From NCBI GenBank assembly GCA_030606485.1, contig JAUWGH010000001.1, positions 124,001 through 188,000 of the forward strand: a DNA stretch of 64,000 bases. Direction: 5' to 3'. This document shows positions 1-64,000 of the stretch, piece by piece. Origin of the DNA: Promethearchaeota archaeon. GTDB taxonomy: Archaea; Asgardarchaeota; Lokiarchaeia; Sigyniarchaeales; SOKP01. How positions within the stretch are numbered: the stretch's first letter is position 1; each line of letters starts with the position of its first letter. Both the position numbers and the translations under genes were made by a program. Under the pieces are notes generated by a model, which was given only the letters and a program-made list of their open reading frames with translations, did no database searches and was not told where the DNA came from.

Positions 1-696
1 AAAGAAGTGGAAATTGACGGAGAAATCAAAAAGAAGAAGGTTTTTGAATCTTTAGGTTCTGGCCCCGCTAGAGCGCTATCACGAGTTGAAAAAGATTTAT
101 ATGAAGAATTGGGGTATAAAGATGATGCCGATTGTGCAATTTTAGTATTTGAAACAGCAAAATTACCCAATGAGGAAGTAATGGAATTAGTAGCTAAAAA
201 ATGCGGAGTGAGTCCCAGTAATACTTATGCATGTTGTGCACCCACAGCATGTTTGTGTGGCTCAATTCAAGTAGCATCAAGAATTGTAGAAACGGGTATT
301 CATAAACTGCATGAGTTACATTTTCCGTTAGATGTGATTAAATATGGTTTTGGAACGACCACAATTGCCCCTATTGCAAAAGATGATTTAAAAGCGATGG
401 GAGTTACTAACGACTCATTAATTGCAACTGGAAGTGTATATTATACAATTGAAGCTGACAAAGAAAAACAAGAAGAGTTATGGGAACTTATTAAAAAAGC
501 ACCCTCAAACACATCTTCCAGCTATGGAAAACCTTTCATTGAAACCTTTAAAGAAGTCGACTATAAATTCTATGATATTGACCCAGGACTTTTCGCTCCA
601 GCATTATATACTGTAAATAATTCAAAAACTGGGAAAACAATATCGGCTGGAGCTATAAATAACGACCTTCTTAAATTATCTTATGGTTTATCTTAA
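1..696 (+). CDS. mch: Methenyl-tetrahydromethanopterin cyclohydrolase, 3' part
   Basis: The last 231 codons of Mch, which interconverts methenyl- and formyl-tetrahydromethanopterin in the cytoplasmic archaeal C1 (Wood-Ljungdahl) branch. The reading frame is open from base 1 and the family is about 320 residues long, so the N-terminus lies outside the window; the GTG at 7 is internal. Family signatures seen: GSGPARAL near the start, the Cys-rich APTACLCGSIQ segment, VETGIHKLHEL, and the AMGVTNDSLIATGSVYY block. It ends in TAA followed by a long T run. Other H4MPT/F420-linked genes in the window (mtxX, cofC, fprA, frhB-like) fit with an active C1 pathway. Function is assigned from family resemblance; confidence is high. 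Confidence 0.93.
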   Translation, partial: KEVEIDGEIKKKKVFESLGSGPARALSRVEKDLYEELGYKDDADCAILVFETAKLPNEEVMELVAKKCGVSPSNTYACCAPTACLCGSIQVASRIVETGIHKLHELHFPLDVIKYGFGTTTIAPIAKDDLKAMGVTNDSLIATGSVYYTIEADKEKQEELWELIKKAPSNTSSSYGKPFIETFKEVDYKFYDIDPGLFAPALYTVNNSKTGKTISAGAINNDLLKLSYGLS

Positions 697-698
697 AA

Positions 699-709
699 TT
701 TTTTTTTTT
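699..709 (+). terminator. T-run terminator after mch
   Basis: Eleven consecutive T residues directly after the mch stop codon, continued by another T-rich stretch. This matches the U-tract type of archaeal intrinsic termination. The minus-strand neighbour ends a few bases further, so the tract also separates convergent genes. Confidence 0.5.
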
Positions 710-725
710 AATTTTTACTTTTGTA

Positions 726-1325
726 TTACCCTCTAAAATTCTGCTTTGCTCCAACTAACGTAGTAGTTTCTTCCATAATTGTTGATAACTCATTCTCGCT
801 ACGTAAATTAGTAATAATTTTATCTAATTCATTAAGTTTGGAAAATGATATAGCTACCAATAAATCCCAGCCTCCATAAATCGGAGAAGTATATGTAATT
901 AACCAATCTTCTCCATACTCGGTTGATCTTAAATCTTTTATCTTATTTACAATTTCATCTTCTAATCCAATTTTTCTTAATCTCACAAGAACGTAAGCAC
1001 GATAATATAGATTTTGAGATTTTATTTTTGTAGCATCAAAATTATTCTTTATACTAATAAATGTTATAGATTCTTCGATCATCTTAGATAATTCCTCATC
1101 GATGTTAAAAAAAGTTTTCAAGTTATCTAATTCTTCATGCTTTGAAAGACATATCTCCAATAAAATATCCCACGATCCAAATATGGGCGTACAATAAAAA
1201 ACATACCAATCTTCATCTTCATCATCTTCTCTTGATTTTAAATTTCTAACTTTCTCCACTACTTTCCATTCTGAACCTGTCTCCCGTAGTCTTAAAAGAA
1301 TGTATCCTTTGTAATATTTTGGCAT
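726..1325 (-). CDS. Tandem Lrp/AsnC ligand-binding (RAM-like) domain protein without HTH
   Basis: A 199-residue protein made of two similar halves. Each half has an ILLRLR/VLVRLR strand, a KVRNLKS or KIKDLRS helix, a WYVFYCTPIFGSWDILLEI or WLITYTSPIYGGWDLLVAI strand pair, and a helix starting with a Lys-x-x-Glu-Leu-Asp pattern. This is the beta-alpha-beta-beta-alpha-beta pattern of the C-terminal effector (RAM) domain of Lrp/AsnC regulators, duplicated. No N-terminal helix-turn-helix is visible; the protein starts at its ATG directly with the first domain. It may be a stand-alone small-molecule sensor that pairs with a DNA-binding partner, but that is inference. It is convergent with mch and divergent from gltX. 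The domain call is by pattern only. Confidence 0.6.
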   Translation of the reverse strand: MPKYYKGYILLRLRETGSEWKVVEKVRNLKSREDDEDEDWYVFYCTPIFGSWDILLEICLSKHEELDNLKTFFNIDEELSKMIEESITFISIKNNFDATKIKSQNLYYRAYVLVRLRKIGLEDEIVNKIKDLRSTEYGEDWLITYTSPIYGGWDLLVAISFSKLNELDKIITNLRSENELSTIMEETTTLVGAKQNFRG

Positions 1326-1416
1326 GTTAGGAAATATTTTTTTGTGTTTATTACTATTTATTATATTTAATTAAATTATAAAATTTAGCTAATAATTAGA
1401 AGTAATTTAGAAAAAT

Positions 1417-3183
1417 ATGATAAACCGTGAAGAGATAGAAAAATCTATTTGGATTGAAGGCCTCAAAAATGCTATAAAATTTGAAGGTATCGCCCAAAGA
1501 AAAGCAATTATCGGTAAGTTAATAGCTTTAAATGGTGAAATTCGTCTAAAATTAAAAAATATAATGCCATTAATAGATTCAATAATTGAGGAAATCAATA
1601 ATTTATCATTAAATGCACAAAAAGAAAAATTATTCTCTTTAGCGCCATCTGCTTTAGAGAAAATGAAAGAAAAAGTAGAAGAATTTAAAACATTACCAGA
1701 ATTGCCAAATGTAGAGAATTATAAAAAAGTAGTAATGCGACTTGCACCATATCCAAGTGGGGCTCTTCATATCGGTAATGCTCGGATGATTATTCTGAAT
1801 GATGAGTATGTAAAAAGATACAATGGAGAACTAATTTTATTTTATGATGACACGATTGGTAGTTCTAAAGCTAAAAGAAATGATCCAAAAGCAAAATATA
1901 TTCTTCCTGAGGCGTATGACTTAATCAAGGAAGGATTGGAATGGTTAGGAGTAAAATATAATAAGGAATATTATAAGAGTGATCGATTGGAAATTTACTA
2001 TAAATATTGTAAACAACTTCTCACTGAAAATAATGCATATGTTTGTTTATGTGAAGCCAATGATTTTAGAGAGAACTATAAAAAAACTGGAAAGGAATGT
2101 CCTCATCGAAATAATACTCCCGAGAAAAATCTGGAAGGTTGGGAAAAAATGTTAAATGGTGATTATCAAGAGATGACAGCCGTTGTTCGATTGAAAACTG
2201 GTATGGATCAGAAAGATCCTGCCTTAAGAGATCAAATTATCATGCGAATATCTGATGCAGAACATCCACGAGTCGGTACTAAATATCGAGTCTGGCCCAT
2301 GCTTGAATTTTCTTGGGGAATTGATGATTATTTAATTGGAGTTTCTCACATTTTAAGGGGTTCTGATCTGGTTAAAGAAGATATCATTGAAAAATTCATC
2401 TGGGATATATTTAATTGGAAATATTGTGAATTTCTACACTATGGTAGATTAAATTTTCAGGAAAAAAAACTCAGTAAAACACTATCAAGAAATGCAATTT
2501 TACAAGGAACTTATAAAGGATGGTATGATCCAAGAACTTGGAGTATACAATCTCTTAAAAAGCGGGGTATTAAGCCTCAAGCTTTAAGGGTAACATTATT
2601 TAATTTAGGATTGTCTCTTTCAGGAATTACATTCTCTGATCAATGGTTATATGCCAAAAACTCTGAATTGATTGATTCTATCTCGAATAGGTACTTTTTT
2701 GTTAATAATCCCATATCATTGATAATAGAGGATATTCCGTTTGAGGAGATTAAGGCAGAACCGTTTTTATTACCAACTAATCCAAAAAAAGGTAAAAGAT
2801 TAATAAAAAGTAAAGTAATAGAAGGTAAATTAAAGGTGTATATCTCTAAAAGGGATGCTGGGAAATTAACTCAGAACAACCAAATACGTTTAAAAGACTT
2901 ATTTAATATTAAAATAACTGAAATTTTAAAGACGACTAATTTAATTAATGCTAAATTTACCAGTAAAGAATTAGATCGAACTTTTAAAATCATTCATTGG
3001 GTTCTTCAAGAAGAAAATATTAAAGTTAAAATTTTAAGAATTGATGGTTTAGTGGATGAAGGTTATGGAGAATTGAATTTATTAGATATTCCCATGAATA
3101 AAACTATTCAATTCGAAAGATATGGTTTTGTTAACCCTATAGAACTGAAAGAAAATGAATTATTTTGTTATTTTACTCAATAA
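1417..3183 (+). CDS. gltX: Glutamyl-tRNA synthetase, archaeal type
   Basis: 588 residues; charges tRNA-Glu (and, in archaea that lack GlnRS, tRNA-Gln) with glutamate. It is a class I synthetase: the HIGH motif appears as HIGN in RLAPYPSGALHIGNAR (about residue 117) and the KMSKS motif as KLSKTLS (about residue 350). The long N-terminal extension before the Rossmann domain and the beta-barrel C-terminal half (ending VNPIELKENELFCYF) are typical of archaeal/eukaryotic GluRS rather than bacterial GluRS. It starts at ATG 1417 and is monocistronic, divergent from the RAM-domain gene. Length is normal for the family. Confidence 0.93.
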   Translation: MINREEIEKSIWIEGLKNAIKFEGIAQRKAIIGKLIALNGEIRLKLKNIMPLIDSIIEEINNLSLNAQKEKLFSLAPSALEKMKEKVEEFKTLPELPNVENYKKVVMRLAPYPSGALHIGNARMIILNDEYVKRYNGELILFYDDTIGSSKAKRNDPKAKYILPEAYDLIKEGLEWLGVKYNKEYYKSDRLEIYYKYCKQLLTENNAYVCLCEANDFRENYKKTGKECPHRNNTPEKNLEGWEKMLNGDYQEMTAVVRLKTGMDQKDPALRDQIIMRISDAEHPRVGTKYRVWPMLEFSWGIDDYLIGVSHILRGSDLVKEDIIEKFIWDIFNWKYCEFLHYGRLNFQEKKLSKTLSRNAILQGTYKGWYDPRTWSIQSLKKRGIKPQALRVTLFNLGLSLSGITFSDQWLYAKNSELIDSISNRYFFVNNPISLIIEDIPFEEIKAEPFLLPTNPKKGKRLIKSKVIEGKLKVYISKRDAGKLTQNNQIRLKDLFNIKITEILKTTNLINAKFTSKELDRTFKIIHWVLQEENIKVKILRIDGLVDEGYGELNLLDIPMNKTIQFERYGFVNPIELKENELFCYFTQ

Positions 3184-3267
3184 AAAATGTTTTTTAATGA
3201 AATTGAGATTTTACAAAACTAAAAATAAAAAATTTGATATATTAATAATAGTTTGGATTTGAAGAAT

Positions 3268-4329
3268 ATGAATGATAAAAATTTTGAAGATGATGAAACC
3301 GAATTCGAATTACCCAAAAAACCGATGGATACTTTATGGGAATTTTGTCCTCGTTGTGGTAATCGCTTACCATCAGTTGAAAATATTAGATTCTGTATGC
3401 AATGTGGTTTTGATATTCAATATTTCAAACAATTTAAATCATTACCATCTACAATCCCATTAACACCTATTGATAAAAGAATAAAATTAAATGATGATGA
3501 GTTAATCAAGACTAAAGAGAAAAAATTATGGGGAATTTTTAGCTCATTTGGTTTACCTATTCTGTCTTTTATTCTTGTTGAAGTGTTAATTCTGGTTATA
3601 GCATTAATTATAATTATTCCATTGATTTTTACAATGGAAAATCCTTCTGAACTTCTTGAATTTTTAACTAGCCCTTTATTTGTTTCTCTAGCAACAATTG
3701 CAGAACTGATTTTTTTCTTTATTCCAATATGGTATGTTGGTAAATATATCCAACATCCTACATTTAATAATCGAATTAAACTCTTAGGGATTTTTAATAA
3801 TGAAAATAAGGATAATTATATTTTAAAAGAAGTTTTAATTGGTCTATTATTTGCCGTTAGTGCATATTTCATAGTTAATCTCGTATCAATTTTAACAGAC
3901 TTAACTTTTGGGGCAATATTTGGCCCAGAATTTCTTGAAAGAGCATATGGTACTGCGGAAGGTTCTGGTTTTACTACAGATATGCTAGCATCAAACATAT
4001 TAGAATTGATTTTAATGATAGTAATGATGATTTTAATTGTGGGTCCATCTGAGGAAATAATTTTCCGAGGATTCACTCAAAAAGGATGGGATAGACATTT
4101 TGGACAAAAATGGGCTTTGATTTGTACAGCTATTTTATTTACTTTTTTCCATGTAATTCCAATACTCATGCCTACTGAATTATTTCTTTTGCTTTTCCCA
4201 CCTTATTTTGTTATTTCCCTAATGTTAGGTGCATTATATATTTGGAGAAAGGAAAATTTAATAGCATGTATAGTTGGACATGGCGTATATAACGCTGTAA
4301 CTATATCAATTGCTTTTTTATTTTTTTAA
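3268..4329 (+). CDS. CPBP-family intramembrane protease with N-terminal zinc ribbon
   Basis: About 353 residues from ATG 3268 (an in-frame TTG lies at 3253). The N-terminus holds a zinc ribbon, FCPRCG...FCMQCGFD (about residues 25-50). It is followed by roughly eight hydrophobic segments and the CPBP (Abi/Rce1-type) motifs: EEIIFRG (about residue 261), FTFFHVIP (about 290) and GHGVYNA (about 336), which supply the glutamate pair and histidines of the intramembrane glutamic protease site. The substrate is unknown; relatives include the CAAX-prenyl endopeptidase Rce1. The zinc ribbon probably faces the cytosol. It sits alone between gltX and mtxX in the same direction. Confidence 0.82.
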   Translation: MNDKNFEDDETEFELPKKPMDTLWEFCPRCGNRLPSVENIRFCMQCGFDIQYFKQFKSLPSTIPLTPIDKRIKLNDDELIKTKEKKLWGIFSSFGLPILSFILVEVLILVIALIIIIPLIFTMENPSELLEFLTSPLFVSLATIAELIFFFIPIWYVGKYIQHPTFNNRIKLLGIFNNENKDNYILKEVLIGLLFAVSAYFIVNLVSILTDLTFGAIFGPEFLERAYGTAEGSGFTTDMLASNILELILMIVMMILIVGPSEEIIFRGFTQKGWDRHFGQKWALICTAILFTFFHVIPILMPTELFLLLFPPYFVISLMLGALYIWRKENLIACIVGHGVYNAVTISIAFLFF

Positions 4330-4364
4330 AATACTAATATAAAATCATAGACCATTGTTGAAAA

Positions 4365-5237
4365 ATGAGCATATTTGAAATCCTCAAACATAACATATCA
4401 TATGAGGACTTGATAATTGGAATAGGGTTAGGCGAAAAAAAAAATCAAAATATTAGAATTATTACAACTGCATTAAATTTTTCACTGAAAAATAGTGTAT
4501 GGATTTATTTATTTGGGGAAAAAAATGCTATAGGTGAAATTAAATCATATCAGCTTAATAATAGCCCACATCAATCAAAAATTAAATTAATTAGTAGTAT
4601 AGAACCAGAAAAAGAAATGATAACATATCTAATTAATAATAAGATAAATTCAATAGTAAGAGGGAGTTTTAAATCTTCTAAGTTTTTGAAATTACTTAAA
4701 GATTCATTAAAGGTTAAAAATATTTATAGACTCGCACTTCTCGAAACTGCAAATGGAGAGCAATTTTTCTATGGACCAGTTGGTATTGATGAATGTAACA
4801 CTTTCAAAAATAAACAAATTTTTATAGAAAAATCATTAAAAATATTTCGATATTTTGAAATTAAACCTAAAATATCCATTTTGAGCGGCGGTAGAATTGG
4901 AGATTTAGGTAGGAATAAATTGATCGACAAAACAATAGATGATGCTGAAAATTTAGTTAAATATTTCAATAGTCAGGAACCAAACATTGAAATCTTTCAC
5001 GACCATATTTTAATTGAAAATAGTATCAAAAATGGAGCAAATTTAATTCTAGCACCAAATGGGATAAGTGGTAATTTAATCTATAGAACATTAATCCATT
5101 TAGGCAATGGAAAATCATATGGGGCTTTTTATTTAGATACTAAATATTCTATTATTGATACTTCTAGAGTAGCACCAGAAAATGAATTAAATGGGGCTTT
5201 TTTTTTAGCATCATCAATTTCTGCGGTGGAAAAATAG
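4365..5237 (+). CDS. mtxX: MtxX-like protein (methanogenesis marker protein 4 family)
   Basis: 290 residues resembling the MtxX/methanogenesis-marker-4 family, related in fold to phosphate acyltransferases. Recognisable blocks are SIVRGSFKSSKFLKLLK, the GPVGIDE segment, the glycine-rich KISILSGGRIGDLGRN, and ANLILAPNGISGNLIYRTL toward the end. The biochemical function is not established; genome annotations call it a possible methyltransferase-related protein. Its presence here without Mcr agrees with the wider occurrence of C1 marker genes in Asgard archaea. It starts at ATG 4365, 35 bases after the CPBP gene on the same strand, and could share its transcript. Confidence 0.72.
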   Translation: MSIFEILKHNISYEDLIIGIGLGEKKNQNIRIITTALNFSLKNSVWIYLFGEKNAIGEIKSYQLNNSPHQSKIKLISSIEPEKEMITYLINNKINSIVRGSFKSSKFLKLLKDSLKVKNIYRLALLETANGEQFFYGPVGIDECNTFKNKQIFIEKSLKIFRYFEIKPKISILSGGRIGDLGRNKLIDKTIDDAENLVKYFNSQEPNIEIFHDHILIENSIKNGANLILAPNGISGNLIYRTLIHLGNGKSYGAFYLDTKYSIIDTSRVAPENELNGAFFLASSISAVEK

Positions 5238-5286
5238 AAGAATTAATTTAAAAATAAAAAATAACGAATTACTAATGTTTTATTGT

Positions 5287-6243
5287 TTAAGTTGAAGTGT
5301 TACTTAAGATATTAACCAATTTTTTAAACTTTGAACTTTTAAATGAATCAAAAATCGAATTCAACATATTGTTCTCCTTATTATTTGTTATTATCATCAA
5401 AACAGCCTTATCAGAGATCTCTTTAACTAAAACATAATTTTCTTCAGATTCATAAATAATTAGTGATAATTCTAATGGAGATATGGACGTTTTATTCTCA
5501 ATTTGGTATATTTTCTGATAAATCTGATATAAGTTAGAATCTAATGTACCAATCTCAAATTTAATATATTCTAATGGCTCTAAACTAAATTTACCAAATG
5601 TTGATGATATTAATAATCCATCTGGCCTATTAAAAACCAAATAATTTGCCTGCGTATCTGATTTTAAACTATCCAAAATTGCTCTTATACCAGCTAATTT
5701 TTGAATAGATATTGTAGATTTTTGAATTTCGAAATCTAATATTTCAATCAATCTATGCTGTGCGCTCCCTTCTTTTACAGAAACTGGTGTGAAAGCACAT
5801 TTTTTTCTATATTCAGAGTCGAGATTTTCTGTCAATAGTTCAAAAATATCATCCTCTATTGATTCCTCTAAATCAATTTTGTTTAGAAGAACATAAATCT
5901 TATCTAATTTAGGTGTATATTGTATTATTGCTTCAAGAAATTTATCAAATGTCTCTCTTACAAACCGTTCGTTTCGTGTTGCATCTACCATAAAAACCGC
6001 AACGTCTACATCGCCAAAAATAATGGGTCTTTGTTTTTCTGAAAAATAACGCTCAAGGTATTGTTTTTGTCCTCCCATATCCCATACTGATATCTCCAAT
6101 AACCCCCTAAATATGAAATTTTCGCGACTTATACCGCGCGTAGGTTTAAGATTTATAACTTTCATGAAATTATAACCCAAGCACGTTGTTCTCATTAAAG
6201 ATGTTTTCCCAGCATTTTCTGGTCCAAATAAAATTGTTTTGAT
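5287..6243 (-). CDS. Rag/Arf-like small GTPase with C-terminal roadblock/longin-like domain; apparent AUC start
   Basis: A GTPase of about 318 residues. The P-loop GPENAGKTSL, switch I threonine in LKPTRGISRENF, the DMGGQ motif (about residue 53) and NKID (about 120) are all present. After about residue 165 the protein continues with ANYLVFNRPDGLLIS and a second beta-rich part ending VLMIITNN, the pattern of a roadblock/longin-like domain as in Rag/Gtr GTPases. The first ATG (6195) would delete the P-loop. The frame stays open upstream to a TAG at 6289-6291 but has no ATG, GTG or TTG. An ATC at 6243 (or 6246), just after GGGAGTGA, would give MKTILFGPENAGKTSL. The function is probably membrane- or nutrient-linked signalling, by analogy only. 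Confidence 0.82.
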   Translation of the reverse strand: MKTILFGPENAGKTSLMRTTCLGYNFMKVINLKPTRGISRENFIFRGLLEISVWDMGGQKQYLERYFSEKQRPIIFGDVDVAVFMVDATRNERFVRETFDKFLEAIIQYTPKLDKIYVLLNKIDLEESIEDDIFELLTENLDSEYRKKCAFTPVSVKEGSAQHRLIEILDFEIQKSTISIQKLAGIRAILDSLKSDTQANYLVFNRPDGLLISSTFGKFSLEPLEYIKFEIGTLDSNLYQIYQKIYQIENKTSISPLELSLIIYESEENYVLVKEISDKAVLMIITNNKENNMLNSIFDSFKSSKFKKLVNILSNTST

Positions 6244-6250
6244 GATTTTT

Positions 6251-6258
6251 TCACTCCC
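6251..6258 (-). promoter_or_regulatory. Shine-Dalgarno sequence placing the start of the Rag-like GTPase
   Basis: GGGAGTGA on the minus strand, seven bases before an in-frame ATC at 6243. It is the only ribosome-binding-like sequence in front of the P-loop and supports initiation at a near-cognate codon. Confidence 0.5.
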
Positions 6259-6441
6259 TTTTATTTTTTCATCGATAATTTTTAAGATCTAATATCTTAA
6301 GTATGGAATATCCAAAAAATTTTGATTGTATATTTTGATTAAAATATTGATTATATTATATTTTTGTAATTCTATAAATTTAAGTTTTTTATTAGCTTGA
6401 ATATAAATTAATATAAGTTAAATCAATTAGAGGAAACTTAA

Positions 6442-6996
6442 ATGAGTTTTTCGGAAAAAGAGTTAGAAGAAAAAATATTAAAAAAAATACGTAATGTTCC
6501 AAATTTTCCTCAGAGAGGAATTCAATTTAAAGATATTTCAACCCTAGTAAAGGATGTGGATGGTCTAAAAGACTCAGTTAATTTTTTATATGAAAAATAT
6601 AGAGATAAAGGAATTACAAAAGTTGCTGCAATTGAAGCGCGAGGATATATTTTTGGTGGTGCTCTTGCCATAAAAATGGACGCCGGATTTGTAATGATGA
6701 GAAAGCCGGGAAAATTGCCTTATAAAACGCTATCTGAAACCTATGAATTGGAATATGGAACTGACTCTATAGAGATGCATGTTGATGGAATTGAAAAAGG
6801 AGATAAAGTTTTAATATTTGATGATTTATTGGCAACTGGGGGAACTGCAAAAGCTGCATGTAATTTAGTCGAAAGAGCAGGCGGTAAAGTGGCTGGTGTT
6901 GGATTTGTTATTGAATTAACTGGGAGCCTTCATGGTAGAGATAAATTGGTAGGATACGATGTTTTTTCCTTAGTAAAAATCCCAGTGGAAGAATAA
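6442..6996 (+). CDS. apt: Adenine phosphoribosyltransferase
   Basis: 184 residues; makes AMP from adenine and PRPP in the cytosol. The PRPP-binding loop VLIFDDLLATGGTAKA (about residues 123-138), the AIEARGYIFGGALA block and the MMRKPGKLPYKT block are characteristic of Apt rather than other phosphoribosyltransferases. The ATG at 6442 follows a GAGGAAAC-like ribosome-binding sequence. The neighbouring convergent gene encodes an MTA phosphorylase that releases adenine, so the pair forms a natural salvage route from methylthioadenosine to AMP. Length is normal. Confidence 0.93.
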   Translation: MSFSEKELEEKILKKIRNVPNFPQRGIQFKDISTLVKDVDGLKDSVNFLYEKYRDKGITKVAAIEARGYIFGGALAIKMDAGFVMMRKPGKLPYKTLSETYELEYGTDSIEMHVDGIEKGDKVLIFDDLLATGGTAKAACNLVERAGGKVAGVGFVIELTGSLHGRDKLVGYDVFSLVKIPVEE

Positions 6997-7032
6997 AAAA
7001 AAAGTAATATAAATTTCTTAATTTTTTACATA

Positions 7033-7902
7033 TTAGATAATTGCACCTTTCATTGAATCCTTACATTTACAAATTCTATCCTTTGGTATTTTAGGAATTG
7101 CTATGTCGAGAATTTTTGTTAAATTAATTGCATTTTTTTCCATTGTTGCTAAGATTTCCTCGATGCTAACTGAATATTTTTTGATTGGACCACCGCAACT
7201 TGGACATTTAGCTCCAACTTCAACAATTCCACACCGATCACATTCAGCTGCCCATACATCAAGATCAGTAACCATTGCAATTGTACTGTAGCAGACTTCG
7301 GCTTCTGCTGCCAAAACCACTTCTGGGTAGCATGTCATTCCAATCACGTCACCACCCCAAATTCGAAACATACGTGATTCTGCAATAGTGGAAAATCTTG
7401 GTCCTTCGATACAAACATAAGCCCCGTTTCGATATATGTTCAAGCCAGGAATTTCTTTGCCTGCATTATAAAAAATTTCATTCATTTCGGGACAGAATGG
7501 TTCAGCTTGGCTCATATGGCAGATCTGACCGCCTTCATAAAAAGTATCTAACCTCTTTTTAGTCCGGTCTATGTACTGATCAACTATTACAAAATCTCCT
7601 TTGTCGTATTCCTTCACTAAAGAACCTACTGCACTCGGAGATATGATTCGCTTTACACCTAATTCTTTAGCTAATGCCCAAATATTCGCCCTTGTATTAA
7701 GATTATGTGGAGTTATAACATGACCACGACCATGTCTTGGTATAAATGCTAATTTTCTACCTTTATAAAAGCCAACCGAAATAAGATCAGATGACATTCC
7801 ATATGGAGTATAAACTTTTACGTCTTCGGCGTCTTCAAGCTCTAAATCAGAACCAGTCCCACCAATTATCCCAATTTCTACATTTTCTTCTGAATATTTC
7901 AT
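7033..7902 (-). CDS. S-methyl-5'-thioadenosine (or thioinosine) phosphorylase with inserted zinc ribbon
   Basis: 289 residues of the MTAP branch of the PNP family. GIIGGTGSDLELED forms the phosphate-binding N-terminal loop, followed by FIPRHGRGHVITPHN, SPSAVGSL, CIEGPRFST, and IGMTCYPEVVLAAEAEVCY with MVTDLDVW. Just after the last block there is an extra zinc ribbon, CDRCGIVEVGAKCPSCGG (about residues 222-239), before the C-terminal helix; the canonical enzyme has only a short loop there. The enzyme phosphorolyses MTA to adenine and methylthioribose-1-phosphate; adenosine versus inosine preference cannot be read from sequence. It is next to apt, and a RuBisCO-like protein elsewhere in the window could act downstream. 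Confidence 0.88.
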   Translation of the reverse strand: MKYSEENVEIGIIGGTGSDLELEDAEDVKVYTPYGMSSDLISVGFYKGRKLAFIPRHGRGHVITPHNLNTRANIWALAKELGVKRIISPSAVGSLVKEYDKGDFVIVDQYIDRTKKRLDTFYEGGQICHMSQAEPFCPEMNEIFYNAGKEIPGLNIYRNGAYVCIEGPRFSTIAESRMFRIWGGDVIGMTCYPEVVLAAEAEVCYSTIAMVTDLDVWAAECDRCGIVEVGAKCPSCGGPIKKYSVSIEEILATMEKNAINLTKILDIAIPKIPKDRICKCKDSMKGAII

Positions 7903-8070
7903 TTTAACATCAATTCATTGCTAATTTTAACTTAAGTTTAAATTCTTATTGTATTGTTAATTTATAATCATAAACCTTTTTGATTTTTGTTATTTGGTTA
8001 ACAACTACTTACAATAATTTTTTTTCATTTATATTACCATAATAAAGGATGGGAAGAGAATAATACTACA

Positions 8071-9372
8071 ATGGTTAAAATAAGGTTTCTTGGGGGATGT
8101 AGGGAAATTGGAGCATCTAGTATATTAATTCAATCTGAAGAAACAGGAAATAACTTACTCCTTGATTACGGAATACGGTTACAAGGAAATGGCAATATTT
8201 TACCTTTAAGTGTTGATGGGATTGAAATATCGGCAATTGCATTAACCCACTGTCATATTGACCATTCAGGAAACCTTCCAAGCTTATATAAAAATCGCCA
8301 GATTCCGTTATTTACAAATGAATTAACTTTTAGGATAATTGAGGTATTAATTCGCGATACACTCAAAATTTCTAAATTTAAAATAAAATACTCAAATCAA
8401 GAACTTAATAAAATGGGTATTTCGTGTTATTTTCTTGAATATGGAACAAGACAGAGGATTGAAAATAATTTTTATATAACTTTAAAAGATGCTGGTCATG
8501 TGCCCGGTTCTTGTTCTATTTTAGTGGAAGTTGATGGAAAAAAAATCTTATACACCGGGGATATTAACACACAAAAAACTAGACTTGTAAATAGTATTGA
8601 TGTTCATGATTTTCCGGAATTAGATGCATTAATCATAGAATCAACATATGCTTTAAGAGATCATCGACCAAGAGATGAGATCGAAAAGGAGTTTATTGAA
8701 AATGTAAATATAATTGTAGAGGATAAGGGACGTGTGCTAGTTCCCGCTTTTGGTGTAGCTAGATCTCAAGAGGTTCTAAGTGTCCTTTATCATTATGGAT
8801 ATCGTGGATCTCTTTTTCTAGATGGAATGGCAAGGAAAATCTCTGAGATCTATTTTGATTACGCTGAATTTTTAAGAAATCCAAGAGAATTTCGAAGGGC
8901 TATAAATAATGCAACCTTTATTTTAAATTCCCGATTAAAAAGAGACAGAAAGATTGCAAAAACTACACCCGGAATAATAATTAGTCCCTCAGGAATGTTA
9001 CAGGGAGGTCCTGCTAGAAATTATGCAAGATCAATTGTTCTCGAGAAAAATTCCGCTATTTATTCAGTTGGATATCAAGTTGAAAATACTGCAGGAAGAA
9101 TTTTACTTGATGATAATTTATTTTTTAAGTCTAAAAATGACCCAAACGGTATTGACGCTGTTTGCGACATTAAAAATTTTGACTTTTCAAGTCACGCCGG
9201 AAGTTTAGATTTATTAAAATTCGTTGATAATTTAAAATTCAATGAGGATTCAGAAAAAAATATATTTTGCATCCATGGAAGTGCTGAATCTTGCACTACT
9301 TTTGCAAAAAATCTCAATAGAAAAGGCTATTCAGCCATTTCTCCAGAAATTGGAGATGTTTTTACAATTTAA
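8071..9372 (+). CDS. Beta-CASP metallo-beta-lactamase ribonuclease, aCPSF2 type
   Basis: 433 residues. The metallo-beta-lactamase motif THCHIDHSG (about residue 60), the later DAGHVPGSCSILVE and YTGDIN motifs, and the beta-CASP section with SPSGMLQGGPARNY and the terminal FSSHAG / CIHG histidines are present, so the zinc-dependent nuclease site looks intact. There are no N-terminal KH domains, which separates it from aCPSF1 (FttA) and points to the shorter aCPSF2 group. It probably acts on RNA 3' ends or turnover. It starts at ATG 8071 and is divergent from the MTA phosphorylase gene. Confidence 0.85.
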   Translation: MVKIRFLGGCREIGASSILIQSEETGNNLLLDYGIRLQGNGNILPLSVDGIEISAIALTHCHIDHSGNLPSLYKNRQIPLFTNELTFRIIEVLIRDTLKISKFKIKYSNQELNKMGISCYFLEYGTRQRIENNFYITLKDAGHVPGSCSILVEVDGKKILYTGDINTQKTRLVNSIDVHDFPELDALIIESTYALRDHRPRDEIEKEFIENVNIIVEDKGRVLVPAFGVARSQEVLSVLYHYGYRGSLFLDGMARKISEIYFDYAEFLRNPREFRRAINNATFILNSRLKRDRKIAKTTPGIIISPSGMLQGGPARNYARSIVLEKNSAIYSVGYQVENTAGRILLDDNLFFKSKNDPNGIDAVCDIKNFDFSSHAGSLDLLKFVDNLKFNEDSEKNIFCIHGSAESCTTFAKNLNRKGYSAISPEIGDVFTI

Positions 9373-9433
9373 ATATTTTGCTTTATATCCTAGAATTTTA
9401 ACTTCCACATAATTGTTTTAAAAATTTTTTGTT

Positions 9434-10159
9434 TTATTTTTCTCTTAAACTGTCAAAAATTTGCTGATATGCCTTATTAACGCCTTTTAAATACATCTCT
9501 AGGGATATAAGTTCGCGACTGATTGCATTTATGGTTTTAGGAGATATCTTGCCATCAACAATGAGTTGACGACCTGCTTCTTTTGCTGCTTTAAAGATAT
9601 CATCCATTTGCACGCCCATTTTCATCATAATCCTCAATCCAGCTCCATGGGAACGTAATAATGCCCCAGCAAATTCCCTATTGGAATTCTTGGTAAATGC
9701 CTTAATATGTAAAAGCATCGGGTCGAAATTATCTAATTCGAAATGACCACAGGTTGAAACCAGCACAACCTTACCTTGTTTGAATCCCTCATGTAGAGGA
9801 TGGCGACAGTGTCCATTCCGTAGCTCTACGAATGGTTTTGCTACTGATATCATTCTTTCCCACAAGTTCAGCATCGATCCGGAAATTCCATCACAATGGA
9901 CAGGAGTAGCAAATACCCAGATGTCCGAACTACCTAGTTTGGGTAGAAGCATTTGCATATCATCCTGCTGGAAGCATTTACCTGGTGTTTTGAGCCAACA
10001 GTTAAACTGCCCAAGGCATGGTTTAATATCTAGCTTCTTTGTGTAGAATAATTCAATCTGTGCTCCCGCTTCCTTCATTCCCTCAAGAAAGGGAGTGAGA
10101 ATCATAGCAGTACTACCCTTACCCATATTCGGACTACTATTTATAGCTATAACTTTCAT
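9434..10159 (-). CDS. NADPH-dependent FMN reductase-like flavoprotein
   Basis: 241 residues with a flavodoxin-like fold. The FMN phosphate loop INSSPNMGKGST lies at residues 7-18, followed by the short Cys-containing stretch KPCLGQFNCWLKTPGKC, where related iron-sulfur flavoproteins bind their cluster, and IWVFATPVHCDGISGSMLNLWERM. The spacing of the cysteines differs from the compact motif of methanogen iron-sulfur flavoproteins, so a cluster is possible but unproven. The substrate is unknown. The gene is followed by the convergent end of aCPSF2 and preceded by a gene-free stretch. Confidence 0.75.
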   Translation of the reverse strand: MKVIAINSSPNMGKGSTAMILTPFLEGMKEAGAQIELFYTKKLDIKPCLGQFNCWLKTPGKCFQQDDMQMLLPKLGSSDIWVFATPVHCDGISGSMLNLWERMISVAKPFVELRNGHCRHPLHEGFKQGKVVLVSTCGHFELDNFDPMLLHIKAFTKNSNREFAGALLRSHGAGLRIMMKMGVQMDDIFKAAKEAGRQLIVDGKISPKTINAISRELISLEMYLKGVNKAYQQIFDSLREK

Positions 10160-10510
10160 TTTCTCTTCATTCCTCCATATTTAAAAGATATATCAAGAGA
10201 ATAATTTCTTTTAATAAGAGAAATTTTTTGAGCATTTAATTTTTTTTAGAAATAAATAAAGGAAAAATAGTTAGAAGAAAAACTATTAAATATTTTTAAT
10301 ATACTTTTTTAGGCTTTATTTAATTTTATATGAGGAGAATTTCTTCTTGTTTTATTATATTACATTTTATTTTGTTAGTATTACATTATAGATTTAAGTA
10401 ATAAGGTAAATTTGATAAATAAAAATTTAAATATCATATAATCATTTTATTTTATTAGTTGAAGCTAAAAGCTTTCTAAAAAATATAAAATATCTTTATT
10501 AGTGAATAAA
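10160..10510. other. Intergenic region without recognised feature
   Basis: About 350 bases of AT-rich sequence between two divergent genes. I see several TATA-like stretches that could serve either gene, but no open reading frame, tRNA or convincing hairpin. Confidence 0.5.
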
Positions 10511-11071
10511 ATGGAATTATTTCCAGAACTTAGATTAGACTGGCTTAACGGATGGATCTTTGTAGTGATATCCTACTTAATTCTTGGTTTGTTGATTTTA
10601 TCTTGCCCTAGAGAAGTAATTGCAAGGCTTTATGATGAGAAAGGTTGGACAAAGTCACAAAAAATATTAGCGAAGATCTCGAAAATTTTTGCCCTTTTGA
10701 ATTTAATTTTGATGATTTTTACCCCAATAAATTTTTTATCAATTGATTTCATAATTGGTTTAGTAATCTTCTCACTGGGAACTGTTGGATTTATTATAGC
10801 AATTTTTAATTTTAAAAATACTCCACTTGACAAACCAATTACTATGGGAATATATAAGATATCACGAAATCCTCAGCAGCTTATGTTATATCTTGCAACT
10901 CTTGGAGGCTCTATACTTATAGGTTCAGGAATTGCGATAATATCATTTGTATTTTATGCAATATTTTCACATTTTAGAATTTTGGGTGAGGAAAGAAGGT
11001 TATTAGAACAATACGGCGAATCATATAAAGAATATAAGAATAAAGTGCCACGATATTTCTTATTTTTCTAA
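10511..11071 (+). CDS. Isoprenylcysteine carboxyl methyltransferase (ICMT/PEMT)-like membrane protein
   Basis: About 186 residues from ATG 10511 (an in-frame GTG lies at 10502). There are four to five membrane helices. The C-terminal SAM-binding signature of the ICMT/phospholipid methyltransferase superfamily is present: GIYKISRNPQQLMLYL, then EERRLLEQYGESYKEYKNKVPRYF at the end. Substrates in this superfamily are prenylated cysteines, phospholipids or sterols; nothing here decides between them. The gene stands alone after a long AT-rich upstream region and converges with the RecJ-like gene. Confidence 0.75.
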   Translation: MELFPELRLDWLNGWIFVVISYLILGLLILSCPREVIARLYDEKGWTKSQKILAKISKIFALLNLILMIFTPINFLSIDFIIGLVIFSLGTVGFIIAIFNFKNTPLDKPITMGIYKISRNPQQLMLYLATLGGSILIGSGIAIISFVFYAIFSHFRILGEERRLLEQYGESYKEYKNKVPRYFLFF

Positions 11072-11146
11072 ATATATACCTGAATTATTATAATCCGGAA
11101 TTCAATAATTGCTTTTCCCTTAAGAAAAAAGATATTCTAAAAAAGA

Positions 11147-12643
11147 TTAAAAAGAAATTTTATGTTTTAATTGTTTCTTTATGATTTTATCGCATATTAG
11201 TAAAAATTCATCAATTTTTTCCTTTTTAATTTTAGTGCCAGCAGCGGGGGGGTGCCCACCCCCTAAAACCTCAAGTTTCATTAATCTTGTTGCTTCCTTT
11301 ATTACTTGTGAAAGATTTACACCATCATTTACTAAATCTATTGTTGCTCTTGCTGAAACTTTATAGAAATCCTCACCAATCTTATCTGCATAACCAAGAA
11401 TCGGCTTTGTTCTATCTATTAATTGAGAATTTATTAACATGGAACAAATAGTTCCAATAATTTCTTCCGGTATTATATCTTCTCCATAAAAATAATGAAT
11501 ATTATCCATACTCTTTAACTTTGTTTCAGACAATACCCACTCTATACTTTTAGATAATTTACTTTTGTAATTTTTTAAAATTTTTCTAACCTTTTCTATA
11601 CTCTTATCTCTATCCCCCATAGCGATGGCAATACCCAAGGAAGCATTCCCTGTTCTTCCACAGGAGTTGAGAAGACGGGAGAATTCACTTGTTTCTGAAA
11701 TCTCTGGATAGTTTATCTCATCTAAAAGAAGATATTTATTGATAATTAATTTTTTAGTTATTTCCGCTGGATCCAATCCACAGGTATCCACAGCATACTT
11801 AACTATTGCTGAAGAAATAATTCTTTTCTCGTCCCAACTAAAATCATTAAGTGTCTCCCCTGGCAAAACAAAGACTCCTGTTTTTTGGAGAAATTTTAAA
11901 GAGACATCTTCACGTTGAGATAATCCTGGAAGTTGAATCTCATTAGAATATGCAATGGCTTGATGTAATGGTTTAAAGCTCGAGAAATTTAAATCGGCTT
12001 TTACTTCGATTTTTTTTTCTTTTAATGCATCGTTTAAAATTTCAGAATTTAAACCCACAAAAGTATTATTTGGTCCTTGGTCTTGTATATCTCCTGTTGC
12101 AGCAATTATTGCCAGGGGAGATAAATCAATATTAGCAGGATTCATAGTTCTAGAGAAAAGATAACATATACCTGCCGCTGCAACATCTACACTTCCGTCT
12201 ATTTCAAAAAAATACGGATTTATATGGAATGGAAAATGTCTTTCTTTTAAATCCTTCAATTCTTTTTTCATTTCTTTATTTGCAATTTTTTGCGGCAGAT
12301 GATGATCTAAAATCATATATTGACCTTTTTTAATGTTATTTTCGATTTCTTGACATTGTCCGCTTCCAAAATCAGAAAAAATCACAAAATTATTAGATTT
12401 CTCAATAGATATTGCTATCTCTTGGATATTTTGTCTATCTAATTGCTTTTTGATGGTAAGGTGATATGGAATTTTTTCTCGAAATAACATAACGGAAAGG
12501 ATCGCACCAGAACATAATCCATCGGCGTCATAATGAGTAAAAATTCTAATTGGAAAATTAAACTCATCAATTTTCTCGTTAAAAAATTTTATACTATTGC
12601 CGATATAATCATAAAATTCTTTTTTTTGGTTTAAATCACTCAT
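11147..12643 (-). CDS. DHH-family phosphoesterase, archaeal RecJ-like
   Basis: 498 residues of the DHH/DHHA1 superfamily. In order: FTHYDADGLCSGAIL (motif I), FSDFGSGQ (motif II), ILDHHLPQ (motif III with the namesake DHH), AATGDIQDQG (motif IV), and a DHHA1 domain with VLGGGHPPAAGTKI near the C-terminus. These supply the two-metal catalytic site. Archaeal RecJ homologues act as single-strand exonucleases linked to the CMG replicative helicase (GAN) or in RNA/DNA repair. The protein lacks a recognisable OB domain and matches the archaeal length. Its immediate neighbours do not suggest a pathway. Confidence 0.87.
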   Translation of the reverse strand: MSDLNQKKEFYDYIGNSIKFFNEKIDEFNFPIRIFTHYDADGLCSGAILSVMLFREKIPYHLTIKKQLDRQNIQEIAISIEKSNNFVIFSDFGSGQCQEIENNIKKGQYMILDHHLPQKIANKEMKKELKDLKERHFPFHINPYFFEIDGSVDVAAAGICYLFSRTMNPANIDLSPLAIIAATGDIQDQGPNNTFVGLNSEILNDALKEKKIEVKADLNFSSFKPLHQAIAYSNEIQLPGLSQREDVSLKFLQKTGVFVLPGETLNDFSWDEKRIISSAIVKYAVDTCGLDPAEITKKLIINKYLLLDEINYPEISETSEFSRLLNSCGRTGNASLGIAIAMGDRDKSIEKVRKILKNYKSKLSKSIEWVLSETKLKSMDNIHYFYGEDIIPEEIIGTICSMLINSQLIDRTKPILGYADKIGEDFYKVSARATIDLVNDGVNLSQVIKEATRLMKLEVLGGGHPPAAGTKIKKEKIDEFLLICDKIIKKQLKHKISF

Positions 12644-12700
12644 CTTTAATAATATATAACTAAATATTTTAATAATATTAACGCCTTATCAAATTGAATA

Positions 12701-13546
12701 ATGGTCTATACTCTAAAAGATTTTAAATATATTGATTCACATACTCATTTTTTTTCACCAGAAATGTTTAAATCTATTTGGAATTTTTTTGAAGAGCATA
12801 AATGGCCGATATCTTATAAATTACCTAATGATGATTTAATCCAAATTTTAAAAAAAAACCATGTAAAAGCATTTACGACATATAATTACGCTCATAAAAA
12901 AGACCTCGCAGAAGAAATGAATGAATGGACAAATGAATTTGTAAAAGAAAATCTTAATGCAATACCCTTTGGAACTGTTTGGCCAGAAGATGAAAATCGT
13001 GAAGAATATATTGAAAAATTATTTAAACTTTATAATTTTCAAGGAATAAAAATTCAACCTTTAGTACAAGAGTTTTATCCAAACGACCAGAGAATGAAGA
13101 AAATCTATAAAATTGTTGAAAAATATAATAAAATTATCACATGGCATGCAGGAACAGCGCCATATAGAAATGAATATGTAGGAATAAAAAATTTTCAAAA
13201 ATTTTTAGATAATTTTCCAGATATGAAGCTCATTATTGCACATATGGGTGCATTCGAATATGATAAATTCATTAAATTACTTGATAAACATGAAAATATG
13301 TACTTAGACACTACAATGATTTATATCCGTGATAATATATTTCCCGAAAGAAAGATTAAACGCCCAAAACCAGAAGTACTCTTATCTTATCAAGATCGTA
13401 TTCTTTTTGGTTCTGATTTCCCAAATATTCCTTATTCTTATGAAAATTCCTTGTTAGGATTGTTAGATCTCGATTTATCAAGAAACTTTTATAGAGATAT
13501 ATTTTATAAAAATGCAAAAAAATTGTTTAATCTTAAAATAGATTAA
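12701..13546 (+). CDS. Amidohydrolase-superfamily metal-dependent hydrolase
   Basis: 281 residues forming a TIM-barrel amidohydrolase of the amidohydrolase-2 type. The metal motif DSHTHFF is at residues 11-17, later ITWHAGTAPYR, then LIIAHMGAFEYDKF and the final ILFGSDFPNIPYS aspartate motif. All metal ligands appear to be present. The substrate is not predictable; the group includes decarboxylases and lactonases. It starts at ATG 12701 and is divergent from the recJ-like gene. Confidence 0.83.
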   Translation: MVYTLKDFKYIDSHTHFFSPEMFKSIWNFFEEHKWPISYKLPNDDLIQILKKNHVKAFTTYNYAHKKDLAEEMNEWTNEFVKENLNAIPFGTVWPEDENREEYIEKLFKLYNFQGIKIQPLVQEFYPNDQRMKKIYKIVEKYNKIITWHAGTAPYRNEYVGIKNFQKFLDNFPDMKLIIAHMGAFEYDKFIKLLDKHENMYLDTTMIYIRDNIFPERKIKRPKPEVLLSYQDRILFGSDFPNIPYSYENSLLGLLDLDLSRNFYRDIFYKNAKKLFNLKID

Positions 13547-13564
13547 AATATTTCTACTTTCTAT

Positions 13565-13783
13565 TTACGATTTATCGCCTTTCTCTCTTTTTTTTTCCCA
13601 GATCGCAATTATGTGTGGAATATTTATAAAAGTCATTGTTGCAGTCTTATCTAATAAAGTCAACACATTATCTGCACACCCAATTGCCTTCCCAGAAAAA
13701 ATAGAGTCTGGATTACAATATACATCAACTTCTTTATTGATTAAATGCTCGGAAATAAATTTTGAGATATTTATTATTATCAC
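13565..13783 (-). CDS. Small Sm-like barrel protein; start codon uncertain
   Basis: At most 72 residues. The pattern ISKFISEHLINKEVDVYC ... GKAIGCADNVLTLLDK ... MTFINIPHIIAIWEK alternates short strands as in small Sm/Hfq-like barrels, and it recalls small uncharacterised archaeal proteins of this kind; no function is known. The only standard start, GTG 13781-13783, lies inside a perfect AAGGTGA ribosome-binding sequence (13779-13785), so translation probably begins later, at one of the in-frame ATA codons or at ATC 13768 (giving SKFISEH as N-terminus). It is followed closely by the amidohydrolase gene end (convergent) and lies 31 bases after the type IIG enzyme in the same direction. Confidence 0.65.
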   Translation of the reverse strand: MIIINISKFISEHLINKEVDVYCNPDSIFSGKAIGCADNVLTLLDKTATMTFINIPHIIAIWEKKREKGDKS

Positions 13784-13814
13784 CTTTTTTAAAGAGTCGA
13801 ATTATTTTTTTTCT

Positions 13815-15842
13815 TTAAACCTTATTTATCTCTTGAATCCAAGGATTTAAATATGTTTTGGTTTTTACTGATTTGAAAGCATTACTATTCTCAATAAATT
13901 CTTTAAGCCTTGAGAGAGTCTCTAAATTTTCTATCTTTAATGTGTAATTTTTTATATACTCATTAAAAATATCTAATAAATCAGGTAACTCTTTTAAGTT
14001 CTTAAAGTAAGTTTGATAAATAATCAGATCAGTTAATTCAATAAAGAATTCAGCCTTGGAGTTGCTGAATTTAATTAAAGAAATAATAACATCATAGATT
14101 TTACTAAATGATTTTACATTCTCAGGTAAATTTATAGGCAAATGCCTTATCATATATTGATTTAAATTAATTGTTGTATCTTGCTGATTATTTATACCAT
14201 AAATACAATAAAATTTCATCAATTGAGAATTCAATAATAATGATAAACCTTTTAATTGAGTTTCATCACCTAATAAAGAATATACTGATGATGTAAAAAT
14301 TGCCTTTTCTTTCACAAAAACTGTTACTGGGTATATAGTATTGTGTTTTATGAGCAATTTAGGGTTTTTATAAAATAAGATATCCTTTTTAGTAGAAAAA
14401 CCAGAAAGATTTACGGCTTTATTCTTTTTGATTTTAAATTTTTCAATGTCTTGTTTTGCATTGATAAGAAAATATTCATTTTTAGATTCTAAAAATCGTT
14501 TTTGCTTTATTCTTTTTCTGAGTCTTTTTAATGGGGCTTCCTCTTCCCCACGTACCATCTTAAAATCTCTTATTTTTAAATAATTTAAATCTGAGTTTTT
14601 CTCTATGTAATCAATTATCTTAATTTTTATTGAATCTAATTTTATTCTGATTCGATTTATATTTCTTGCTTGCTGGTCGCAAAAAGGACATGTTTTATTG
14701 AAGGTATATGCAAAAAATCTCCGTTGTTTATCGTATAACGGACAATTCCTATTTTGATCACAAATTTTAAGTTGATCAAATTCGTGATTAAGATAAGTAT
14801 TAATCACATTATTTGAAAAATCTTTAATTTTCGTCTCATTATCCCTTTTCTCTTTCTTTCTATTGAAATTTTCGTATAAAAAAATTTGAACTTCATTTGT
14901 AGCACCTTTAAAAATTTTTGATCCGAGGTCAATTATTTCCACAAAATTAGAATTTTCCAAAAGATAATCTCTTAAATCAAGATAATTTTGTCTCAAAAGA
15001 AATGATTTTGGTATAAGATAACCTATTATCCCTTTTGAAAATTTAAGAGCTTGTATTAAAAATGCGCAATAAATATCATTTGTAAAAAAAATGTATTCTT
15101 TTAGTTGTAATTTTTCTTGGGGGTTCAAGATATTCCCATAAGGCGGATTTCCTAAAATTATATCAAATTTTTTTTCAATTTCCTTAACCATCAGAGCATT
15201 TTGGTTTTTAATATTGGATTTTATGTTGAGATTTTCTATTCTTATTTCTTGAAGATCATTTTTTGATACATCCCGGATTAGCCAAAATATGAGATTCATT
15301 TCGCAAATTTGAATTGCTGAAGAATCAACATCAATTCCATGGAGAGCATTATTAATAATTTCCTTTCTTAACTCCCAATCTTGGAAATTATTTTTTTTAT
15401 TTAATTTAATTTCAAATTTTTTACAAATCTTTCTTAGTAAATCGTATAATAAATCAGCAATCGAAATCAGAAAGATTCCAGAACCACATGCAGGGTCTAA
15501 TATTTTTATCTTTATTAACTTATTAAAAAGTTGAAGAGCAGTATCCTTAGAAATATTCCCAATATTCTCTATTAAATTTATTTTATTAAAACTATTCGCT
15601 CTTATCTCATTTAATGTTTTTAATAAATACCATTCGAGTGTTTTCCTTGAAATATAATCCGCTAATTCTCTCTTAGTGTAAAACGTTCCTTTTTCTTTTC
15701 TATCTTCGATATTCTTCTCGTAAATGACATCAATATTAGAAATATTTGATAAAAAATCTTTTAACTTTTTATAATTCCCATTCTTTAGCAAATTTCTATA
15801 TTGGACATAAAGTTGCTTTACATTTGTTAGCGAATCTCTCAT
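13815..15842 (-). CDS. Type IIG-like N6-adenine DNA methyltransferase / restriction enzyme
   Basis: 675 residues. SAM-binding motif I ILDPACGSGIFLISIADLL (about residue 117), DVDSSAIQICEMNL (motif II region), and the catalytic motif IV NPPYGN (about residue 230) mark an N6-adenine methyltransferase of the gamma type used in type IIG/TaqI-like enzymes. The C-terminal half, with SLLGDETQLKGLSLLLNS and QYMIRHLPINLP, looks like a TaqI-type target recognition domain. A Cys-rich segment, CPLYDKQRRFFAYTFNKTCPFC (about residues 367-388), interrupts it and may bind zinc. No clear nuclease motif is seen in the N-terminus, so restriction activity is doubtful. There is no separate endonuclease neighbour. 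Confidence 0.78.
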   Translation of the reverse strand: MRDSLTNVKQLYVQYRNLLKNGNYKKLKDFLSNISNIDVIYEKNIEDRKEKGTFYTKRELADYISRKTLEWYLLKTLNEIRANSFNKINLIENIGNISKDTALQLFNKLIKIKILDPACGSGIFLISIADLLYDLLRKICKKFEIKLNKKNNFQDWELRKEIINNALHGIDVDSSAIQICEMNLIFWLIRDVSKNDLQEIRIENLNIKSNIKNQNALMVKEIEKKFDIILGNPPYGNILNPQEKLQLKEYIFFTNDIYCAFLIQALKFSKGIIGYLIPKSFLLRQNYLDLRDYLLENSNFVEIIDLGSKIFKGATNEVQIFLYENFNRKKEKRDNETKIKDFSNNVINTYLNHEFDQLKICDQNRNCPLYDKQRRFFAYTFNKTCPFCDQQARNINRIRIKLDSIKIKIIDYIEKNSDLNYLKIRDFKMVRGEEEAPLKRLRKRIKQKRFLESKNEYFLINAKQDIEKFKIKKNKAVNLSGFSTKKDILFYKNPKLLIKHNTIYPVTVFVKEKAIFTSSVYSLLGDETQLKGLSLLLNSQLMKFYCIYGINNQQDTTINLNQYMIRHLPINLPENVKSFSKIYDVIISLIKFSNSKAEFFIELTDLIIYQTYFKNLKELPDLLDIFNEYIKNYTLKIENLETLSRLKEFIENSNAFKSVKTKTYLNPWIQEINKV

Positions 15843-15952
15843 AGTTAAGAATATTTTTTAAAACCTTGGAGACAATATAATATATATTCGAATAATTAAT
15901 TATTTATAATTCTTAAAAGATAAAAAATAAAATTAAATCCTTGGGATTAAAA

Positions 15953-16720
15953 ATGAAAATAATATATCATGAAGATTTTGTAAATTACGCAGGATACTCA
16001 TATGATCCAGCCGCATCTCCTGGAAGAATTATACCGATTATTAAAGAAATTAAAGAAAAAACAGATTATGAAATAATAACACCTGAACCTGCAAGTGAAG
16101 AAGATATTCTAAGAGCTCACACTGAAAGACATTTAAAACATATTAAAAGCGATAAAAATTTATATTATATCGCCAATCTTGCAGCTGGTGGTGCTATTAA
16201 ATCCGCAGAAATTGCATATGATAATAAAGATGCTACATTTGGAGTGATTAGACCACCGGGTCATCATGCATCTACGGATTCATGTTGGGGTTTCTGCTTT
16301 TTTAATAATATGAGCTTAGCCTTATTAAGTTTGATGGCAGAGAACAAAATAGAGAGCGCATTCATATTAGATTTTGATTTGCACACAGGAGATGGCAACA
16401 TTAATATTATTGGGCAAAATACAAAAGTCCAAATCTTAAATCCAAGATCTAGCGGACGAGTAAATTATATTAAAGAAGTAGAAGAAACTTTTGAATCATT
16501 AACTAATATTGATATAATTGCCGCCAGCGCCGGTTTTGATGAATATGAGTTAGATTGGGGTGGGAAATTAACCACAGACGATTATAATACACTTGGGCAA
16601 TTAATGAAGGAATATGCTTTGAAGTTATGTAACGGTAGAAGGTTCGCATTACTCGAAGGTGGCTATTATTATGAACATTTAGGTATAAATGTAGTTTCTT
16701 TTTGTCAAGGATTGGAATGA
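15953..16720 (+). CDS. Histone-deacetylase-family deacylase
   Basis: 255 residues from ATG 15953 (an in-frame TTG at 15941 is less likely). Class II-like HDAC/acetoin-utilisation fold with the His dyad IRPPGHHASTDS (about residue 101), GFCFFNNMSLA, the zinc-binding DFDLHTGDGN, and AASAGFDEYELDWGG; the terminal LLEGGYYYEHL is also typical. The zinc ligands are all present, so it should be active. It could remove acyl groups from proteins such as the archaeal histone or from polyamines; the sequence does not decide. It is followed by an MFS carrier on the same strand. Confidence 0.88.
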   Translation: MKIIYHEDFVNYAGYSYDPAASPGRIIPIIKEIKEKTDYEIITPEPASEEDILRAHTERHLKHIKSDKNLYYIANLAAGGAIKSAEIAYDNKDATFGVIRPPGHHASTDSCWGFCFFNNMSLALLSLMAENKIESAFILDFDLHTGDGNINIIGQNTKVQILNPRSSGRVNYIKEVEETFESLTNIDIIAASAGFDEYELDWGGKLTTDDYNTLGQLMKEYALKLCNGRRFALLEGGYYYEHLGINVVSFCQGLE

Positions 16721-16792
16721 TTTTTATAATTTTTAAGAAAGTTATTAATATCTTTTTATTTAAAACAATATATAATTTATACGTGAAAAATT

Positions 16793-18067
16793 ATGAGTGA
16801 AGAAAAATCTATTAGAAAATCTTTAGGATATCTTATATTTCTTATTTTTTTCTTAAGTCTCGTCGAGATATTTGATACATACACCACGCTTTTCCCAAAT
16901 GTAATTGTCTCTAAAGTTCAAGATGAATTTTTGGCAAGTGAAACTCAAGTAATCGCCGATTCTATTATGTCTTTAGCTATTGCTGTAGCGAGTATTGGCA
17001 TGTATTTTGTTGTGGTTAATCAATTTCTCGCGGATCTTATAGGACGGAGAATAATGCTTTTTATTACGGTGCTTGGTATGGGACTTGCGTCCTTATTCAT
17101 TTTTTTTACAACAAATTTAATCCAATATACATCTTCTTTATTCTTCCTATACGTATTTTTTTCAAGTGATATTTGGACGATTTATATTAGTGAAGAAAGC
17201 CCAAAAGAACGCCGTGGATTATACTTAAATTTAATTCTCGTTGCTGGTTGTATAGGTGCAATCTTAGTCCCAGTATTTCGTTCCATTTTTATAACTGAAA
17301 CGTCACCCATAACTGCTTGGAGAAGTATGACTATTTTCGCATTTCTAGCCATACCCATAGCCTTTTTAATGATCGGAATTAAAGAAACATCAAAGTTTAA
17401 AGAATTAAAAGAGTTGAGAAAATCAGATGATTTTGTAAAGCAATCTCCATTTCTTAACTTAAAGAAACCATTTGATAAACAATATCGAAGACAATTTATT
17501 CCAATTTTAATAATGGCGTTTATTTCTGGATTAAATTATATCTTTATTCAAATGGGAGAGAGTTTTTTAGCCAATAACGTAAATTTGGAAGAAGGCGATG
17601 TAAATATTGTTGTAACCATAATGAGTGTATCTGCAATAATTGGTTATTTAATAACAGGCATTTTTGCGGATAAAGTAGGAAGAAAGCCATTATTTTACAT
17701 CTATACTATATTAACGCCAATAGCAATTTTTATTGTTATTATTGGAGTTCAATCTCCAGATTTAGCATTAATTGCAGCGTGTATAGGTGCAGGATTAGCA
17801 ACAATAACATTTTATGGATTAGGAATCGTAAATCGTTTGGTTTCAATCGAAATACTTCCAACCGACATCAGAGGGACAGGAACAGGATGGAGATCAATAA
17901 TCTCAGCTATAGGTATTACTTGTGGATTACTATTAAATTCGGTCTTAAATTTAATTTTTGGTTTAGGAATATCGTTTTTAATTATAAGCCTTCTGTTATT
18001 AATCAACATCCCAATAATTTACCGTTATATTAAAGAAACTAAGGGAATTGAATTAGAAACCGTTTAA
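16793..18067 (+). CDS. MFS transporter
   Basis: 424 residues with about twelve membrane helices in two halves separated by a charged cytoplasmic loop (KETSKFKELKELRKSDDF). MFS signatures are visible after helix 2 (LADLIGRRIMLF) and in the second half (FADKVGRKPLFYIY). The large acidic/aromatic N-terminal part and the DIRGTGTGWRSIISAIG segment resemble sugar/metabolite porters. The substrate is unknown. The ATG at 16793 follows a GTGA-type ribosome-binding sequence. It may be co-transcribed with the deacylase 70 bases upstream. Confidence 0.85.
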   Translation: MSEEKSIRKSLGYLIFLIFFLSLVEIFDTYTTLFPNVIVSKVQDEFLASETQVIADSIMSLAIAVASIGMYFVVVNQFLADLIGRRIMLFITVLGMGLASLFIFFTTNLIQYTSSLFFLYVFFSSDIWTIYISEESPKERRGLYLNLILVAGCIGAILVPVFRSIFITETSPITAWRSMTIFAFLAIPIAFLMIGIKETSKFKELKELRKSDDFVKQSPFLNLKKPFDKQYRRQFIPILIMAFISGLNYIFIQMGESFLANNVNLEEGDVNIVVTIMSVSAIIGYLITGIFADKVGRKPLFYIYTILTPIAIFIVIIGVQSPDLALIAACIGAGLATITFYGLGIVNRLVSIEILPTDIRGTGTGWRSIISAIGITCGLLLNSVLNLIFGLGISFLIISLLLLINIPIIYRYIKETKGIELETV

Positions 18068-18130
18068 AAAATTATAAAAATTTTATATATCTTTTTATAT
18101 TTTATTTGATTTTTATTTAATGGGTAATTT

Positions 18131-18601
18131 ATGACTGACGATGAAATTAAACCAGTTAAAGAGATTATCAAAAAAATTAAGAGAAAATATGATAGTGATC
18201 CCGAAGATTGGAGGGTCACGGGGTGCAATGATAAACATGGAAATCTAGATACCTTAATAACACACCCTCCAAATACTTTTTGGTTAAAATCAAAAGCAAT
18301 TAATCCTTTTTCAGCGATCTCTTATGGATCTGTAGTCCGACATCTTGATGATGAGATCAATAAAGAAATAGGTAAAAAATTAACACCTGATGAAATGTTG
18401 AGATTATTTGGATTTATTGTACCTGTATCTTCAAATAATGCAATAATCACCTCTGGTATAGAAAGATTCTCTCAACAAAAGGGCAAATTTTTAAAAGAAA
18501 AGATTTTTGAGAAAAAAAAGAATCTAGCTCAATCATTAGCTAGAAAAGTAGATGGGGAATTTTCAAAAAGATACCCCCAGCGGAAAAATCTTTATATTTA
18601 G
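18131..18601 (+). CDS. Hypothetical protein
   Basis: 156 residues, not recognised. The N-terminal third is a charged helix (EIIKKIKRKYDSDPEDW), the middle contains THPPNTFWLKSKAINPFSAISYG, and the C-terminus is strongly basic (Lys/Arg-rich helix ending KRYPQRKNLYI). No membrane segment or metal-binding motif is seen. It lies 63 bases after the MFS gene on the same strand and its stop overlaps the stop of the converging next gene. The codon use resembles its neighbours. Confidence 0.7.
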   Translation: MTDDEIKPVKEIIKKIKRKYDSDPEDWRVTGCNDKHGNLDTLITHPPNTFWLKSKAINPFSAISYGSVVRHLDDEINKEIGKKLTPDEMLRLFGFIVPVSSNNAIITSGIERFSQQKGKFLKEKIFEKKKNLAQSLARKVDGEFSKRYPQRKNLYI

Positions 18602-19014
18602 ATTTTATCTTTTAAAATTTGAAGTTCTTCTTTTGATTTAATTATTGGCATTGAAGCTGAATAGTTAGTTGATTTAGCAATTAATTCTTCAATAATTATT
18701 TTTATTTTTTCCTCTCCAGATTTTTCCTTTAAGGATATGATATACTCTTTTATTTTAATAACATTTAAATCTTCAACATAGTGGCTTAAACCCTTCTCAA
18801 TTTCCTCGCAAAGGAATTGAAATGAAAGTTCCGCTGCCATTTCTCGTGTTTCCAAATTATCTTTCTCTCCCTCGAACATATAAGAAATTTCTTTCCATCT
18901 TTTTCCCTCAGCATCTAAAGGAACGAGTCCATAAATATAATCACTTGTATAAACAATAAAGGGAGTTCTGATATCAAATGCAGTATCTAAAATTTCTAAT
19001 ATCTTTTTACCCAT
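18598..19014 (-). CDS. Hypothetical protein
   Basis: About 138 residues from ATG 19014 (TTG 19026 is an alternative). Mixed helical protein with RTPFIVYTSDYIYGLVPLDAEG near the start and long charged helices after. I do not recognise a family; no membrane helix, cysteine motif or nucleotide-binding loop is seen. It overlaps the stop of the preceding plus-strand gene by three to four bases, so the two genes are tightly convergent. Confidence 0.65.
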   Translation of the reverse strand: MGKKILEILDTAFDIRTPFIVYTSDYIYGLVPLDAEGKRWKEISYMFEGEKDNLETREMAAELSFQFLCEEIEKGLSHYVEDLNVIKIKEYIISLKEKSGEEKIKIIIEELIAKSTNYSASMPIIKSKEELQILKDKI

Positions 19015-19319
19015 TTTTAGCACCAATAATCTTATGCTATTAAATTAAGTTTTAATTTAAATATTTAATCAAAATTTTATTTTAAAATTTTTTTTGATTT
19101 TTAATCTCTTATGATATTTGTTAAAAATCAGCAATATAATATTTACTAGCTAAATTGAAAAAAAATCAATATAATCGAAAAAATATTTTTTAATCAAAAT
19201 TAAATTTTAATTGATATGGAATAAAAACTGTAAATATATTGAAAGATTTATTAGAAAAATCATTATATAAAAATTTATTCATTGGATTAATTATATTTCA
19301 ATTAAATAGCGAATAATTT

Positions 19320-20081
19320 ATGAGAAAAATAATTATCGATAAAACGATACATGAAATTCATAATTGGATACGAGATTATGTAAAAAACGCAAACGCTGAT
19401 GGAGTTATTGTTTGTGTTAGTGGAGGAGTTGATAGCGCCGTTATCTTAGCATTATGTGTTAATGCTTTAGGTAAAAAAAAAATAACAGCTTTAATTTTAC
19501 CATGTCAAAGTCAGCCTCAAGATGAAATAGATGCAAAACTAGTATTGGATATGTTTGAAGTTAAATATTATCGTATTGATTTGACTCCAATTTATTTGGA
19601 ATTCCTTAAAGTAACAGGAAAAGAAATTAAGGGAAATATGCTTTCTAAAGCCAATATCAAACCAAGATTAAGAATGATAACTGCCTATTATATTGGCCAA
19701 TCATTAGAAAATCATTTAGTTGTTGGAACAGGGAATAGAACCGAAGACGCTATAGGATATTTTACAAAATATGGTGATGGTGGCGTTGATTTTCTTCCAA
19801 TTGGTGATTTATATAAATGTGAAGTAAGAAAATTAGCGAAAAAATTAGAAATCCCTGAAGTAATCATTAATAAACCTCCATCAGCTGGTTTGTGGGAGGG
19901 ACAGACAGATGAAGGAGAAATAGGTTTTAAATATGATCAATTGGATGAAATAGTCTATAAGATTGATCACAATAAGGATTTGAGCGATATTGACCAAGAT
20001 AAATTATTAAAAGTTCAGAAAATGATGAAGGCTTCAGAACATAAAATAAAAGAAATTCCGAAATTTATTATTAAAAAATAA
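19320..20081 (+). CDS. nadE: NH3-dependent NAD+ synthetase
   Basis: 253 residues; last step of NAD+ biosynthesis, amidating deamido-NAD+ with ammonia and ATP. The PP-loop VIVCVSGGVDSAVIL is at about residues 29-43, GTGNRTEDAIGYFTKYGDGGVDF at the active site, and PIGDLYKCEVRKLA, PPSAGLWEGQTDEGEIGF follow. No glutaminase domain is present, so it uses free ammonia. It starts at ATG 19320 after roughly 300 bases of AT-rich sequence and ends two bases before the convergent next gene. Confidence 0.94.
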   Translation: MRKIIIDKTIHEIHNWIRDYVKNANADGVIVCVSGGVDSAVILALCVNALGKKKITALILPCQSQPQDEIDAKLVLDMFEVKYYRIDLTPIYLEFLKVTGKEIKGNMLSKANIKPRLRMITAYYIGQSLENHLVVGTGNRTEDAIGYFTKYGDGGVDFLPIGDLYKCEVRKLAKKLEIPEVIINKPPSAGLWEGQTDEGEIGFKYDQLDEIVYKIDHNKDLSDIDQDKLLKVQKMMKASEHKIKEIPKFIIKK

Positions 20082-20082
20082 T

Positions 20083-21519
20083 TTATAATCCTTGTATTAC
20101 TTTTCTAATCTCATTAATTTTAGAAGTAATTTTTCCCATATGAGCTCTAATTTTATCCATCTCCCGTTTATATGCAAGATCATCTAATTCTCCTTTTTTA
20201 TACTTTGTCTCTGACTCTTTTTGAGTTTTTTCGATTGAATATCTTTTTCCCTCAAGAACAATTAAATCTTGATATAATTTATCCTTATTATACGTGAAAG
20301 AGCCTTCTTGTAATTGTTGTGTGTCAATAATACTATCAGAAGTTAAAGTTTCTTGAGTAGGTTCTATAACTTTCTTTTGTTCTTTTTGTTTAGATTTCGT
20401 TTCTACACTACTTGCACTTGAAAATACATTATACAATTTTTTAGAACTTATTCTCTTTTGTTCTTCCGTTTGGTCTCCAGAAGTACTCGATAAATCCATT
20501 TCTTCTAATTCCACTGGAGTAATTTTTGGTTTTTTCGGAATCGGAGTGGTTTCTCCTTCTGGTATATTAGATATTTTCATTTTTTTGGCTGAACTTGGCT
20601 CGGTTTTAGATATTGTATCTGAAAAAGGTAAAACTTTTACTTTCTCTTCTTCTTCTTTCGGTGTTACTTCAATTTCCTCAGCGAAAACATGTGTAATTTT
20701 AGGCCTTTTTTTTGAAATTGGTTTTTCAGTGGGTTGAATAACTGATTCTCCACCAATTTTAATTTTTTTTTTAGGGAGAGGAGTAAAATGTGATTTTTTT
20801 GACGATACAATTCCTATCTTTGGTTTCTCATCTAGAATCGGGGCTATTTCTATTTTCGGAGCTTTAATTTTTTTTAATTCTTTCGTTTCTACCTTTTCTT
20901 CCTTCCTAGGAGCTGATTCTTTTTTACGTTGTATAAGTGGAGCACCAATTTTAGGGATAATCACTTTTGGAGGCTGAAGTCTTGATTTTTTTTTTTGTTT
21001 TACTGGAAATTCAGGTGGTGCTCTAGTACTTGGTTTTTTTTTAACATCTTTTATTTCTCTATCTTTTTCTCCCAGTTTTTTTTCTAAATCTGAAATATAA
21101 TTTTTTAATTTTGAAATTTCTCCCTTAAAATCATCTGATACTTGAGAAATTGTTTCTTTAATATCAAATTCTGGTGTGGTTTCGGTTTCTTCATCAGATT
21201 CTTGAATAAATTCTTCTATTTTCTTTTTAATCTCTGATTTTTCCCTATATTCGATAAGCTTTTTAATATTTTCAGTAAGTCCATTTACTTCTTTAAACCA
21301 CAAGTCAAGTGTGTCCCAATTTTCAACTATTTTCAAGGTCTCTTGTATTAAATCTTCTTTATTTTCAAAACCAGATATATTATTTAAAAGTTGCCTTAAA
21401 AGGTTTAAAAGATATTCCTTAGCTTCAATTTCATCATCTGGAGTTGGCTCCTCTTCAAATAATTTTATAAATATCTCTTTTATTTGTTTAATCGCTTCAG
21501 TATATTTTTCTTGAGCCAC
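20083..21519 (-). CDS. Lys/Pro-rich low-complexity coiled-coil protein
   Basis: 478 residues, no family recognised. The first 150 residues are helical and acidic, followed by a coiled coil (KGEISKLKNYISDLEKKLGEKDREIKDVKKK). Then come about 230 residues of low-complexity sequence rich in Lys, Pro and Ser, with repeated PKI / KKPKIT / KIGAP patterns. A C-terminal helical hairpin (YQDLIVLEGKRYSIEKTQKE ... YKREMDKIRAHMGKITSKINEI) follows. The layout of two folded ends joined by a flexible basic linker suggests a scaffold or nucleic-acid/membrane tether, but that is inference. It is a single gene starting at ATG 21519. Confidence 0.7.
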   Translation of the reverse strand: MAQEKYTEAIKQIKEIFIKLFEEEPTPDDEIEAKEYLLNLLRQLLNNISGFENKEDLIQETLKIVENWDTLDLWFKEVNGLTENIKKLIEYREKSEIKKKIEEFIQESDEETETTPEFDIKETISQVSDDFKGEISKLKNYISDLEKKLGEKDREIKDVKKKPSTRAPPEFPVKQKKKSRLQPPKVIIPKIGAPLIQRKKESAPRKEEKVETKELKKIKAPKIEIAPILDEKPKIGIVSSKKSHFTPLPKKKIKIGGESVIQPTEKPISKKRPKITHVFAEEIEVTPKEEEEKVKVLPFSDTISKTEPSSAKKMKISNIPEGETTPIPKKPKITPVELEEMDLSSTSGDQTEEQKRISSKKLYNVFSSASSVETKSKQKEQKKVIEPTQETLTSDSIIDTQQLQEGSFTYNKDKLYQDLIVLEGKRYSIEKTQKESETKYKKGELDDLAYKREMDKIRAHMGKITSKINEIRKVIQGL

Positions 21520-21782
21520 ACAATCAACTTGGGGTACTTAATAAAATAAATAGATTCTTTAAAATTTCTAATTTAAATTACTTTTTTCTAAATAATCTTA
21601 TAATATTATAAATATTTATTTTTTACCTATAAAGCGGATTTTTTTATATTATTGGTCTTTAATTTTTTCTATTAATGTTTTTATTTTCTTTACTTCAAAA
21701 TAATATCTTTTTTAAATATTTTCTGTTTATAAATCTATAAATAACTTTATATAAATTAATTGAAAAATATATTTTGATTTCA

Positions 21783-22481
21783 ATGTCAAAAGAAAAAAAT
21801 ACAATAGATATTATAGATGGAACTCTTGAAGCCGTTAAAAACATTTTTACCCAATTTTCAGATGTATTGAAAACAGCGAAAAATGAATTAATAACTCTTG
21901 AAAAGGACAAATCTCTATTAAGCAATGATAAACAGCAATTAGAAGGGGAAAAGGATCAATTAGAAGAAGAAAAAATCAAATTAGAATCTGTAAAAAATAA
22001 ATTAGAGCAAGACAAAAACCAATTAGAACAAGATAAAAAGAAATTAGAAGAAGAGACAAAAAAATTAGAAAAAGAAAAACAAGAAAGAGATCAAAAAATC
22101 GGTACTCTCACAGAAGAACAAATGAAATTATTGGATGAATATGAAAAATTAAAAGTTGAATTAAAAAAATTTGCAAAAATAGCTGAAGAACAAGAAGAAG
22201 CTGAGTATAATTTTGATAGAATTAAAGCCTTACTGTCTATCTATAGGGTGTTATTAGAAGAAATATGGCAGGGCCAACCCCATTTCCGAATTCTATTGAC
22301 ACTTCACGGTGATAAAGAAGAGATGTCCCGAGAAGAAATTAAAACAACTACAGGAATATCAGGAGCTATGGTTTTGAGAGCTATACATGAATTAGCAAAG
22401 GTTCATCTATTAGAATATGATGAAGATAAGGGTATGGTTAAATTAAAAAAAAGAATGTTTGAAAAAAAATCAATTATTTAG
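21783..22481 (+). CDS. Coiled-coil protein with C-terminal winged helix
   Basis: About 232 residues from ATG 21783. A long heptad coiled coil covers residues 35-130, with near-repeated KNKLEQDKNQLEQDKKKLEEE. The last 75 residues form a winged-helix domain: FRILLTLHGDKEEMSREEIKTTTGISGAMVLRAIHELAKVHLLEYDE, a typical helix-turn-helix plus wing. It could be a DNA-binding protein oligomerising through the coil. Its end overlaps the convergent fprA gene by a few bases. Confidence 0.75.
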   Translation: MSKEKNTIDIIDGTLEAVKNIFTQFSDVLKTAKNELITLEKDKSLLSNDKQQLEGEKDQLEEEKIKLESVKNKLEQDKNQLEQDKKKLEEETKKLEKEKQERDQKIGTLTEEQMKLLDEYEKLKVELKKFAKIAEEQEEAEYNFDRIKALLSIYRVLLEEIWQGQPHFRILLTLHGDKEEMSREEIKTTTGISGAMVLRAIHELAKVHLLEYDEDKGMVKLKKRMFEKKSII

Positions 22482-23664
22482 TATTAGCTATTTCTCTGCC
22501 GAATTCTACGCATTTTTCCAAACTTTCATCATCAGGGTTCCACAAAGCACGTATACCGTCATTAATTACAGAAAAACCGCTCTTTTCTAAATGTTCCTTT
22601 ATAACCTTTATTGATTCTCCACTCCATCCATAACAGCCGAATGACGCTGCTTTCTTGTTTTTAAAACGCATTCCTTTAATCATCTCCAAAATTTCGGCAA
22701 CACCAGATAGAATTCCTCCACCAATAGTAGGTGATCCTACAAGAATAATCCTAGATTTAAAGATCTCTGTAATTAGGTCGTTTTTATCGGTTTTTGCTAT
22801 ATTATACAATTTAACATTAACTTCCTTATCAATTTCACGAATTCCTTTTGTAATTGCTTCGGCCATTCTTTTTGTTCCATTCCACATTGTACCGTATAAT
22901 ATTGTAATTTGGTTTTCTTGGTAATCGTTAGCCCAAGTTAAATATTTTTCTACGATTTGAGTTGGATTGTCTCTCCAAATAACTCCATGACTTGTTGCAA
23001 TAATATCAATAGGGATTTTAAGATCTAAGACCTCTTTTATTTTTTTATCAACAAACGCACTGAAAGGCGTGAGAATATTAGCATAATATTTTATGCATTC
23101 CGCATAAAGTTCATTTTGATCAACAAGATCATTATACATAAATTCATTGGCGTAATGTTGACCAAAAGCATCGTTGCTGAATAATATATTATCTTTGGTC
23201 AAATAACATGCCATACTATCAGGCCAATGAAGCATCCTCATTTCTACAAAGATTAATTGTTTACCATTTCCTAGATCTAACGTATCCCCCGTTTTTACTA
23301 CTTGAAAATTCCAATCTTTATGATAGTGTCCCCTTATTGACTTTACGCCATTTGCAGTACAATATATTGGCGTCTCTGGTATTTTTTCCATGAGTTCCGG
23401 AAGTGCTCCGCTATGATCAATCTCCGCATGATTTGTAATAACGTAATCAATTTTATTTAAGTCAACTTCTTTAGATAGATTCTCAACAAATTCTTTCGAA
23501 AATGGCTTCCAAACAGTATCAATTAGTACAATTTTTTCTTCCTTAATTAAGTAGGAATTGTAAGTAGAACCACGATTCGTGGAATATTCGTTTCCATGGA
23601 ATTTTCTGAGTTCCCAATCTATTTTACCGACCCAATAAACATTATTTTTTATTTTAAAGCTCAT
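22474..23664 (-). CDS. fprA: Flavodiiron protein (F420H2 oxidase / A-type flavoprotein)
   Basis: About 396 residues. The N-terminal metallo-beta-lactamase-like diiron domain has TNHAEIDHSGALPEL (H-x-E-x-D-H iron ligands, about residues 76-90), MLHWPDSMACYL, SNDAFGQHYA and the last His in IATSHGVIW. The C-terminal flavodoxin domain begins near residue 250 with ILYGTMWNGTKRMAEAI. Such enzymes reduce O2 to water, often with F420H2, to protect anaerobes. The start is ATG 23664, preceded by GGGTGA; the ATG at 23670 overlaps that ribosome-binding site and is unlikely. A hairpin (23728-23764) lies upstream. Confidence 0.92.
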   Translation of the reverse strand: MSFKIKNNVYWVGKIDWELRKFHGNEYSTNRGSTYNSYLIKEEKIVLIDTVWKPFSKEFVENLSKEVDLNKIDYVITNHAEIDHSGALPELMEKIPETPIYCTANGVKSIRGHYHKDWNFQVVKTGDTLDLGNGKQLIFVEMRMLHWPDSMACYLTKDNILFSNDAFGQHYANEFMYNDLVDQNELYAECIKYYANILTPFSAFVDKKIKEVLDLKIPIDIIATSHGVIWRDNPTQIVEKYLTWANDYQENQITILYGTMWNGTKRMAEAITKGIREIDKEVNVKLYNIAKTDKNDLITEIFKSRIILVGSPTIGGGILSGVAEILEMIKGMRFKNKKAASFGCYGWSGESIKVIKEHLEKSGFSVINDGIRALWNPDDESLEKCVEFGREIANTK

Positions 23665-23727
23665 ATACATCACCCAAATAATTTATTATTAATTTAATTA
23701 ACGAAATTTTTCTTCCTTTAATAATAA

Positions 23728-23764
23728 CGTTTCTCTAAAATATTAGCGATTTTAGTTAGAAACG
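23728..23764. promoter_or_regulatory. Perfect-arm inverted repeat between fprA and rps11
   Basis: The left arm CGTTTCTCTAAAAT pairs with the right arm ATTTTAGTTAGAAACG over 14 base pairs with a two-base bulge and a seven-base loop. It lies about 65 bases upstream of the fprA start in the only long gene-free stretch here (23665-23987). It could be an operator or an mRNA leader structure for fprA. The rest of the stretch is AT-rich and holds the rps11 promoter region. Confidence 0.5.
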
Positions 23765-23987
23765 ATCTTTTATATTCTTTTTTCTAAAAAAATTGAAAAT
23801 GGGTTATTAATTAATATGAAAAAATAATTGTCATAATATCTTCGTGTTAAATTAAAAAAAACAATGTTTGAAAAAAAAACCTTAAAAGAAAAAAATAGAT
23901 TATAATATTCTTTATCTTAAAAATCATAAAATTAAAAAAAATTGCTTTTTTATTTCTATTAGTAATAAATTAAAAAGGATATTCTAA

Positions 23988-24389
23988 ATGAGTAAAAAGT
24001 CAAAAGAAGAAAAATGGGCTATCGCTCACATATTAAGTTCCTACAACAATACTATTATTACAGTTACCGATTTATCAGGTGCTGAGACATTTGCAAAATG
24101 TTCTGGAGGGATGGTAGTTAAAACTTCAAGGGAGGAGAGTTCTCCGTATAGTGCTATGCAATCGGGTTTTAGAGTTTCCCGAGAGTTAAGGGATAAAGGT
24201 ATTTATGGGGTTCATATTAAAGTTCGTGGACCTGGAGGACATAAAGCCCAAACACCTGGACCCGGAGCTCAAGCTGCTATTCGTGCATTGGCACGGGCTG
24301 GTTTAAGAATTGGCAGAATAGAAGAAGTCACACCAAAGTCCCATGATGGAAGTAGAAGAAAAGGAGGGCATAGAGGAAGGCGTGTATAG
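23988..24389 (+). CDS. rps11: Small-subunit ribosomal protein uS11
   Basis: 133 residues, normal archaeal length. Conserved blocks: [54 protein letters not shown], and the terminal [16 protein letters not shown] that contacts rRNA. In most archaea uS11 follows uS13 and uS4 in one operon with RNA polymerase subunit D; here it stands alone on the opposite strand from rps13-rps4. ATG 23988 follows AAGGAT. Confidence 0.96.
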
Positions 24390-24510
24390 CCATCTCCTCT
24401 ACGTTTTAAACACCAAGATCTAATTTTATTTCTTAAATGAGGAAATATCTTATTTTTTATATTTTTTATATTAAATACCAATTTAAAAATTAAAGTGGTT
24501 TATTGTTATT

Positions 24511-25770
24511 ATGATTCTTTCGGAAGAAATCCAAAATTTTTTATTAGATAATGCGTTGGAGCGATTTCTAAGATACGTAAAAATTTGGACTACATCAGAT
24601 GAGAATACAGAAATTATACCATCTACTCAAGGGCAAATAGAATTTGGTAAATTATTAAAAGAAGAATTAAAAAATCTAAATTTGGTGAATATTATTCAGG
24701 ATGAGTTTGGATATATTTATGCAAACTTACCTCCAAGCCAAGGATTTGAAAATGTAAAAAAAATTGCTTTTATTGCACATCTGGATACCTCTCCTGCTGT
24801 AAGTGGTAAAGATGTAAAACCTGTGATTCATAAAAATTACAATGGAACTGTAATAAAATTTTCTCAAGATAATGATTTGGAATTAAACATCAGTGATTCT
24901 CCGCAATTAGAAAAATACATTGGACTTGATATAATTACATCCCAAGGAGATACGTTATTAGGTGCTGATGATAAAGCTGGTATTGCTGAAATTATGGCAG
25001 CATGTGCTGCTTGGGATAAATTTCCTGAATTAAAACACGGACCTATTGTAGTTTGTTTTTTTCCAGATGAGGAACTTGGAAGAGGAACAAAAAAAGTAAA
25101 TATTGAAAAATTACCGAAAATCTGTTATACGTTAGATGGTTCTGAGATGGGAGAATTAGAAATTGAATGTTTTGATGCATGGAAAGCCATTATAAAATTT
25201 AAAGGATTGAGTGTTCATCCAGGATATGCTAAAAATTTAATGATTAATGCTGTTCAGATAGCTTGTCGATTTTTAAGCGGAATACCTGAAGCAGAATCTC
25301 CCGAACATACTGAGCAGAGGGAAGGGTATTATCATCTATCCAATTTAAAAGGAAAAGAAGAAAAAGCAATTGCAACTTTAATTATAAGAGATTTTGAAAT
25401 AAAGAACAACAAAAAGCGGATGGATTATATCACAAGTCTGAAAAATGTCTATGAAATTCGGTATCCTGGCTTGAAGATTGAACTAAACTATGAACATCAA
25501 TACGAGAATATGTGTAATTACTTAAAGAAAGAACAAAAAATTATAGATTTAGCTGAGAAGGCGATGGAGTTGGCAGGAATAGAAGTAAACATTCATTCAA
25601 TTAGAGGTGGGACGGATGGTTCTCATTTGAGTGCTATGGGTATTCCAACTCCCAATATCTTTACTGGGGGTTTATTATTTCATTCTAAAAAAGAATTTAT
25701 TCCAACTTTAGCCTTACAAAAAGCTGCTGAAGTTGTAATTCATTTGGCAGAATTATTTACAAAGGAATAG
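24511..25770 (+). CDS. pepT: Peptidase T (tripeptide aminopeptidase, M20B)
   Basis: 419 residues of the M20 zinc-peptidase family. FIAHLDTSPAVSGKDVKP holds the first metal ligand, LLGADDKAGIAEIMAA the bridging Asp, FFPDEELGRG the catalytic and metal glutamates, YTLDGSEMGELE the next ligand, and the C-terminal IRGGTDGSHLSAMGIPTPNIFTGG the last His region. This order matches PepT rather than other M20 enzymes. It cleaves N-terminal residues from tripeptides in the cytosol, which fits peptide fermentation. It starts at ATG 24511, 120 bases after rps11. Confidence 0.92.
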   Translation: MILSEEIQNFLLDNALERFLRYVKIWTTSDENTEIIPSTQGQIEFGKLLKEELKNLNLVNIIQDEFGYIYANLPPSQGFENVKKIAFIAHLDTSPAVSGKDVKPVIHKNYNGTVIKFSQDNDLELNISDSPQLEKYIGLDIITSQGDTLLGADDKAGIAEIMAACAAWDKFPELKHGPIVVCFFPDEELGRGTKKVNIEKLPKICYTLDGSEMGELEIECFDAWKAIIKFKGLSVHPGYAKNLMINAVQIACRFLSGIPEAESPEHTEQREGYYHLSNLKGKEEKAIATLIIRDFEIKNNKKRMDYITSLKNVYEIRYPGLKIELNYEHQYENMCNYLKKEQKIIDLAEKAMELAGIEVNIHSIRGGTDGSHLSAMGIPTPNIFTGGLLFHSKKEFIPTLALQKAAEVVIHLAELFTKE

Positions 25771-25960
25771 AAATTTAATTTTTATTTTTTCTTTTTATTA
25801 TATTAACGTTAAAATATTTTAACTTAACATATTTGTAATATTACTTAGAAAAAATAAAGAAATTAGAAGAAGAAATAGATTAAATCCCCGATTTCTACTT
25901 CAGATATTTCTTTTTTTTAAATTGCTTATTTTATTAACTTCTTTTTCATTACTTTTTTAA

Positions 25961-26227
25961 TTAAAAAGAACGAGAATATCCTCCTCTCGATCTATGTTGC
26001 ACAGGTGCTTTTTCAGTTATTACAACATCAATGGCTTGTGGACCCTTTTGTCCCTCTTCAATTGTGAACTCTACTTTATCTCCTTCATTTAATGTTTTAA
26101 ATCTATTTTCTTCAGCTGAAATCGCAGTATAATGAACAAATACATCCTTTTCCTCCCCCTCATCTTCAAAAGTAATAAAACCATAGCCTTTTCGGCTATT
26201 AAACCACTTTACAGTTCCATTTACCAT
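25961..26227 (-). CDS. Cold-shock domain protein with Arg/Gly tail
   Basis: 88 residues from ATG 26227 (TTG 26239 is less likely). One cold-shock domain: [15 protein letters not shown] (RNP1) and [10 protein letters not shown] (RNP2), then [18 protein letters not shown]. The tail [11 protein letters not shown] is short and Arg/Gly-rich, unlike a plain bacterial CspA. It is a single-strand nucleic-acid-binding protein, probably an RNA chaperone. CSD proteins are patchy in archaea and common in bacteria, so it may have been acquired, but codon use is like its neighbours. Confidence 0.92.
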
Positions 26228-26413
26228 TCTTAAAACCAAATATTAAATCTACTAACATTGTTCAAATTGAAACAATTAATTATTTGATGAACTTAGTAAT
26301 ATTAAATTCTTTGTTATTTTAATAAATTAGATTAATGCATTATCTATTTTTTTTTTGGAAAAGAAATTTTAAAAATGAGTAGAATATTTAAAATTAGAAG
26401 TATCATAAAATTT

Positions 26414-26929
26414 TTACTGTTCACTTACTGGTTGTTCTTCTCTTCCATAAAATGAACTAGAACTTACAAATTTAAGTGTATCTTCTTCATCTTTTTTTAA
26501 AATATATGAAGGTGAATCAATTCTTTTGCCATTGACTTCAATATGCCTATGTGTTATGAATTGCCTTGCTTGATAAATTGAATTAGCAAGACCTTTTTTA
26601 AATACTAAAGTTTGAAGTCTTCTGTTTAAAATATCTTCAACAGTCATAAGTAAAAGATCTTCAAATTCAGCATTTTTCTCGATAATTCCCAAACGAATCA
26701 GTTTATCCATTAAAACCCTTAATTCTTTTTTTTGTCTTTCTGGTGGAAGAGTTCTTATTTTTCTGGCAGTTCTTCTATAATTCCCTAATTGCGTTCGATG
26801 TTTCCAAAATTCTCTTTTATTTCGGAGTCCATATTCTCCTAAATATCTTAATTCTTCTTCAATTCTTTGTTTTTGGAAGGGATGACTGGGCTTCTTATAT
26901 TTTTTCTTTAATCTTCTTGGATCTCCCAT
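26414..26929 (-). CDS. rps4: Small-subunit ribosomal protein uS4
   Basis: 171 residues. The N-terminal MGDPRRLKKKYKKPSHPF, typical of archaeal uS4, and the S4 RNA-binding domain (RRLQTLVFKKGLANSIYQARQFITHRHIEVNGKRIDSPSY) are clear. It binds 16S rRNA early in small-subunit assembly. It lies 17 bases after rps13 on the same strand, the usual archaeal order, but rps11 does not follow. The Glu-rich C-terminal tail is normal in archaea. Confidence 0.96.
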   Translation of the reverse strand: MGDPRRLKKKYKKPSHPFQKQRIEEELRYLGEYGLRNKREFWKHRTQLGNYRRTARKIRTLPPERQKKELRVLMDKLIRLGIIEKNAEFEDLLLMTVEDILNRRLQTLVFKKGLANSIYQARQFITHRHIEVNGKRIDSPSYILKKDEEDTLKFVSSSSFYGREEQPVSEQ

Positions 26930-26946
26930 TTATTTTCACTTTATTA

Positions 26947-27441
26947 TTAATATTTCTTTTCTAATTGTCGGCGAATTTTTTTTCGGATTACTCCCACGAC
27001 AAGACCCTTACGACCTGTAGAGCGTGTTCTCTGCCCTCTAACCTTCAGACCGAACCCATGCCTATAGCCTTTCCAAGATCTAAGTCTTCGCATTCTTTCA
27101 ATATCTCTTTTAACAGTTAATTCCAAACGAGGTCCTGTTATATGGAGATATTCACCAGTTCTTAAGTCTTTCTGTCTATTAACCATCCAATTGGGAATCC
27201 CATTTTTTATGGGGTCCTCAATTATTTCTTCGATTCTTTTAATATCTTTTTCAGAAATCAATCCTATTCTTATTGTTGGATCTATATTTGCAATTCTTAA
27301 GACTGCTTGCGAAAATCTTAGTCCAACACCTTTAATTTTCACTAATCCAAATCGGATCGGCAATGTACCATCTATATTAGTACGTAGTATTCTAATAATC
27401 TCTTTGAAAGTTTTTTGCTTTATTATAGTTTCTTGTGCCAT
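26947..27441 (-). CDS. rps13: Small-subunit ribosomal protein uS13
   Basis: 164 residues, archaeal/eukaryotic length. FGLVKIKGVGLRFSQAVLRIANID is the helix-hairpin-helix core, then GIPNWMVNRQKDLRTGEYLHI and the rRNA-binding C-terminus SWKGYRHGFGLKVRGQRTRSTGRKG. It contacts the subunit bridge and the P-site tRNA. It is first gene of the rps13-rps4 pair and starts at ATG 27441; no ribosome-binding sequence is obvious, as expected for a leaderless transcript. Confidence 0.96.
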   Translation of the reverse strand: MAQETIIKQKTFKEIIRILRTNIDGTLPIRFGLVKIKGVGLRFSQAVLRIANIDPTIRIGLISEKDIKRIEEIIEDPIKNGIPNWMVNRQKDLRTGEYLHITGPRLELTVKRDIERMRRLRSWKGYRHGFGLKVRGQRTRSTGRKGLVVGVIRKKIRRQLEKKY

Positions 27442-27711
27442 TATATTATTAAATATAATAAGGAGATAATTATTAATTTTATGATTAAAAAAAAATACGC
27501 TAAATATTCTACTGTTTTAACTCTGAATAAAAAATTTTAATTTCTACAAATTAAAAATAATTATAAAATATTGCATATTCCTATACAAGGTAAATAAACT
27601 TTAAAGTATTAATGATTCAGCCATCTATTAACCAATACTTTATTAAATTATTTAGGAATGATAATTTTCGTTGAAAAATTGATTGAGTTTTAAATAAAGA
27701 CGATTTTTAAA

Positions 27712-30495
27712 ATGAAAACAAAAAGTAACATTTCAATGGGAACGAGTATAAATATTGAGCATAAAGGCATTGAAGAAATGTCTGAGTTGTTAAAATCCTC
27801 TTACTATTGTTATGATTGTAATCGTTGTATTAATATATGCCCTCTCTCTCCATTTGGATTGTTTTATCCAAGGCAATTAGTTAGAGATTTCTCTACTTAC
27901 TCAGTTGAAGTGGCAATTAATAACTCAAATATTTGGAGTTGTTTAACTTGTGGACTTTGTTCAGAATACTGTCCAATGTCTAAAGATAACGTTGGTGTTA
28001 ATTTTCTTGATATTATTTTGAAACTTCGGAATATTGCTACAGAAAATGACCCATTTCAAGAGGAAAAGCTTCAATGTACAACTCATGGTCGATTATATTC
28101 AAATTTACCGTATTTAATGGCTAATGATCAAATAGAATTAGTAAATAAAATTGGTTTTTTAGATAATACAGATTTAAAGATTGCTAAAAAAGGAGAAATA
28201 GCATATTTTATAGGTTGCTTGCCATTTATGAATGGAATATCACCGTGCACACAAGCTTGCCCTGCAAATATTGATGTTCAAGGATATATTACATTAATTA
28301 AAGAAGGAAGATTTCAAGAATCTCTCAATTTAATACGGGAAAGGAATCCCCTTCCAGGTGTATGTGGACGAATTTGCACACATCCATGTGAATTAAATTG
28401 TAATCGTAATACTATAGATAAGCCAATTGCCATCAGGGCATTAAAAAAATTTGTTGCTGATTGGGAAATAAAAAACCAACCCTTAAGTCAATTACAACCA
28501 TTTGAACAAACAAACGAACAAGTTGCTATTATTGGTTCGGGACCCGCTGGCTTAGCAGCAGCATATTTCCTCGCAAAGAAAGGATACAAACCAACAATAT
28601 TTGAAGCCAGCCCCTTTAAAGGAGGTATGTTGAGAGTTGGAATCCCAGAATATCGATTGCCTGATGACATTTTGGATTATGAAATTGAATTCATAGAAAA
28701 AAGTGGAGTCGAGATAAAAACAAATGTTCCAATAGGACCAGATTTGACATTTAAGAAATTAACAAATATGGGTTATAAAGCGATTTTTATATCAATAGGG
28801 CTCCAGAGTAGCCGAAGTATGAGACTCGAAGGTGAAGAATTAAATAATGTTATAGGAGGAATAAAATTTCTCAAAGATTTCAGACCTACAGATCAAGAAT
28901 CTAAAAAATCTACTGTGATAATAAAAGATAAAATTATTGGAGTAACGGGTGGTGGAAATGTTGCTATGGACTCAGCAAGAACTGCCGTAAGGTTAGGTGC
29001 AAAAAAAGTGATTATTATTTATCGACGTTCGGAAAAGGAAATGCCTGCAGCAGAAGAGGAAATTGAAATGGCAAAAGAAGAAAATATAGATTTTCAATTC
29101 TTAACTAATCCAGTAAAAATAATTGGAGATAAAAAAGGAAATGTTTCCAAAGTAGAATGTATCCGAATGAAACTTGGCGAACCAGATTCTTCAGGAAGGA
29201 GAAGACCTATTCAAATCGAAGGTTCTGAATTTAAAATGAAAATTGATGTGTTAATATTAGCAATAGGTCAAGAAGCTGATTATTTTCTCCTAAAGGCAGC
29301 TCAAAATGAGTTGATAATAAATAAAAGAGGTAGAATCCAAATTGATGACTCTACTTTAGAAACAAATATCCCTGGTGTTTTTGCTGGGGGAGATGTTACA
29401 GAAGGTCAAGGAATAGCAATTAGAGCAATAGCTAATGGATATGAAGCAGCAATTTCTATTGATCGATATCTAAGAGGGATTGATATAGGTGAAAACAGAT
29501 TTAAAAGAGAAGAATTTAAAACATCACCAATCCCTAAAAAGGAAGTCAATCTCGAAGAGAGAAATGATCTGCCTCTTATCCCAATAGAAGAAAGATGTAG
29601 CTCTTTTAATGAAGTTGAACTCGAATTTACCGAAGAAATTGCAATTCAAGAAGCAAATCGATGCTTAAATTGTAATAGTTGTTCTAACTGTGATATCCCT
29701 TATGAAAAAAATGATGATTCATTTAATAGTTCCCAAAAACCAAAACATTACTATGGAACATGTCAATTTCCACTCTACAATAACAATATTGATTATCTGA
29801 AAATTCCCAAAACAACTATTGGTATTTTAAACCTTAATAATATCACGCCGGTGGTTTTAGCTGATGAGAGATGTTGTGGACATGATTGTTATTGGACCGG
29901 AGATCTTGATACTTTCGAAAAATTGGCAAAATATAACATGAAATTATATAAAGATGCAGGAGTAAAAACCATAATATGCAGCTGTGCTGAAGGTTACTAT
30001 ATGTGGAAGTATGTATATAAAGACTTTTTTAAAGATGATAATGAATATAATTTTAAAGTATATCACATTAGCGAATACATACAAAAAGAAAGATTATTAG
30101 ATGATTTGAAACTATCTAATCAGGATAAAATTAAAATAACTTACCATGACCCCTGCAGACTTGGCAGATTGAGTAATGTTTATGATGCTCCCCGTGAGAT
30201 ATTAAATAATTTATCAAATGTTGAATTAATAGAAATGATAAATATTAGGCAAGATGCAAATTGTTGTGGAGTCTCTGCTTATATCTCTTGTAGTAATTAT
30301 TCAAAACTACTACAAGGTCAAAGAATTAATGAAGCTATTGATACAGGTGCCGAATATTTGATAGTAACATGCCCAAAATGTTTAACTCATTTTAATTGCT
30401 ATCTACAAGAAAATAGAGATTTAAGACTAAAAGTAATGGATTTAGTCTCTTTCCTTGGAATGATATATCGTGATAAGGAGATATTACTTCAATAA
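27712..30495 (+). CDS. HdrC-GltD-HdrB composite oxidoreductase
   Basis: 927 residues. Residues 1-165: an HdrC-like iron-sulfur domain with two [4Fe-4S] motifs (CYDCNRCINICP, CLTCGLCSEYCP). It then begins a CCG (HdrB/HdrD) domain with AYFIGCLPFMN but switches at about 176 into a full GltD/NfnB-like flavoprotein (to about 665). That part has CTQACPANID, CGRICTHPCELNC, FAD loop IIGSGPAGLAAAYFLA, NADPH loop GVTGGGNVAMDSA and a terminal CLNCNSCSNC. The CCG domain then resumes (YYGTCQFPLYNN ... ERCCGHD) and a second one follows (HDPC ... ANCCG ... CPKC). It probably passes electrons between NAD(P)H, FAD and non-cubane clusters. It converges with hdrA-mvhD-frhB, the likely partners. The frame is intact, so no assembly break is evident. 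Confidence 0.85.
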   Translation: MKTKSNISMGTSINIEHKGIEEMSELLKSSYYCYDCNRCINICPLSPFGLFYPRQLVRDFSTYSVEVAINNSNIWSCLTCGLCSEYCPMSKDNVGVNFLDIILKLRNIATENDPFQEEKLQCTTHGRLYSNLPYLMANDQIELVNKIGFLDNTDLKIAKKGEIAYFIGCLPFMNGISPCTQACPANIDVQGYITLIKEGRFQESLNLIRERNPLPGVCGRICTHPCELNCNRNTIDKPIAIRALKKFVADWEIKNQPLSQLQPFEQTNEQVAIIGSGPAGLAAAYFLAKKGYKPTIFEASPFKGGMLRVGIPEYRLPDDILDYEIEFIEKSGVEIKTNVPIGPDLTFKKLTNMGYKAIFISIGLQSSRSMRLEGEELNNVIGGIKFLKDFRPTDQESKKSTVIIKDKIIGVTGGGNVAMDSARTAVRLGAKKVIIIYRRSEKEMPAAEEEIEMAKEENIDFQFLTNPVKIIGDKKGNVSKVECIRMKLGEPDSSGRRRPIQIEGSEFKMKIDVLILAIGQEADYFLLKAAQNELIINKRGRIQIDDSTLETNIPGVFAGGDVTEGQGIAIRAIANGYEAAISIDRYLRGIDIGENRFKREEFKTSPIPKKEVNLEERNDLPLIPIEERCSSFNEVELEFTEEIAIQEANRCLNCNSCSNCDIPYEKNDDSFNSSQKPKHYYGTCQFPLYNNNIDYLKIPKTTIGILNLNNITPVVLADERCCGHDCYWTGDLDTFEKLAKYNMKLYKDAGVKTIICSCAEGYYMWKYVYKDFFKDDNEYNFKVYHISEYIQKERLLDDLKLSNQDKIKITYHDPCRLGRLSNVYDAPREILNNLSNVELIEMINIRQDANCCGVSAYISCSNYSKLLQGQRINEAIDTGAEYLIVTCPKCLTHFNCYLQENRDLRLKVMDLVSFLGMIYRDKEILLQ

Positions 30496-30563
30496 TAATT
30501 AGAGATTCCTGTAATAATAATAAGATAATTCAATATTTTTAATAATTCTTATCATAATTTTAT

Positions 30564-32018
30564 TTAATAATATTGAGGAATATGTTCTTTCTCCATTTTT
30601 ACCTTATCAATATGTTCAGTACAATTTTTTCTTTTCATTTTGGCAATTTTTAATAATAAGTTTAAACCGGGCTGAACATCTTGAAGATCTTTCCATTCGA
30701 CATAATTTTTATCGACTAATCCCTTAAAAATTTCCTTTCCAACTTTTGTTCTGACTAAAACAGTCGACCACCCTGCTGGGGACCCAATTGAGCCTATAGA
30801 AATATCAGCAGATTCTGATGTTAAATCATAACAATATTCGCAATCTTCTCTAGCTAGGGAAGTTATTTCTTTAATTGGGATATTTTTAGGTTCTCCATTT
30901 TTTGGATATATAAAAAATTTTCCTTTATTTATGTCCATTTTTTTTATATCATTAATTTCTACAGACAATCTTTTTGCAATTTCTAAAATACTCTCATATG
31001 GAAAGCTTTCCATACAAAAAATTCCAATTCTAAATTTAACTTTTTCCATATTAGGAGTTTTAAAATTATAAATATGAGATTTTAGTAATGCTTGCATCAT
31101 GCATGGCGTTCCAACTACAGCCAAGTTTTCACAATCTATATGCTGATTTAATAATTGCAAATTAGGATTATTTGCATATTTTGTACCTGAGGTTTTTTTA
31201 ATATCATCTTTATTTTTAATTAAAAGTGGTGTTGGCTTCCAAATTGTTTCACTCATACCAGCCCCAATTGCACCATCAATTTGCTGGGTATCAAATAAAT
31301 AATATAAAATAGAACTTGCAATTCCACCATCTTGGCAAATTTTGGATATCTCATCAACTTTTGTTTTTGCAGAATATGCTTCCAAATATTCTCCAATATC
31401 TGATTGATTTTTAAATTTATTTGAATTAGAGATATATATGTTTAAAATGTCTATTGGTAAGTATGACCTTGGACAAACTGTATAACATAACCCGCAACTA
31501 ATACATTTCTCATCATCAATAATACCAACGCCGTTATCAATTTTTATACAATCAACAGGACAAATTCCTTGACAAATTCCACAACCAGAACATATTTTTG
31601 AATCAAATATAACCTTGACAGGTTCATATATTGGTTTAACTTTAATAAAATCCTTATTTTTAATATTAAATTCTAATTCTGAAGTATTTTCATTTTTTTT
31701 AATTTCAATTAAATTTTCATATTTTAAAAGATAAGATAAGCTCAAGATCTTTTTTAAATCATGATTAAATTCTTTACTAAATTCTTTTAAATCTTTAATA
31801 GAAGCAATTTCTTTATTTTTTAAAAAATTAAAAAGAGAATATTTTAATTTGTCTTCATCGTACAATGTAAAAATGAAATCGTAATATTCCTCTTCTGAAT
31901 ATATTCCTGAATTTAAAATGTCTTCCTTAGAATCAATTAGATTTCTAAATCTATATGATTTCATAACATTTAATGCATCATTTAAAACATTCCTATTAAT
32001 ATTCTCTTGCACTTTCAT
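30564..32018 (-). CDS. FrhB/FpoF-like F420 or ferredoxin oxidoreductase subunit with N-terminal extension
   Basis: 484 residues. About 120 residues of helical, winged-helix-like sequence (IASIKDLKEFSKEFNHDLKK) precede two [4Fe-4S] motifs, CSGCGICQGICPVD and CISCGLCYTVCPRS. They are followed by the FrhB flavin domain with KKTSGTKYANNPN, VVGTPCMMQALLKS and EDCEYCYDLTSESADISIG. Relatives oxidise or reduce F420 (FrhB, FpoF, FqoF). As third gene of the hdrA-mvhD-frhB operon it would feed electrons via MvhD into HdrA or take them out. The 97-base gap before it holds the SECIS-like hairpin. No in-frame UGA is present; it starts at ATG 32018. Confidence 0.85.
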   Translation of the reverse strand: MKVQENINRNVLNDALNVMKSYRFRNLIDSKEDILNSGIYSEEEYYDFIFTLYDEDKLKYSLFNFLKNKEIASIKDLKEFSKEFNHDLKKILSLSYLLKYENLIEIKKNENTSELEFNIKNKDFIKVKPIYEPVKVIFDSKICSGCGICQGICPVDCIKIDNGVGIIDDEKCISCGLCYTVCPRSYLPIDILNIYISNSNKFKNQSDIGEYLEAYSAKTKVDEISKICQDGGIASSILYYLFDTQQIDGAIGAGMSETIWKPTPLLIKNKDDIKKTSGTKYANNPNLQLLNQHIDCENLAVVGTPCMMQALLKSHIYNFKTPNMEKVKFRIGIFCMESFPYESILEIAKRLSVEINDIKKMDINKGKFFIYPKNGEPKNIPIKEITSLAREDCEYCYDLTSESADISIGSIGSPAGWSTVLVRTKVGKEIFKGLVDKNYVEWKDLQDVQPGLNLLLKIAKMKRKNCTEHIDKVKMEKEHIPQYY

Positions 32019-32071
32019 TTTTCTTCAAATTAAATATTTATTTATAAAATAATCCGAGATCCCTTGCAAGG

Positions 32072-32113
32072 AGAGTCACTTTATAACTAAAATTTTTTTA
32101 TAAAGGTCATTCT
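32072..32113 (-). promoter_or_regulatory. Eukaryote-like SECIS element (selenocysteine insertion) after mvhD
   Basis: Read on the minus strand: AUGAC, then an eight-pair perfect stem CUUUAUAA/UUAUAAAG with an 11-base A-rich loop beginning AAAAA, then UGAC. The opposed UGA and GA give tandem G.A pairs, as in the eukaryotic SECIS core (AUGA...GA) with an A-rich apical loop. A short AGA/UCU helix closes it below. It starts 3 bases after the mvhD stop. Published work on Lokiarchaeota reports SECIS elements of this eukaryote-like form. A second palindrome, CCTTGCAAGG (32062-32071), follows directly. The fold is drawn by eye. Confidence 0.7.
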
Positions 32114-32115
32114 AT

Positions 32116-32538
32116 TCAGATTTTTTTTGGTAAAGGAGGCAATTTTTTTAGTTTCTCTATTATATCAGTAGTAGCATTAAGAAAATTTTCCACCTCTGCA
32201 GCAGATACAAAATAATATTCAACTCTATTTTCAGATATTCCGATATGTTTGAAAAGTTTTTTTAAAAATTTAATATGCTTATATGTATTCATATTACCAT
32301 CTCCGAACTCACACTCATGCTCATGTCAACCTATTATTGCAACCCCATCTGCCCCACTGAGAAGTGATTCTATGATTATATCCAAACTTACACGTCCTGT
32401 ACATTTCACTCTTATTATATAGATATCAGATGAATATTGTTTTCTACAAGTACCGGTTAAATCTGCAGCTGCATAACCTCATTTTTCGCAAGCAAACATT
32501 ATAATTTTAGGATTTTGATTTATTATTTTACTTTCCAT
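32116..32538 (-). CDS. mvhD: MvhD/VhuD-like iron-sulfur subunit, selenoprotein with two Sec
   Basis: A 140-residue gene that standard gene finding misses, because two UGA codons (32479-32481 and 32326-32328) are in frame. Read as Sec they give FACEKUGYAAADLTG (U20) and AIIGUHEHECEFGDGN (U71). MvhD homologues have Cys at both places (WCSYAGADL and GGCH...C). The segment IIRVKCTGRVSLDIIIESLLSGADGV matches MvhD as well. The subunit carries a [2Fe-2S] cluster and links the electron donor to HdrA. The start ATG 32538 lies 10 bases after GAGGGG. The stop is UGA at 32116-32118, giving the usual family length. It sits between hdrA and the frhB-like gene. No hydrogenase large subunit is nearby. Confidence 0.9.
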
Positions 32539-32576
32539 TTTTTTTAAACCCCTCATTTTTTATTATTCACTTAGAT

Positions 32577-34550
32577 TTAAACTGTATCCTCTATAGAATA
32601 ATTATTTCCACAGATTCCATATATTTCACTTTTAAATTGATTATTCCTATAATATTTTAAATCTAATGCATTAGCTGGACAGACTGTTACACACAATCCA
32701 CATCCTTTACAGTTTAATTCATCTATTTCGGCTATACCATCTTCATTTACTTTAATAGCGTGATAGAAACATGATTTTTCACACCGGTGGCATCCCATAC
32801 ATAGATTCTGATCAACTTCCGGAATCATTAAATCCAGTCTTATTCTGCCTGATAATACTAGAGCCGATGCTTTACTCGCAGCTGCTAATGCAGTAGATAC
32901 GGAATATGGAATGTTTTTTGGACCTGCAGCACAACCACAAATATATATACCCCGTTTATTGGTCTCTTGAGGTGAAAGACATCCATGAATTTCTGATAAA
33001 AATCCATTTGGCCCTTTGTCCAATCCCAATACTTCAATGGCTTCTTTTGTTCCTTTTGATGGATTGATTCCGGTGGATAAAACAATTAAATCATATTCCA
33101 TCTCTTGAATGCCCAATGATTCTCTTAAAGAATCTTGCACCAAAAATTTCAAATTTTTTGTTATCGGATCTTCATACACTCGTGAAATATTACTCTTTAT
33201 AAAATTAACTCCTGCTTTCCTCGTTGTGGTATAATATTCTTCATTCCCTTTATCGGTAGCTCTAATATCAATGTAAAAAATTGTGATTTCTATATCTGGA
33301 TATTCTTGTTTTAAAAGTTGGGCATTTTTCATTGCAACCATACAACAAACACCCGAACAATATATATTAGCTTTTAAATTCCGTGATCCAACACACTGAA
33401 ACATAGCAACATTTTTAGGCGTTTTACAATCGGAAATTCTATGGACATGACCATCAGTTGGACCGATTGGACTTAACAATCTTTCCAATTCTATTTGGGT
33501 TATTACATTTGGATAGATGCCATAACCATACTCATTACTATCAATAATTGGATATTCATCCCAACCAGTTGCTATTATAACAGCCCCCACTTTAATATCG
33601 ATATATTCTGGCTGTTGTTCATAATCAATTGCTTCAGCAGGACAATTTGTTTCACAAAGTTTGCAGTCAATGCATACTTCTTTATCAATTAAAGCAAGAA
33701 TCGGGACTGCTTGTGGAAATGGAATATAAATTGAATGTCTCTGCCCAATTCCTCTATTAAATTCATCTGGCACATCTATTGGACATTTAGTGGTGCATAA
33801 ACCGCATCCCGTACATTTGTTTTCATCAACATATCTTGGTTTTTTAAGAATTTTTATTTCATAATTGCCAGCGAATCCACCAAATTCGACAACTTCACAG
33901 TATGTCATTAATTCAATATTTGGATGTTTTGATGCATTAACCATAATTGGTGCTAGTACTCATATTCCGCAATCATCTGTTGGAAATATTCGATCTAACT
34001 GTGCCATTCTACCGCCTATTGTTGGTTCTTTTTCAACTAGATATACCTTAATACCATGATTTGCTAAATCTAACGCAGCATTCATCCCGGCAATACCAGC
34101 TCCTATAACTAACGCCGATTTTTCAACGCTAAATTCTTTGATTGGCACAGTTTCTAAAAGACGCGCTCTATTAACTCCTGCACGAATTAAATTTTTTGCT
34201 TTTTGAGTCGCTTTTTCTTTATTTTCTTGATGTACAAAAGAACAATGTTCTCTTATATTTACCATTTGAAAATAATTTGGATTTAATCCGGACTCAGCAC
34301 ACAATGATTTGTATGTGGGTTCATGAATTTTTGGTGTTCATGACGCTACTACAACTCTATTTAAGTCCAACTCTTGAATATCATTTTTAATTATTTGTTG
34401 ACCTGGATCTGAACATGTGAATTTATTAATTTTAGTCACTACAATATTTGGTAATGTTTCTGCAAAGTCTCTTAATGCTTCACAATCTACGTAACCCCCT
34501 ATATTTACCCCTCACTCACAAACATAAACTCCAATGCGAACTTGTTCCAT
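32577..34550 (-). CDS. hdrA: Heterodisulfide reductase subunit A, selenoprotein with three Sec
   Basis: 657 residues when three in-frame UGA codons are read as Sec: U13 in YVCEUGVNIGG (34512-34514), U71 in VVVASUTPKIHEP (34338-34340) and U197 in DDCGIUVLAPIMV (33960-33962). Each replaces a Cys conserved in HdrA (CxCGTN, VASCSP, DCxxC). The FAD loop ALVIGAGIAGMNAAL comes between U71 and U197. Four ferredoxin motifs follow: CTGCGLCTTKCP, CIDCKLCETNCP, CMGCHRCEKSC, CKGCGLCVTVCP. Total length fits HdrA. This is the flavin-bifurcating core of Hdr complexes. First gene of hdrA-mvhD-frhB, start ATG 34550 after GGGGAG. A naive call gives two fragments plus a lost N-terminus; the protein continues smoothly across each UGA, so it is not a pseudogene. 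Confidence 0.93.
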
Positions 34551-34554
34551 AATA

Positions 34555-34560
34555 CTCCCC
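34555..34560 (-). promoter_or_regulatory. Ribosome-binding site of hdrA
   Basis: GGGGAG four bases before ATG 34550. It fixes the start of HdrA upstream of its first in-frame UGA and so confirms that the N-terminal segment with U13 is translated. Confidence 0.6.
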
Positions 34561-34701
34561 TTAATTACTCACCTGTTTTTTTACTTTTAATAAATTAAAT
34601 AATGTAAATTATTTTTCTTTTAAAATTTGATTTAAAATAAAAATTGTAATTGAGAAAAAGAAGAATAAAATTTATTTTTATTGATTTATTTTTAATTAAC
34701 A

Positions 34702-34890
34702 ATGAGTTCAGAAGAAGATCCAATTGAAGCTTTTGTTAACAGATTTATGGAAAGGGAAAGCTTGAAAGGTAAAAAAAATAGGATCCTACTCCAATCGATT
34801 GCAAAAAAGGTAGGATTATTCGAAAATAAAATTAAAACCGCTTATCTTAGAGCAACTCTAAGCAAAAGAATTAATAATCAAAAAAAATAA
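34702..34890 (+). CDS. Small basic helical protein
   Basis: 62 residues, not recognised. An acidic N-terminus (SSEEDPIEAF) is followed by Lys/Arg-rich helices (KGKKNRILLQSIAKKVGLFENKIKTAYLRATLSKRI). The helix-turn-helix-like spacing of SIAKKVGLFENKIKTAYL hints at DNA binding, but this is weak. It starts at ATG 34702 in the interval between the divergent hdrA operon and serS, with its own AT-rich upstream region. It could be a chance reading frame. Confidence 0.5.
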   Translation: MSSEEDPIEAFVNRFMERESLKGKKNRILLQSIAKKVGLFENKIKTAYLRATLSKRINNQKK

Positions 34891-35074
34891 TTTTTTTTAT
34901 TACTATTTGTTCCTTAATAACTTATAAGATCAATATTTTTTTGTAAATGTTTTGGTTGATGAATAAATAAAAATAACTTATCAATAATTTACTACTAATA
35001 CTAATTATTATAATAAAGGAAAAAATTACATAAAAATTCATTAAGATATTGAAAATTGGGTCAATAACAAGAAA

Positions 35075-36376
35075 ATGCTTGATATCGAGAAATTTCGAAA
35101 AAATATTGATTTGATATATGAATCCGAGAAAAAACGCTTTAAAGATTCAAATATAGTTGATAAAGTTATCGAGTATGATACAAATTGGCGAAAAAAATTA
35201 CAAGAATTAAATGAATTAAGACGTCAAAGAAATATCCTCTCTCAGGACACATCTGCAATGAAACTAGCCCATACACCCCCAGAAAAGATCGAAACAACTA
35301 TTCAGCAATCAAAAGAAATTGGAAATTTAATTCCAAGTATTGAAAATGAAGTAAATAAATTATTAGAAAAACGGGATGAGTATCGTTATAAGGTTGGAAA
35401 TTTAATTCATGAAAGTGTTCCTGTAGGTGAGAATGAAGATTCAAATGAATTGATCAGAGCTGTTGGTGATTTACCAAAGTTCTCATTTGATCCGCTTTCT
35501 CATGTTAATTTAATTGAACTTATTGATGGTGCAGATATTAAAAGGGCATCTAAAATTTCTGGTTCCAGATTTTATTTCCTAAAAAATGATATAGTTTTAA
35601 TGAATCTTGCATTAATGCAATTTGCTTTAGATTTCTTAATTTCAAAAGGTTTTATTGCATTATGGACCCCATTTTTCATCAAATATAATTCAATTAAAGC
35701 AGCATCAGAACTTGCTGATTTTGAAGAACAATTATATAAGATTCAGGATCAAGACTTATATATGATTGCAACAGCTGAACAAACGCTTGCTGCATATCAT
35801 CAAAATGAAGTAATAGATAATGATCAATTACCGCTAAAATATGCCGGAATCTCAACTTGTTTTAGAAGGGAAGCTGGGGCTCATGGTAAGGATACATTAG
35901 GAATTTTTCGCGTTCATCAATTTGAAAAAATTGAACAATTTATATTTTGCAAACCTGAAGATTCTTGGAATTATCATGAGGAATTAAATAAAAATACTGA
36001 AGATCTTTACAAACAACTAGAAATTCCATATAGAATTGTAAATATTGCTTCTGGAGAAATGAATGATAATGCTGCAAAAAAATACGACCTTGAAGGATGG
36101 TTTCCCGCTTCAAATGCATATAGAGAACTAGGTTCATGTAGCAATTGTTTGGATTATCAGGCAAGAAAATTAAATATTCGATTTGGGAAGCTAGGTGATC
36201 CTGAAGGATATCATATAATCCATACATTAAATTCTACTGCAATAGCAACAGAAAGAACTATATGTTGTATATTGGAAAATTATCAAAATAAGGATAATTC
36301 TATAAATATCCCAAAAGTCTTACAAAAATATATGAATAATAAAAAAATTATATATCCAGTTAAGGGTGAAAAGTAA
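35075..36376 (+). CDS. serS: Seryl-tRNA synthetase, common type
   Basis: 433 residues. The N-terminal helical arm (LNELRRQRNILSQDTSAMKL, about residues 45-110) recognises the long variable arm of tRNA-Ser. The class II core has motif 2 FRREAGAHGKDTLGIFRVHQF and motif 3 LNSTAIATERTICCILENYQ, with TAEQTLAAYH in between. It is the common SerRS, not the methanogen-type enzyme. It also serves tRNA-Sec, which is serylated before conversion to Sec, so it is directly relevant to the selenoproteins here. ATG 35075; next gene starts within a few bases of its stop. Confidence 0.95.
   Translation: MLDIEKFRKNIDLIYESEKKRFKDSNIVDKVIEYDTNWRKKLQELNELRRQRNILSQDTSAMKLAHTPPEKIETTIQQSKEIGNLIPSIENEVNKLLEKRDEYRYKVGNLIHESVPVGENEDSNELIRAVGDLPKFSFDPLSHVNLIELIDGADIKRASKISGSRFYFLKNDIVLMNLALMQFALDFLISKGFIALWTPFFIKYNSIKAASELADFEEQLYKIQDQDLYMIATAEQTLAAYHQNEVIDNDQLPLKYAGISTCFRREAGAHGKDTLGIFRVHQFEKIEQFIFCKPEDSWNYHEELNKNTEDLYKQLEIPYRIVNIASGEMNDNAAKKYDLEGWFPASNAYRELGSCSNCLDYQARKLNIRFGKLGDPEGYHIIHTLNSTAIATERTICCILENYQNKDNSINIPKVLQKYMNNKKIIYPVKGEK
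36364..36369 (+). promoter_or_regulatory. Ribosome-binding site inside the end of serS
   Basis: GGGTGA nine bases before ATA 36379. No ATG, GTG or TTG follows at useful distance in the next gene's frame, so it points to a near-cognate start. Confidence 0.4.
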
Positions 36377-36378
36377 GC

Positions 36379-37611
36379 ATATCCGAAATTATTATTGAAG
36401 ATTTTGAAGAATGGTATGATACCAAGTTGGAAGATATTTTTTCTAAAGTCAAACGAAAAGCACAGAAATTAACTGAGAGCATTGATCAAAGTTTAATACA
36501 CTTAAAAAAATCAATAGATAGAATGGAAAAGTCCGAAGCCAAGGAGAATCTAGACCAAAAGGCAAATAAATCATTAACATATTTTACAGAGAGAGTTAAA
36601 AAAGATATAAATATTATTGAAATTCCGGAAGATATGACCTATGAAAAACTCTCTACATTATTGAAAGAAATCAAAAAATTATTTGAATTAATAACTGATA
36701 TTAGTAGAAAGACCATTCCAAAATTTCAAAGGGATTTTCAAGCAGAAATAAAAGATCTACATTATTATACAAGAAAATTAGGCCAAAAAGGTGGAATACT
36801 AGATAAATTCTTGAGAGAAAAATATAAAAAAATTAGAGAAGCTGAAAATTTGATCAACAAGTTACCAAAATTATTTGCATTAAAAAATAATATTGAAAAT
36901 GCTAAAAACTCAATAAATGAAATAGGCAATGAAAAGGAAGATGTAGCGATACAATTGGAATCTTTAAAAAATGAATTATTAAAGTTTGAGGATCATGCAC
37001 TTTTTAAAAAACAATCAGATTTGAACAATGATTTATTTCATTTAAAAATGGATATAAATGATAACTTGAAATTTAAAAAAGCCTTAAAAAAACTACGAGT
37101 TGAGGTAGAAAGGGGAACTATTAAACTAAGAAATATTTCCATCGATGACATCAAAGATTTTTTTAAAGATCCTATTGTCAATTTATGTAAAGATAGTAAA
37201 GATCTAAGAAAACTGTCTATTTTATTAGTGCAATTAAGAAAGACCTTAGAATCAAATGAATTAAAATTAAAAACAACCAAAAAGGAATCTACTATAGAAC
37301 ACATTAATCAAATTCTTTCAGGAAATGAATTAAAAGAAAACATTGAAAAATATAAACATTTACAAGAAGAAATTAGTAATTTAGAAAAAGAAATCAATGA
37401 AACTGGACTTTCAAAAAAAATTTTCCAATTAAAAGAGAAAATTGCATCAGCAAGTTTGAAAAAAGATCATTTAGAAAACGATTTTAAAAAGAAAAATGAT
37501 GATTATCTTTCATATCTCAAAAAATTAAAAGAAGAACGTGAAAAATTTAGTAAAATGGTAGAGGGTATTACCGATGAGAGAATTAAAATTGCAATAACTT
37601 TTTCTTTTTAA
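36379..37611 (+). CDS. Long coiled-coil protein; apparent AUA start
   Basis: About 410 residues, almost all charged helix with heptad coiled coil (for example NLEKEINETGLSKKIFQLKEK), no membrane segment and no recognised domain. It could be a structural or cytoskeleton-associated protein. The first standard start is TTG 36427, but the frame is open upstream to a TGA at 36367 and continues in the same style as SEIIIEDFEEWYDTKLEDIF. An ATA at 36379, nine bases after GGGTGA and two bases after the serS stop, fits as start of a coupled second gene. It converges with cofC. Confidence 0.7.
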   Translation: MSEIIIEDFEEWYDTKLEDIFSKVKRKAQKLTESIDQSLIHLKKSIDRMEKSEAKENLDQKANKSLTYFTERVKKDINIIEIPEDMTYEKLSTLLKEIKKLFELITDISRKTIPKFQRDFQAEIKDLHYYTRKLGQKGGILDKFLREKYKKIREAENLINKLPKLFALKNNIENAKNSINEIGNEKEDVAIQLESLKNELLKFEDHALFKKQSDLNNDLFHLKMDINDNLKFKKALKKLRVEVERGTIKLRNISIDDIKDFFKDPIVNLCKDSKDLRKLSILLVQLRKTLESNELKLKTTKKESTIEHINQILSGNELKENIEKYKHLQEEISNLEKEINETGLSKKIFQLKEKIASASLKKDHLENDFKKKNDDYLSYLKKLKEEREKFSKMVEGITDERIKIAITFSF

Positions 37612-37629
37612 AAAATAATTTAAATAATT

Positions 37630-38322
37630 TTATTTATTGGACCTTATACTTTCTTGTAAATTCAGTTTTAAAAATTTATAAGTTTCTGTATCCGTAAGAT
37701 CAAAAATCTTTAAATATTGATATCCCAAAATTACGTGTTCCTTTAGATCCGCATCAAAACCAGCTCGAAATGAGTCGTATAAGACGATCTGTTTTAACTT
37801 TTTTTTTCTTGCTAATTCTATTTGGGCAATTAAAGATGAATTCTTAGAATTTGAAAAACAAGTTTTAATAATATTTGGAGGTGATCTACCAATTAAAGAA
37901 ATACCTAATGAATTTACCGATGGACATATCACTAACTGGTTTTTTTTTAATAGCTCACTTATCTCCAAGAAGTTTTTTTGTGAAATGAGAATTAAATCTG
38001 CAAAAGCAATTAATGTACTGATTGGATTATACTTTTTTATGATAATATCACTAATTTCAGTAATAACATTATTAAAATCTGGAGATTTTTCACTCCTTTC
38101 TTCTTTAATTGGAATAAAACCATAATCTCGTGAAATTTCTAAAATTTCTTGCGTATTACAATATACAATCTTTTTAGAGAAACAATCTATTTGCAAAGTT
38201 TTTTGGCAAATATCTTTAAACATTGCTAATGTGAATTCTTTTATCTTTTCTTTAGAAAAAATATCACGTAATCTTATCTTGGCTTGATCTAATTGAGATA
38301 CGGGTACAATAAGAATACTCAT
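37630..38322 (-). CDS. cofC: 2-phospho-L-lactate guanylyltransferase
   Basis: About 230 residues from ATG 38322; the longer frame upstream (to 38358) reads as non-coding. The start MSILIVPVSQLDQAKIRLRD matches CofC, a nucleotidyltransferase that activates 2-phospholactate (or phosphoenolpyruvate) with GTP in coenzyme F420 synthesis. Other matching blocks are STLIAFADLILIS (metal-binding region) and CPSVNSLGISLIGRSPP. It supports F420 use by the FrhB-like and FprA proteins. Conservation is moderate, as usual for this family. Confidence 0.82.
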   Translation of the reverse strand: MSILIVPVSQLDQAKIRLRDIFSKEKIKEFTLAMFKDICQKTLQIDCFSKKIVYCNTQEILEISRDYGFIPIKEERSEKSPDFNNVITEISDIIIKKYNPISTLIAFADLILISQKNFLEISELLKKNQLVICPSVNSLGISLIGRSPPNIIKTCFSNSKNSSLIAQIELARKKKLKQIVLYDSFRAGFDADLKEHVILGYQYLKIFDLTDTETYKFLKLNLQESIRSNK

Positions 38323-38373
38323 ATTTAATAAAAATAAAAAAGGAATATTTAAAAACAATAATAATTCTTAAAA

Positions 38374-38898
38374 CTAAACTCTTGTCATAATTTTTTTAGA
38401 AATATCACTAAAGATTAAATCAACATTAATATTCTTTTTAGCTGAAGTTTCAATATAATTTACTTTAAATTCTTCTGCTTTCTTAAGTCCGTCTTCTTTT
38501 AAAATCTTCCTTTGCCCCTCTAAGTCCATTTTATTTCCTACGATTAATAATGGAATATCTCCTGAGAGATCTCTTATTTTCTTAATCCAAAAATCTATAT
38601 CCTTAAAACTCTGTTTGTTAGTTAAATCAAATACAATGATAGCACTACTTGCACCTTGAAAATAATATTCCGTTACAAATAATTTATCAATTTGACCACA
38701 TATATCCCATAAAAAAAGCGTTAAATTAACATTTGAATCTGTAAATACCTTTTGATCTATTTCTTTTATAAAGAAATTTGCCCCAATAGTTTGGATATAT
38801 TCGTCTAAAAATGTATTATCACAATATCTTACAATTAGGGATGTCTTTCCAACCCTATATGAACCGGTCATTATTACCTTTGCTTTATAATTTGTCAA
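38374..38898 (-). CDS. Rab/Ras-like small GTPase
   Basis: 174 residues, a complete Ras-superfamily G domain: P-loop GSYRVGKTS (residues 12-20), switch I TIGANFF, switch II WDICGQ (Cys in place of the usual Ala/Thr, and catalytic Gln present), NKMD (G4) and ETSAK (G5). Overall it looks most like Rab. No C-terminal prenylation Cys is present; it ends KKIMTRV. Such GTPases are abundant in Asgard archaea and are proposed to act in membrane or cytoskeleton processes. It lies 27 bases after the TrmB-like gene and upstream of cofC on the same strand. Confidence 0.92.
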   Translation of the reverse strand: MTNYKAKVIMTGSYRVGKTSLIVRYCDNTFLDEYIQTIGANFFIKEIDQKVFTDSNVNLTLFLWDICGQIDKLFVTEYYFQGASSAIIVFDLTNKQSFKDIDFWIKKIRDLSGDIPLLIVGNKMDLEGQRKILKEDGLKKAEEFKVNYIETSAKKNINVDLIFSDISKKIMTRV

Positions 38899-38925
38899 AT
38901 TATATTAACTCTTATTTTAAATTTT

Positions 38926-39777
38926 TTAATTTTTTCTTGATTTTTTTATTATTGTTCCTTCTTTACATTCTGCACTAATAAAATGGTTAAATAAATGGAC
39001 ATATCCAATGATTTGTCCTTTATCCCCACCTTCTAACCATAATCCCGAATTATATTCCGGTAATTCTTTTGGTTTATCTAGGGTTGTTAATAAAAATTCA
39101 TTATCAGCAATTAAAAGGCCAAAAGGAACAATATTTGATTTAACGGATTTATATATTTTAATACCTATTCGTAATAATTTTTTAAGATCATCATATAACT
39201 TGGAAGTTACATTTAATGCAATTATTATTTCAATCTTTTCGTCTTTAAATTTTTTAAAATAAATCCTATCAAGCAACCACTTATATCCCTCATCACCCAT
39301 TATTAGATCTGGTGTAATTATGAAATAGATTCTTTCTCGTGATTTTTCAATTAGGTCTATAATTCTATTTCGAATATTTTCCTTTGAATATATACTCCAG
39401 ACCCTGGACTCAGTCTTTTCCACTGGTGGTTCTAAACTTTTTATTTGTTTTTCAATATCAGTAGTAATTACTATCTTGTTCCTTAATTCTTTTCGAATAA
39501 TTGCAAAAACACTGGAAGGTGGTTTAGCTTTATACCCTGCACCCCTTTTAATGGGTTCCCTTTGTACAAAATTCTTATCAACCAATCTATTTAAAGAGTC
39601 ATACACCCTTGCTCTATCAACTGAAGAATACCTAGAGATTTCTGCAGGACTTAAATAACCATATTGAACTAAAGTCAAATAGACTTTAGCATCATTTTTT
39701 GTGAAGTGATTTAATTTCTCTAATTTTTTTACGATGTTATCAAAATTCGAACTTATTATTTCGGGCTTTTCAATGAT
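38926..39777 (-). CDS. TrmB-family transcription regulator; start codon non-standard
   Basis: About 283 residues. An N-terminal winged helix (TKNDAKVYLTLVQYGYLSPAEISRYSSVDRARVYDSLNRLVDK) is followed by a coiled linker and a PLD-like effector domain (VWSIYSKENIRNRIIDLIEKS ... RIYFIITPDL) typical of TrmB. The first standard start, TTG 39678, would cut off the first HTH helix. The frame is open further up to TGA 39784-39786 and continues SSNFDNIVKKLEKLNHF, without ATG, GTG or TTG; ATC 39777 or ATT 39774 is the likely start, or a one-base indel links it to ATG 39791-39793. The likely target is sugar or central metabolism. Confidence 0.8.
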   Translation of the reverse strand: MIEKPEIISSNFDNIVKKLEKLNHFTKNDAKVYLTLVQYGYLSPAEISRYSSVDRARVYDSLNRLVDKNFVQREPIKRGAGYKAKPPSSVFAIIRKELRNKIVITTDIEKQIKSLEPPVEKTESRVWSIYSKENIRNRIIDLIEKSRERIYFIITPDLIMGDEGYKWLLDRIYFKKFKDEKIEIIIALNVTSKLYDDLKKLLRIGIKIYKSVKSNIVPFGLLIADNEFLLTTLDKPKELPEYNSGLWLEGGDKGQIIGYVHLFNHFISAECKEGTIIKKSRKN

Positions 39778-39797
39778 TAGACATCAAATCCATATTC

Positions 39798-39811
39798 TAT
39801 ATTTAAATATA
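39798..39811 (-). promoter_or_regulatory. TATA-box palindrome for the TrmB-like gene
   Basis: TATATTTAAATATA, a perfect 14-base palindrome, about 20-35 bases upstream of the likely TrmB gene start. It fits an archaeal TATA box with a very short or absent leader; as a palindrome it could be an autoregulatory site too. Confidence 0.5.
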
Positions 39812-40142
39812 TAATCTCAGATAACATTATTAAATTTAATTTTTTACTCAAATTTTATTTCAAAATTGGTTTAATAAATTAAAAAAAAAAAATTTGAAGA
39901 AGAATTTTAATTAAAGAATTCAAATAATTTTTACATTTGTATTAATAATAATAGTTGAATAATTCGAACTTTTTTTAAATTATTAATAAAAAATTCCTAC
40001 ATTCCATAAAAAGGATTCCAAAAATTAAATCAAATTTTTTTATTTATTTTTATATTTTGTCGGTATTTAACTGTATCAATTTTTTTTACTAACAATGAAA
40101 AATATATTCAGAAATTAAAGTAAATATTAATTCGAAACAAAA
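39812..40142. other. Intergenic AT-rich region upstream of the histone gene
   Basis: More than 300 bases with only A/T tracts, no reading frame and no stable hairpin that I can see. It separates the divergent TrmB-like and histone genes. Confidence 0.5.
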
Positions 40143-40155
40143 TATTTATATATTA
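40143..40155 (+). promoter_or_regulatory. TATA box of the histone gene
   Basis: TATTTATATATTA about 70-80 bases before the histone ATG at 40225. It predicts a start around 40175-40180 and a leader of about 45-50 bases carrying GGAGG (40212-40216), eight bases before the ATG. Confidence 0.45.
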
Positions 40156-40224
40156 GAAAGATGTAGGTTATATTAAACACAAAAAAAATTTTTAATATAA
40201 AAAATATTAGTGGAGGAAAAAATT

Positions 40225-40458
40225 ATGGCTAAAAAGAAACCAGCCGCTAAAAAAAGAGAATCTTATATCGCAAAAGCTCCTATTAGGCGCTTAATGAAAG
40301 CGGAAGGCGCTCGTTTAGTGGCTGCAGAAGCTCTTGATAAATTAATTGGCTATTTAGAAGACGCAGGTGCAAAAATAACAAAAGATGCAATCGCTCTTAC
40401 GAAAGTAGCGAAAAGAAAGAGAGTTACAGCTGTTGATATCCGAAACGCTGCAAGATAA
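40225..40458 (+). CDS. Archaeal histone with basic N-terminal tail
   Basis: 77 residues from ATG 40225 (GGAGG eight bases before). A single histone fold: PIRRLMKAEGARLVAAEALDKLIGYLEDAG ... KDAIALTKVAKRKRVTAVDIRNAA. It is preceded by a tail MAKKKPAAKKRESYIAKA of about 18 mostly basic residues, which many archaeal histones lack. RVTAVDI is the conserved L2-alpha3 signature. It packages DNA as dimers and higher oligomers. The tail lysines could be substrates of the HDAC-family enzyme in this window, which is speculation. It has a single-gene promoter with a long leader, as expected for an abundant protein. Confidence 0.95.
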   Translation: MAKKKPAAKKRESYIAKAPIRRLMKAEGARLVAAEALDKLIGYLEDAGAKITKDAIALTKVAKRKRVTAVDIRNAAR

Positions 40459-40504
40459 ACAAATTTAAAAAACAATTTTTAAAAAATTCTATTTTTTTTT
40501 CTTA

Positions 40505-41023
40505 TTAAAAATTCTTAAAGTAATCTTTATTAATATAATCGTTAATTTTTTCTTTATAGCGTTTTAAGACAGATTCTAATCCTTCAATTACAATACGAGA
40601 ATTTGAAACAATATCAATAAATCCTAATTCATTATTATATCTTGGAATTATGTGAAAGTGAAAATGTTCTATACTTGCGCCAGAATTTGGGCCTTCATTT
40701 ATTCCAATGTTAAAACTATTAGCATTGAATACATCGCTAATTAATTTTTGAAGGCCTTGAATTAATCTTGAAATATGAATTATTTCTTGTTTAGTTAATT
40801 CTTGAAAAGATTTAATATGTCTGTTAGGTACTACTAATAAATGGCCGGGATTATAAGGAAAGGCGTTAAGAGAAACCAACGCGACATTGTCTTGATATAT
40901 TTTAAAAATCTTTACCCTTTCATCGCCATCTCTGATGGAACATAATATACACTCAACATCAGGGCGATCCTTGTTTCTAACATAATCTTCTTTTCCAATT
41001 GCTTGAAGCCAGCGATCGAACAT
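40505..41023 (-). CDS. HIT-family nucleotide hydrolase/phosphorylase
   Basis: 172 residues. The histidine triad HFHFHIIPR is at about residues 126-134, preceded by the NIGINEGPNSGASIEH segment. The N-terminal CILCSIRDGDE is the zinc-like Cys pair of the Ap4A-phosphorylase/FHIT branch. It likely cleaves dinucleoside polyphosphates or AMP adducts. It is the last gene in a minus-strand series from 44890 with short spacers, so it may be co-transcribed. Confidence 0.88.
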   Translation of the reverse strand: MFDRWLQAIGKEDYVRNKDRPDVECILCSIRDGDERVKIFKIYQDNVALVSLNAFPYNPGHLLVVPNRHIKSFQELTKQEIIHISRLIQGLQKLISDVFNANSFNIGINEGPNSGASIEHFHFHIIPRYNNELGFIDIVSNSRIVIEGLESVLKRYKEKINDYINKDYFKNF

Positions 41024-41044
41024 TTTATAGAAAACCTAATAATA

Positions 41045-41614
41045 TTATGAATATAATGAAAAACTTGGGTCAGATGAGTCTCCTTTTCCTTTTTCAAAAA
41101 TTGATTTATCAATCTTTCCTGAACAGACTTCCCCTAGTAAAATATTTGCATAAAGTGCAATATTAAATACATTTTTAATGCTTTTAAATAAATCATTCTT
41201 TGAAATTATATTGCTTTTTTCTATGAAGATCTGGTCGGAAATAAGATATCTATAATTTCGAATATCTATATTATACATTAAATTTCTTAATAATAATGCT
41301 TTTTTCAAAAGTATAAAAAAAGAAAACTTTTTCTCTTCTGGCAAGGAATTTAAAGCTTTTACATGTGGTTCGGAAATTTGAGTTGCAATTTGGATGATTA
41401 TATAATCTTTTTCTTTCGGTTTAATTATTACCATTAATTTAGTATTAGGATTCTTTCCTCTTGGATCTGGTGGATATGCAATTTCAAAACCAAAATCAAT
41501 TTTAGGTCTTGAGGGTAATTTTTTTCTCAATATTCCCTCTTCCAATAAATAGTCGAGAATTTGTGCCTTAACAGTTTTAGCTTGTTCTGATTCTTCTTTT
41601 TTATTATCAGACAT
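41045..41614 (-). CDS. DUF2299-like protein
   Basis: About 189 residues from ATG 41614. It resembles the archaeal DUF2299 family: KAQILDYLLEEGIL at the N-terminus, the NTKLMVIIKPKEKDYIIIQIATQIS strands, and a helical end. Function unknown; some families of this fold act as small chaperone-like proteins. The Asp/Ser-rich tail GDSSDPSFSLYS is short and flexible. It lies 21 bases before the HIT gene in the same direction. Confidence 0.6.
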   Translation of the reverse strand: MSDNKKEESEQAKTVKAQILDYLLEEGILRKKLPSRPKIDFGFEIAYPPDPRGKNPNTKLMVIIKPKEKDYIIIQIATQISEPHVKALNSLPEEKKFSFFILLKKALLLRNLMYNIDIRNYRYLISDQIFIEKSNIISKNDLFKSIKNVFNIALYANILLGEVCSGKIDKSIFEKGKGDSSDPSFSLYS

Positions 41615-41715
41615 CAATTTCACGAGATTTTTAATTGATTTTTATTTTATTTAAACTAAATAATAAAAGTTTAGGAAAAAAAAAGATTATTGAAAAAATT
41701 TATTTGTGTCAATAT

Positions 41716-42069
41716 TCAATATTTTCCTTTGGGTCTTTTCTGGGCATCAACTTCAGAATCTTTAAGCACTTGAATATTTTCTTCCATTTCCGCAAGAGGA
41801 GTACAAAAAATAATTGAATAATCTGTTGTTGAAATATATATGTAACCTACAATTCCCAAACCATAAACATTGTTATCCTTTCCAATGTAAGTATGGTCTA
41901 TCATCATTTTTATCGCCTGAGATTGATCTTCTAATTCAATTAATTGCGGACGACAAGCTGTAAATCCAGGGCCCCTTTGAGCTAATAAAAAATTAGCCAA
42001 GGCATAATCTAAATCATCAGAGATTTCGCCACTTTCATTAACTATTTTTGCGACTTTTGGTTCAGTCAT
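41716..42069 (-). CDS. Hypothetical protein
   Basis: 117 residues, family not recognised. It has an N-terminal helical part (SGEISDDLDYALANFLLAQRGPGF), then a strand-rich core VYGLGIVGYIYISTTDYSIIFCTPLAEMEENI that could be a mixed alpha/beta fold, ending in a basic tail. No catalytic motif is apparent. It lies in the minus-strand run between DUF211 and DUF2299 genes, with short spacers suggesting co-transcription. Confidence 0.6.
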   Translation of the reverse strand: MTEPKVAKIVNESGEISDDLDYALANFLLAQRGPGFTACRPQLIELEDQSQAIKMMIDHTYIGKDNNVYGLGIVGYIYISTTDYSIIFCTPLAEMEENIQVLKDSEVDAQKRPKGKY

Positions 42070-42105
42070 ATAACAACTAAAATTTTTTTAAATATTTTCT
42101 ATTGT

Positions 42106-42393
42106 CTAGTAATTTAATGTTCGCGTTACGTTTTCTTGATAATCTCCACTCCAGACTTCATCTACTGAGTGCACAGCACATGTTAAACTTTCTAATTTTT
42201 CGATGATTTCTTTCAGATCCAAATTTTCTCCTTGTATTGTTATTTTTACTGAGGCTGTTTTTTCATCAATCTCCTCGACTTTTATTTTAACTCCTTTTAC
42301 ACCCTCGAGATTCATTAGTTCTGTAGCTAATATGTCTATATTTGGTTGGTGGGGTTTAAGGACATCCAAAACCAGTCTTTTAATCAAGTTCAT
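42106..42393 (-). CDS. DUF211 family protein
   Basis: 95 residues matching the archaeal DUF211 family: KRLVLDVLKPHQPNIDILATELMNLEGVKGVKI, the VKITIQGENLDLKEIIEKLESL segment and the conserved HSVDEVWSGD near the end. The fold is ferredoxin-like; the function is unknown, and DUF211 structures suggest an oligomeric small-molecule or metal binder. ATG 42393; middle of a probable operon. Confidence 0.85.
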   Translation of the reverse strand: MNLIKRLVLDVLKPHQPNIDILATELMNLEGVKGVKIKVEEIDEKTASVKITIQGENLDLKEIIEKLESLTCAVHSVDEVWSGDYQENVTRTLNY

Positions 42394-42456
42394 TTTTGTT
42401 CTTTCTTAAGAGTTTTTTAATTATTTGTTTGCAATAAGATATTTGTATTGAAATAT

Positions 42457-43149
42457 CTATAAAAAAGTTTTTATTGCCTTTTTTAAATCTTGAGCAATTT
42501 TTTTTTGTTCTACTATAAAATTTGCACCTTTTAAATCTTTTTCTGAGTGCCTAAAAGTTAATATTCCAATAGATGGTGCACTAATATTGTTTGCACCTTT
42601 AATATCTCGTGGATTATCCCCAATAATTAATAATTCTTGATTGACCAGATTAAATTTTGTGCAAATATAGTTTAGATGATCCGAATGAGGTTTTGAGTTA
42701 ACGACATCGTCTCTACCAACAATAAAATCGAAATAATTTAATATTTTTATCTTCTTTAAAGTTTTTTTGGCGGTTTCATTAGTATTTAAAGTATATATTG
42801 CTTGTTTTAATTGTTTTTGATGGCAAAATTCTAAAACCTCCTTAATTCCATCAACAATCTTAGCGTTTTCTGCTGCCTGGCCTTCCACTTTGATGATAGA
42901 TTTTTCAACTTTTATTAATATTTTTTTTACTTTTTTCTCAGAAATTTTCATTTCTTTAAATTTTTCCTTTCCAATCTTCACATTTTCTAATATAGGCTTT
43001 TGAATACTTAAATCAGAAGGGTCTACTCCATTTTCCGTGAAAATTTCAATAGCGTTTTTTCTCGCTTGGATAAAGTCTATATTAAAATATACGAGAGTCC
43101 CGTCTAAATCCCATGCTATTGCCCTTATCTTTTTCTCTGGAACACTCAT
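42457..43149 (-). CDS. HAD-superfamily hydrolase, phosphoglycolate-phosphatase-like
   Basis: 230 residues. Motif I WDLDGTLVYF (residues 14-23), motif II ATYTLNTNETA-like (YTLNTNE), motif III Lys in VNSKPHSDHL and motif IV LLIIGDNPRDIKGA are all recognisable, with a helical cap between motifs I and II. It is a cytosolic phosphatase acting on small phosphorylated metabolites; the substrate is undetermined. It lies 18 bases after thpR on the same strand. Confidence 0.85.
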   Translation of the reverse strand: MSVPEKKIRAIAWDLDGTLVYFNIDFIQARKNAIEIFTENGVDPSDLSIQKPILENVKIGKEKFKEMKISEKKVKKILIKVEKSIIKVEGQAAENAKIVDGIKEVLEFCHQKQLKQAIYTLNTNETAKKTLKKIKILNYFDFIVGRDDVVNSKPHSDHLNYICTKFNLVNQELLIIGDNPRDIKGANNISAPSIGILTFRHSEKDLKGANFIVEQKKIAQDLKKAIKTFL

Positions 43150-43167
43150 AATACAATTATACTTTAA

Positions 43168-43743
43168 TTAATACGATAAAGTTTTATAAATCGGGCCTTT
43201 TGGAGTTAGATCTGACATTTTTAACACTAATTTATCTATTGTGAATTCACCTAAATCTGAATTTTTATTCTGCTTTATCAAATTTGTAAAATCATCAAAA
43301 TTTTTATAGTTAATTTTATTAGATTTTAATCTCCCAATAGTTAAATGAGGCTTAAAGATTTCTCTTTTATCTTTTTCAATATTCAGCTGATTTTTTAACA
43401 AATTTTCAAGAGCATCTTTAATTTCTTGCAAAAATTGAATATCCCCTATCAACCTAACCCAAATTGTACTATATCCTTTAAATTGCCCAATACCTTTTAG
43501 AGAATATTTTTTTACCCCATCTTTAAAAAATTCATTGTTGATATGATTAGTAATTAAATTATAAATCACTTTAGCTTGAGATTCTTCAATATTGCCAAGA
43601 AATTTCATTGTAATATGATAATTTTCTGGCTCAACTATCTTAATTTTTGTTTGAATATTTTTTAATTTATTTGAGAAATCAGTTAAATTCCTAATTGTTT
43701 GTTCATCTTTTAATTCGAATGCTATAAATGTTCTAATTTTCAT
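43168..43743 (-). CDS. thpR: RNA 2',3'-cyclic phosphodiesterase (2'-5' RNA ligase family)
   Basis: About 191 residues from ATG 43743; the longer frame to 43797 overlaps the upstream gene and is unlikely. The two HxT motifs of the 2H phosphoesterase family are HITMKFLGNIEE (about residue 42) and HLTIGRLK (about residue 133), and the start MKIRTFIAFEL is typical. It opens 2',3'-cyclic phosphates on RNA, for example tRNA halves. It sits seven bases after the dehydrogenase stop, so the genes are coupled. Confidence 0.87.
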   Translation of the reverse strand: MKIRTFIAFELKDEQTIRNLTDFSNKLKNIQTKIKIVEPENYHITMKFLGNIEESQAKVIYNLITNHINNEFFKDGVKKYSLKGIGQFKGYSTIWVRLIGDIQFLQEIKDALENLLKNQLNIEKDKREIFKPHLTIGRLKSNKINYKNFDDFTNLIKQNKNSDLGEFTIDKLVLKMSDLTPKGPIYKTLSY

Positions 43744-43750
43744 AATTTTT

Positions 43751-44890
43751 TCAAACTTTTTTTTCCCAATATTTTTTGATTCGAAAATCAATTTCATTTA
43801 TTCTATTCTTTTGTTCGGGGATAATATGGACCTCTTTTAAATCATCTAAATTGTTAGATTCAATAATTTTTATTATATCTTGTAAAAACATAACATTCAT
43901 TTTGGCCCTGGTATCTGCATCTGCACTCGCATTATGAGGTATAAAAGTAAATCGCAAATTAGGATTCTCTTTTTTTATTATTTTAAAACGTTCTAAGATT
44001 TGAGGTTCGATTGGTTCAATTGGTCCGAAAACATCAAACGCTAAATTTATCGAGATCTCTCTATTTTCTAATAATTCTAAAAGATCATAAATATTAATTA
44101 TTTCCCCTCGTGCGGTGTTAACTAAAAGTGCATCCTTTTTCATTAATTTTAATAAATCTCTATTGACAATTCCTTTAGTTTTTTCCATTAATGGAATATG
44201 AAGTGAAATAATATCACAATTGGTAAAAATTTCTTCATAATTATCAATAAATTTTATTCCCGGATATTCTTTTTCCATCGCTTTATTTCTGAACATATCA
44301 TTATACCATATTTTTACTCCCCAAGGATATAATCTTTTTATTACCTCCTGGCCTATTTGACCTACACCAATAATTCCCAGTGTTTTGTTATCAATTTTTG
44401 AACACAGTTTTTGGTCGAGGTCCCACTTCTCTTCCGCTGTCCATTTTCCATTCCATACAAAATTATGTAAATCAACTAAGTTTCTAAGATTTTCTAAAAT
44501 AATTGCTATTGTAAAATCTGCTACAGTCTCAAAAAGAACACCCGGAGTAGTAGTTATTAGAATTTTATCTCCAGAAACCCTACCAATATGGTTATATCCC
44601 ATTGTAGCAGTAGCAACAGCAAAAACTTCTGAATTTACAAGAAAATCTGTTGGTAATTCATGACTCAAATGACATCCAATAATATCAGGATTAAAATTTT
44701 GTATTTCATCATGTATTTGAGATTCTAAAGGAAAACGTCCATCGAATATTTTTATTTCAGCTTTCTTTTTTAGAATATCCCATAATTCCACTATTTTTTC
44801 TCGATATTTTTTACTTATTTTTGAATTTAAGCCAATTTCGGTATCAGAAAATACGTTTGAAGTGAAAAAGATTTTTGTTTTATATTGCAT
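43751..44890 (-). CDS. D-isomer-specific 2-hydroxyacid dehydrogenase
   Basis: About 379 residues from ATG 44890. NAD-binding GIIGVGQIGQEVIKRL (about residues 164-179), LLVNTARGEIINIYDLL with catalytic Arg, DVFGPIEPIEPQIL with the Glu region and FIPHNASAD with the catalytic His are present. It is a glyoxylate/hydroxypyruvate-reductase-type enzyme; substrate not decided. First gene of a seven-gene minus-strand run. The C-terminus is slightly longer than usual. Confidence 0.85.
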   Translation of the reverse strand: MQYKTKIFFTSNVFSDTEIGLNSKISKKYREKIVELWDILKKKAEIKIFDGRFPLESQIHDEIQNFNPDIIGCHLSHELPTDFLVNSEVFAVATATMGYNHIGRVSGDKILITTTPGVLFETVADFTIAIILENLRNLVDLHNFVWNGKWTAEEKWDLDQKLCSKIDNKTLGIIGVGQIGQEVIKRLYPWGVKIWYNDMFRNKAMEKEYPGIKFIDNYEEIFTNCDIISLHIPLMEKTKGIVNRDLLKLMKKDALLVNTARGEIINIYDLLELLENREISINLAFDVFGPIEPIEPQILERFKIIKKENPNLRFTFIPHNASADADTRAKMNVMFLQDIIKIIESNNLDDLKEVHIIPEQKNRINEIDFRIKKYWEKKV

Positions 44891-45071
44891 CTTATTCAAA
44901 TTACTTTATTTTTATACTATTACTTAAATTAAAAAAAAATTAAAATTTTTTATTTTTGATAAAAAATCTGCATAGAACATAATTTCAAATATTTCATTAA
45001 ATCTTCATAGGATGATTTAAATTAATGCAAATAAGCCTAACATTTAAAAAAATAAATAGAAAAAAGAAATC

Positions 45072-45941
45072 TTAAAATTCATAGCCACACTGTTTGCATA
45101 TACGCTTCTTGGCGTACAACGGAATATGACCAACATAAGACAGCACTTTACTCTTATCTTCAACCTCTTTAATTTTAACTCCACCACACATTGGACATAT
45201 TATTCTCTCATCACTTGAAAAACCTCCAGCTGCGCTAATCTCTGGTGGCTTTAACTCACTTAATTCAGACTCCACTTCTTCTAATTTCTCAGCAGTCTTA
45301 GCCAATGCATCATCTTTCTGTGCGAGAGAAGTTGTTAGAGCAGTCAATTGACTATCCTTTTCTTTCAAATCTTTGGTTAATTCACTAATTCTATCATGAT
45401 TAGAAGCAATTTCAGTTTCAAGTTCTTTGATTTTATTTGTTTTTGCTTCGAGATTAATTTTAAGTTCTTCTCCTTCTTTTTCTAATTTAGTTTTAAGTTC
45501 TTCTATATCTTTATCTTTTTGTGATATTTCCTTTTCTAAATCAGCAACAGTTCCAGACACATTATTTAATTTTCCTTCTAATTCTGTATTTCTTGTTTTA
45601 ACATCGCTTAGTTCATTTTCTAATTCAGTTTTAGTTGATTGTAGATTTGATTCAAGTTCAATAATTTTACTATCAGATGTTTCCTTTTCTTCTTTTAGAG
45701 CACTCAAATTTGATTCTGTTGAACTCAATTTTTCTTTAGTTTCATTCAAACTCTGTTCCGTTGAAGATAATTTATCATTAGTTTCATTTAATTCTTTAAT
45801 TTTTTTATCCAATTGTGTTTTAGTAGTAGCTAATTGTTTTTCTAAATCATTCACTTTCGCTCGTAAATCTAGTAAAACCTTCCCTTGAACCTTTTGTGTC
45901 TTACTTGGTTTTGCTTCTATTGCAGCCCAATTAATACTAAT
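45072..45941 (-). CDS. Coiled-coil protein with C-terminal zinc ribbon; apparent AUU start
   Basis: 289 residues. After an N-terminal SINWAAIEAKPSKTQKVQGK comes a coiled coil of about 190 residues made of near-repeats such as LNETKEKLSSTESNLSALK. It ends in a zinc ribbon ICPMCGGVKIKEVEDKS...RICKQCGYEF. The first standard start is GTG 45854, but the frame continues upstream with coherent sequence and reaches a TGA only after ATT 45941. AAGGTGA lies six bases before that ATT, an ideal spacing, so AUU is the best start. Function unknown; possibly a scaffold or filament-like protein. Confidence 0.75.
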   Translation of the reverse strand: MSINWAAIEAKPSKTQKVQGKVLLDLRAKVNDLEKQLATTKTQLDKKIKELNETNDKLSSTEQSLNETKEKLSSTESNLSALKEEKETSDSKIIELESNLQSTKTELENELSDVKTRNTELEGKLNNVSGTVADLEKEISQKDKDIEELKTKLEKEGEELKINLEAKTNKIKELETEIASNHDRISELTKDLKEKDSQLTALTTSLAQKDDALAKTAEKLEEVESELSELKPPEISAAGGFSSDERIICPMCGGVKIKEVEDKSKVLSYVGHIPLYAKKRICKQCGYEF

Positions 45942-45947
45942 TGTTTT

Positions 45948-45954
45948 TCACCTT
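45948..45954 (-). promoter_or_regulatory. Shine-Dalgarno sequence before an AUU start
   Basis: AAGGTGA, a full seven-base match to the archaeal anti-SD, six bases before in-frame ATT 45941. No standard start lies within range. It is the clearest case of a non-standard start in this window. Confidence 0.6.
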
Positions 45955-46111
45955 AATAACTTTATATAAATCGATATATTTAGTAATATAACTTTAAATA
46001 TTTTAAATCTGTTCTTCTTAATTAAAATTTTGAAAAAAAAACTATTTTGGATATCTTTAGTACTATAAAAATATTTTATATTAAAAAAATTAACTGTATT
46101 TGTGTTTCAAT

Positions 46112-46930
46112 ATGGTGCAATTAAAGAATAATAAAATTCAGATCATTTCTACATCTGGTATTTTTAAGGATAAAGCATCATTTTTTTTATTAATTGAATT
46201 TATTTGTGGTATTTTTATTGTAATCTATACAAGTTTATGGTTAATAGATTATTTACTTCAAGGATTTTGGATTTTATGGTTATTAGTTCCATTATCTGTA
46301 TATGGTTGTTTGTATCTATTCACATTTACTACTACATTTATTGCATTTCTATTATTGCGATTAGTAAATAAAATTTATCCTCCTAAAGAGGGAATATTTG
46401 AGCGAAATAGTAAAGGTTGGAAATTTTGGAGGTATAGATATTGGATAACCTATCTTCCTCTTTGGTCAGTAAGAGCACTACCACTTCCTTGGTTGGATAT
46501 TGCTATATATAGAATTTTTGGAGTAAAATTAGGAAGAAATGTATGTATTTATGATGGGTGGGTTGATCCCGAATTTATAACTATCGGAGAAAATACAATG
46601 ACAAGTCTGAATACAATAATCCACTCACATTTAATATATAATGATAAACTAATAATACAGCGTGTAGAAATTGGAAAAAATTGCATCATTGGACCCCAAA
46701 CAATTGTTTCTCCAGGAACCACTTTGGAAGAAGGAACAATTTTAGGAGCCAATAGTATTACAAAAATTGGACAAGTATTAGAAGGAGGTAAAATTCATGT
46801 TGGTGTTCCCGTCTCAAAAAGCTTTCCAATTATGAGTATTGAGGAGACTGAGACTAAATTGGCAAAGCTTGGAGTTGAACAATATAAAAAAAAACAAGAA
46901 GGTAAGAATCAGGAGGAGAAAAAAGAATGA
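46112..46930 (+). CDS. Membrane-anchored hexapeptide-repeat acyltransferase-like protein (copy 1)
   Basis: About 272 residues from ATG 46112. Two membrane helices (IEFICGIFIVIYTSLWLI and ILWLLVPLSVYGCLYLF) are followed by a left-handed beta-helix with hexapeptide repeats: IGENTMTSLNTII, IGKNCIIGPQTIVSPGTTLEEGTILGANSIT. It resembles O-acetyltransferase/Maa domains linked to membrane lipids or polysaccharide. A catalytic His (HSHLIYND) is visible. It overlaps copy 2 by four bases (ATGA), so both are translated together and probably form a mixed trimer. Confidence 0.75.
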   Translation: MVQLKNNKIQIISTSGIFKDKASFFLLIEFICGIFIVIYTSLWLIDYLLQGFWILWLLVPLSVYGCLYLFTFTTTFIAFLLLRLVNKIYPPKEGIFERNSKGWKFWRYRYWITYLPLWSVRALPLPWLDIAIYRIFGVKLGRNVCIYDGWVDPEFITIGENTMTSLNTIIHSHLIYNDKLIIQRVEIGKNCIIGPQTIVSPGTTLEEGTILGANSITKIGQVLEGGKIHVGVPVSKSFPIMSIEETETKLAKLGVEQYKKKQEGKNQEEKKE

Positions 46931-47670
46931 GTGGTCCAACTAGTATGAAGCTTGCTTCTCCTACTCCAGTAGATGCACGAATTAGGAAAAAATATTTAAT
47001 TATCTATTTTATAATAATATTTCTTAGTTTTATCCCCTTAACGATTTTCGAAAATTATTATTTTAAACTTTTTTGGGTATCTGGATGGATTTGGTTATTT
47101 TGGATTCTCTTTCCACTTAATATCATTGCTGGGATATATATCCTGTTACTTAGCTCACTTATTGTTTCCAAAATTTTTATTATGATTGTTAATTTAATTC
47201 ACAAACCAAAAGAAGGAATCTTCCAACGAGACATTAAAGATAAGGATTATTTATTTTGGAATATTAGAAATTTGATAAAAAAGTGGCCACTTTATATATC
47301 TGGAACAAATCCTTTGCCATGGTTAAAAAATAAATTTGTTTTAAGGATTTTTGGAGTTAGAATAGGAAAGAATACATCTTGTGATCAATGTTGGATATCT
47401 TCAGAATTTATTTCTATTGGAAATAATGTAATTTGCGGGATTAGTAGCACAATACTCTCATATGGAATTGAAAAGGATAAGTTCTTTTTAAAAAGGATCG
47501 TAATTAACAGTAATGTTGAAATGGGTTCTAAGGTTGTATTAATGCCTGGAACTCAAGTAGGAGAAAACGCAAAGATTTCTGCACATTCTTATACCTTACC
47601 AGGACAAATATTGGAGGTAAATAAAAATTACGGTGGTCATCCTGCTAAACTACTGGAAGAATCTAAGTAA
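46927..47670 (+). CDS. Membrane-anchored hexapeptide-repeat acyltransferase-like protein (copy 2)
   Basis: 247 residues, a divergent tandem duplicate of the upstream gene. Two membrane helices, then KPKEGIFQRDIKD, NPLPWLKNKFVLRIFGVRIGKN and beta-helix repeats (IGNNVICGISSTILSYG, MGSKVVLMPGTQVGENAKISAHSYTLPG). The His of copy 1's HSHL is replaced by Ser-Tyr in LSYGIE, so copy 2 may be a structural subunit. It starts at ATG 46927 inside the end of copy 1 and converges by eight bases with the metallophosphoesterase gene. Confidence 0.72.
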   Translation: MSGPTSMKLASPTPVDARIRKKYLIIYFIIIFLSFIPLTIFENYYFKLFWVSGWIWLFWILFPLNIIAGIYILLLSSLIVSKIFIMIVNLIHKPKEGIFQRDIKDKDYLFWNIRNLIKKWPLYISGTNPLPWLKNKFVLRIFGVRIGKNTSCDQCWISSEFISIGNNVICGISSTILSYGIEKDKFFLKRIVINSNVEMGSKVVLMPGTQVGENAKISAHSYTLPGQILEVNKNYGGHPAKLLEESK

Positions 47671-49249
47671 ATAGATTAATTGAATATCTCCCAATATTTG
47701 TAATTTTATTTTCCGTTAAATCATTCTCATATAATTCTACTAAGCCATCTCTATAAAGGTCTATTTCTACAAAAACCTCGTTGAAATAATCCTTTTTCAA
47801 ACTGGATACGCTAGAAAATATTGAATTATCTATTTTTGTATTTAAAGACAAACCGGATGAGCTGGTTAGAATTAAAGCAATCTGTGATAAAGAAAATCTT
47901 GATAATACATCTCCAGCATCAACTAATTCTGTTTTCCAAACACTCATGGGTGTAGGAATTATCTCATGATGACATAAAACACAAATTACTTTTTCTCTTG
48001 ATTTTTTCATAGTCTGTTCTGAAATTTCTTTTATTCTACGGCGTCCAATTCGACCAAATTTAGAATTAAATGTAGTTGTATCCAATGCCAAAACAACCAG
48101 TTTATCATCTTCATAAGTAGAATCTAAATCACCAATATTTTTGAGCCATAATTGATAACCATTTGGTTTAACATCATTTATTCCGGGAACTACGATGTAA
48201 GGATATGTTATTTCCTTTAATCTCTCTCTTGCAAATTCATACTCTTCTTTATAACTATTCTTAGTGACATTTCCAGAGTGCAAAACAATTGAAATGTCAT
48301 TTTGATTGTTGATTTTTTGAATTAATTTATTAAAGGTTTGTTCTGTTTTTTTATCGTCTGGAGAAAGAGAAGAATCAAAAAAGTGTATTATTTTACAAAA
48401 AAGTTTTTCATCTTTTTTTTTCTTTCTCAATGAATAAGTGGATACTTTTCGAAAAATTTCTTTTTTAAATTTTTCTTGCTGTAGGATTGGAATAATATTA
48501 AATCTAAAAATATCATTATTCAAATCTATTATATTGTAAGTAAAATTTTCCCTATATCTTGTTTTATTAGAGGAGAATGTACCGGAATTAAAGGCTAGCA
48601 GATCATGGTTCCCAAAATTAATAGTATAAAGATTGGATATATGTCTATGTCCATTTAAAACTAAATGAACCCCACACTCCTTAAGTACTTGAAGCATATC
48701 ACCAGAATCAAGGATTGCAGATCTCTCCTTCCCTGTATGTGGGATTGGTATCAATTGATGATGAAAACAAACCACTTTCATTTTATTAGGTCGATCAAGC
48801 AATAAATTTTTTACCCTCATCATTGTTCTATAATTAATTTTACCTGTTGCTAGGTCAGGTATTGTTGAGTCTAATGCCAATAAGAAAAAATTCTCATCTT
48901 CAATTTCAAAATGTCTTTCACCAATCATTTCTTCAAAAAGTAGGTATCCTACGTTTAAAGCATCATGATTTCCAATAACATATTGAACTGGGACTTTTTG
49001 CTTTATCTCACTCATTAAAGTCTTTGCATATTCGAATTCAAGTAGAGTGCCATTTTGGGTGAGATCTCCAAGATGTATAATATAATCAATATTTTTGAGT
49101 TTATTTATTTGCTCAATTCCCTTTTTAAAAGCAGTCAAATTAAAATCCGATTCACTATTACTTATATGAGTATCTGAAATTATCAAAAATCTTTTTTTTA
49201 CGCCTTCTGAAATTGTTGGATTTGCTACTTTAATAGAAGTTGTTTTCAT
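47663..49249 (-). CDS. Tandem metallophosphoesterase, second domain degenerate
   Basis: 528 residues in two related halves. The first has all calcineurin-like motifs: ISDTHISN, HLGDLTQNG, GNHD, CFHHQ and NGHRHISN, so it should hydrolyse phosphoesters with two metals. The second (from about residue 290) keeps the fold pattern but has lost the ligands: HFFDSSLS for DxH, HSGNVTKNS for GD, PGIND for GNHD, and TSSSGL for GHxH, retaining only CHHEI. It is therefore probably a non-catalytic regulatory or dimerisation domain. It starts at ATG 49249. Confidence 0.8.
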   Translation of the reverse strand: MKTTSIKVANPTISEGVKKRFLIISDTHISNSESDFNLTAFKKGIEQINKLKNIDYIIHLGDLTQNGTLLEFEYAKTLMSEIKQKVPVQYVIGNHDALNVGYLLFEEMIGERHFEIEDENFFLLALDSTIPDLATGKINYRTMMRVKNLLLDRPNKMKVVCFHHQLIPIPHTGKERSAILDSGDMLQVLKECGVHLVLNGHRHISNLYTINFGNHDLLAFNSGTFSSNKTRYRENFTYNIIDLNNDIFRFNIIPILQQEKFKKEIFRKVSTYSLRKKKKDEKLFCKIIHFFDSSLSPDDKKTEQTFNKLIQKINNQNDISIVLHSGNVTKNSYKEEYEFARERLKEITYPYIVVPGINDVKPNGYQLWLKNIGDLDSTYEDDKLVVLALDTTTFNSKFGRIGRRRIKEISEQTMKKSREKVICVLCHHEIIPTPMSVWKTELVDAGDVLSRFSLSQIALILTSSSGLSLNTKIDNSIFSSVSSLKKDYFNEVFVEIDLYRDGLVELYENDLTENKITNIGRYSINLFT

Positions 49250-49311
49250 ATTTATTTAAAAACAAATTAACTATAAAATTATTAATATATTAAAATTATT
49301 AAGGTATTAAA

Positions 49312-50535
49312 ATGCAAAACATAAACTCAAAGCTTTTTAATTTGATTCTCATCCGATACGGTGAAATTTGGCTTAAATCAAAGAAAATTAAAAGCCGAAT
49401 GCTAAAAACTCTAACAAAAAATATCATATTTTCTTTGAAAAAAAATAATATACCTTTTCATAAATATCAATACACTCAAGATTTTGCAAGAATACTGTTT
49501 TTCTTAAAAAATGAAGATATAAATAAGGCCATTGGCGTCTTAAAAAAGAAAGTCTTTGGAATCCACTCAATTAGTCCTGCAATAAGAACCTCGAGTATAT
49601 TAAAAAATATTATCAATAGAACTCTTGAAATAGGGAAAGATATTTTAGATCAGAATGATTCTTTTGCTATAAGAGCAAGGAGGTCTGGAAAACATCCATT
49701 TACATCACAAGATGTTGCAGAACAGTGTGGATATGCAGTTTTAAGTTGTTTTAAAGATTTGAATCTAAATGTTAATTTATCAAATCCAAAAAAAAATATA
49801 TTTATCGAAGTTCGAGATAATTTTACTTATATTTTCACGAGAATTATAAAAACTGATTGGGGAGGTCTTCCAATTGAACCCGGTAAGCATATTATTAATA
49901 TGGATATTGGACGACCAACTGATTCTCTTGCGGCATTCTTATTAATGAAACGTGGTTGCAAAATACACCCGATTATTTTTAATTTATTCGAAAATAAGAA
50001 AAATTTAGATTCAATTTTGAGTAATTATAAGATTATAGGGACATACTATAACGATAAAAATTTAGACCTTAATATCATAAATTTTAATCCTATTTTAAAA
50101 AAAATTCATAACGAAATCAGTGAAAAAAAGTATGTGTGCGCTCTTTGTAATTTAATTCGATTAAAAATTATATCAAATCTTTTAAAATCTAGTCACTTTA
50201 AAGGCAAAATCAAAATTCGAGGATTAACCACTGGTATCAATTTAACTAACATCGATTGTTGCCCTAATGCTGTAGACCTAGATATTCTAGCATATAGTAA
50301 TGAATTTTTAGACTTACCAGTTTTCACATCTTGTATCGGTTTAGAAATAAAAGAAATTATTGATATGTTAAATAAAATCTCTCCTCATCTGAAAGGAAAA
50401 AAATATTGTCCTTACTGCCCCAAAAATCAGGAGTTTAACTATCAATTAGTTTATGATTTATATGAATCGATGAATTTAGAAAAATATATCAAAAAAGAAT
50501 TATTTGAAGTCAAAAACCTCAATATCTATTCGTAG
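49312..50535 (+). CDS. ThiI-like tRNA sulfurtransferase with altered PP-loop
   Basis: 407 residues. The ferredoxin-like/THUMP start LILIRYGEIWLKSKKIKSRM, the THUMP domain (about 60-170) and the domain after it match ThiI, which makes 4-thiouridine at position 8 of tRNA. The PP-loop that should read SGGxDS is GRPTDS (INMDIGRPTDSLAAFLLMKRG, about residue 205), so the usual phosphate-binding glycines are missing. Cys pairs CALC and the C-terminal CPYC are present. It may use a different sulfur transfer chemistry or be inactive in adenylation. It is followed at 70 bases by a ubiquitin-like sulfur carrier gene. Confidence 0.8.
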   Translation: MQNINSKLFNLILIRYGEIWLKSKKIKSRMLKTLTKNIIFSLKKNNIPFHKYQYTQDFARILFFLKNEDINKAIGVLKKKVFGIHSISPAIRTSSILKNIINRTLEIGKDILDQNDSFAIRARRSGKHPFTSQDVAEQCGYAVLSCFKDLNLNVNLSNPKKNIFIEVRDNFTYIFTRIIKTDWGGLPIEPGKHIINMDIGRPTDSLAAFLLMKRGCKIHPIIFNLFENKKNLDSILSNYKIIGTYYNDKNLDLNIINFNPILKKIHNEISEKKYVCALCNLIRLKIISNLLKSSHFKGKIKIRGLTTGINLTNIDCCPNAVDLDILAYSNEFLDLPVFTSCIGLEIKEIIDMLNKISPHLKGKKYCPYCPKNQEFNYQLVYDLYESMNLEKYIKKELFEVKNLNIYS

Positions 50536-50607
50536 TGAAAATAAAATTTTATTAATTTTTTATAATAATGAGGTTTAAAAAGTCATAAAAACTCTTATTA
50601 TAAGATT

Positions 50608-50889
50608 ATGGCTAAAGTACGGCTATATTTACTAAATATTTTTTATCTAAGAGTTAAAAAGAACCTTTTAGAATATGAAGCTAATAATATCAAACAACTC
50701 ATTTCAAAATTTGTAGCTGAATATAAAGATAAAATTGGAACCGATTTTTTAAATACAAAACAAAATTTTGTGAATGACCTAATAATAATCCTTCTAAATG
50801 GTAGAAATATACGATTCTTAAAAGGGAAAAAAACCAAATTAAGTGATAATGATAAAATTTATCTATCTCTTCCAGTTTCGGGAGGTTAA
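50608..50889 (+). CDS. Ubiquitin-like sulfur carrier (MoaD/ThiS/SAMP-like)
   Basis: 93 residues with a beta-grasp pattern (KVRLYLLNIFYLRVKKNLLEY ... IILLNGRNIRFLKG ... KIYLSLPVSGG). It ends in the diglycine SGG needed for thiocarboxylation or protein conjugation. It may deliver sulfur for molybdopterin or tRNA thiolation, or act as a SAMP/Urm1-like modifier. Its place right behind the ThiI-like gene favours tRNA thiolation. It starts at ATG 50608. E1-like partners are not in the window. Confidence 0.85.
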   Translation: MAKVRLYLLNIFYLRVKKNLLEYEANNIKQLISKFVAEYKDKIGTDFLNTKQNFVNDLIIILLNGRNIRFLKGKKTKLSDNDKIYLSLPVSGG

Positions 50890-50988
50890 ATCTAAATCAT
50901 GAGAAATTTTATATATAGTATCATTCTATATATTTTACAACTGTAAAGTGAAAATTTTGAATTATACTAAGATCATTTTCTGATTATA

Positions 50989-51921
50989 ATGCCAAAGAAA
51001 TCCATTAAATTTTTAGGTTTAGATTTCGCGGGAAAGACAAGCATAATTACTGCTATCAAAGAAAAATTTGGTTATATAGAAAAAGTAAAAGAATTAAAAC
51101 CTACAAGATATATTGAACGAGAGGAATTTCAATTCTTAAATTTAGAAATTATTAGCCACGATTTTGGAGGTCAAGTACAATATAGAGATGATTATTTAAA
51201 ATACCCTAACCGTTATCTTGCAAATACAGATCTTTTATTTTATATAGTTGATTGCCAGGATTCTGAACGTTATGGGGAATCACTGGATTATTTTGATAGA
51301 GTTATGGAATACTTTAAGGAACAACGCCAGAATATTCCGATCATGGTTCTTTTACATAAATTCGATCCTGAAATAAAAGAAAATCGAGAGTTAAATAAAA
51401 GAGCATTGGTATTAAAGCAAAATTTATTGAAATATAAAGAATTTCAGATTTATTTTTTTGAAACTTCTATTTTTGATATTAAAAGTATTATGGATGCTTT
51501 TTCAACGGGTTTGTCATTTCTCTTCGAAAATATTGAGATGCTTTATAGCTACTTCGAAGATATTTCTAAAAGATATAATATTCTTTTCATTTCTTTAATT
51601 GATTCTACTGGAATCACTGTTGGAGAATATTATTCGGCATTAAGGTTGATTGATAAATTGAAAATTTATAATATCTACTTGGAAGTTTTAAAAAAAGTTA
51701 AAATGGAAAATAAAGAAAAATATGAATTTTCTGATATACTTTCAAATGGAAAACGTTTTTCTGGTGTTATTGAAGTTTTAAATTTAAGTAATTTCGATTT
51801 TTATTTATTAATTATAATTGAAGAAGAAAAAGAAGATTTAGAAAAAACGATTAGCGCTTTAGATGCCATTGAAGCCGAGAAAGATAAAATGGAAGTAATT
51901 ATTTCACAAATCCTTACATAA
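50989..51921 (+). CDS. Rag-like small GTPase with C-terminal roadblock/longin-like domain
   Basis: 310 residues. P-loop GLDFAGKTS (residues 9-17), KPTRYI in switch I, ISHDFGGQ in switch II. The G4 motif is HKFD (about residue 124) instead of NKxD; eukaryotic RagA/Gtr1 and RagC carry HKMD/HKVD at the same place, a specific Rag hallmark. After residue 185, ILFISLIDSTGITVGEYYS and FDFYLLIIIEEE fit a roadblock/longin-like domain, the arrangement of Rag GTPases. Probably acts at membranes with roadblock partners. It is a single gene starting at ATG 50989; the C-terminus of the minus-strand kinase meets it. Confidence 0.88.
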   Translation: MPKKSIKFLGLDFAGKTSIITAIKEKFGYIEKVKELKPTRYIEREEFQFLNLEIISHDFGGQVQYRDDYLKYPNRYLANTDLLFYIVDCQDSERYGESLDYFDRVMEYFKEQRQNIPIMVLLHKFDPEIKENRELNKRALVLKQNLLKYKEFQIYFFETSIFDIKSIMDAFSTGLSFLFENIEMLYSYFEDISKRYNILFISLIDSTGITVGEYYSALRLIDKLKIYNIYLEVLKKVKMENKEKYEFSDILSNGKRFSGVIEVLNLSNFDFYLLIIIEEEKEDLEKTISALDAIEAEKDKMEVIISQILT

Positions 51922-51937
51922 ATTCTCTACTATAAAA

Positions 51938-53026
51938 TTAGCTCTTTAAAAATTCATCTAATTCTTCTTTATCTGGGCTCTCTCCTTTTGAGATTTTAAA
52001 TGCAGCTGTATATGTACCAAATTTTCCGCAATTTTCTAGTACTTCAAATAATTCTTTACGATTTTCCGGCTGATAAAGTGATTTAAGATGGTTTAAATCT
52101 TCAATAAGATTATATAGTTTTGAAATAAATCCAGCAGAATAGGTATCTCCAGCACCAGTTTGGTCTAAAACTTTAACTGGCATAATTGGGATTTTAATTT
52201 TAATATCATATTCGCTCCTAATAAAGGAACCTTTTCTTCCATGTGTGTAAATCCTTATATGGGAAAATTTTTTCATTATTTCATCAATGACATCAATTAA
52301 ATTCTCTATTCCAATTTCATCTTCAACGTTTATTAATGATTTTCCCAATATTTCCGCCAAATCCCTAAGATTAGAAAACATAATATCCATTTTATAATTT
52401 AAAATTTCTCGTAATTCTTCAATTGACTTTACTTGTTGTAATTCTAACGTGAAGATGGATATAATATTTTTATTTTTTGACAATTGAATGGGCTTTTTAT
52501 ATTTTTTTGCAATAGGTGTAAAGAAAATAATCTTATTTCCAGTTAAAACTCTCTCGTTTAATTCAATTTTATCAAAATTCATTTCCCGTTTTAAATTTGG
52601 AGCAACTAAGATTTTTGTAATCGAAGAGTCCTCAATAATTGTACTAATTGGGGTTGGTTTATCAATTTGATATACATTTTCTATGTCAATTCCCATATTT
52701 CCCAATTCGTCTAATATCCAACTCGCGTCTTTTCCAATAATTGTCAATAATTTTATTGGTAATCCTAATTTTAACATTAATTCTGCAGAATTATTCCCGT
52801 TTCCTCCACGATTTAAAAATGAAATTCCTTCATTTTTTTTGTGTGAATCCAAAATCGTCTCTAAAACCCTTTCTTTCAAAAAATTTTTCGATTTAATTTT
52901 ATTAATTTCATAAAGACCAAAGATTTTATCTGAAATTCTTTCAATAAGTTGGTTAAAGAATTTTGTTTTATAATACAAGTCAATATGGCATTCTCCTACA
53001 ACTAAGATTTTTTTTCTCTCTTTCAT
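51938..53026 (-). CDS. PfkB-family carbohydrate/nucleoside kinase
   Basis: 362 residues of the ribokinase superfamily. NRGGNGNNSAELMLKLGL (about residues 72-89) binds the substrate, IDKPTPISTIIED follows, and DQTGAGDTYSAGF (about residues 285-297) is the PfkB signature 2 with the catalytic Asp and anion hole. The N-terminal GECHIDLYY is the start of the first strand. The N-terminal part from about 25 to 60 is longer than in ribokinase. The substrate is unknown. Confidence 0.85.
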   Translation of the reverse strand: MKERKKILVVGECHIDLYYKTKFFNQLIERISDKIFGLYEINKIKSKNFLKERVLETILDSHKKNEGISFLNRGGNGNNSAELMLKLGLPIKLLTIIGKDASWILDELGNMGIDIENVYQIDKPTPISTIIEDSSITKILVAPNLKREMNFDKIELNERVLTGNKIIFFTPIAKKYKKPIQLSKNKNIISIFTLELQQVKSIEELREILNYKMDIMFSNLRDLAEILGKSLINVEDEIGIENLIDVIDEIMKKFSHIRIYTHGRKGSFIRSEYDIKIKIPIMPVKVLDQTGAGDTYSAGFISKLYNLIEDLNHLKSLYQPENRKELFEVLENCGKFGTYTAAFKISKGESPDKEELDEFLKS

Positions 53027-53066
53027 GATAATCAGATTCTTATCTCTAAAATATGATTACAAAATG

Positions 53067-53166
53067 CGCAGAAGGAGGGAATTGAACCCCCGCGTGTGAA
53101 ACACACACCGGCTTTCCCGATTCTAAGAATCTCGAGGCCGGCGCCTTACCACTAGACTACTTCTGC
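53067..53166 (-). tRNA. tRNA-Ser (anticodon CGA) with 17-base intron
   Basis: Class II tRNA. Acceptor GCAGAAG/CTTCTGC, discriminator G (typical for Ser), D-stem GTC/GGC, anticodon stem CCGGC/GCCGG, loop CT-CGA-G-(intron)-A, variable arm GTGTG/CACAC, T-arm GGGGG-TTCAATT-CCCTC. The anticodon CGA is at 53132-53134. An extra 17 bases (53114-53130) lie after position 37 and fold as an ATTC/GAAT hairpin; CTCG can pair with CGGG to form a splice-site helix. CCA is not encoded. It is recognised by the common-type SerRS found here. Confidence 0.85.
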
Positions 53167-53362
53167 TTGTGCTATATTACTTAATTAAATTTTTTAATTT
53201 ATTTTCTATTATTAAATATGGGAAGTTTTTTTTAATTATTTTTACTCACATTCAAATATTGGAAATTTCTTCATTTTGCTATAAAGATTTTCCCAAATGA
53301 AATATATATTATTTTGCAAAATATTAATTAAACATTTTTAGAATTTTTACTATTGAAAATTC

Positions 53363-53367
53363 GAGGT
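53363..53367 (+). promoter_or_regulatory. Ribosome-binding site of the papain-like gene
   Basis: GAGGT, four bases before in-frame ATC 53372 and seven before CTG 53375. No such sequence precedes TTG 53405, so it favours a near-cognate start. Confidence 0.45.
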
Positions 53368-53371
53368 TTTT

Positions 53372-54268
53372 ATCCTGTCACATAATTCGCCCCTTTATTC
53401 CCAATTGCCTAATAGTTGTGGATTATCCACCTTTCTAATGTTGATTAATCCAGAAAAAAATACTACTGTAAAAAAATTTTTAGAAGGATTTTTCCAAAAA
53501 ATGAAATTTCTGGTTTTAGATCTTAAAGATAACAAAAAAGAATTTCGATGGTCCTATGTACTTGAATATATTATTTTAAAATCACTAGGAAATAATAAAT
53601 TAAGTGATCATTTATCAAAACAAATTCCTGAATTACTTGAAAATTCTAAAATACTTATTAAATCTGAACTTAAAAAAGAGAAAGACACGGATTTTATTGT
53701 AAATAGCGAACTGAGAAAAAATTCATTAGATTCTTATTTTAAAACTGGTTTAGAAAATCCTTTTATTATTAGGAATCACCTCTATTCGATAAAACATAAT
53801 TATGAATTAAGGATTCTCTTTAGTTTATTTGGTGGGAAGTATCTTTCTCAGGAATTAAGTGATTTGAGCGGATTTTTTTATTTTACAAATGATGATTTGA
53901 AAGACTTAAATGGCGAAAGATTTATCTTAAAATATCAAGCTATTAAAAATCATATTGAGAAAGGTCCCAATCATTGTATTGCAATTAATTCATCCTATCA
54001 TTGGCTTGCGTTAATATCAGCCTTAAAAATTGGAAAAGACCATCTCTTAATATTAAATGATCCCAATAAAACTAAACAAATTAAGAAAAAAATTTCAAAG
54101 AGAAAATTCTCTGACAAAGATCTCTTCTATTTTTTTAAATACGATCTAAAAAACGCAATAATATTAACTGAAGAGATAAAAGAATTTTTAGAAAAGGAAT
54201 TATCTAAAGAAAAAAATCTGCTTATAAATTTACTCAGAATGATTAAAAAAGATAAGAAAGAAGAATAG
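53372..54268 (+). CDS. Papain-like (C39-type) cysteine peptidase candidate; non-standard start
   Basis: About 298 residues. QLPNSCGLSTFLMLI near the N-terminus carries a probable nucleophile Cys preceded by Asn/Gln and followed by Gly-Leu, as in C39-like and papain-fold peptidases. Near residue 210 CIAINSSYHWLALISAL holds a His, followed by LLILNDPNK with an Asp that could complete the triad. The rest is helical. Families such as C39 or Atg4/UFSP-like proteases are possible; I cannot decide. The first standard start TTG 53405 would start two residues before the active-site region and has no RBS, so ATC 53372 or CTG 53375 after GAGGT is preferred. Confidence 0.6.
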   Translation: MLSHNSPLYSQLPNSCGLSTFLMLINPEKNTTVKKFLEGFFQKMKFLVLDLKDNKKEFRWSYVLEYIILKSLGNNKLSDHLSKQIPELLENSKILIKSELKKEKDTDFIVNSELRKNSLDSYFKTGLENPFIIRNHLYSIKHNYELRILFSLFGGKYLSQELSDLSGFFYFTNDDLKDLNGERFILKYQAIKNHIEKGPNHCIAINSSYHWLALISALKIGKDHLLILNDPNKTKQIKKKISKRKFSDKDLFYFFKYDLKNAIILTEEIKEFLEKELSKEKNLLINLLRMIKKDKKEE

Positions 54269-54318
54269 TCCAATTTTATGATATCTCTGGAAAGATGGTC
54301 AATAAAAAAACTTTAAAT

Positions 54319-54615
54319 TCAAGCTGGAATATATACTTTTAATTTAGGGGTTGATTTCTTTAAAATTAAAAGTCCTTCCTCCTTGTATCCTTCTAGTAAT
54401 TTTTTCGCAGTTGAAACTCTAATCTCATACTTCATTGATATTGTTGTTGGAGTAATAGTTTTTAGCTTCATAATCTCTTCCTTTATTTGTTTTTCTAAAC
54501 TAGCAGGAATAAAAACATCTCTTTTTGTAATACTTACTTGTTTTACTCTTCCATATTTTCTTCCAAGTTTAATCGTCTTTTTAACTACACTTAATTTTTC
54601 TTCTTTTTCAGACAT
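54319..54615 (-). CDS. rps25e: Small-subunit ribosomal protein eS25
   Basis: 98 residues. The winged-helix core ITPTTISMKYEIRVSTAKKLLEGYKEEGLLILKKSTPKLKVYIPA matches eS25; the N-terminal half (RKYGRVKQVSITKRDVFIPASLEKQI) is basic as expected. eS25 is found in eukaryotes and in a subset of archaea including Asgards, and contacts tRNA at the E-site and viral IRES RNAs in eukaryotes. It is a single gene starting at ATG 54615. Confidence 0.85.
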   Translation of the reverse strand: MSEKEEKLSVVKKTIKLGRKYGRVKQVSITKRDVFIPASLEKQIKEEIMKLKTITPTTISMKYEIRVSTAKKLLEGYKEEGLLILKKSTPKLKVYIPA

Positions 54616-54755
54616 TCATTACACACTTATTGATTAAAATTAGTATTATTTACAACTTAAAGCCAAATTATATTAAGAAATGTAGAGATTGAAAAAATAT
54701 AAAATTTATTCTTTTATATTTATTGATAAGGACTTATTTTTTGGAATTGTGAATT

Positions 54756-55382
54756 GTGTCTGATTATTATTTTAATATTAAGACTAAGAGACCCGAAGAA
54801 ATTTATCAAAATGTTTTTGAATACTTTAAAGATGACCAAATAATTAAATATAGTACATCTAAAAGTATGATGAAAATCCAAGAGAAAATTACTTTAAGAG
54901 CGTTAGAAATTATTAAAATTCAACCAAAAGATTTAATCCTTGATGCGGGGAGTGGTTGTGGTTTCTCTTCAATAGTGCTAAGAGAGTTAGGTTTCAATGT
55001 AGTATCGTTGGATATCATTAGACACTTACTTAATTATTATCAACTTCCTGAAATGAATCCTGTTCTTGCTGATATATGTTTGACTCCTTTTAGAGATGAG
55101 ACTTTTGGAGCAATAATATCAATCTCCGCACTTCAATGGATATATTCAGATTCCAATATGGAAAAAGATTTGAATAATCTAATCATTTCATTTCATCGAA
55201 TTTTAAAACCTAATGGAAAAGTTATTTTTCAATTTTACCCCAAAACTAATCTTATTATGGAAAAAATCGGTTCCACCTTTAAAAAAAAAGATTTTTTCGA
55301 AGGAAACTTCATTATAGATAATATCAAAAGCCCTAAAAAGAGAAAAATTTTTTTGTTTCTAAAAAAAAAGATCCAAAATTAA
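54756..55382 (+). CDS. BUD23-like SAM-dependent methyltransferase
   Basis: 208 residues starting at GTG 54756. Motif I LILDAGSGCGFSSIVLRELG (about residues 62-81), VVSLDII (motif II), LADICLTPFRDETFGAIISISALQWIY and FHRILKPNGKVIFQF. The combination MKIQEKITLRALEII ... PFR ... ISISALQWI is characteristic of BUD23/MERM1, which methylates N7 of a guanine in the small-subunit rRNA of eukaryotes. It is probably an rRNA methyltransferase here too. The Lys-rich C-terminus is shorter than in yeast. Confidence 0.75.
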   Translation: MSDYYFNIKTKRPEEIYQNVFEYFKDDQIIKYSTSKSMMKIQEKITLRALEIIKIQPKDLILDAGSGCGFSSIVLRELGFNVVSLDIIRHLLNYYQLPEMNPVLADICLTPFRDETFGAIISISALQWIYSDSNMEKDLNNLIISFHRILKPNGKVIFQFYPKTNLIMEKIGSTFKKKDFFEGNFIIDNIKSPKKRKIFLFLKKKIQN

Positions 55383-55587
55383 ATCCAATAAATTTATTTT
55401 ATTTTAAAAAAATAAATAATTATAACTTTTGTCGGATTTGCTCAAGATATAATCAATTTTTCCTCATTTTTGGAAATAAATATAATACTACGATAATGTT
55501 AACTTAAAAAACTTTTAAAAACTCAAATTTGTATTAATGTGTTACATATCTTTTAAAAAATCTAATAACAAAATTCAATGATATAAA

Positions 55588-58500
55588 ATGAAAAATAAAA
55601 AAACACTAAGCATAATGGCGATTTTATTTGTTTCAATGCTTCTCATACCTTTAAATAATATTTTTATTAACATTGATAATGAAAATATCAATAATGAGAT
55701 TGTAGACGATGATTCACAAATCGATAAAAAATTTGATACATTTGATCTTTTTGTGACTCCAGATTTAAGCGAAGTAAGCCTTGATCCTTGGTGGAATGGT
55801 TCATTCCTATACAGAAAGCTTATCAATATTACAAATCCTAATCCCGTAGATTTAGTTAATCATACAGTCTCAATAGAAATTAATTATAGTGAATTGGTAA
55901 ATGCTAACAAAATGAATTCAAGCTTAAAAGATGTAAGGATTGTGGAAAATGATATATTGAGAGAATATTACATCAAACAGGATTTTCCTGTAGCTGGTAA
56001 TGCAACAATTTGGTTTAAAGCCAACTGCTCGGCAAGCACAACAGACTATGATACATTTATGTATTATGGAAATGATACGTTTGAATATGCCAGTACGCTT
56101 TTAAGCGAAAATCCTGCCGGATTAATATGGTATGAGTTTGAGGAAAGTTCTGGTAGCACTGCCGTTGATTCGCTTGGTAATTATAATGCGACATATCGAG
56201 GTGGTTATCCTACTCCTACGACAGATAGTCAAGTTGGAGCGAGGGCTATTCAAATGGACGGAACTAGCGATTATTTATCTATTGATAGTAAGCATTTCTC
56301 TACAATCGGAGAAATTAGTGGGCTTACTGTTACGTGTTGGTTCAAGACACCAGAAACTGGAGTTGAGTGGACTTATAATTGGGCGTTTTTCGATTACGAT
56401 AGGTCTGAGTATTTCAATTTTTATATAAGAGGAGATGACGGGAGAATAGGATTTTCTACAAAACCTAGTTCTGGAAATATAGATGACTTTTATAGTACTA
56501 ATAGTTATAACAACGATGCTTGGCATTTCGCCGCTGTTGTTTACGACGGAGATAATAAATTTATTTATGTCGATCCAGATAGTGGTACGCCAGAGGTCTC
56601 CGGATTTGGTTCAGCTCCAACAGCTCATCCTGGATTGGATTTGGGTTCTGGCTCTACAAGATATGGATTCGTAGGAGATGGTTCTGAAGCCACTTCAGAC
56701 AATGGTAATCGCAACAATAGATATTACGAAGGCATTATCGACGATCTTAGATATTTCGAAAAGGCTCTACCTAGTTCGGATATATTTGACATATATAAGA
56801 ATTACTACCTTACAACCAATTTAAATGAAGAACAACTACAACAAGCCCAAGTAGAATTCACAACATTAGATGTGGATGGAAGGATCGTTCCAAACGCAGA
56901 AGTTTCCTTATATAATGGCACTACTGGGATATGGTTTTCTACAAAAAACTCATCTACGGATGGCACTATAACTTTTACTAATCTAGATAACGATGAGTAC
57001 AATGTTACTGTTAATTATACACTCAACTCTGGACTTGAAGAACTAGTTTTTAATAGTTCTGATAGTTCGTATGGTAAATATAATTTTACTCTCACCGGAC
57101 TCTATCATACATTTGATTTACCCTTAAAGATGTGTTCGTTTGACTTTCAAATAGTCGATTGGGATAAATATCCTTTAAATTATGGATACATAAATGTTAG
57201 TGAAAAACCTACGGGTGTTGTCTTAGAAACTCTAATACTTGATAGTGATGGAAAGACAACCTTCCGCTGGCTTAATAGAACTTTATACTATTATAAAACC
57301 TATTATAAAAACGATGATTACAATCCATTTACGACTCCTTTAAACGAAAGTTATATAAATAGAAGTTGGTACATTCAAAATGAAAAGATTTACAATCAAA
57401 CAATAAATGTAAATGAAACTGCTATTCCTGGTCCTGGAATTTATCAAGTTAAAGAGTATTTTTATACAAATGGCTCAAAGACTATTCTTGGTAATAAAAA
57501 AATATTGAAAGCTAATATAACATTATCGAATATGGAAAATAATCTCGATTGGGTAAAAATTTATTATGTAGATAAAGATGGAAATACATATAGTGGTGTT
57601 ATTGATGACCATCTTCTGTATCAAAATACAACTTATACGCTTACAGATAAAAATGATTTTATACAGATCGATATGAGAAACCCACAAAATCTCCCCAGTC
57701 AGTTAGTAGCCGATAATTACGAGGTATATGGCTTATATATTGATGTTCAAGGTCAAAATAGTACTCAATGCAACGGAACGGTTAAAATAGATACGATTGA
57801 AACATATAATGTTTATAATCGAACGGCTTTAGCTAAAATACATATTAAAGTAATTGACAATACCATATTTTCACCGGTACCTTCGGTTATTGTTCATGTA
57901 ATAAATGGATCAATAGAGACTGGCATTTCAGTAGTGAATCTAACTACAGCTGATGATGGATTCGCCTATGGTCAACAAAACAGTGATATTGGTTTTTGGT
58001 ATTTAAATGGACATTCATATAATTTTACTTTTGAATACTTTGGCGTGAAAAACAAATACTTTACAGTAAATGATACAGATCCATCACAATGGGAGCCTAT
58101 TAATGTAGATAAATATAATTATACACTTCAGGGAAATTCCTCGATTATATTTCAACTCATAATAGACCCAAGTTTATATATAACTAGTTTTATTGAATCT
58201 AGCGGTTATAATTCAGCAATCTGGGGACAAAATATAATATATACGGTAAAGTTCTCATCTTCAACAAATGGTCAAACTGGTCCTTGGACTCCAATTACAG
58301 AACCTGACGAAATAATAACCACAATTAAAGACTTTGACGGTGTACCTCTATTATCCAAACCAATGGACGAATTAGGTGGTGGATTTTTCACAGTTACCTT
58401 TAATTCAGGTAGTTTATCTGCTAGCGATAGTAGTGTATCATATTCCGTTGAAATTACAGGAAATAAGGTAGGATATAGTGATCCAACCCCTAAAACTTTT

Positions 58501-60069
58501 CTACTTCAAGTATATGCTATTCAAACAGATATTTGCTTGCATAATTCGAGTAATCCAGCTCAAAATTTAACCGAAGTTTCACAATATTATAACGAATTAA
58601 CCAATATAATGGTTTCATATTATGTAAACGGTAGTCCTGACTCACGATTAACTGGGGGTAAACTAAGTTACACTTGGGACTATGGCTCGGGTTCTGATAT
58701 TGGAGAAGATTCGATATATCCAGGATATTATTCATTTGAAATTAACACTTCAAGTGCTCCTAGTACTGCAAAATATGGAATTGATGTGAGTGTGTCGCTT
58801 GAAAATTATACAACAAAAAATTATATAGCTTATATCAATATTCTCCCAAGATCTACTACTATTAACGGAACTACAACACTTAAACACATTTCTAAAAATG
58901 TGTGGATAAAAGATGAATATAATTTTACATTTGAATATAATGATACTACTGAAACAGAAAATTTTAGAGTGGGCGATTTGGAAACAGCATTCTATTACTG
59001 GTATAAAATTGACGCCAACGGAACACCAATAGGAACCCCAAGTCCTCAAATCAATTTAAACTTAACAGAAGATAAATTATTTATTCTAGATTTTGATACA
59101 GAATTAAGAGATATCGGAGATTACGTGATTTTTATTACATTACAAAAAAATAATTACGAAGCTAGAAATGCATTTATAAATTTAGCAATTAATAAGAGAA
59201 CAATGAGTTATACTCTCTCTGCGACCAATTTAGAAGGTTCTCAAGTAAATGTGGTCAAGGGAGCAAATGTAGTCTTTACACTTGATTTAAAGGACAATTC
59301 AAGAAATTTGGCAGATTTGAATAATGCAACAGTTTTATTAACGATTGGAACTGAGCAATACGTGTTTAATAAAACTGGGAATGGTATATACGAATTAATT
59401 TTATCAACTGCTGATATCGATGCTTTTTTTATACCTAATATACTCACAGGAGCGATTAATATTTCAAAGGAGGATTATATTTCAGAATCTATTCCAATTA
59501 CGATTGTTGTTGGAATGGAACAGATACTCCCTGGAATTCCATTATTTTATTTCATATTGGTAGTTGGTGCTTTTGCGATATCCATTAGTGGTATAGTTGG
59601 ATATAAAGTAATTCAGTATAGCAGAATTCCAGAATTTACAAAGAAGGTAAATAAAATGAGAAAAGCGATTAAATCAGATAAAACTATATCAGAAACTCTA
59701 GCTACAGAAACCAAAATGGAGTATATGCTAGAATCATTAGGTGATAGATGGGGAAAATTAGGAATATCATTAGAAGAAATTCTTGGAATAAAAGTTAAAA
59801 AATTAGGTGAAATTAAAAAAGAATCCATAGAAGCTGAAGAAAAGCCACCGGAATCTGAAAAAGAATATCCAGAGGTCGAGAAAGAACCATCGGAGCCTGA
59901 AATAGAATATCCAGAGGTCGAGAAAGAACCATCCGAACCTGAAATGGAATATCCAGAAGTTGAAAAAGAACCACCAGAGCCTGAATGGGAATATCCAGAA
60001 CCTGAAAAGGAACCACCAGAAACTGAGAAAGAATTTGATGAAAATCAAGAGGGAGGTAGTGAAGAGTAA
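55588..60069 (+). CDS. Giant membrane-anchored surface protein (DUF2341, LamG, cytosolic repeat tail)
   Basis: 1493 residues. Signal-like N-terminus (TLSIMAILFVSMLLIPL), then a DUF2341 domain (WNGSFLYRKLINITN ... FMYYGND, about 70-160). A LamG/concanavalin-like domain (NPAGLIWYEFEESSGSTAVDS ... to about 400) follows. Then come about 900 residues of beta-rich, N-glycosylation-rich (NxS/T) repeats of the carboxypeptidase-regulatory/Ig kind. A single membrane helix lies at about 1317-1341. The cytoplasmic tail has helical segments and four 14-residue repeats of EYPEVEKEPSEPE type. It has a receptor/adhesin layout. The stop TAA overlaps the next ATG by one base, so the longin-like protein is co-translated and may bind the tail. 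Confidence 0.88.
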   Translation: MKNKKTLSIMAILFVSMLLIPLNNIFINIDNENINNEIVDDDSQIDKKFDTFDLFVTPDLSEVSLDPWWNGSFLYRKLINITNPNPVDLVNHTVSIEINYSELVNANKMNSSLKDVRIVENDILREYYIKQDFPVAGNATIWFKANCSASTTDYDTFMYYGNDTFEYASTLLSENPAGLIWYEFEESSGSTAVDSLGNYNATYRGGYPTPTTDSQVGARAIQMDGTSDYLSIDSKHFSTIGEISGLTVTCWFKTPETGVEWTYNWAFFDYDRSEYFNFYIRGDDGRIGFSTKPSSGNIDDFYSTNSYNNDAWHFAAVVYDGDNKFIYVDPDSGTPEVSGFGSAPTAHPGLDLGSGSTRYGFVGDGSEATSDNGNRNNRYYEGIIDDLRYFEKALPSSDIFDIYKNYYLTTNLNEEQLQQAQVEFTTLDVDGRIVPNAEVSLYNGTTGIWFSTKNSSTDGTITFTNLDNDEYNVTVNYTLNSGLEELVFNSSDSSYGKYNFTLTGLYHTFDLPLKMCSFDFQIVDWDKYPLNYGYINVSEKPTGVVLETLILDSDGKTTFRWLNRTLYYYKTYYKNDDYNPFTTPLNESYINRSWYIQNEKIYNQTINVNETAIPGPGIYQVKEYFYTNGSKTILGNKKILKANITLSNMENNLDWVKIYYVDKDGNTYSGVIDDHLLYQNTTYTLTDKNDFIQIDMRNPQNLPSQLVADNYEVYGLYIDVQGQNSTQCNGTVKIDTIETYNVYNRTALAKIHIKVIDNTIFSPVPSVIVHVINGSIETGISVVNLTTADDGFAYGQQNSDIGFWYLNGHSYNFTFEYFGVKNKYFTVNDTDPSQWEPINVDKYNYTLQGNSSIIFQLIIDPSLYITSFIESSGYNSAIWGQNIIYTVKFSSSTNGQTGPWTPITEPDEIITTIKDFDGVPLLSKPMDELGGGFFTVTFNSGSLSASDSSVSYSVEITGNKVGYSDPTPKTFLLQVYAIQTDICLHNSSNPAQNLTEVSQYYNELTNIMVSYYVNGSPDSRLTGGKLSYTWDYGSGSDIGEDSIYPGYYSFEINTSSAPSTAKYGIDVSVSLENYTTKNYIAYINILPRSTTINGTTTLKHISKNVWIKDEYNFTFEYNDTTETENFRVGDLETAFYYWYKIDANGTPIGTPSPQINLNLTEDKLFILDFDTELRDIGDYVIFITLQKNNYEARNAFINLAINKRTMSYTLSATNLEGSQVNVVKGANVVFTLDLKDNSRNLADLNNATVLLTIGTEQYVFNKTGNGIYELILSTADIDAFFIPNILTGAINISKEDYISESIPITIVVGMEQILPGIPLFYFILVVGAFAISISGIVGYKVIQYSRIPEFTKKVNKMRKAIKSDKTISETLATETKMEYMLESLGDRWGKLGISLEEILGIKVKKLGEIKKESIEAEEKPPESEKEYPEVEKEPSEPEIEYPEVEKEPSEPEMEYPEVEKEPPEPEWEYPEPEKEPPETEKEFDENQEGGSEE
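59863..60030 (+). repeat. Four tandem 42-bp repeats encoding the acidic-proline tail
   Basis: Four consecutive 42-base units begin at 59863, 59905, 59947 and 59989, coding for variants of EYPEVEKEPSEPE plus one more residue. The bases are well conserved, so the array is young and its copy number could vary among strains. Antisense frames without stops across it are artefacts. Confidence 0.85.
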
Positions 60070-61169
60070 TGCCAGTTGGATTAGTCATAATGAAATGGGA
60101 TGAAAGAGTAGGTACGCAAATTTTGGCTAAATATCCTGAAGAAGTTGTGATTGGTGACAAGACTTTAATGCAAGTCTATAGCACGCACGAATATACTGGG
60201 GAACCAGGCATGGTAAGCCTGATGGTGGGCCCATTAAACATTGCAAGTTATTATACAGGAGTAGATACAGGTTATTATATTATATTACTTTTGAGCTTAG
60301 AAGATGATCCTGATTTATATGAAGGTGGTTTGGCTGATGTCTCACGTCAAATTATCGCAAACATTGAAGAAGAATCTTTTCTAAATCTTATACCTTCAAT
60401 TTTTCAGAGATTATCTGTGTATCCAAAATTAAACGATGAACAACGACTTGCAATTGTTTACCAAGATGAGATTAAGAGATTAATTATAAATCGTTTAAGA
60501 GATGAGGGAGCAATTTCAAAATCGGAGTTAATAGTATGGTTAAAAGATCGATATAGACAGGGATTCGTTGATTTAGATGCAATTATTATGTCTTTAATTA
60601 AAAGCGATTTAATCAAAGAAACATCAGTGAAAGGCATGCCTTCAGAATTAATCTTTCTAATTCATGATATCTTGATAACCAGAGTTCCTCCAATAGAATT
60701 GCTAGCAAATCCCGCTGATAAAGGGCTGCCTTCAAACTTAGCCAATGATTATACAATAGAATCTCGAAAGTTTTTTCAAGGATATAAACCAGATGAAGAA
60801 GACAATTTATTACTGATTGAATTACTTATTGATCCACAAGTCTATGAATCTCTAAAGCTTTTGCGACAAGCAATTGTTACAAGAAATGATCTTGAAAAGC
60901 TCAAGAAAAAAGGTGTGGATGACGTTGATTATGTGCTCAAGAAGCTTTGGTCATCTAGAATGATTCAAGTATTTCAAGATGATAGAGGTAACGAATATTA
61001 CGCGCTTTTATCCGATTTCTACATTGAGAAATTTTTCCCAAAATACCTGTTGAATATAATAAGACGTGAATATGCTACCAAATCTAAATCTAACCAAGTC
61101 CTATTAGAATATCTAAGTGTATTACATGATACGTTTCAAGCAAAGAAAAAAACTAAAGTAAAAGAATAA
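60069..61169 (+). CDS. Longin-like domain protein with winged-helix repeats
   Basis: 366 residues. The N-terminal domain (VGLVIMKWDERVGTQILAKYP ... VSLMVGPLNIASYYTGVDTGYYIILLLSLEDDPDLYEGGL, about residues 3-95) has the longin/roadblock-like order. Two winged-helix-like segments follow: DEIKRLIINRLRDEGAISKSELIVWLKDRY and LLIELLIDPQVYESLKLLRQAIVTRNDLEKL. It is probably a cytosolic adaptor. Its ATG at 60069 overlaps the stop of the surface protein by one base, so the two are translationally coupled, suggesting a receptor-adaptor pair. Confidence 0.65.
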   Translation: MPVGLVIMKWDERVGTQILAKYPEEVVIGDKTLMQVYSTHEYTGEPGMVSLMVGPLNIASYYTGVDTGYYIILLLSLEDDPDLYEGGLADVSRQIIANIEEESFLNLIPSIFQRLSVYPKLNDEQRLAIVYQDEIKRLIINRLRDEGAISKSELIVWLKDRYRQGFVDLDAIIMSLIKSDLIKETSVKGMPSELIFLIHDILITRVPPIELLANPADKGLPSNLANDYTIESRKFFQGYKPDEEDNLLLIELLIDPQVYESLKLLRQAIVTRNDLEKLKKKGVDDVDYVLKKLWSSRMIQVFQDDRGNEYYALLSDFYIEKFFPKYLLNIIRREYATKSKSNQVLLEYLSVLHDTFQAKKKTKVKE

Positions 61170-61177
61170 ATAATATC

Positions 61178-61189
61178 TTTTTTTTTTTT
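61178..61189 (+). terminator. T-run terminator after the surface protein operon
   Basis: Twelve consecutive T residues nine bases after the stop of the longin-like gene, followed by more T-rich sequence before the convergent TGT-like gene. Confidence 0.5.
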
Positions 61190-61240
61190 AAAATATATTT
61201 TTAATCTCTTTTTTCTAGATGATATTTCAAAATTAGTTTA

Positions 61241-62308
61241 TTAATCATATTTTTTTAATACATCATCTTTTATTTTTAGTAGACCTTTAAAATATCTCGA
61301 ATTAATTCTTGAATCTAATGTTTCCAAGAACTTTTTTAAATTATTTTTATTTGAATTTAATTTTGAAACAAGGTTTCTCCAAATTGAAAGATTATGAATT
61401 ACTCTTGATTTTCTGTCTTTAATAAAGGTATTTACAATTTGTTTAATATTTTTTCTATTACATACCTCACATTTGCATTTATTTGTTGTAGCGAAAAATT
61501 TCTCCCTCTTTTTAAAGTTATCTTTTAAAACACTTGCCCTTAGGCTGTATCCATTTTCATTAAAGATTGTTCCATAAGCTAGTGCTGATGTGACTGGGGT
61601 GGAACCATCAAAACTTGAAACTCCAAAATAAGCTAAAATCGGTATTAAATAATAGCTTGCAACTCCACTAAAATGCACTTTAGCATTTTCTTTTATTACA
61701 TCTCTTATTCCCAGCCCAATTTCAAATAATCTTCTTATTCCTTCCTTCTTATATTTTGGATATTTTAAGAATTCGCTAACGCCGATACAAAAATGATTAT
61801 GCCCATCATTTGAAGCTTTCTCAAACCATTCTCTTGCAGATTCATAATTATTTACTTGGATGGAGCAGTAAATCGGTATGGTTGAATTATTATTTTCTCT
61901 GGCCCAATTAGCATATTCTAAGTTTTTCTTATAATATTTTATTAATTTAGAGGAATCTAACAACCAGTATAAAAATTTATCATAATTGATTTTTTTGCTA
62001 TAAATTTTCTTAAGTCTATCTTCTTCCACCTTTAAGTCTAGATCCCCAGGTTGCACATTTTTTGACATAAATCCAATTGTGTTTTCATTGGCTAATTTCA
62101 TTTGTTGAGCTAAAATTACCTCTTTAGATCTTTTTTCTGGATTTTTAATATTCCACCAATTTCCCGCATGGATAAATCGTAATGATTGATGAATTTCTAG
62201 AGCCCTTATTTTTGATGGTGTCAAATTATAAGGAATTGTTATCGGAATTGTATCAGTTAAACCCTCGATAAATGTGCTATAAAATTCGTAAGTTCCTTTA
62301 TATTTCAT
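61241..62308 (-). CDS. TGT-superfamily protein (tRNA-guanine transglycosylase / DpdA-like)
   Basis: About 355 residues from ATG 62308 (TTG 62314 is possible). FGVSSFDGSTPVTSALAYG corresponds to the TGT nucleophile loop (FDxxxPT), preceded by VHFSGVASYYLIPILAYFG. The C-terminal zinc motif CKCEVC followed by His (22 residues between) matches TGT (CXCXXC...H). It lacks the PUA domain of archaeal tRNA TGT and has an extended N-terminus. It could be a queuine/archaeosine-type or DpdA-like enzyme acting on DNA or another RNA; the substrate is undetermined. No preQ0 or archaeosine genes are in view. Confidence 0.65.
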   Translation of the reverse strand: MKYKGTYEFYSTFIEGLTDTIPITIPYNLTPSKIRALEIHQSLRFIHAGNWWNIKNPEKRSKEVILAQQMKLANENTIGFMSKNVQPGDLDLKVEEDRLKKIYSKKINYDKFLYWLLDSSKLIKYYKKNLEYANWARENNNSTIPIYCSIQVNNYESAREWFEKASNDGHNHFCIGVSEFLKYPKYKKEGIRRLFEIGLGIRDVIKENAKVHFSGVASYYLIPILAYFGVSSFDGSTPVTSALAYGTIFNENGYSLRASVLKDNFKKREKFFATTNKCKCEVCNRKNIKQIVNTFIKDRKSRVIHNLSIWRNLVSKLNSNKNNLKKFLETLDSRINSRYFKGLLKIKDDVLKKYD

Positions 62309-62400
62309 TTCCAAAATTTATAAATCGTTTGAAAGAGAAGAAGTAAATAATTAAGAAAAAATTTTTGAATAACTTTTCTTTATTTTTATTGTGAATTGAT

Positions 62401-63723
62401 ATGATAGAAAAAGATTCTACAGAACAGTATTTAGATCTCCCAGAAGCAATAGGCTTAGATGGTATAGATTTAGAGAAATATATCATTGCCTCTTATATAA
62501 TAAAACGACCTAAAGGGCAAAATGTAAATTATTTAGCACGGTTTGCCGCGATCGAACAGTCTACGGGCACATGGGTGAGAGTTCCAGCTGAAACAGCAGA
62601 AGTAAGAAAGCATCACGTTGCTAGAGTGTTAGGTGTTTATGAGATCCCTTATTATGAATACGTAATTCCAAAAGATATTAAAGAGAGGACTTATTTCGTT
62701 CAAATAGGATTCCCGATTATAAATTTTCGACCACAAATTCCTCAACTTTTTACCTCTGTAATCGGAAACATCTCTATTACTCATGGGCTTAAATTAGTTG
62801 ATTTAGCGTTTCCTAAAGAATGGCTGAAGGGATTTAAAGGACCAAAATTTGGAATTGATGGAATTCGAAAACTCTTAAAGGTACCTGAGAGACCGACCTT
62901 AAACAATATGGTAAAACCTTGCACCGGTCATACTGCAGATGTAACGGCTGACTTGGTTTATAAAGCCGCCGTCGGTGGTTGTGATGTTGTAAAAGACGAT
63001 GAGTTAATTTCGAATCCTGTATTTAATACAGTTGAAGAAAGAATAACAAAAGTAATGGAAGCAGTGGATCGTGCTGATTCGGAGAAAGGGGAAAAAACTC
63101 TTTATACAATTAATATTTCCAATAGAGTTCCCGATATGTTTGAATTAGCAGATAAAGCAATTGAGCTAGGGGCTAATGCATTAATGGTAAATTATTTAGC
63201 TACTGGATTTGAACCATTTAGAAAATTAGCAGAAGATCCATCAATTAAAGTTCCAATTTTAGCTCATATGGATTTTGCGGGGGTATATATCGGAGGTGAA
63301 TGGACTGGAATGACAAGTATGCTTGTTCTCGCCAAACTTCCAAGAATTTGTGGAGCGGATATTGTTGTTACACCTGCTCCTTATGGAAAAGCGGAAATTC
63401 TAGATGAAAGATTTGAAAATAATCTTCGAGCTTTAAGGTTTCCTTATCAACATATTAAACCAACATTACCGATGCCATCAGGTGGTATAACAGTAGGAAT
63501 GGTCGAAACATGTGTTAAGGATGCAGGAAACGACATTCTCATTGGAAGTGGTGGTGGTATTCATGCTCATCCAGATGGACCTACTGCAGGAGCTAAAGCT
63601 TTTAGACAAGCCATTGATGCTGTTATGCAAGGGGTTAAAGTTAAAGATTATGCAAAAGACCACAAAGAGTTAGGAGTAGCTTTAGGCGTTTGGGGTACAG
63701 GAAAAACAAAATTAATTGAATAA
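62401..63723 (+). CDS. RuBisCO-superfamily protein, RuBisCO-like (form IV) candidate
   Basis: 440 residues. It keeps the RuBisCO fold with FAAIEQSTGTW, VIGNISITHGLKLV and the carbamylation block GGCDVVKDDELI (Lys201-Asp-Glu equivalents present), PMPSGGI and GSGGGIHAHPDG (phosphate site). The KPK motif is KPC, so Lys177 is missing; the HR motif is HM (Arg295 absent); the His327 place is Val; GKLEG is YGKAEIL. Several catalytic residues are therefore replaced, so true CO2 fixation is unlikely and a RuBisCO-like role (for example in methylthioribose-1-phosphate metabolism) is preferred. The MTA phosphorylase elsewhere in the window makes this substrate. Starts at ATG 62401. Confidence 0.85.
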   Translation: MIEKDSTEQYLDLPEAIGLDGIDLEKYIIASYIIKRPKGQNVNYLARFAAIEQSTGTWVRVPAETAEVRKHHVARVLGVYEIPYYEYVIPKDIKERTYFVQIGFPIINFRPQIPQLFTSVIGNISITHGLKLVDLAFPKEWLKGFKGPKFGIDGIRKLLKVPERPTLNNMVKPCTGHTADVTADLVYKAAVGGCDVVKDDELISNPVFNTVEERITKVMEAVDRADSEKGEKTLYTINISNRVPDMFELADKAIELGANALMVNYLATGFEPFRKLAEDPSIKVPILAHMDFAGVYIGGEWTGMTSMLVLAKLPRICGADIVVTPAPYGKAEILDERFENNLRALRFPYQHIKPTLPMPSGGITVGMVETCVKDAGNDILIGSGGGIHAHPDGPTAGAKAFRQAIDAVMQGVKVKDYAKDHKELGVALGVWGTGKTKLIE

Positions 63724-63806
63724 TTAAATCTCTATTTTTTATTTTTTTTAATATTTGTAGCAAGAGATTAGACTATTAAAATGAATAAAATTGTATTCAA
63801 ATTATT

Positions 63807-64000
63807 TCAAATAATATTATCAAACAGATTTTGACAAATTACTTGTGGCATTAGTCCGAACGCCTCTATCCCATCCACTACAGGAGTATTTGGGAATACT
63901 TTCCGTTTTAATTTCCCGATATGGGAATTCTTTTCCACAATTGAGGGATACCCTCGGAGCTGATCCGATGCAAAATTAATTCTTTCTTGTAATAAACAAG
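63807..64000 (-). CDS. C-terminal part of an unknown protein, racemase-like (partial)
   Basis: The last 64 codons of a minus-strand gene that enters from the window end; stop TGA at 63807-63809. The visible residues include RINFASDQLRGYPSIVEK, GKLKRKVFPNTPVVDGIEAF and LMPQVICQNLFDNII. PVVDGIEAFGLM recalls the C-terminal helix of Asp/Glu/hydantoin racemases (PVIDGVxAA), but this is weak. The 80 bases to the RuBisCO-like stop are AT-rich and hold no other gene. The frame is the only open one and its composition (less AT-rich than the spacers) supports coding. Confidence 0.55.
   Translation of the reverse strand, partial: CLLQERINFASDQLRGYPSIVEKNSHIGKLKRKVFPNTPVVDGIEAFGLMPQVICQNLFDNII

What the first reader, a model, noticed from the sequence alone, without database searches (positions are those of the whole stretch)
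32072..32113. Eukaryote-like SECIS hairpin right after mvhD
The RNA reads AUGAC - 8 bp stem - A-rich loop (AAAAA...) - UGAC. The opposed GA pairs and apical adenines are the main features of eukaryotic SECIS, not of the classical archaeal GAA/A element. This agrees with the published idea that Lokiarchaeota carry SECIS forms between archaeal and eukaryotic. Here it is placed three bases after the stop codon and spans little more than 40 bases, which is unusually tight.
Basis: partly seen in the sequence, partly recalled or inferred. Interest (0 to 1): 0.82.

Follow-up and report, generated by a model that had tools for sequence, protein, structure and literature searches.

The report
Three-armed selenocysteine signal in Lokiarchaeia
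The hairpin after mvhD is a real selenocysteine-insertion signal of the known eukaryote-like Asgard type, but comparison across about 150 related genes shows it is one arm of a conserved three-armed RNA whose second small hairpin I could not find described in the papers available to me.

Summary
The hairpin is real: minus strand, 32110-32075, AUGAC / 8 bp / AAAAAUUUUAG / UGAC. It is the only match to its descriptor in the window and has none in 20 shuffles. All 8 pairs covary in 31 homologues. It follows an hdrA-mvhD operon with five in-frame UGA codons; both mvhD UGAs align with invariant Cys. The genome carries EFSec, SepSecS, tRNA-Sec and SelD-Sec. It is therefore a SECIS of the published Asgard 'eukaryote-like, type I' kind, shared by hdrA and mvhD; position at the stop codon is normal there. 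The conserved unit is a 72-nt three-way junction: lower stem P1, a 2-3 bp helix below an AAU bulge and G.A pairs (canonical kink-turn anatomy), hairpin P2 (the finding), and a second hairpin P3 with a GC-containing loop. A model trained on 19 mvhD elements finds 40/63 held-out mvhD-type loci and 33/44 vhuU loci, and none at 7 Cys-mvhD loci. A descriptor finds the same layout in selD, including likely Thorarchaeia. P3 is absent from the held descriptions (one apical loop, internal loop); Mariotti 2016 could not be read. Function of P3 and the binding protein are inferred.

The parts
32098..32105 (-). P2 5' strand (CUUUAUAA), upper SECIS stem
   Evidence: 8 bp with 32079-32086; 8/8 pairs with double-sided changes in A1
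32087..32097 (-). P2 apical loop AAAAAUUUUAG (unpaired adenines plus conserved U..AG)
   Evidence: AAA, U and G near-invariant over 31 sequences
32079..32086 (-). P2 3' strand (UUAUAAAG)
32106..32111 (-). 5' core: 3-nt bulge AAU (32111-32109) then G-A (32108-32107) and C (32106)
   Evidence: bulge AAU or GAU in 123/155 elements; GA was required by the descriptor
32076..32078 (-). 3' core U-G-A (sheared A.G and G.A partners)
   Evidence: GA in 103, AA in 40 of 155
32112..32113 (-). C-helix 5' strand (AG; part of the UAG stop in genus mates), pairs with 32074-32075
   Evidence: first pair standard in 149/151 distinct elements with GC/UA/CG/AU types
32074..32075 (-). C-helix 3' strand (CU)
32068..32072 (-). 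P3 5' strand (UCCUU), second hairpin
   Evidence: 5/5 pairs with double-sided changes
32065..32067 (-). P3 apex GCA
   Evidence: apex contains GC in 142/155 elements vs 101/336 in shuffles
32060..32064 (-). P3 3' strand (AGGGA)
32116..32122 (-). P1 5' strand (AAUCUGA; lies in the mvhD coding end and contains its stop)
   Evidence: MFE structure; covariation
32051..32057 (-). P1 3' strand (UCGGAUU)
32116..32556 (-). mvhD/frhD/vhuD selenoprotein gene, Sec codons U26 (32479-32481) and U77 (32326-32328)
   Evidence: PF02662 1.8e-39; both UGA align to invariant Cys of Cys paralogues
32577..34550 (-). hdrA selenoprotein gene, Sec codons U13, U71, U197; no separate SECIS found
   Evidence: HdrA2 NF040770 4.9e-251, U positions, single R1 hit

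Best explanation
It is the SECIS element of a bicistronic hdrA-mvhD selenoprotein mRNA of a lokiarchaeon. The full element is a 72-nt three-way junction. P1 closes it. A second hairpin, P3, with a GC-containing loop, sits on the non-bulged strand between the C helix and P1. Inferred mechanism: a kink-turn-binding protein of the L7Ae family (ribosomal L7Ae or L30e, taking the place of the missing SBP2) or another factor holds the kinked RNA; EFSec with Sec-tRNA is recruited; the ribosome reads the five upstream UGA codons (3 in hdrA, 2 in mvhD) as selenocysteine. P3 probably stacks on the C helix or P1 and offers its GC loop as a second contact. Shown here: sequence, Sec codons, machinery genes, conservation and covariation of P1, C helix, P2, P3. 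Inferred: binding partners, role of P3, sharing by hdrA.
For: P2 unique in window, 0 in shuffles. On an alignment not fitted to structure, 86.6% of cells pair vs 72.5% shuffled, 90 double changes vs 29, 0/500; sliding by one column drops pairing to about 54%. Model R1 from 19 mvhD orthologues: window 58.6 bits, E 4.5e-12; 40/63 held-out mvhD-type loci, 33/44 vhuU loci, 0 hits at 7 Cys-mvhD loci of the same genome. In held-out sets 20/20 and 15/20 pairs show double changes. Own descriptor: 152 of 170 mvhD, vhuU and selD elements exceed the 5% shuffle threshold. C-helix pair 149/151. P3 apex GC 142/155 vs 30% in shuffles. MFE of the window element is exactly this three-way junction. EFSec, SepSecS, tRNA-Sec, SelD-Sec present. 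Sec/Cys alignment.
Against: Folding energy alone is no better than shuffles. Gene families and Asgard classes are related, so counts of cells are not independent events. Alignments A3 and A4 are fitted to the model. In the window P1 contains a G-U pair and the third C-helix pair is U-C. One published test found a lokiarchaeal SECIS inactive in Methanococcus maripaludis (PMC11881835). hdrA Sec codons lie 1.85-2.4 kb from the element, beyond the 70-1500 nt quoted for archaea. No RNA, proteomic or binding data.
Confidence: 0.88

Rival explanations
1. It is only a simple eukaryote-like SECIS hairpin (core, upper stem, apical loop, plain internal loop and lower stem), as modelled in print; P3 is incidental.
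For: Published model is core + upper stem + apical loop, with internal loop and lower stem; review says one apical loop; RNAalifold on A1 predicts P2 alone.
Against: P3 pairs covary in mvhD sets and P3 recurs with a GC apex in vhuU and selD elements.
Confidence: 0.06
2. It is a kink-turn that binds L7Ae for regulation (as in L7Ae/L30 autoregulation or box C/D RNA) rather than for Sec insertion.
For: Core AAUGA with C helix is canonical kink-turn anatomy; L7Ae-family proteins bind kink-turns and eukaryotic SECIS.
Against: No R1 hit at the 7 Cys-mvhD loci of the same genome, and found after mvhD, vhuU and selD that carry in-frame UGA.
Confidence: 0.03
3. The junction is a k-junction-type sensor (riboswitch-like) for selenium state, controlling Sec insertion or the downstream frhB-like gene.
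For: Third helix on the non-bulged strand resembles TPP-riboswitch k-junctions; the element lies between mvhD and an frhB-like gene.
Against: No expression platform seen; same element follows selD and vhuU with different downstream genes; in k-junctions the third helix lies opposite the loop, here a 2-3 bp C helix intervenes.
Confidence: 0.03

Closest known systems
Asgard eSECIS-like element, type I, shared by hdrA/frhD (Mariotti 2016; Huang 2024, PMC11227280)
   Same: AUGA_GA or AUGA_AA core, 7-15 bp upper stem, 8-20 nt apical loop starting with adenines, lower stem, position at the stop codon, shared by neighbouring hdrA and frhD
   Different: The held descriptions give one apical loop and an internal loop; here that 3' internal loop contains a conserved hairpin P3 with a GC apex and a C helix, making a three-way junction
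Eukaryotic SECIS, form 1
   Different: 8 bp rather than a longer upper stem (own knowledge), a base-paired C helix directly under the bulge, extra hairpin P3; no Rfam SECIS model matches; SBP2 reported absent in archaea
Euryarchaeal (methanogen) SECIS
   Same: 3' UTR of archaeal selenoprotein genes including hdrA and vhuD, kink-turn-like motif
   Different: No GAA_A bulge and no G-C clamp here; a lokiarchaeal element did not work in M. maripaludis
Kink-turn and k-junction RNA motifs (U4, box C/D, Kt-7; TPP riboswitch k-junction)
   Same: C helix, 3-nt bulge, tandem G.A pairs, NC helix; additional helix on the non-bulged strand
   Different: Third helix is separated from the G.A pairs by a 2-3 bp C helix rather than lying directly opposite the loop; different function

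Membership tests
Asgard eSECIS-like type I (Huang 2024 model) | core 5'-GA_[G/A]A-3', upper stem 7-15 bp with at most 2 mismatches, apical loop 8-20 nt | tested here: met
   GA_GA, 8 bp with 0 mismatches, 11-nt loop
Asgard eSECIS-like type I (Huang 2024 model) | from 30 nt upstream to 600 nt downstream of the end of a selenoprotein gene | tested here: met
   starts within the mvhD stop region
Asgard eSECIS-like type I (Huang 2024 model) | predicted energy below -5.0 kcal/mol | tested here: met
   -9.7 kcal/mol for 72 nt; note -4.0 for a 63-nt stretch that cuts off P1
Selenoprotein gene with Sec | in-frame UGA aligned with Cys of homologues, and Sec machinery in the genome | tested here: met
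   (mvhD U26, U77)
Selenoprotein gene with Sec | Sec residue demonstrated in the protein | not testable with these tools
   needs proteomics
Eukaryotic SECIS | AUGA_GA quartet and apical AA | tested here: met
Eukaryotic SECIS | two stems separated by a plain internal loop | tested here: not met
   the 3' side holds C-helix pairing and hairpin P3
Eukaryotic SECIS | match to an Rfam SECIS model | tested here: not met
Eukaryotic SECIS | binding by SBP2 | not testable with these tools
   SBP2 not reported in Asgard genomes
Methanogen eaSECIS | GAA_A bulge flanked by G-C pairs | tested here: not met
   absent from the window element
Canonical kink-turn | C helix, 3-nt bulge, tandem sheared G.A pairs, NC helix | tested here: met
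   at sequence level; geometry not tested
k-junction | third helix on the non-bulged strand opposite the loop | tested here: inconclusive
   third helix is on that strand, but 2-3 bp below the bulge

The most novel reading that the evidence does not exclude
Asgard SECIS elements in at least three gene families (hdrA-mvhD, vhuU, selD) are kink-turn-based three-way junctions. The P3 hairpin with its GC loop is an ancestral second recognition module that eukaryotes lost, and the core is a canonical L7Ae-type kink-turn, so a ribosomal L7Ae-family protein (possibly with the Asgard-specific Sel_Asgard protein) does the job that SBP2 later took over. That would also offer one explanation for a lokiarchaeal SECIS failing in a methanogen.
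Probability: 0.35. Interest if true: 0.78.

Novelty: new variant of a known kind. Interest (0 to 1): 0.55.

Why it matters
Which RNA features and which protein drive selenocysteine insertion in archaea is open, and Asgard elements are the proposed bridge to eukaryotic SECIS. If the Asgard element is a three-way junction with a canonical kink-turn and a conserved second hairpin, minimal hairpin constructs may have tested an incomplete element, and both a binding candidate (L7Ae family) and exact compensatory mutants follow directly. It also changes the proposed path to the eukaryotic element: loss of P3 and opening of the C helix.

Tried and rejected
Minimum free energy as evidence: no better than shuffles, dropped in favour of covariation. 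Rfam search: only a tRNA in the window, no SECIS family. GNRA reading of the P3 loop: fits part of the set only; GC is the constant feature. UGA terminator puzzle in mvhD: explained by a 1-nt longer A run than in genus mates. A second SECIS for hdrA: none found in the window. A combined mvhD+vhuU MAFFT alignment for a broader model was unusable because P1 lengths differ. Sel_Asgard as an SBP2-like protein: confident AlphaFold model (pLDDT 91) but no PDB match below E 0.001 and no L7Ae-like hit among those listed; weak matches to RnlA and to the Vps28 C-terminal bundle. Genome-wide R1 hits L109 to L113 are weak; L109 lies inside an ordinary ORF. Mariotti 2016 not held. Methanogen and eukaryotic elements were not re-folded here.

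Full report
WHAT WAS CLAIMED.

CHECK. The hairpin is on the minus strand at 32110-32075. A descriptor for it has one hit in the window on both strands and none in 20 dinucleotide shuffles. Energy alone is uninformative in this A+T-rich sequence (z about 0), so I relied on comparison.

SETTING. Upstream on the same strand lie hdrA (34550-32577, three in-frame UGA: U13, U71, U197) and, 20 nt on, mvhD (32556 to stop 32116, two UGA: U26, U77; PF02662 E 1.8e-39). U26 and U77 align with invariant cysteines of Cys paralogues of the same genome. The genome (3.75 Mb, 13 contigs) belongs to Lokiarchaeia: the nearest named relatives are 'Candidatus Lokiarchaeia archaeon ABR01' and 'Lokiarchaeota archaeon 6H3_1' at 95-97% protein identity. 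It encodes EFSec (TIGR00475 above cut-off), SepSecS, a tRNA-Sec and a SelD with in-frame UGA. The genome has 11 MvhD-domain genes, 4 with two in-frame UGA.

WHAT IS PUBLISHED. Huang 2024 (PMC11227280) reports eukaryote-like SECIS in 85% of 1439 Asgard selenoprotein genes, states that hdrA and frhD (mvhD) are neighbours that share one element, gives AUGA_GA or AUGA_AA cores and AAAAA loops for Lokiarchaeia, and notes that stop codons often overlap the AUGA motif. So the finding as stated is a new member of a known kind, and being close to the stop codon is normal.

WHAT IS NEW HERE. I collected 3' regions of mvhD relatives in the family and beyond. Counting pairs on that unfitted alignment gives 86.6% standard pairs against 72.5% in shuffles and 90 double-sided changes against 29 (0/500); P2 has 8/8 and P3 5/5 pairs with double changes; sliding by one column cuts pairing to about 54%. 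The minimum-energy fold of the window element is this same three-way junction.

HELD-OUT TESTS. A covariance model (R1) built from 19 mvhD orthologues gives the window element 58.6 bits (E 4.5e-12; next best in the window 16.1 bits). It finds 40 of 63 other mvhD-type loci, among them three other Sec-mvhD genes of the genome, and 33 of 44 vhuU (FrhA C-terminal selenopeptide) loci, but nothing at the seven Cys-mvhD loci of the genome. Fitted alignments of these hits show double changes at 20/20 and 15/20 pairs (these lean toward the model). An independent descriptor, with shuffle controls, finds the layout in 78/84 mvhD, 42/44 vhuU and 32/42 selD regions. selD elements are often the published type II, with P3 such as CACCUGUGAGGUG; the family f8 selD elements (GUGA core, so probably Thorarchaeia as described by Huang) carry P1 GAGACCG/CGGUCUC and P3 GCCGC-UGCGA-GCGGC. 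The P3 apex contains GC in 142/155 elements against 30% of shuffled controls.

KINK-TURN. Below the 3-nt bulge (AAU or GAU in 123/155) the next pair is standard in 149/151 distinct elements with G-C, U-A, C-G and A-U types, and a second pair in most; controls slid by 1-2 nt are much lower. Thus the core has the full anatomy of a canonical kink-turn: C helix, bulge, G.A pairs, NC helix (P2). P3 lies on the non-bulged strand, where k-junctions carry their third helix, though here 2-3 bp further down. Because L7Ae-family proteins bind kink-turns, and L30 of that family binds eukaryotic SECIS, I infer that an L7Ae-family protein is the likeliest archaeal SECIS binder. This was not tested.

STOP CODON DETAIL. 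In the two genus mates mvhD ends ...PKKSE-UAG; the window has one more A in the preceding A run (8 vs 7), giving ...PKKI-UGA. The UAG is itself the 5' strand of the C helix, and in vhuU the stop UGA is the UGA of the core. Whether the extra A is real or an assembly error cannot be told here.

SHARING. Only one element is detectable for five Sec codons, at about 0.2, 0.4, 1.9, 2.2 and 2.4 kb. The last three exceed the 70-1500 nt quoted for archaea. Sharing is the published view and the best reading, but it is not shown.

LIMITS. Mariotti 2016 is not in the library, so P3 may be drawn there; a 2022 review says the Lokiarchaeota element has only one apical loop, and no text in Huang 2024 mentions a hairpin or a SECIS junction. 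A lokiarchaeal SECIS failed in M. maripaludis; whether that construct contained P1 and P3 I could not see. Cells in covariation counts are not independent events.

VERDICT. Real SECIS, of a known kind in its hairpin, and a new structural variant once the whole conserved unit is considered.

Noticed in passing
window 32116-32130: mvhD here has 8 A's where genus mates L017 and L018 have 7; this shifts the end of the protein and replaces the UAG stop by UGA. Real or assembly error unknown.
   Followed up: partly
L235:5716-6402 (G000 C2), minus strand: Sel_Asgard (NF045535) directly downstream of SepSecS; 49/58 relatives have a match; confident AlphaFold model without a close PDB fold (weak similarity to RnlA and the Vps28 C-terminal bundle). 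Candidate Sec-system factor.
   Followed up: partly
L120:1501-1613 (G000 C2:189906-190018), minus strand: tRNA-Sec gene of 113 nt; by eye the extra length looks like an intron in the anticodon loop, whereas the published Lokiarchaeota tRNA-Sec intron is in the T arm.
   Followed up: no
L009:1944-2025 and L060, L063, L078: The C1-type mvhD element of this genus has a long apical loop and U.U mismatches in P2 but keeps P1, the core and P3; a divergent form.
   Followed up: partly
L040:1924-1999: Element with AUGC instead of AUGA (kink-turn adenine lost) after an mvhD with one Cys and one remaining in-frame UGA; possible decaying SECIS.
   Followed up: no
L108:1347-1508: Separate short vhuU gene (CYDCULSC) whose stop UGA is the UGA of its own SECIS core.
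   Followed up: yes
window 27712-30495 (+): 927-aa fusion of two CCG domains with a GltA-like Pyr_redox_2/Fer4_20 module next to the hdrA-mvhD-frhB cluster.
   Followed up: no
window 53067-53166 (-): tRNA match 100 nt long, probably intron-containing.
   Followed up: no
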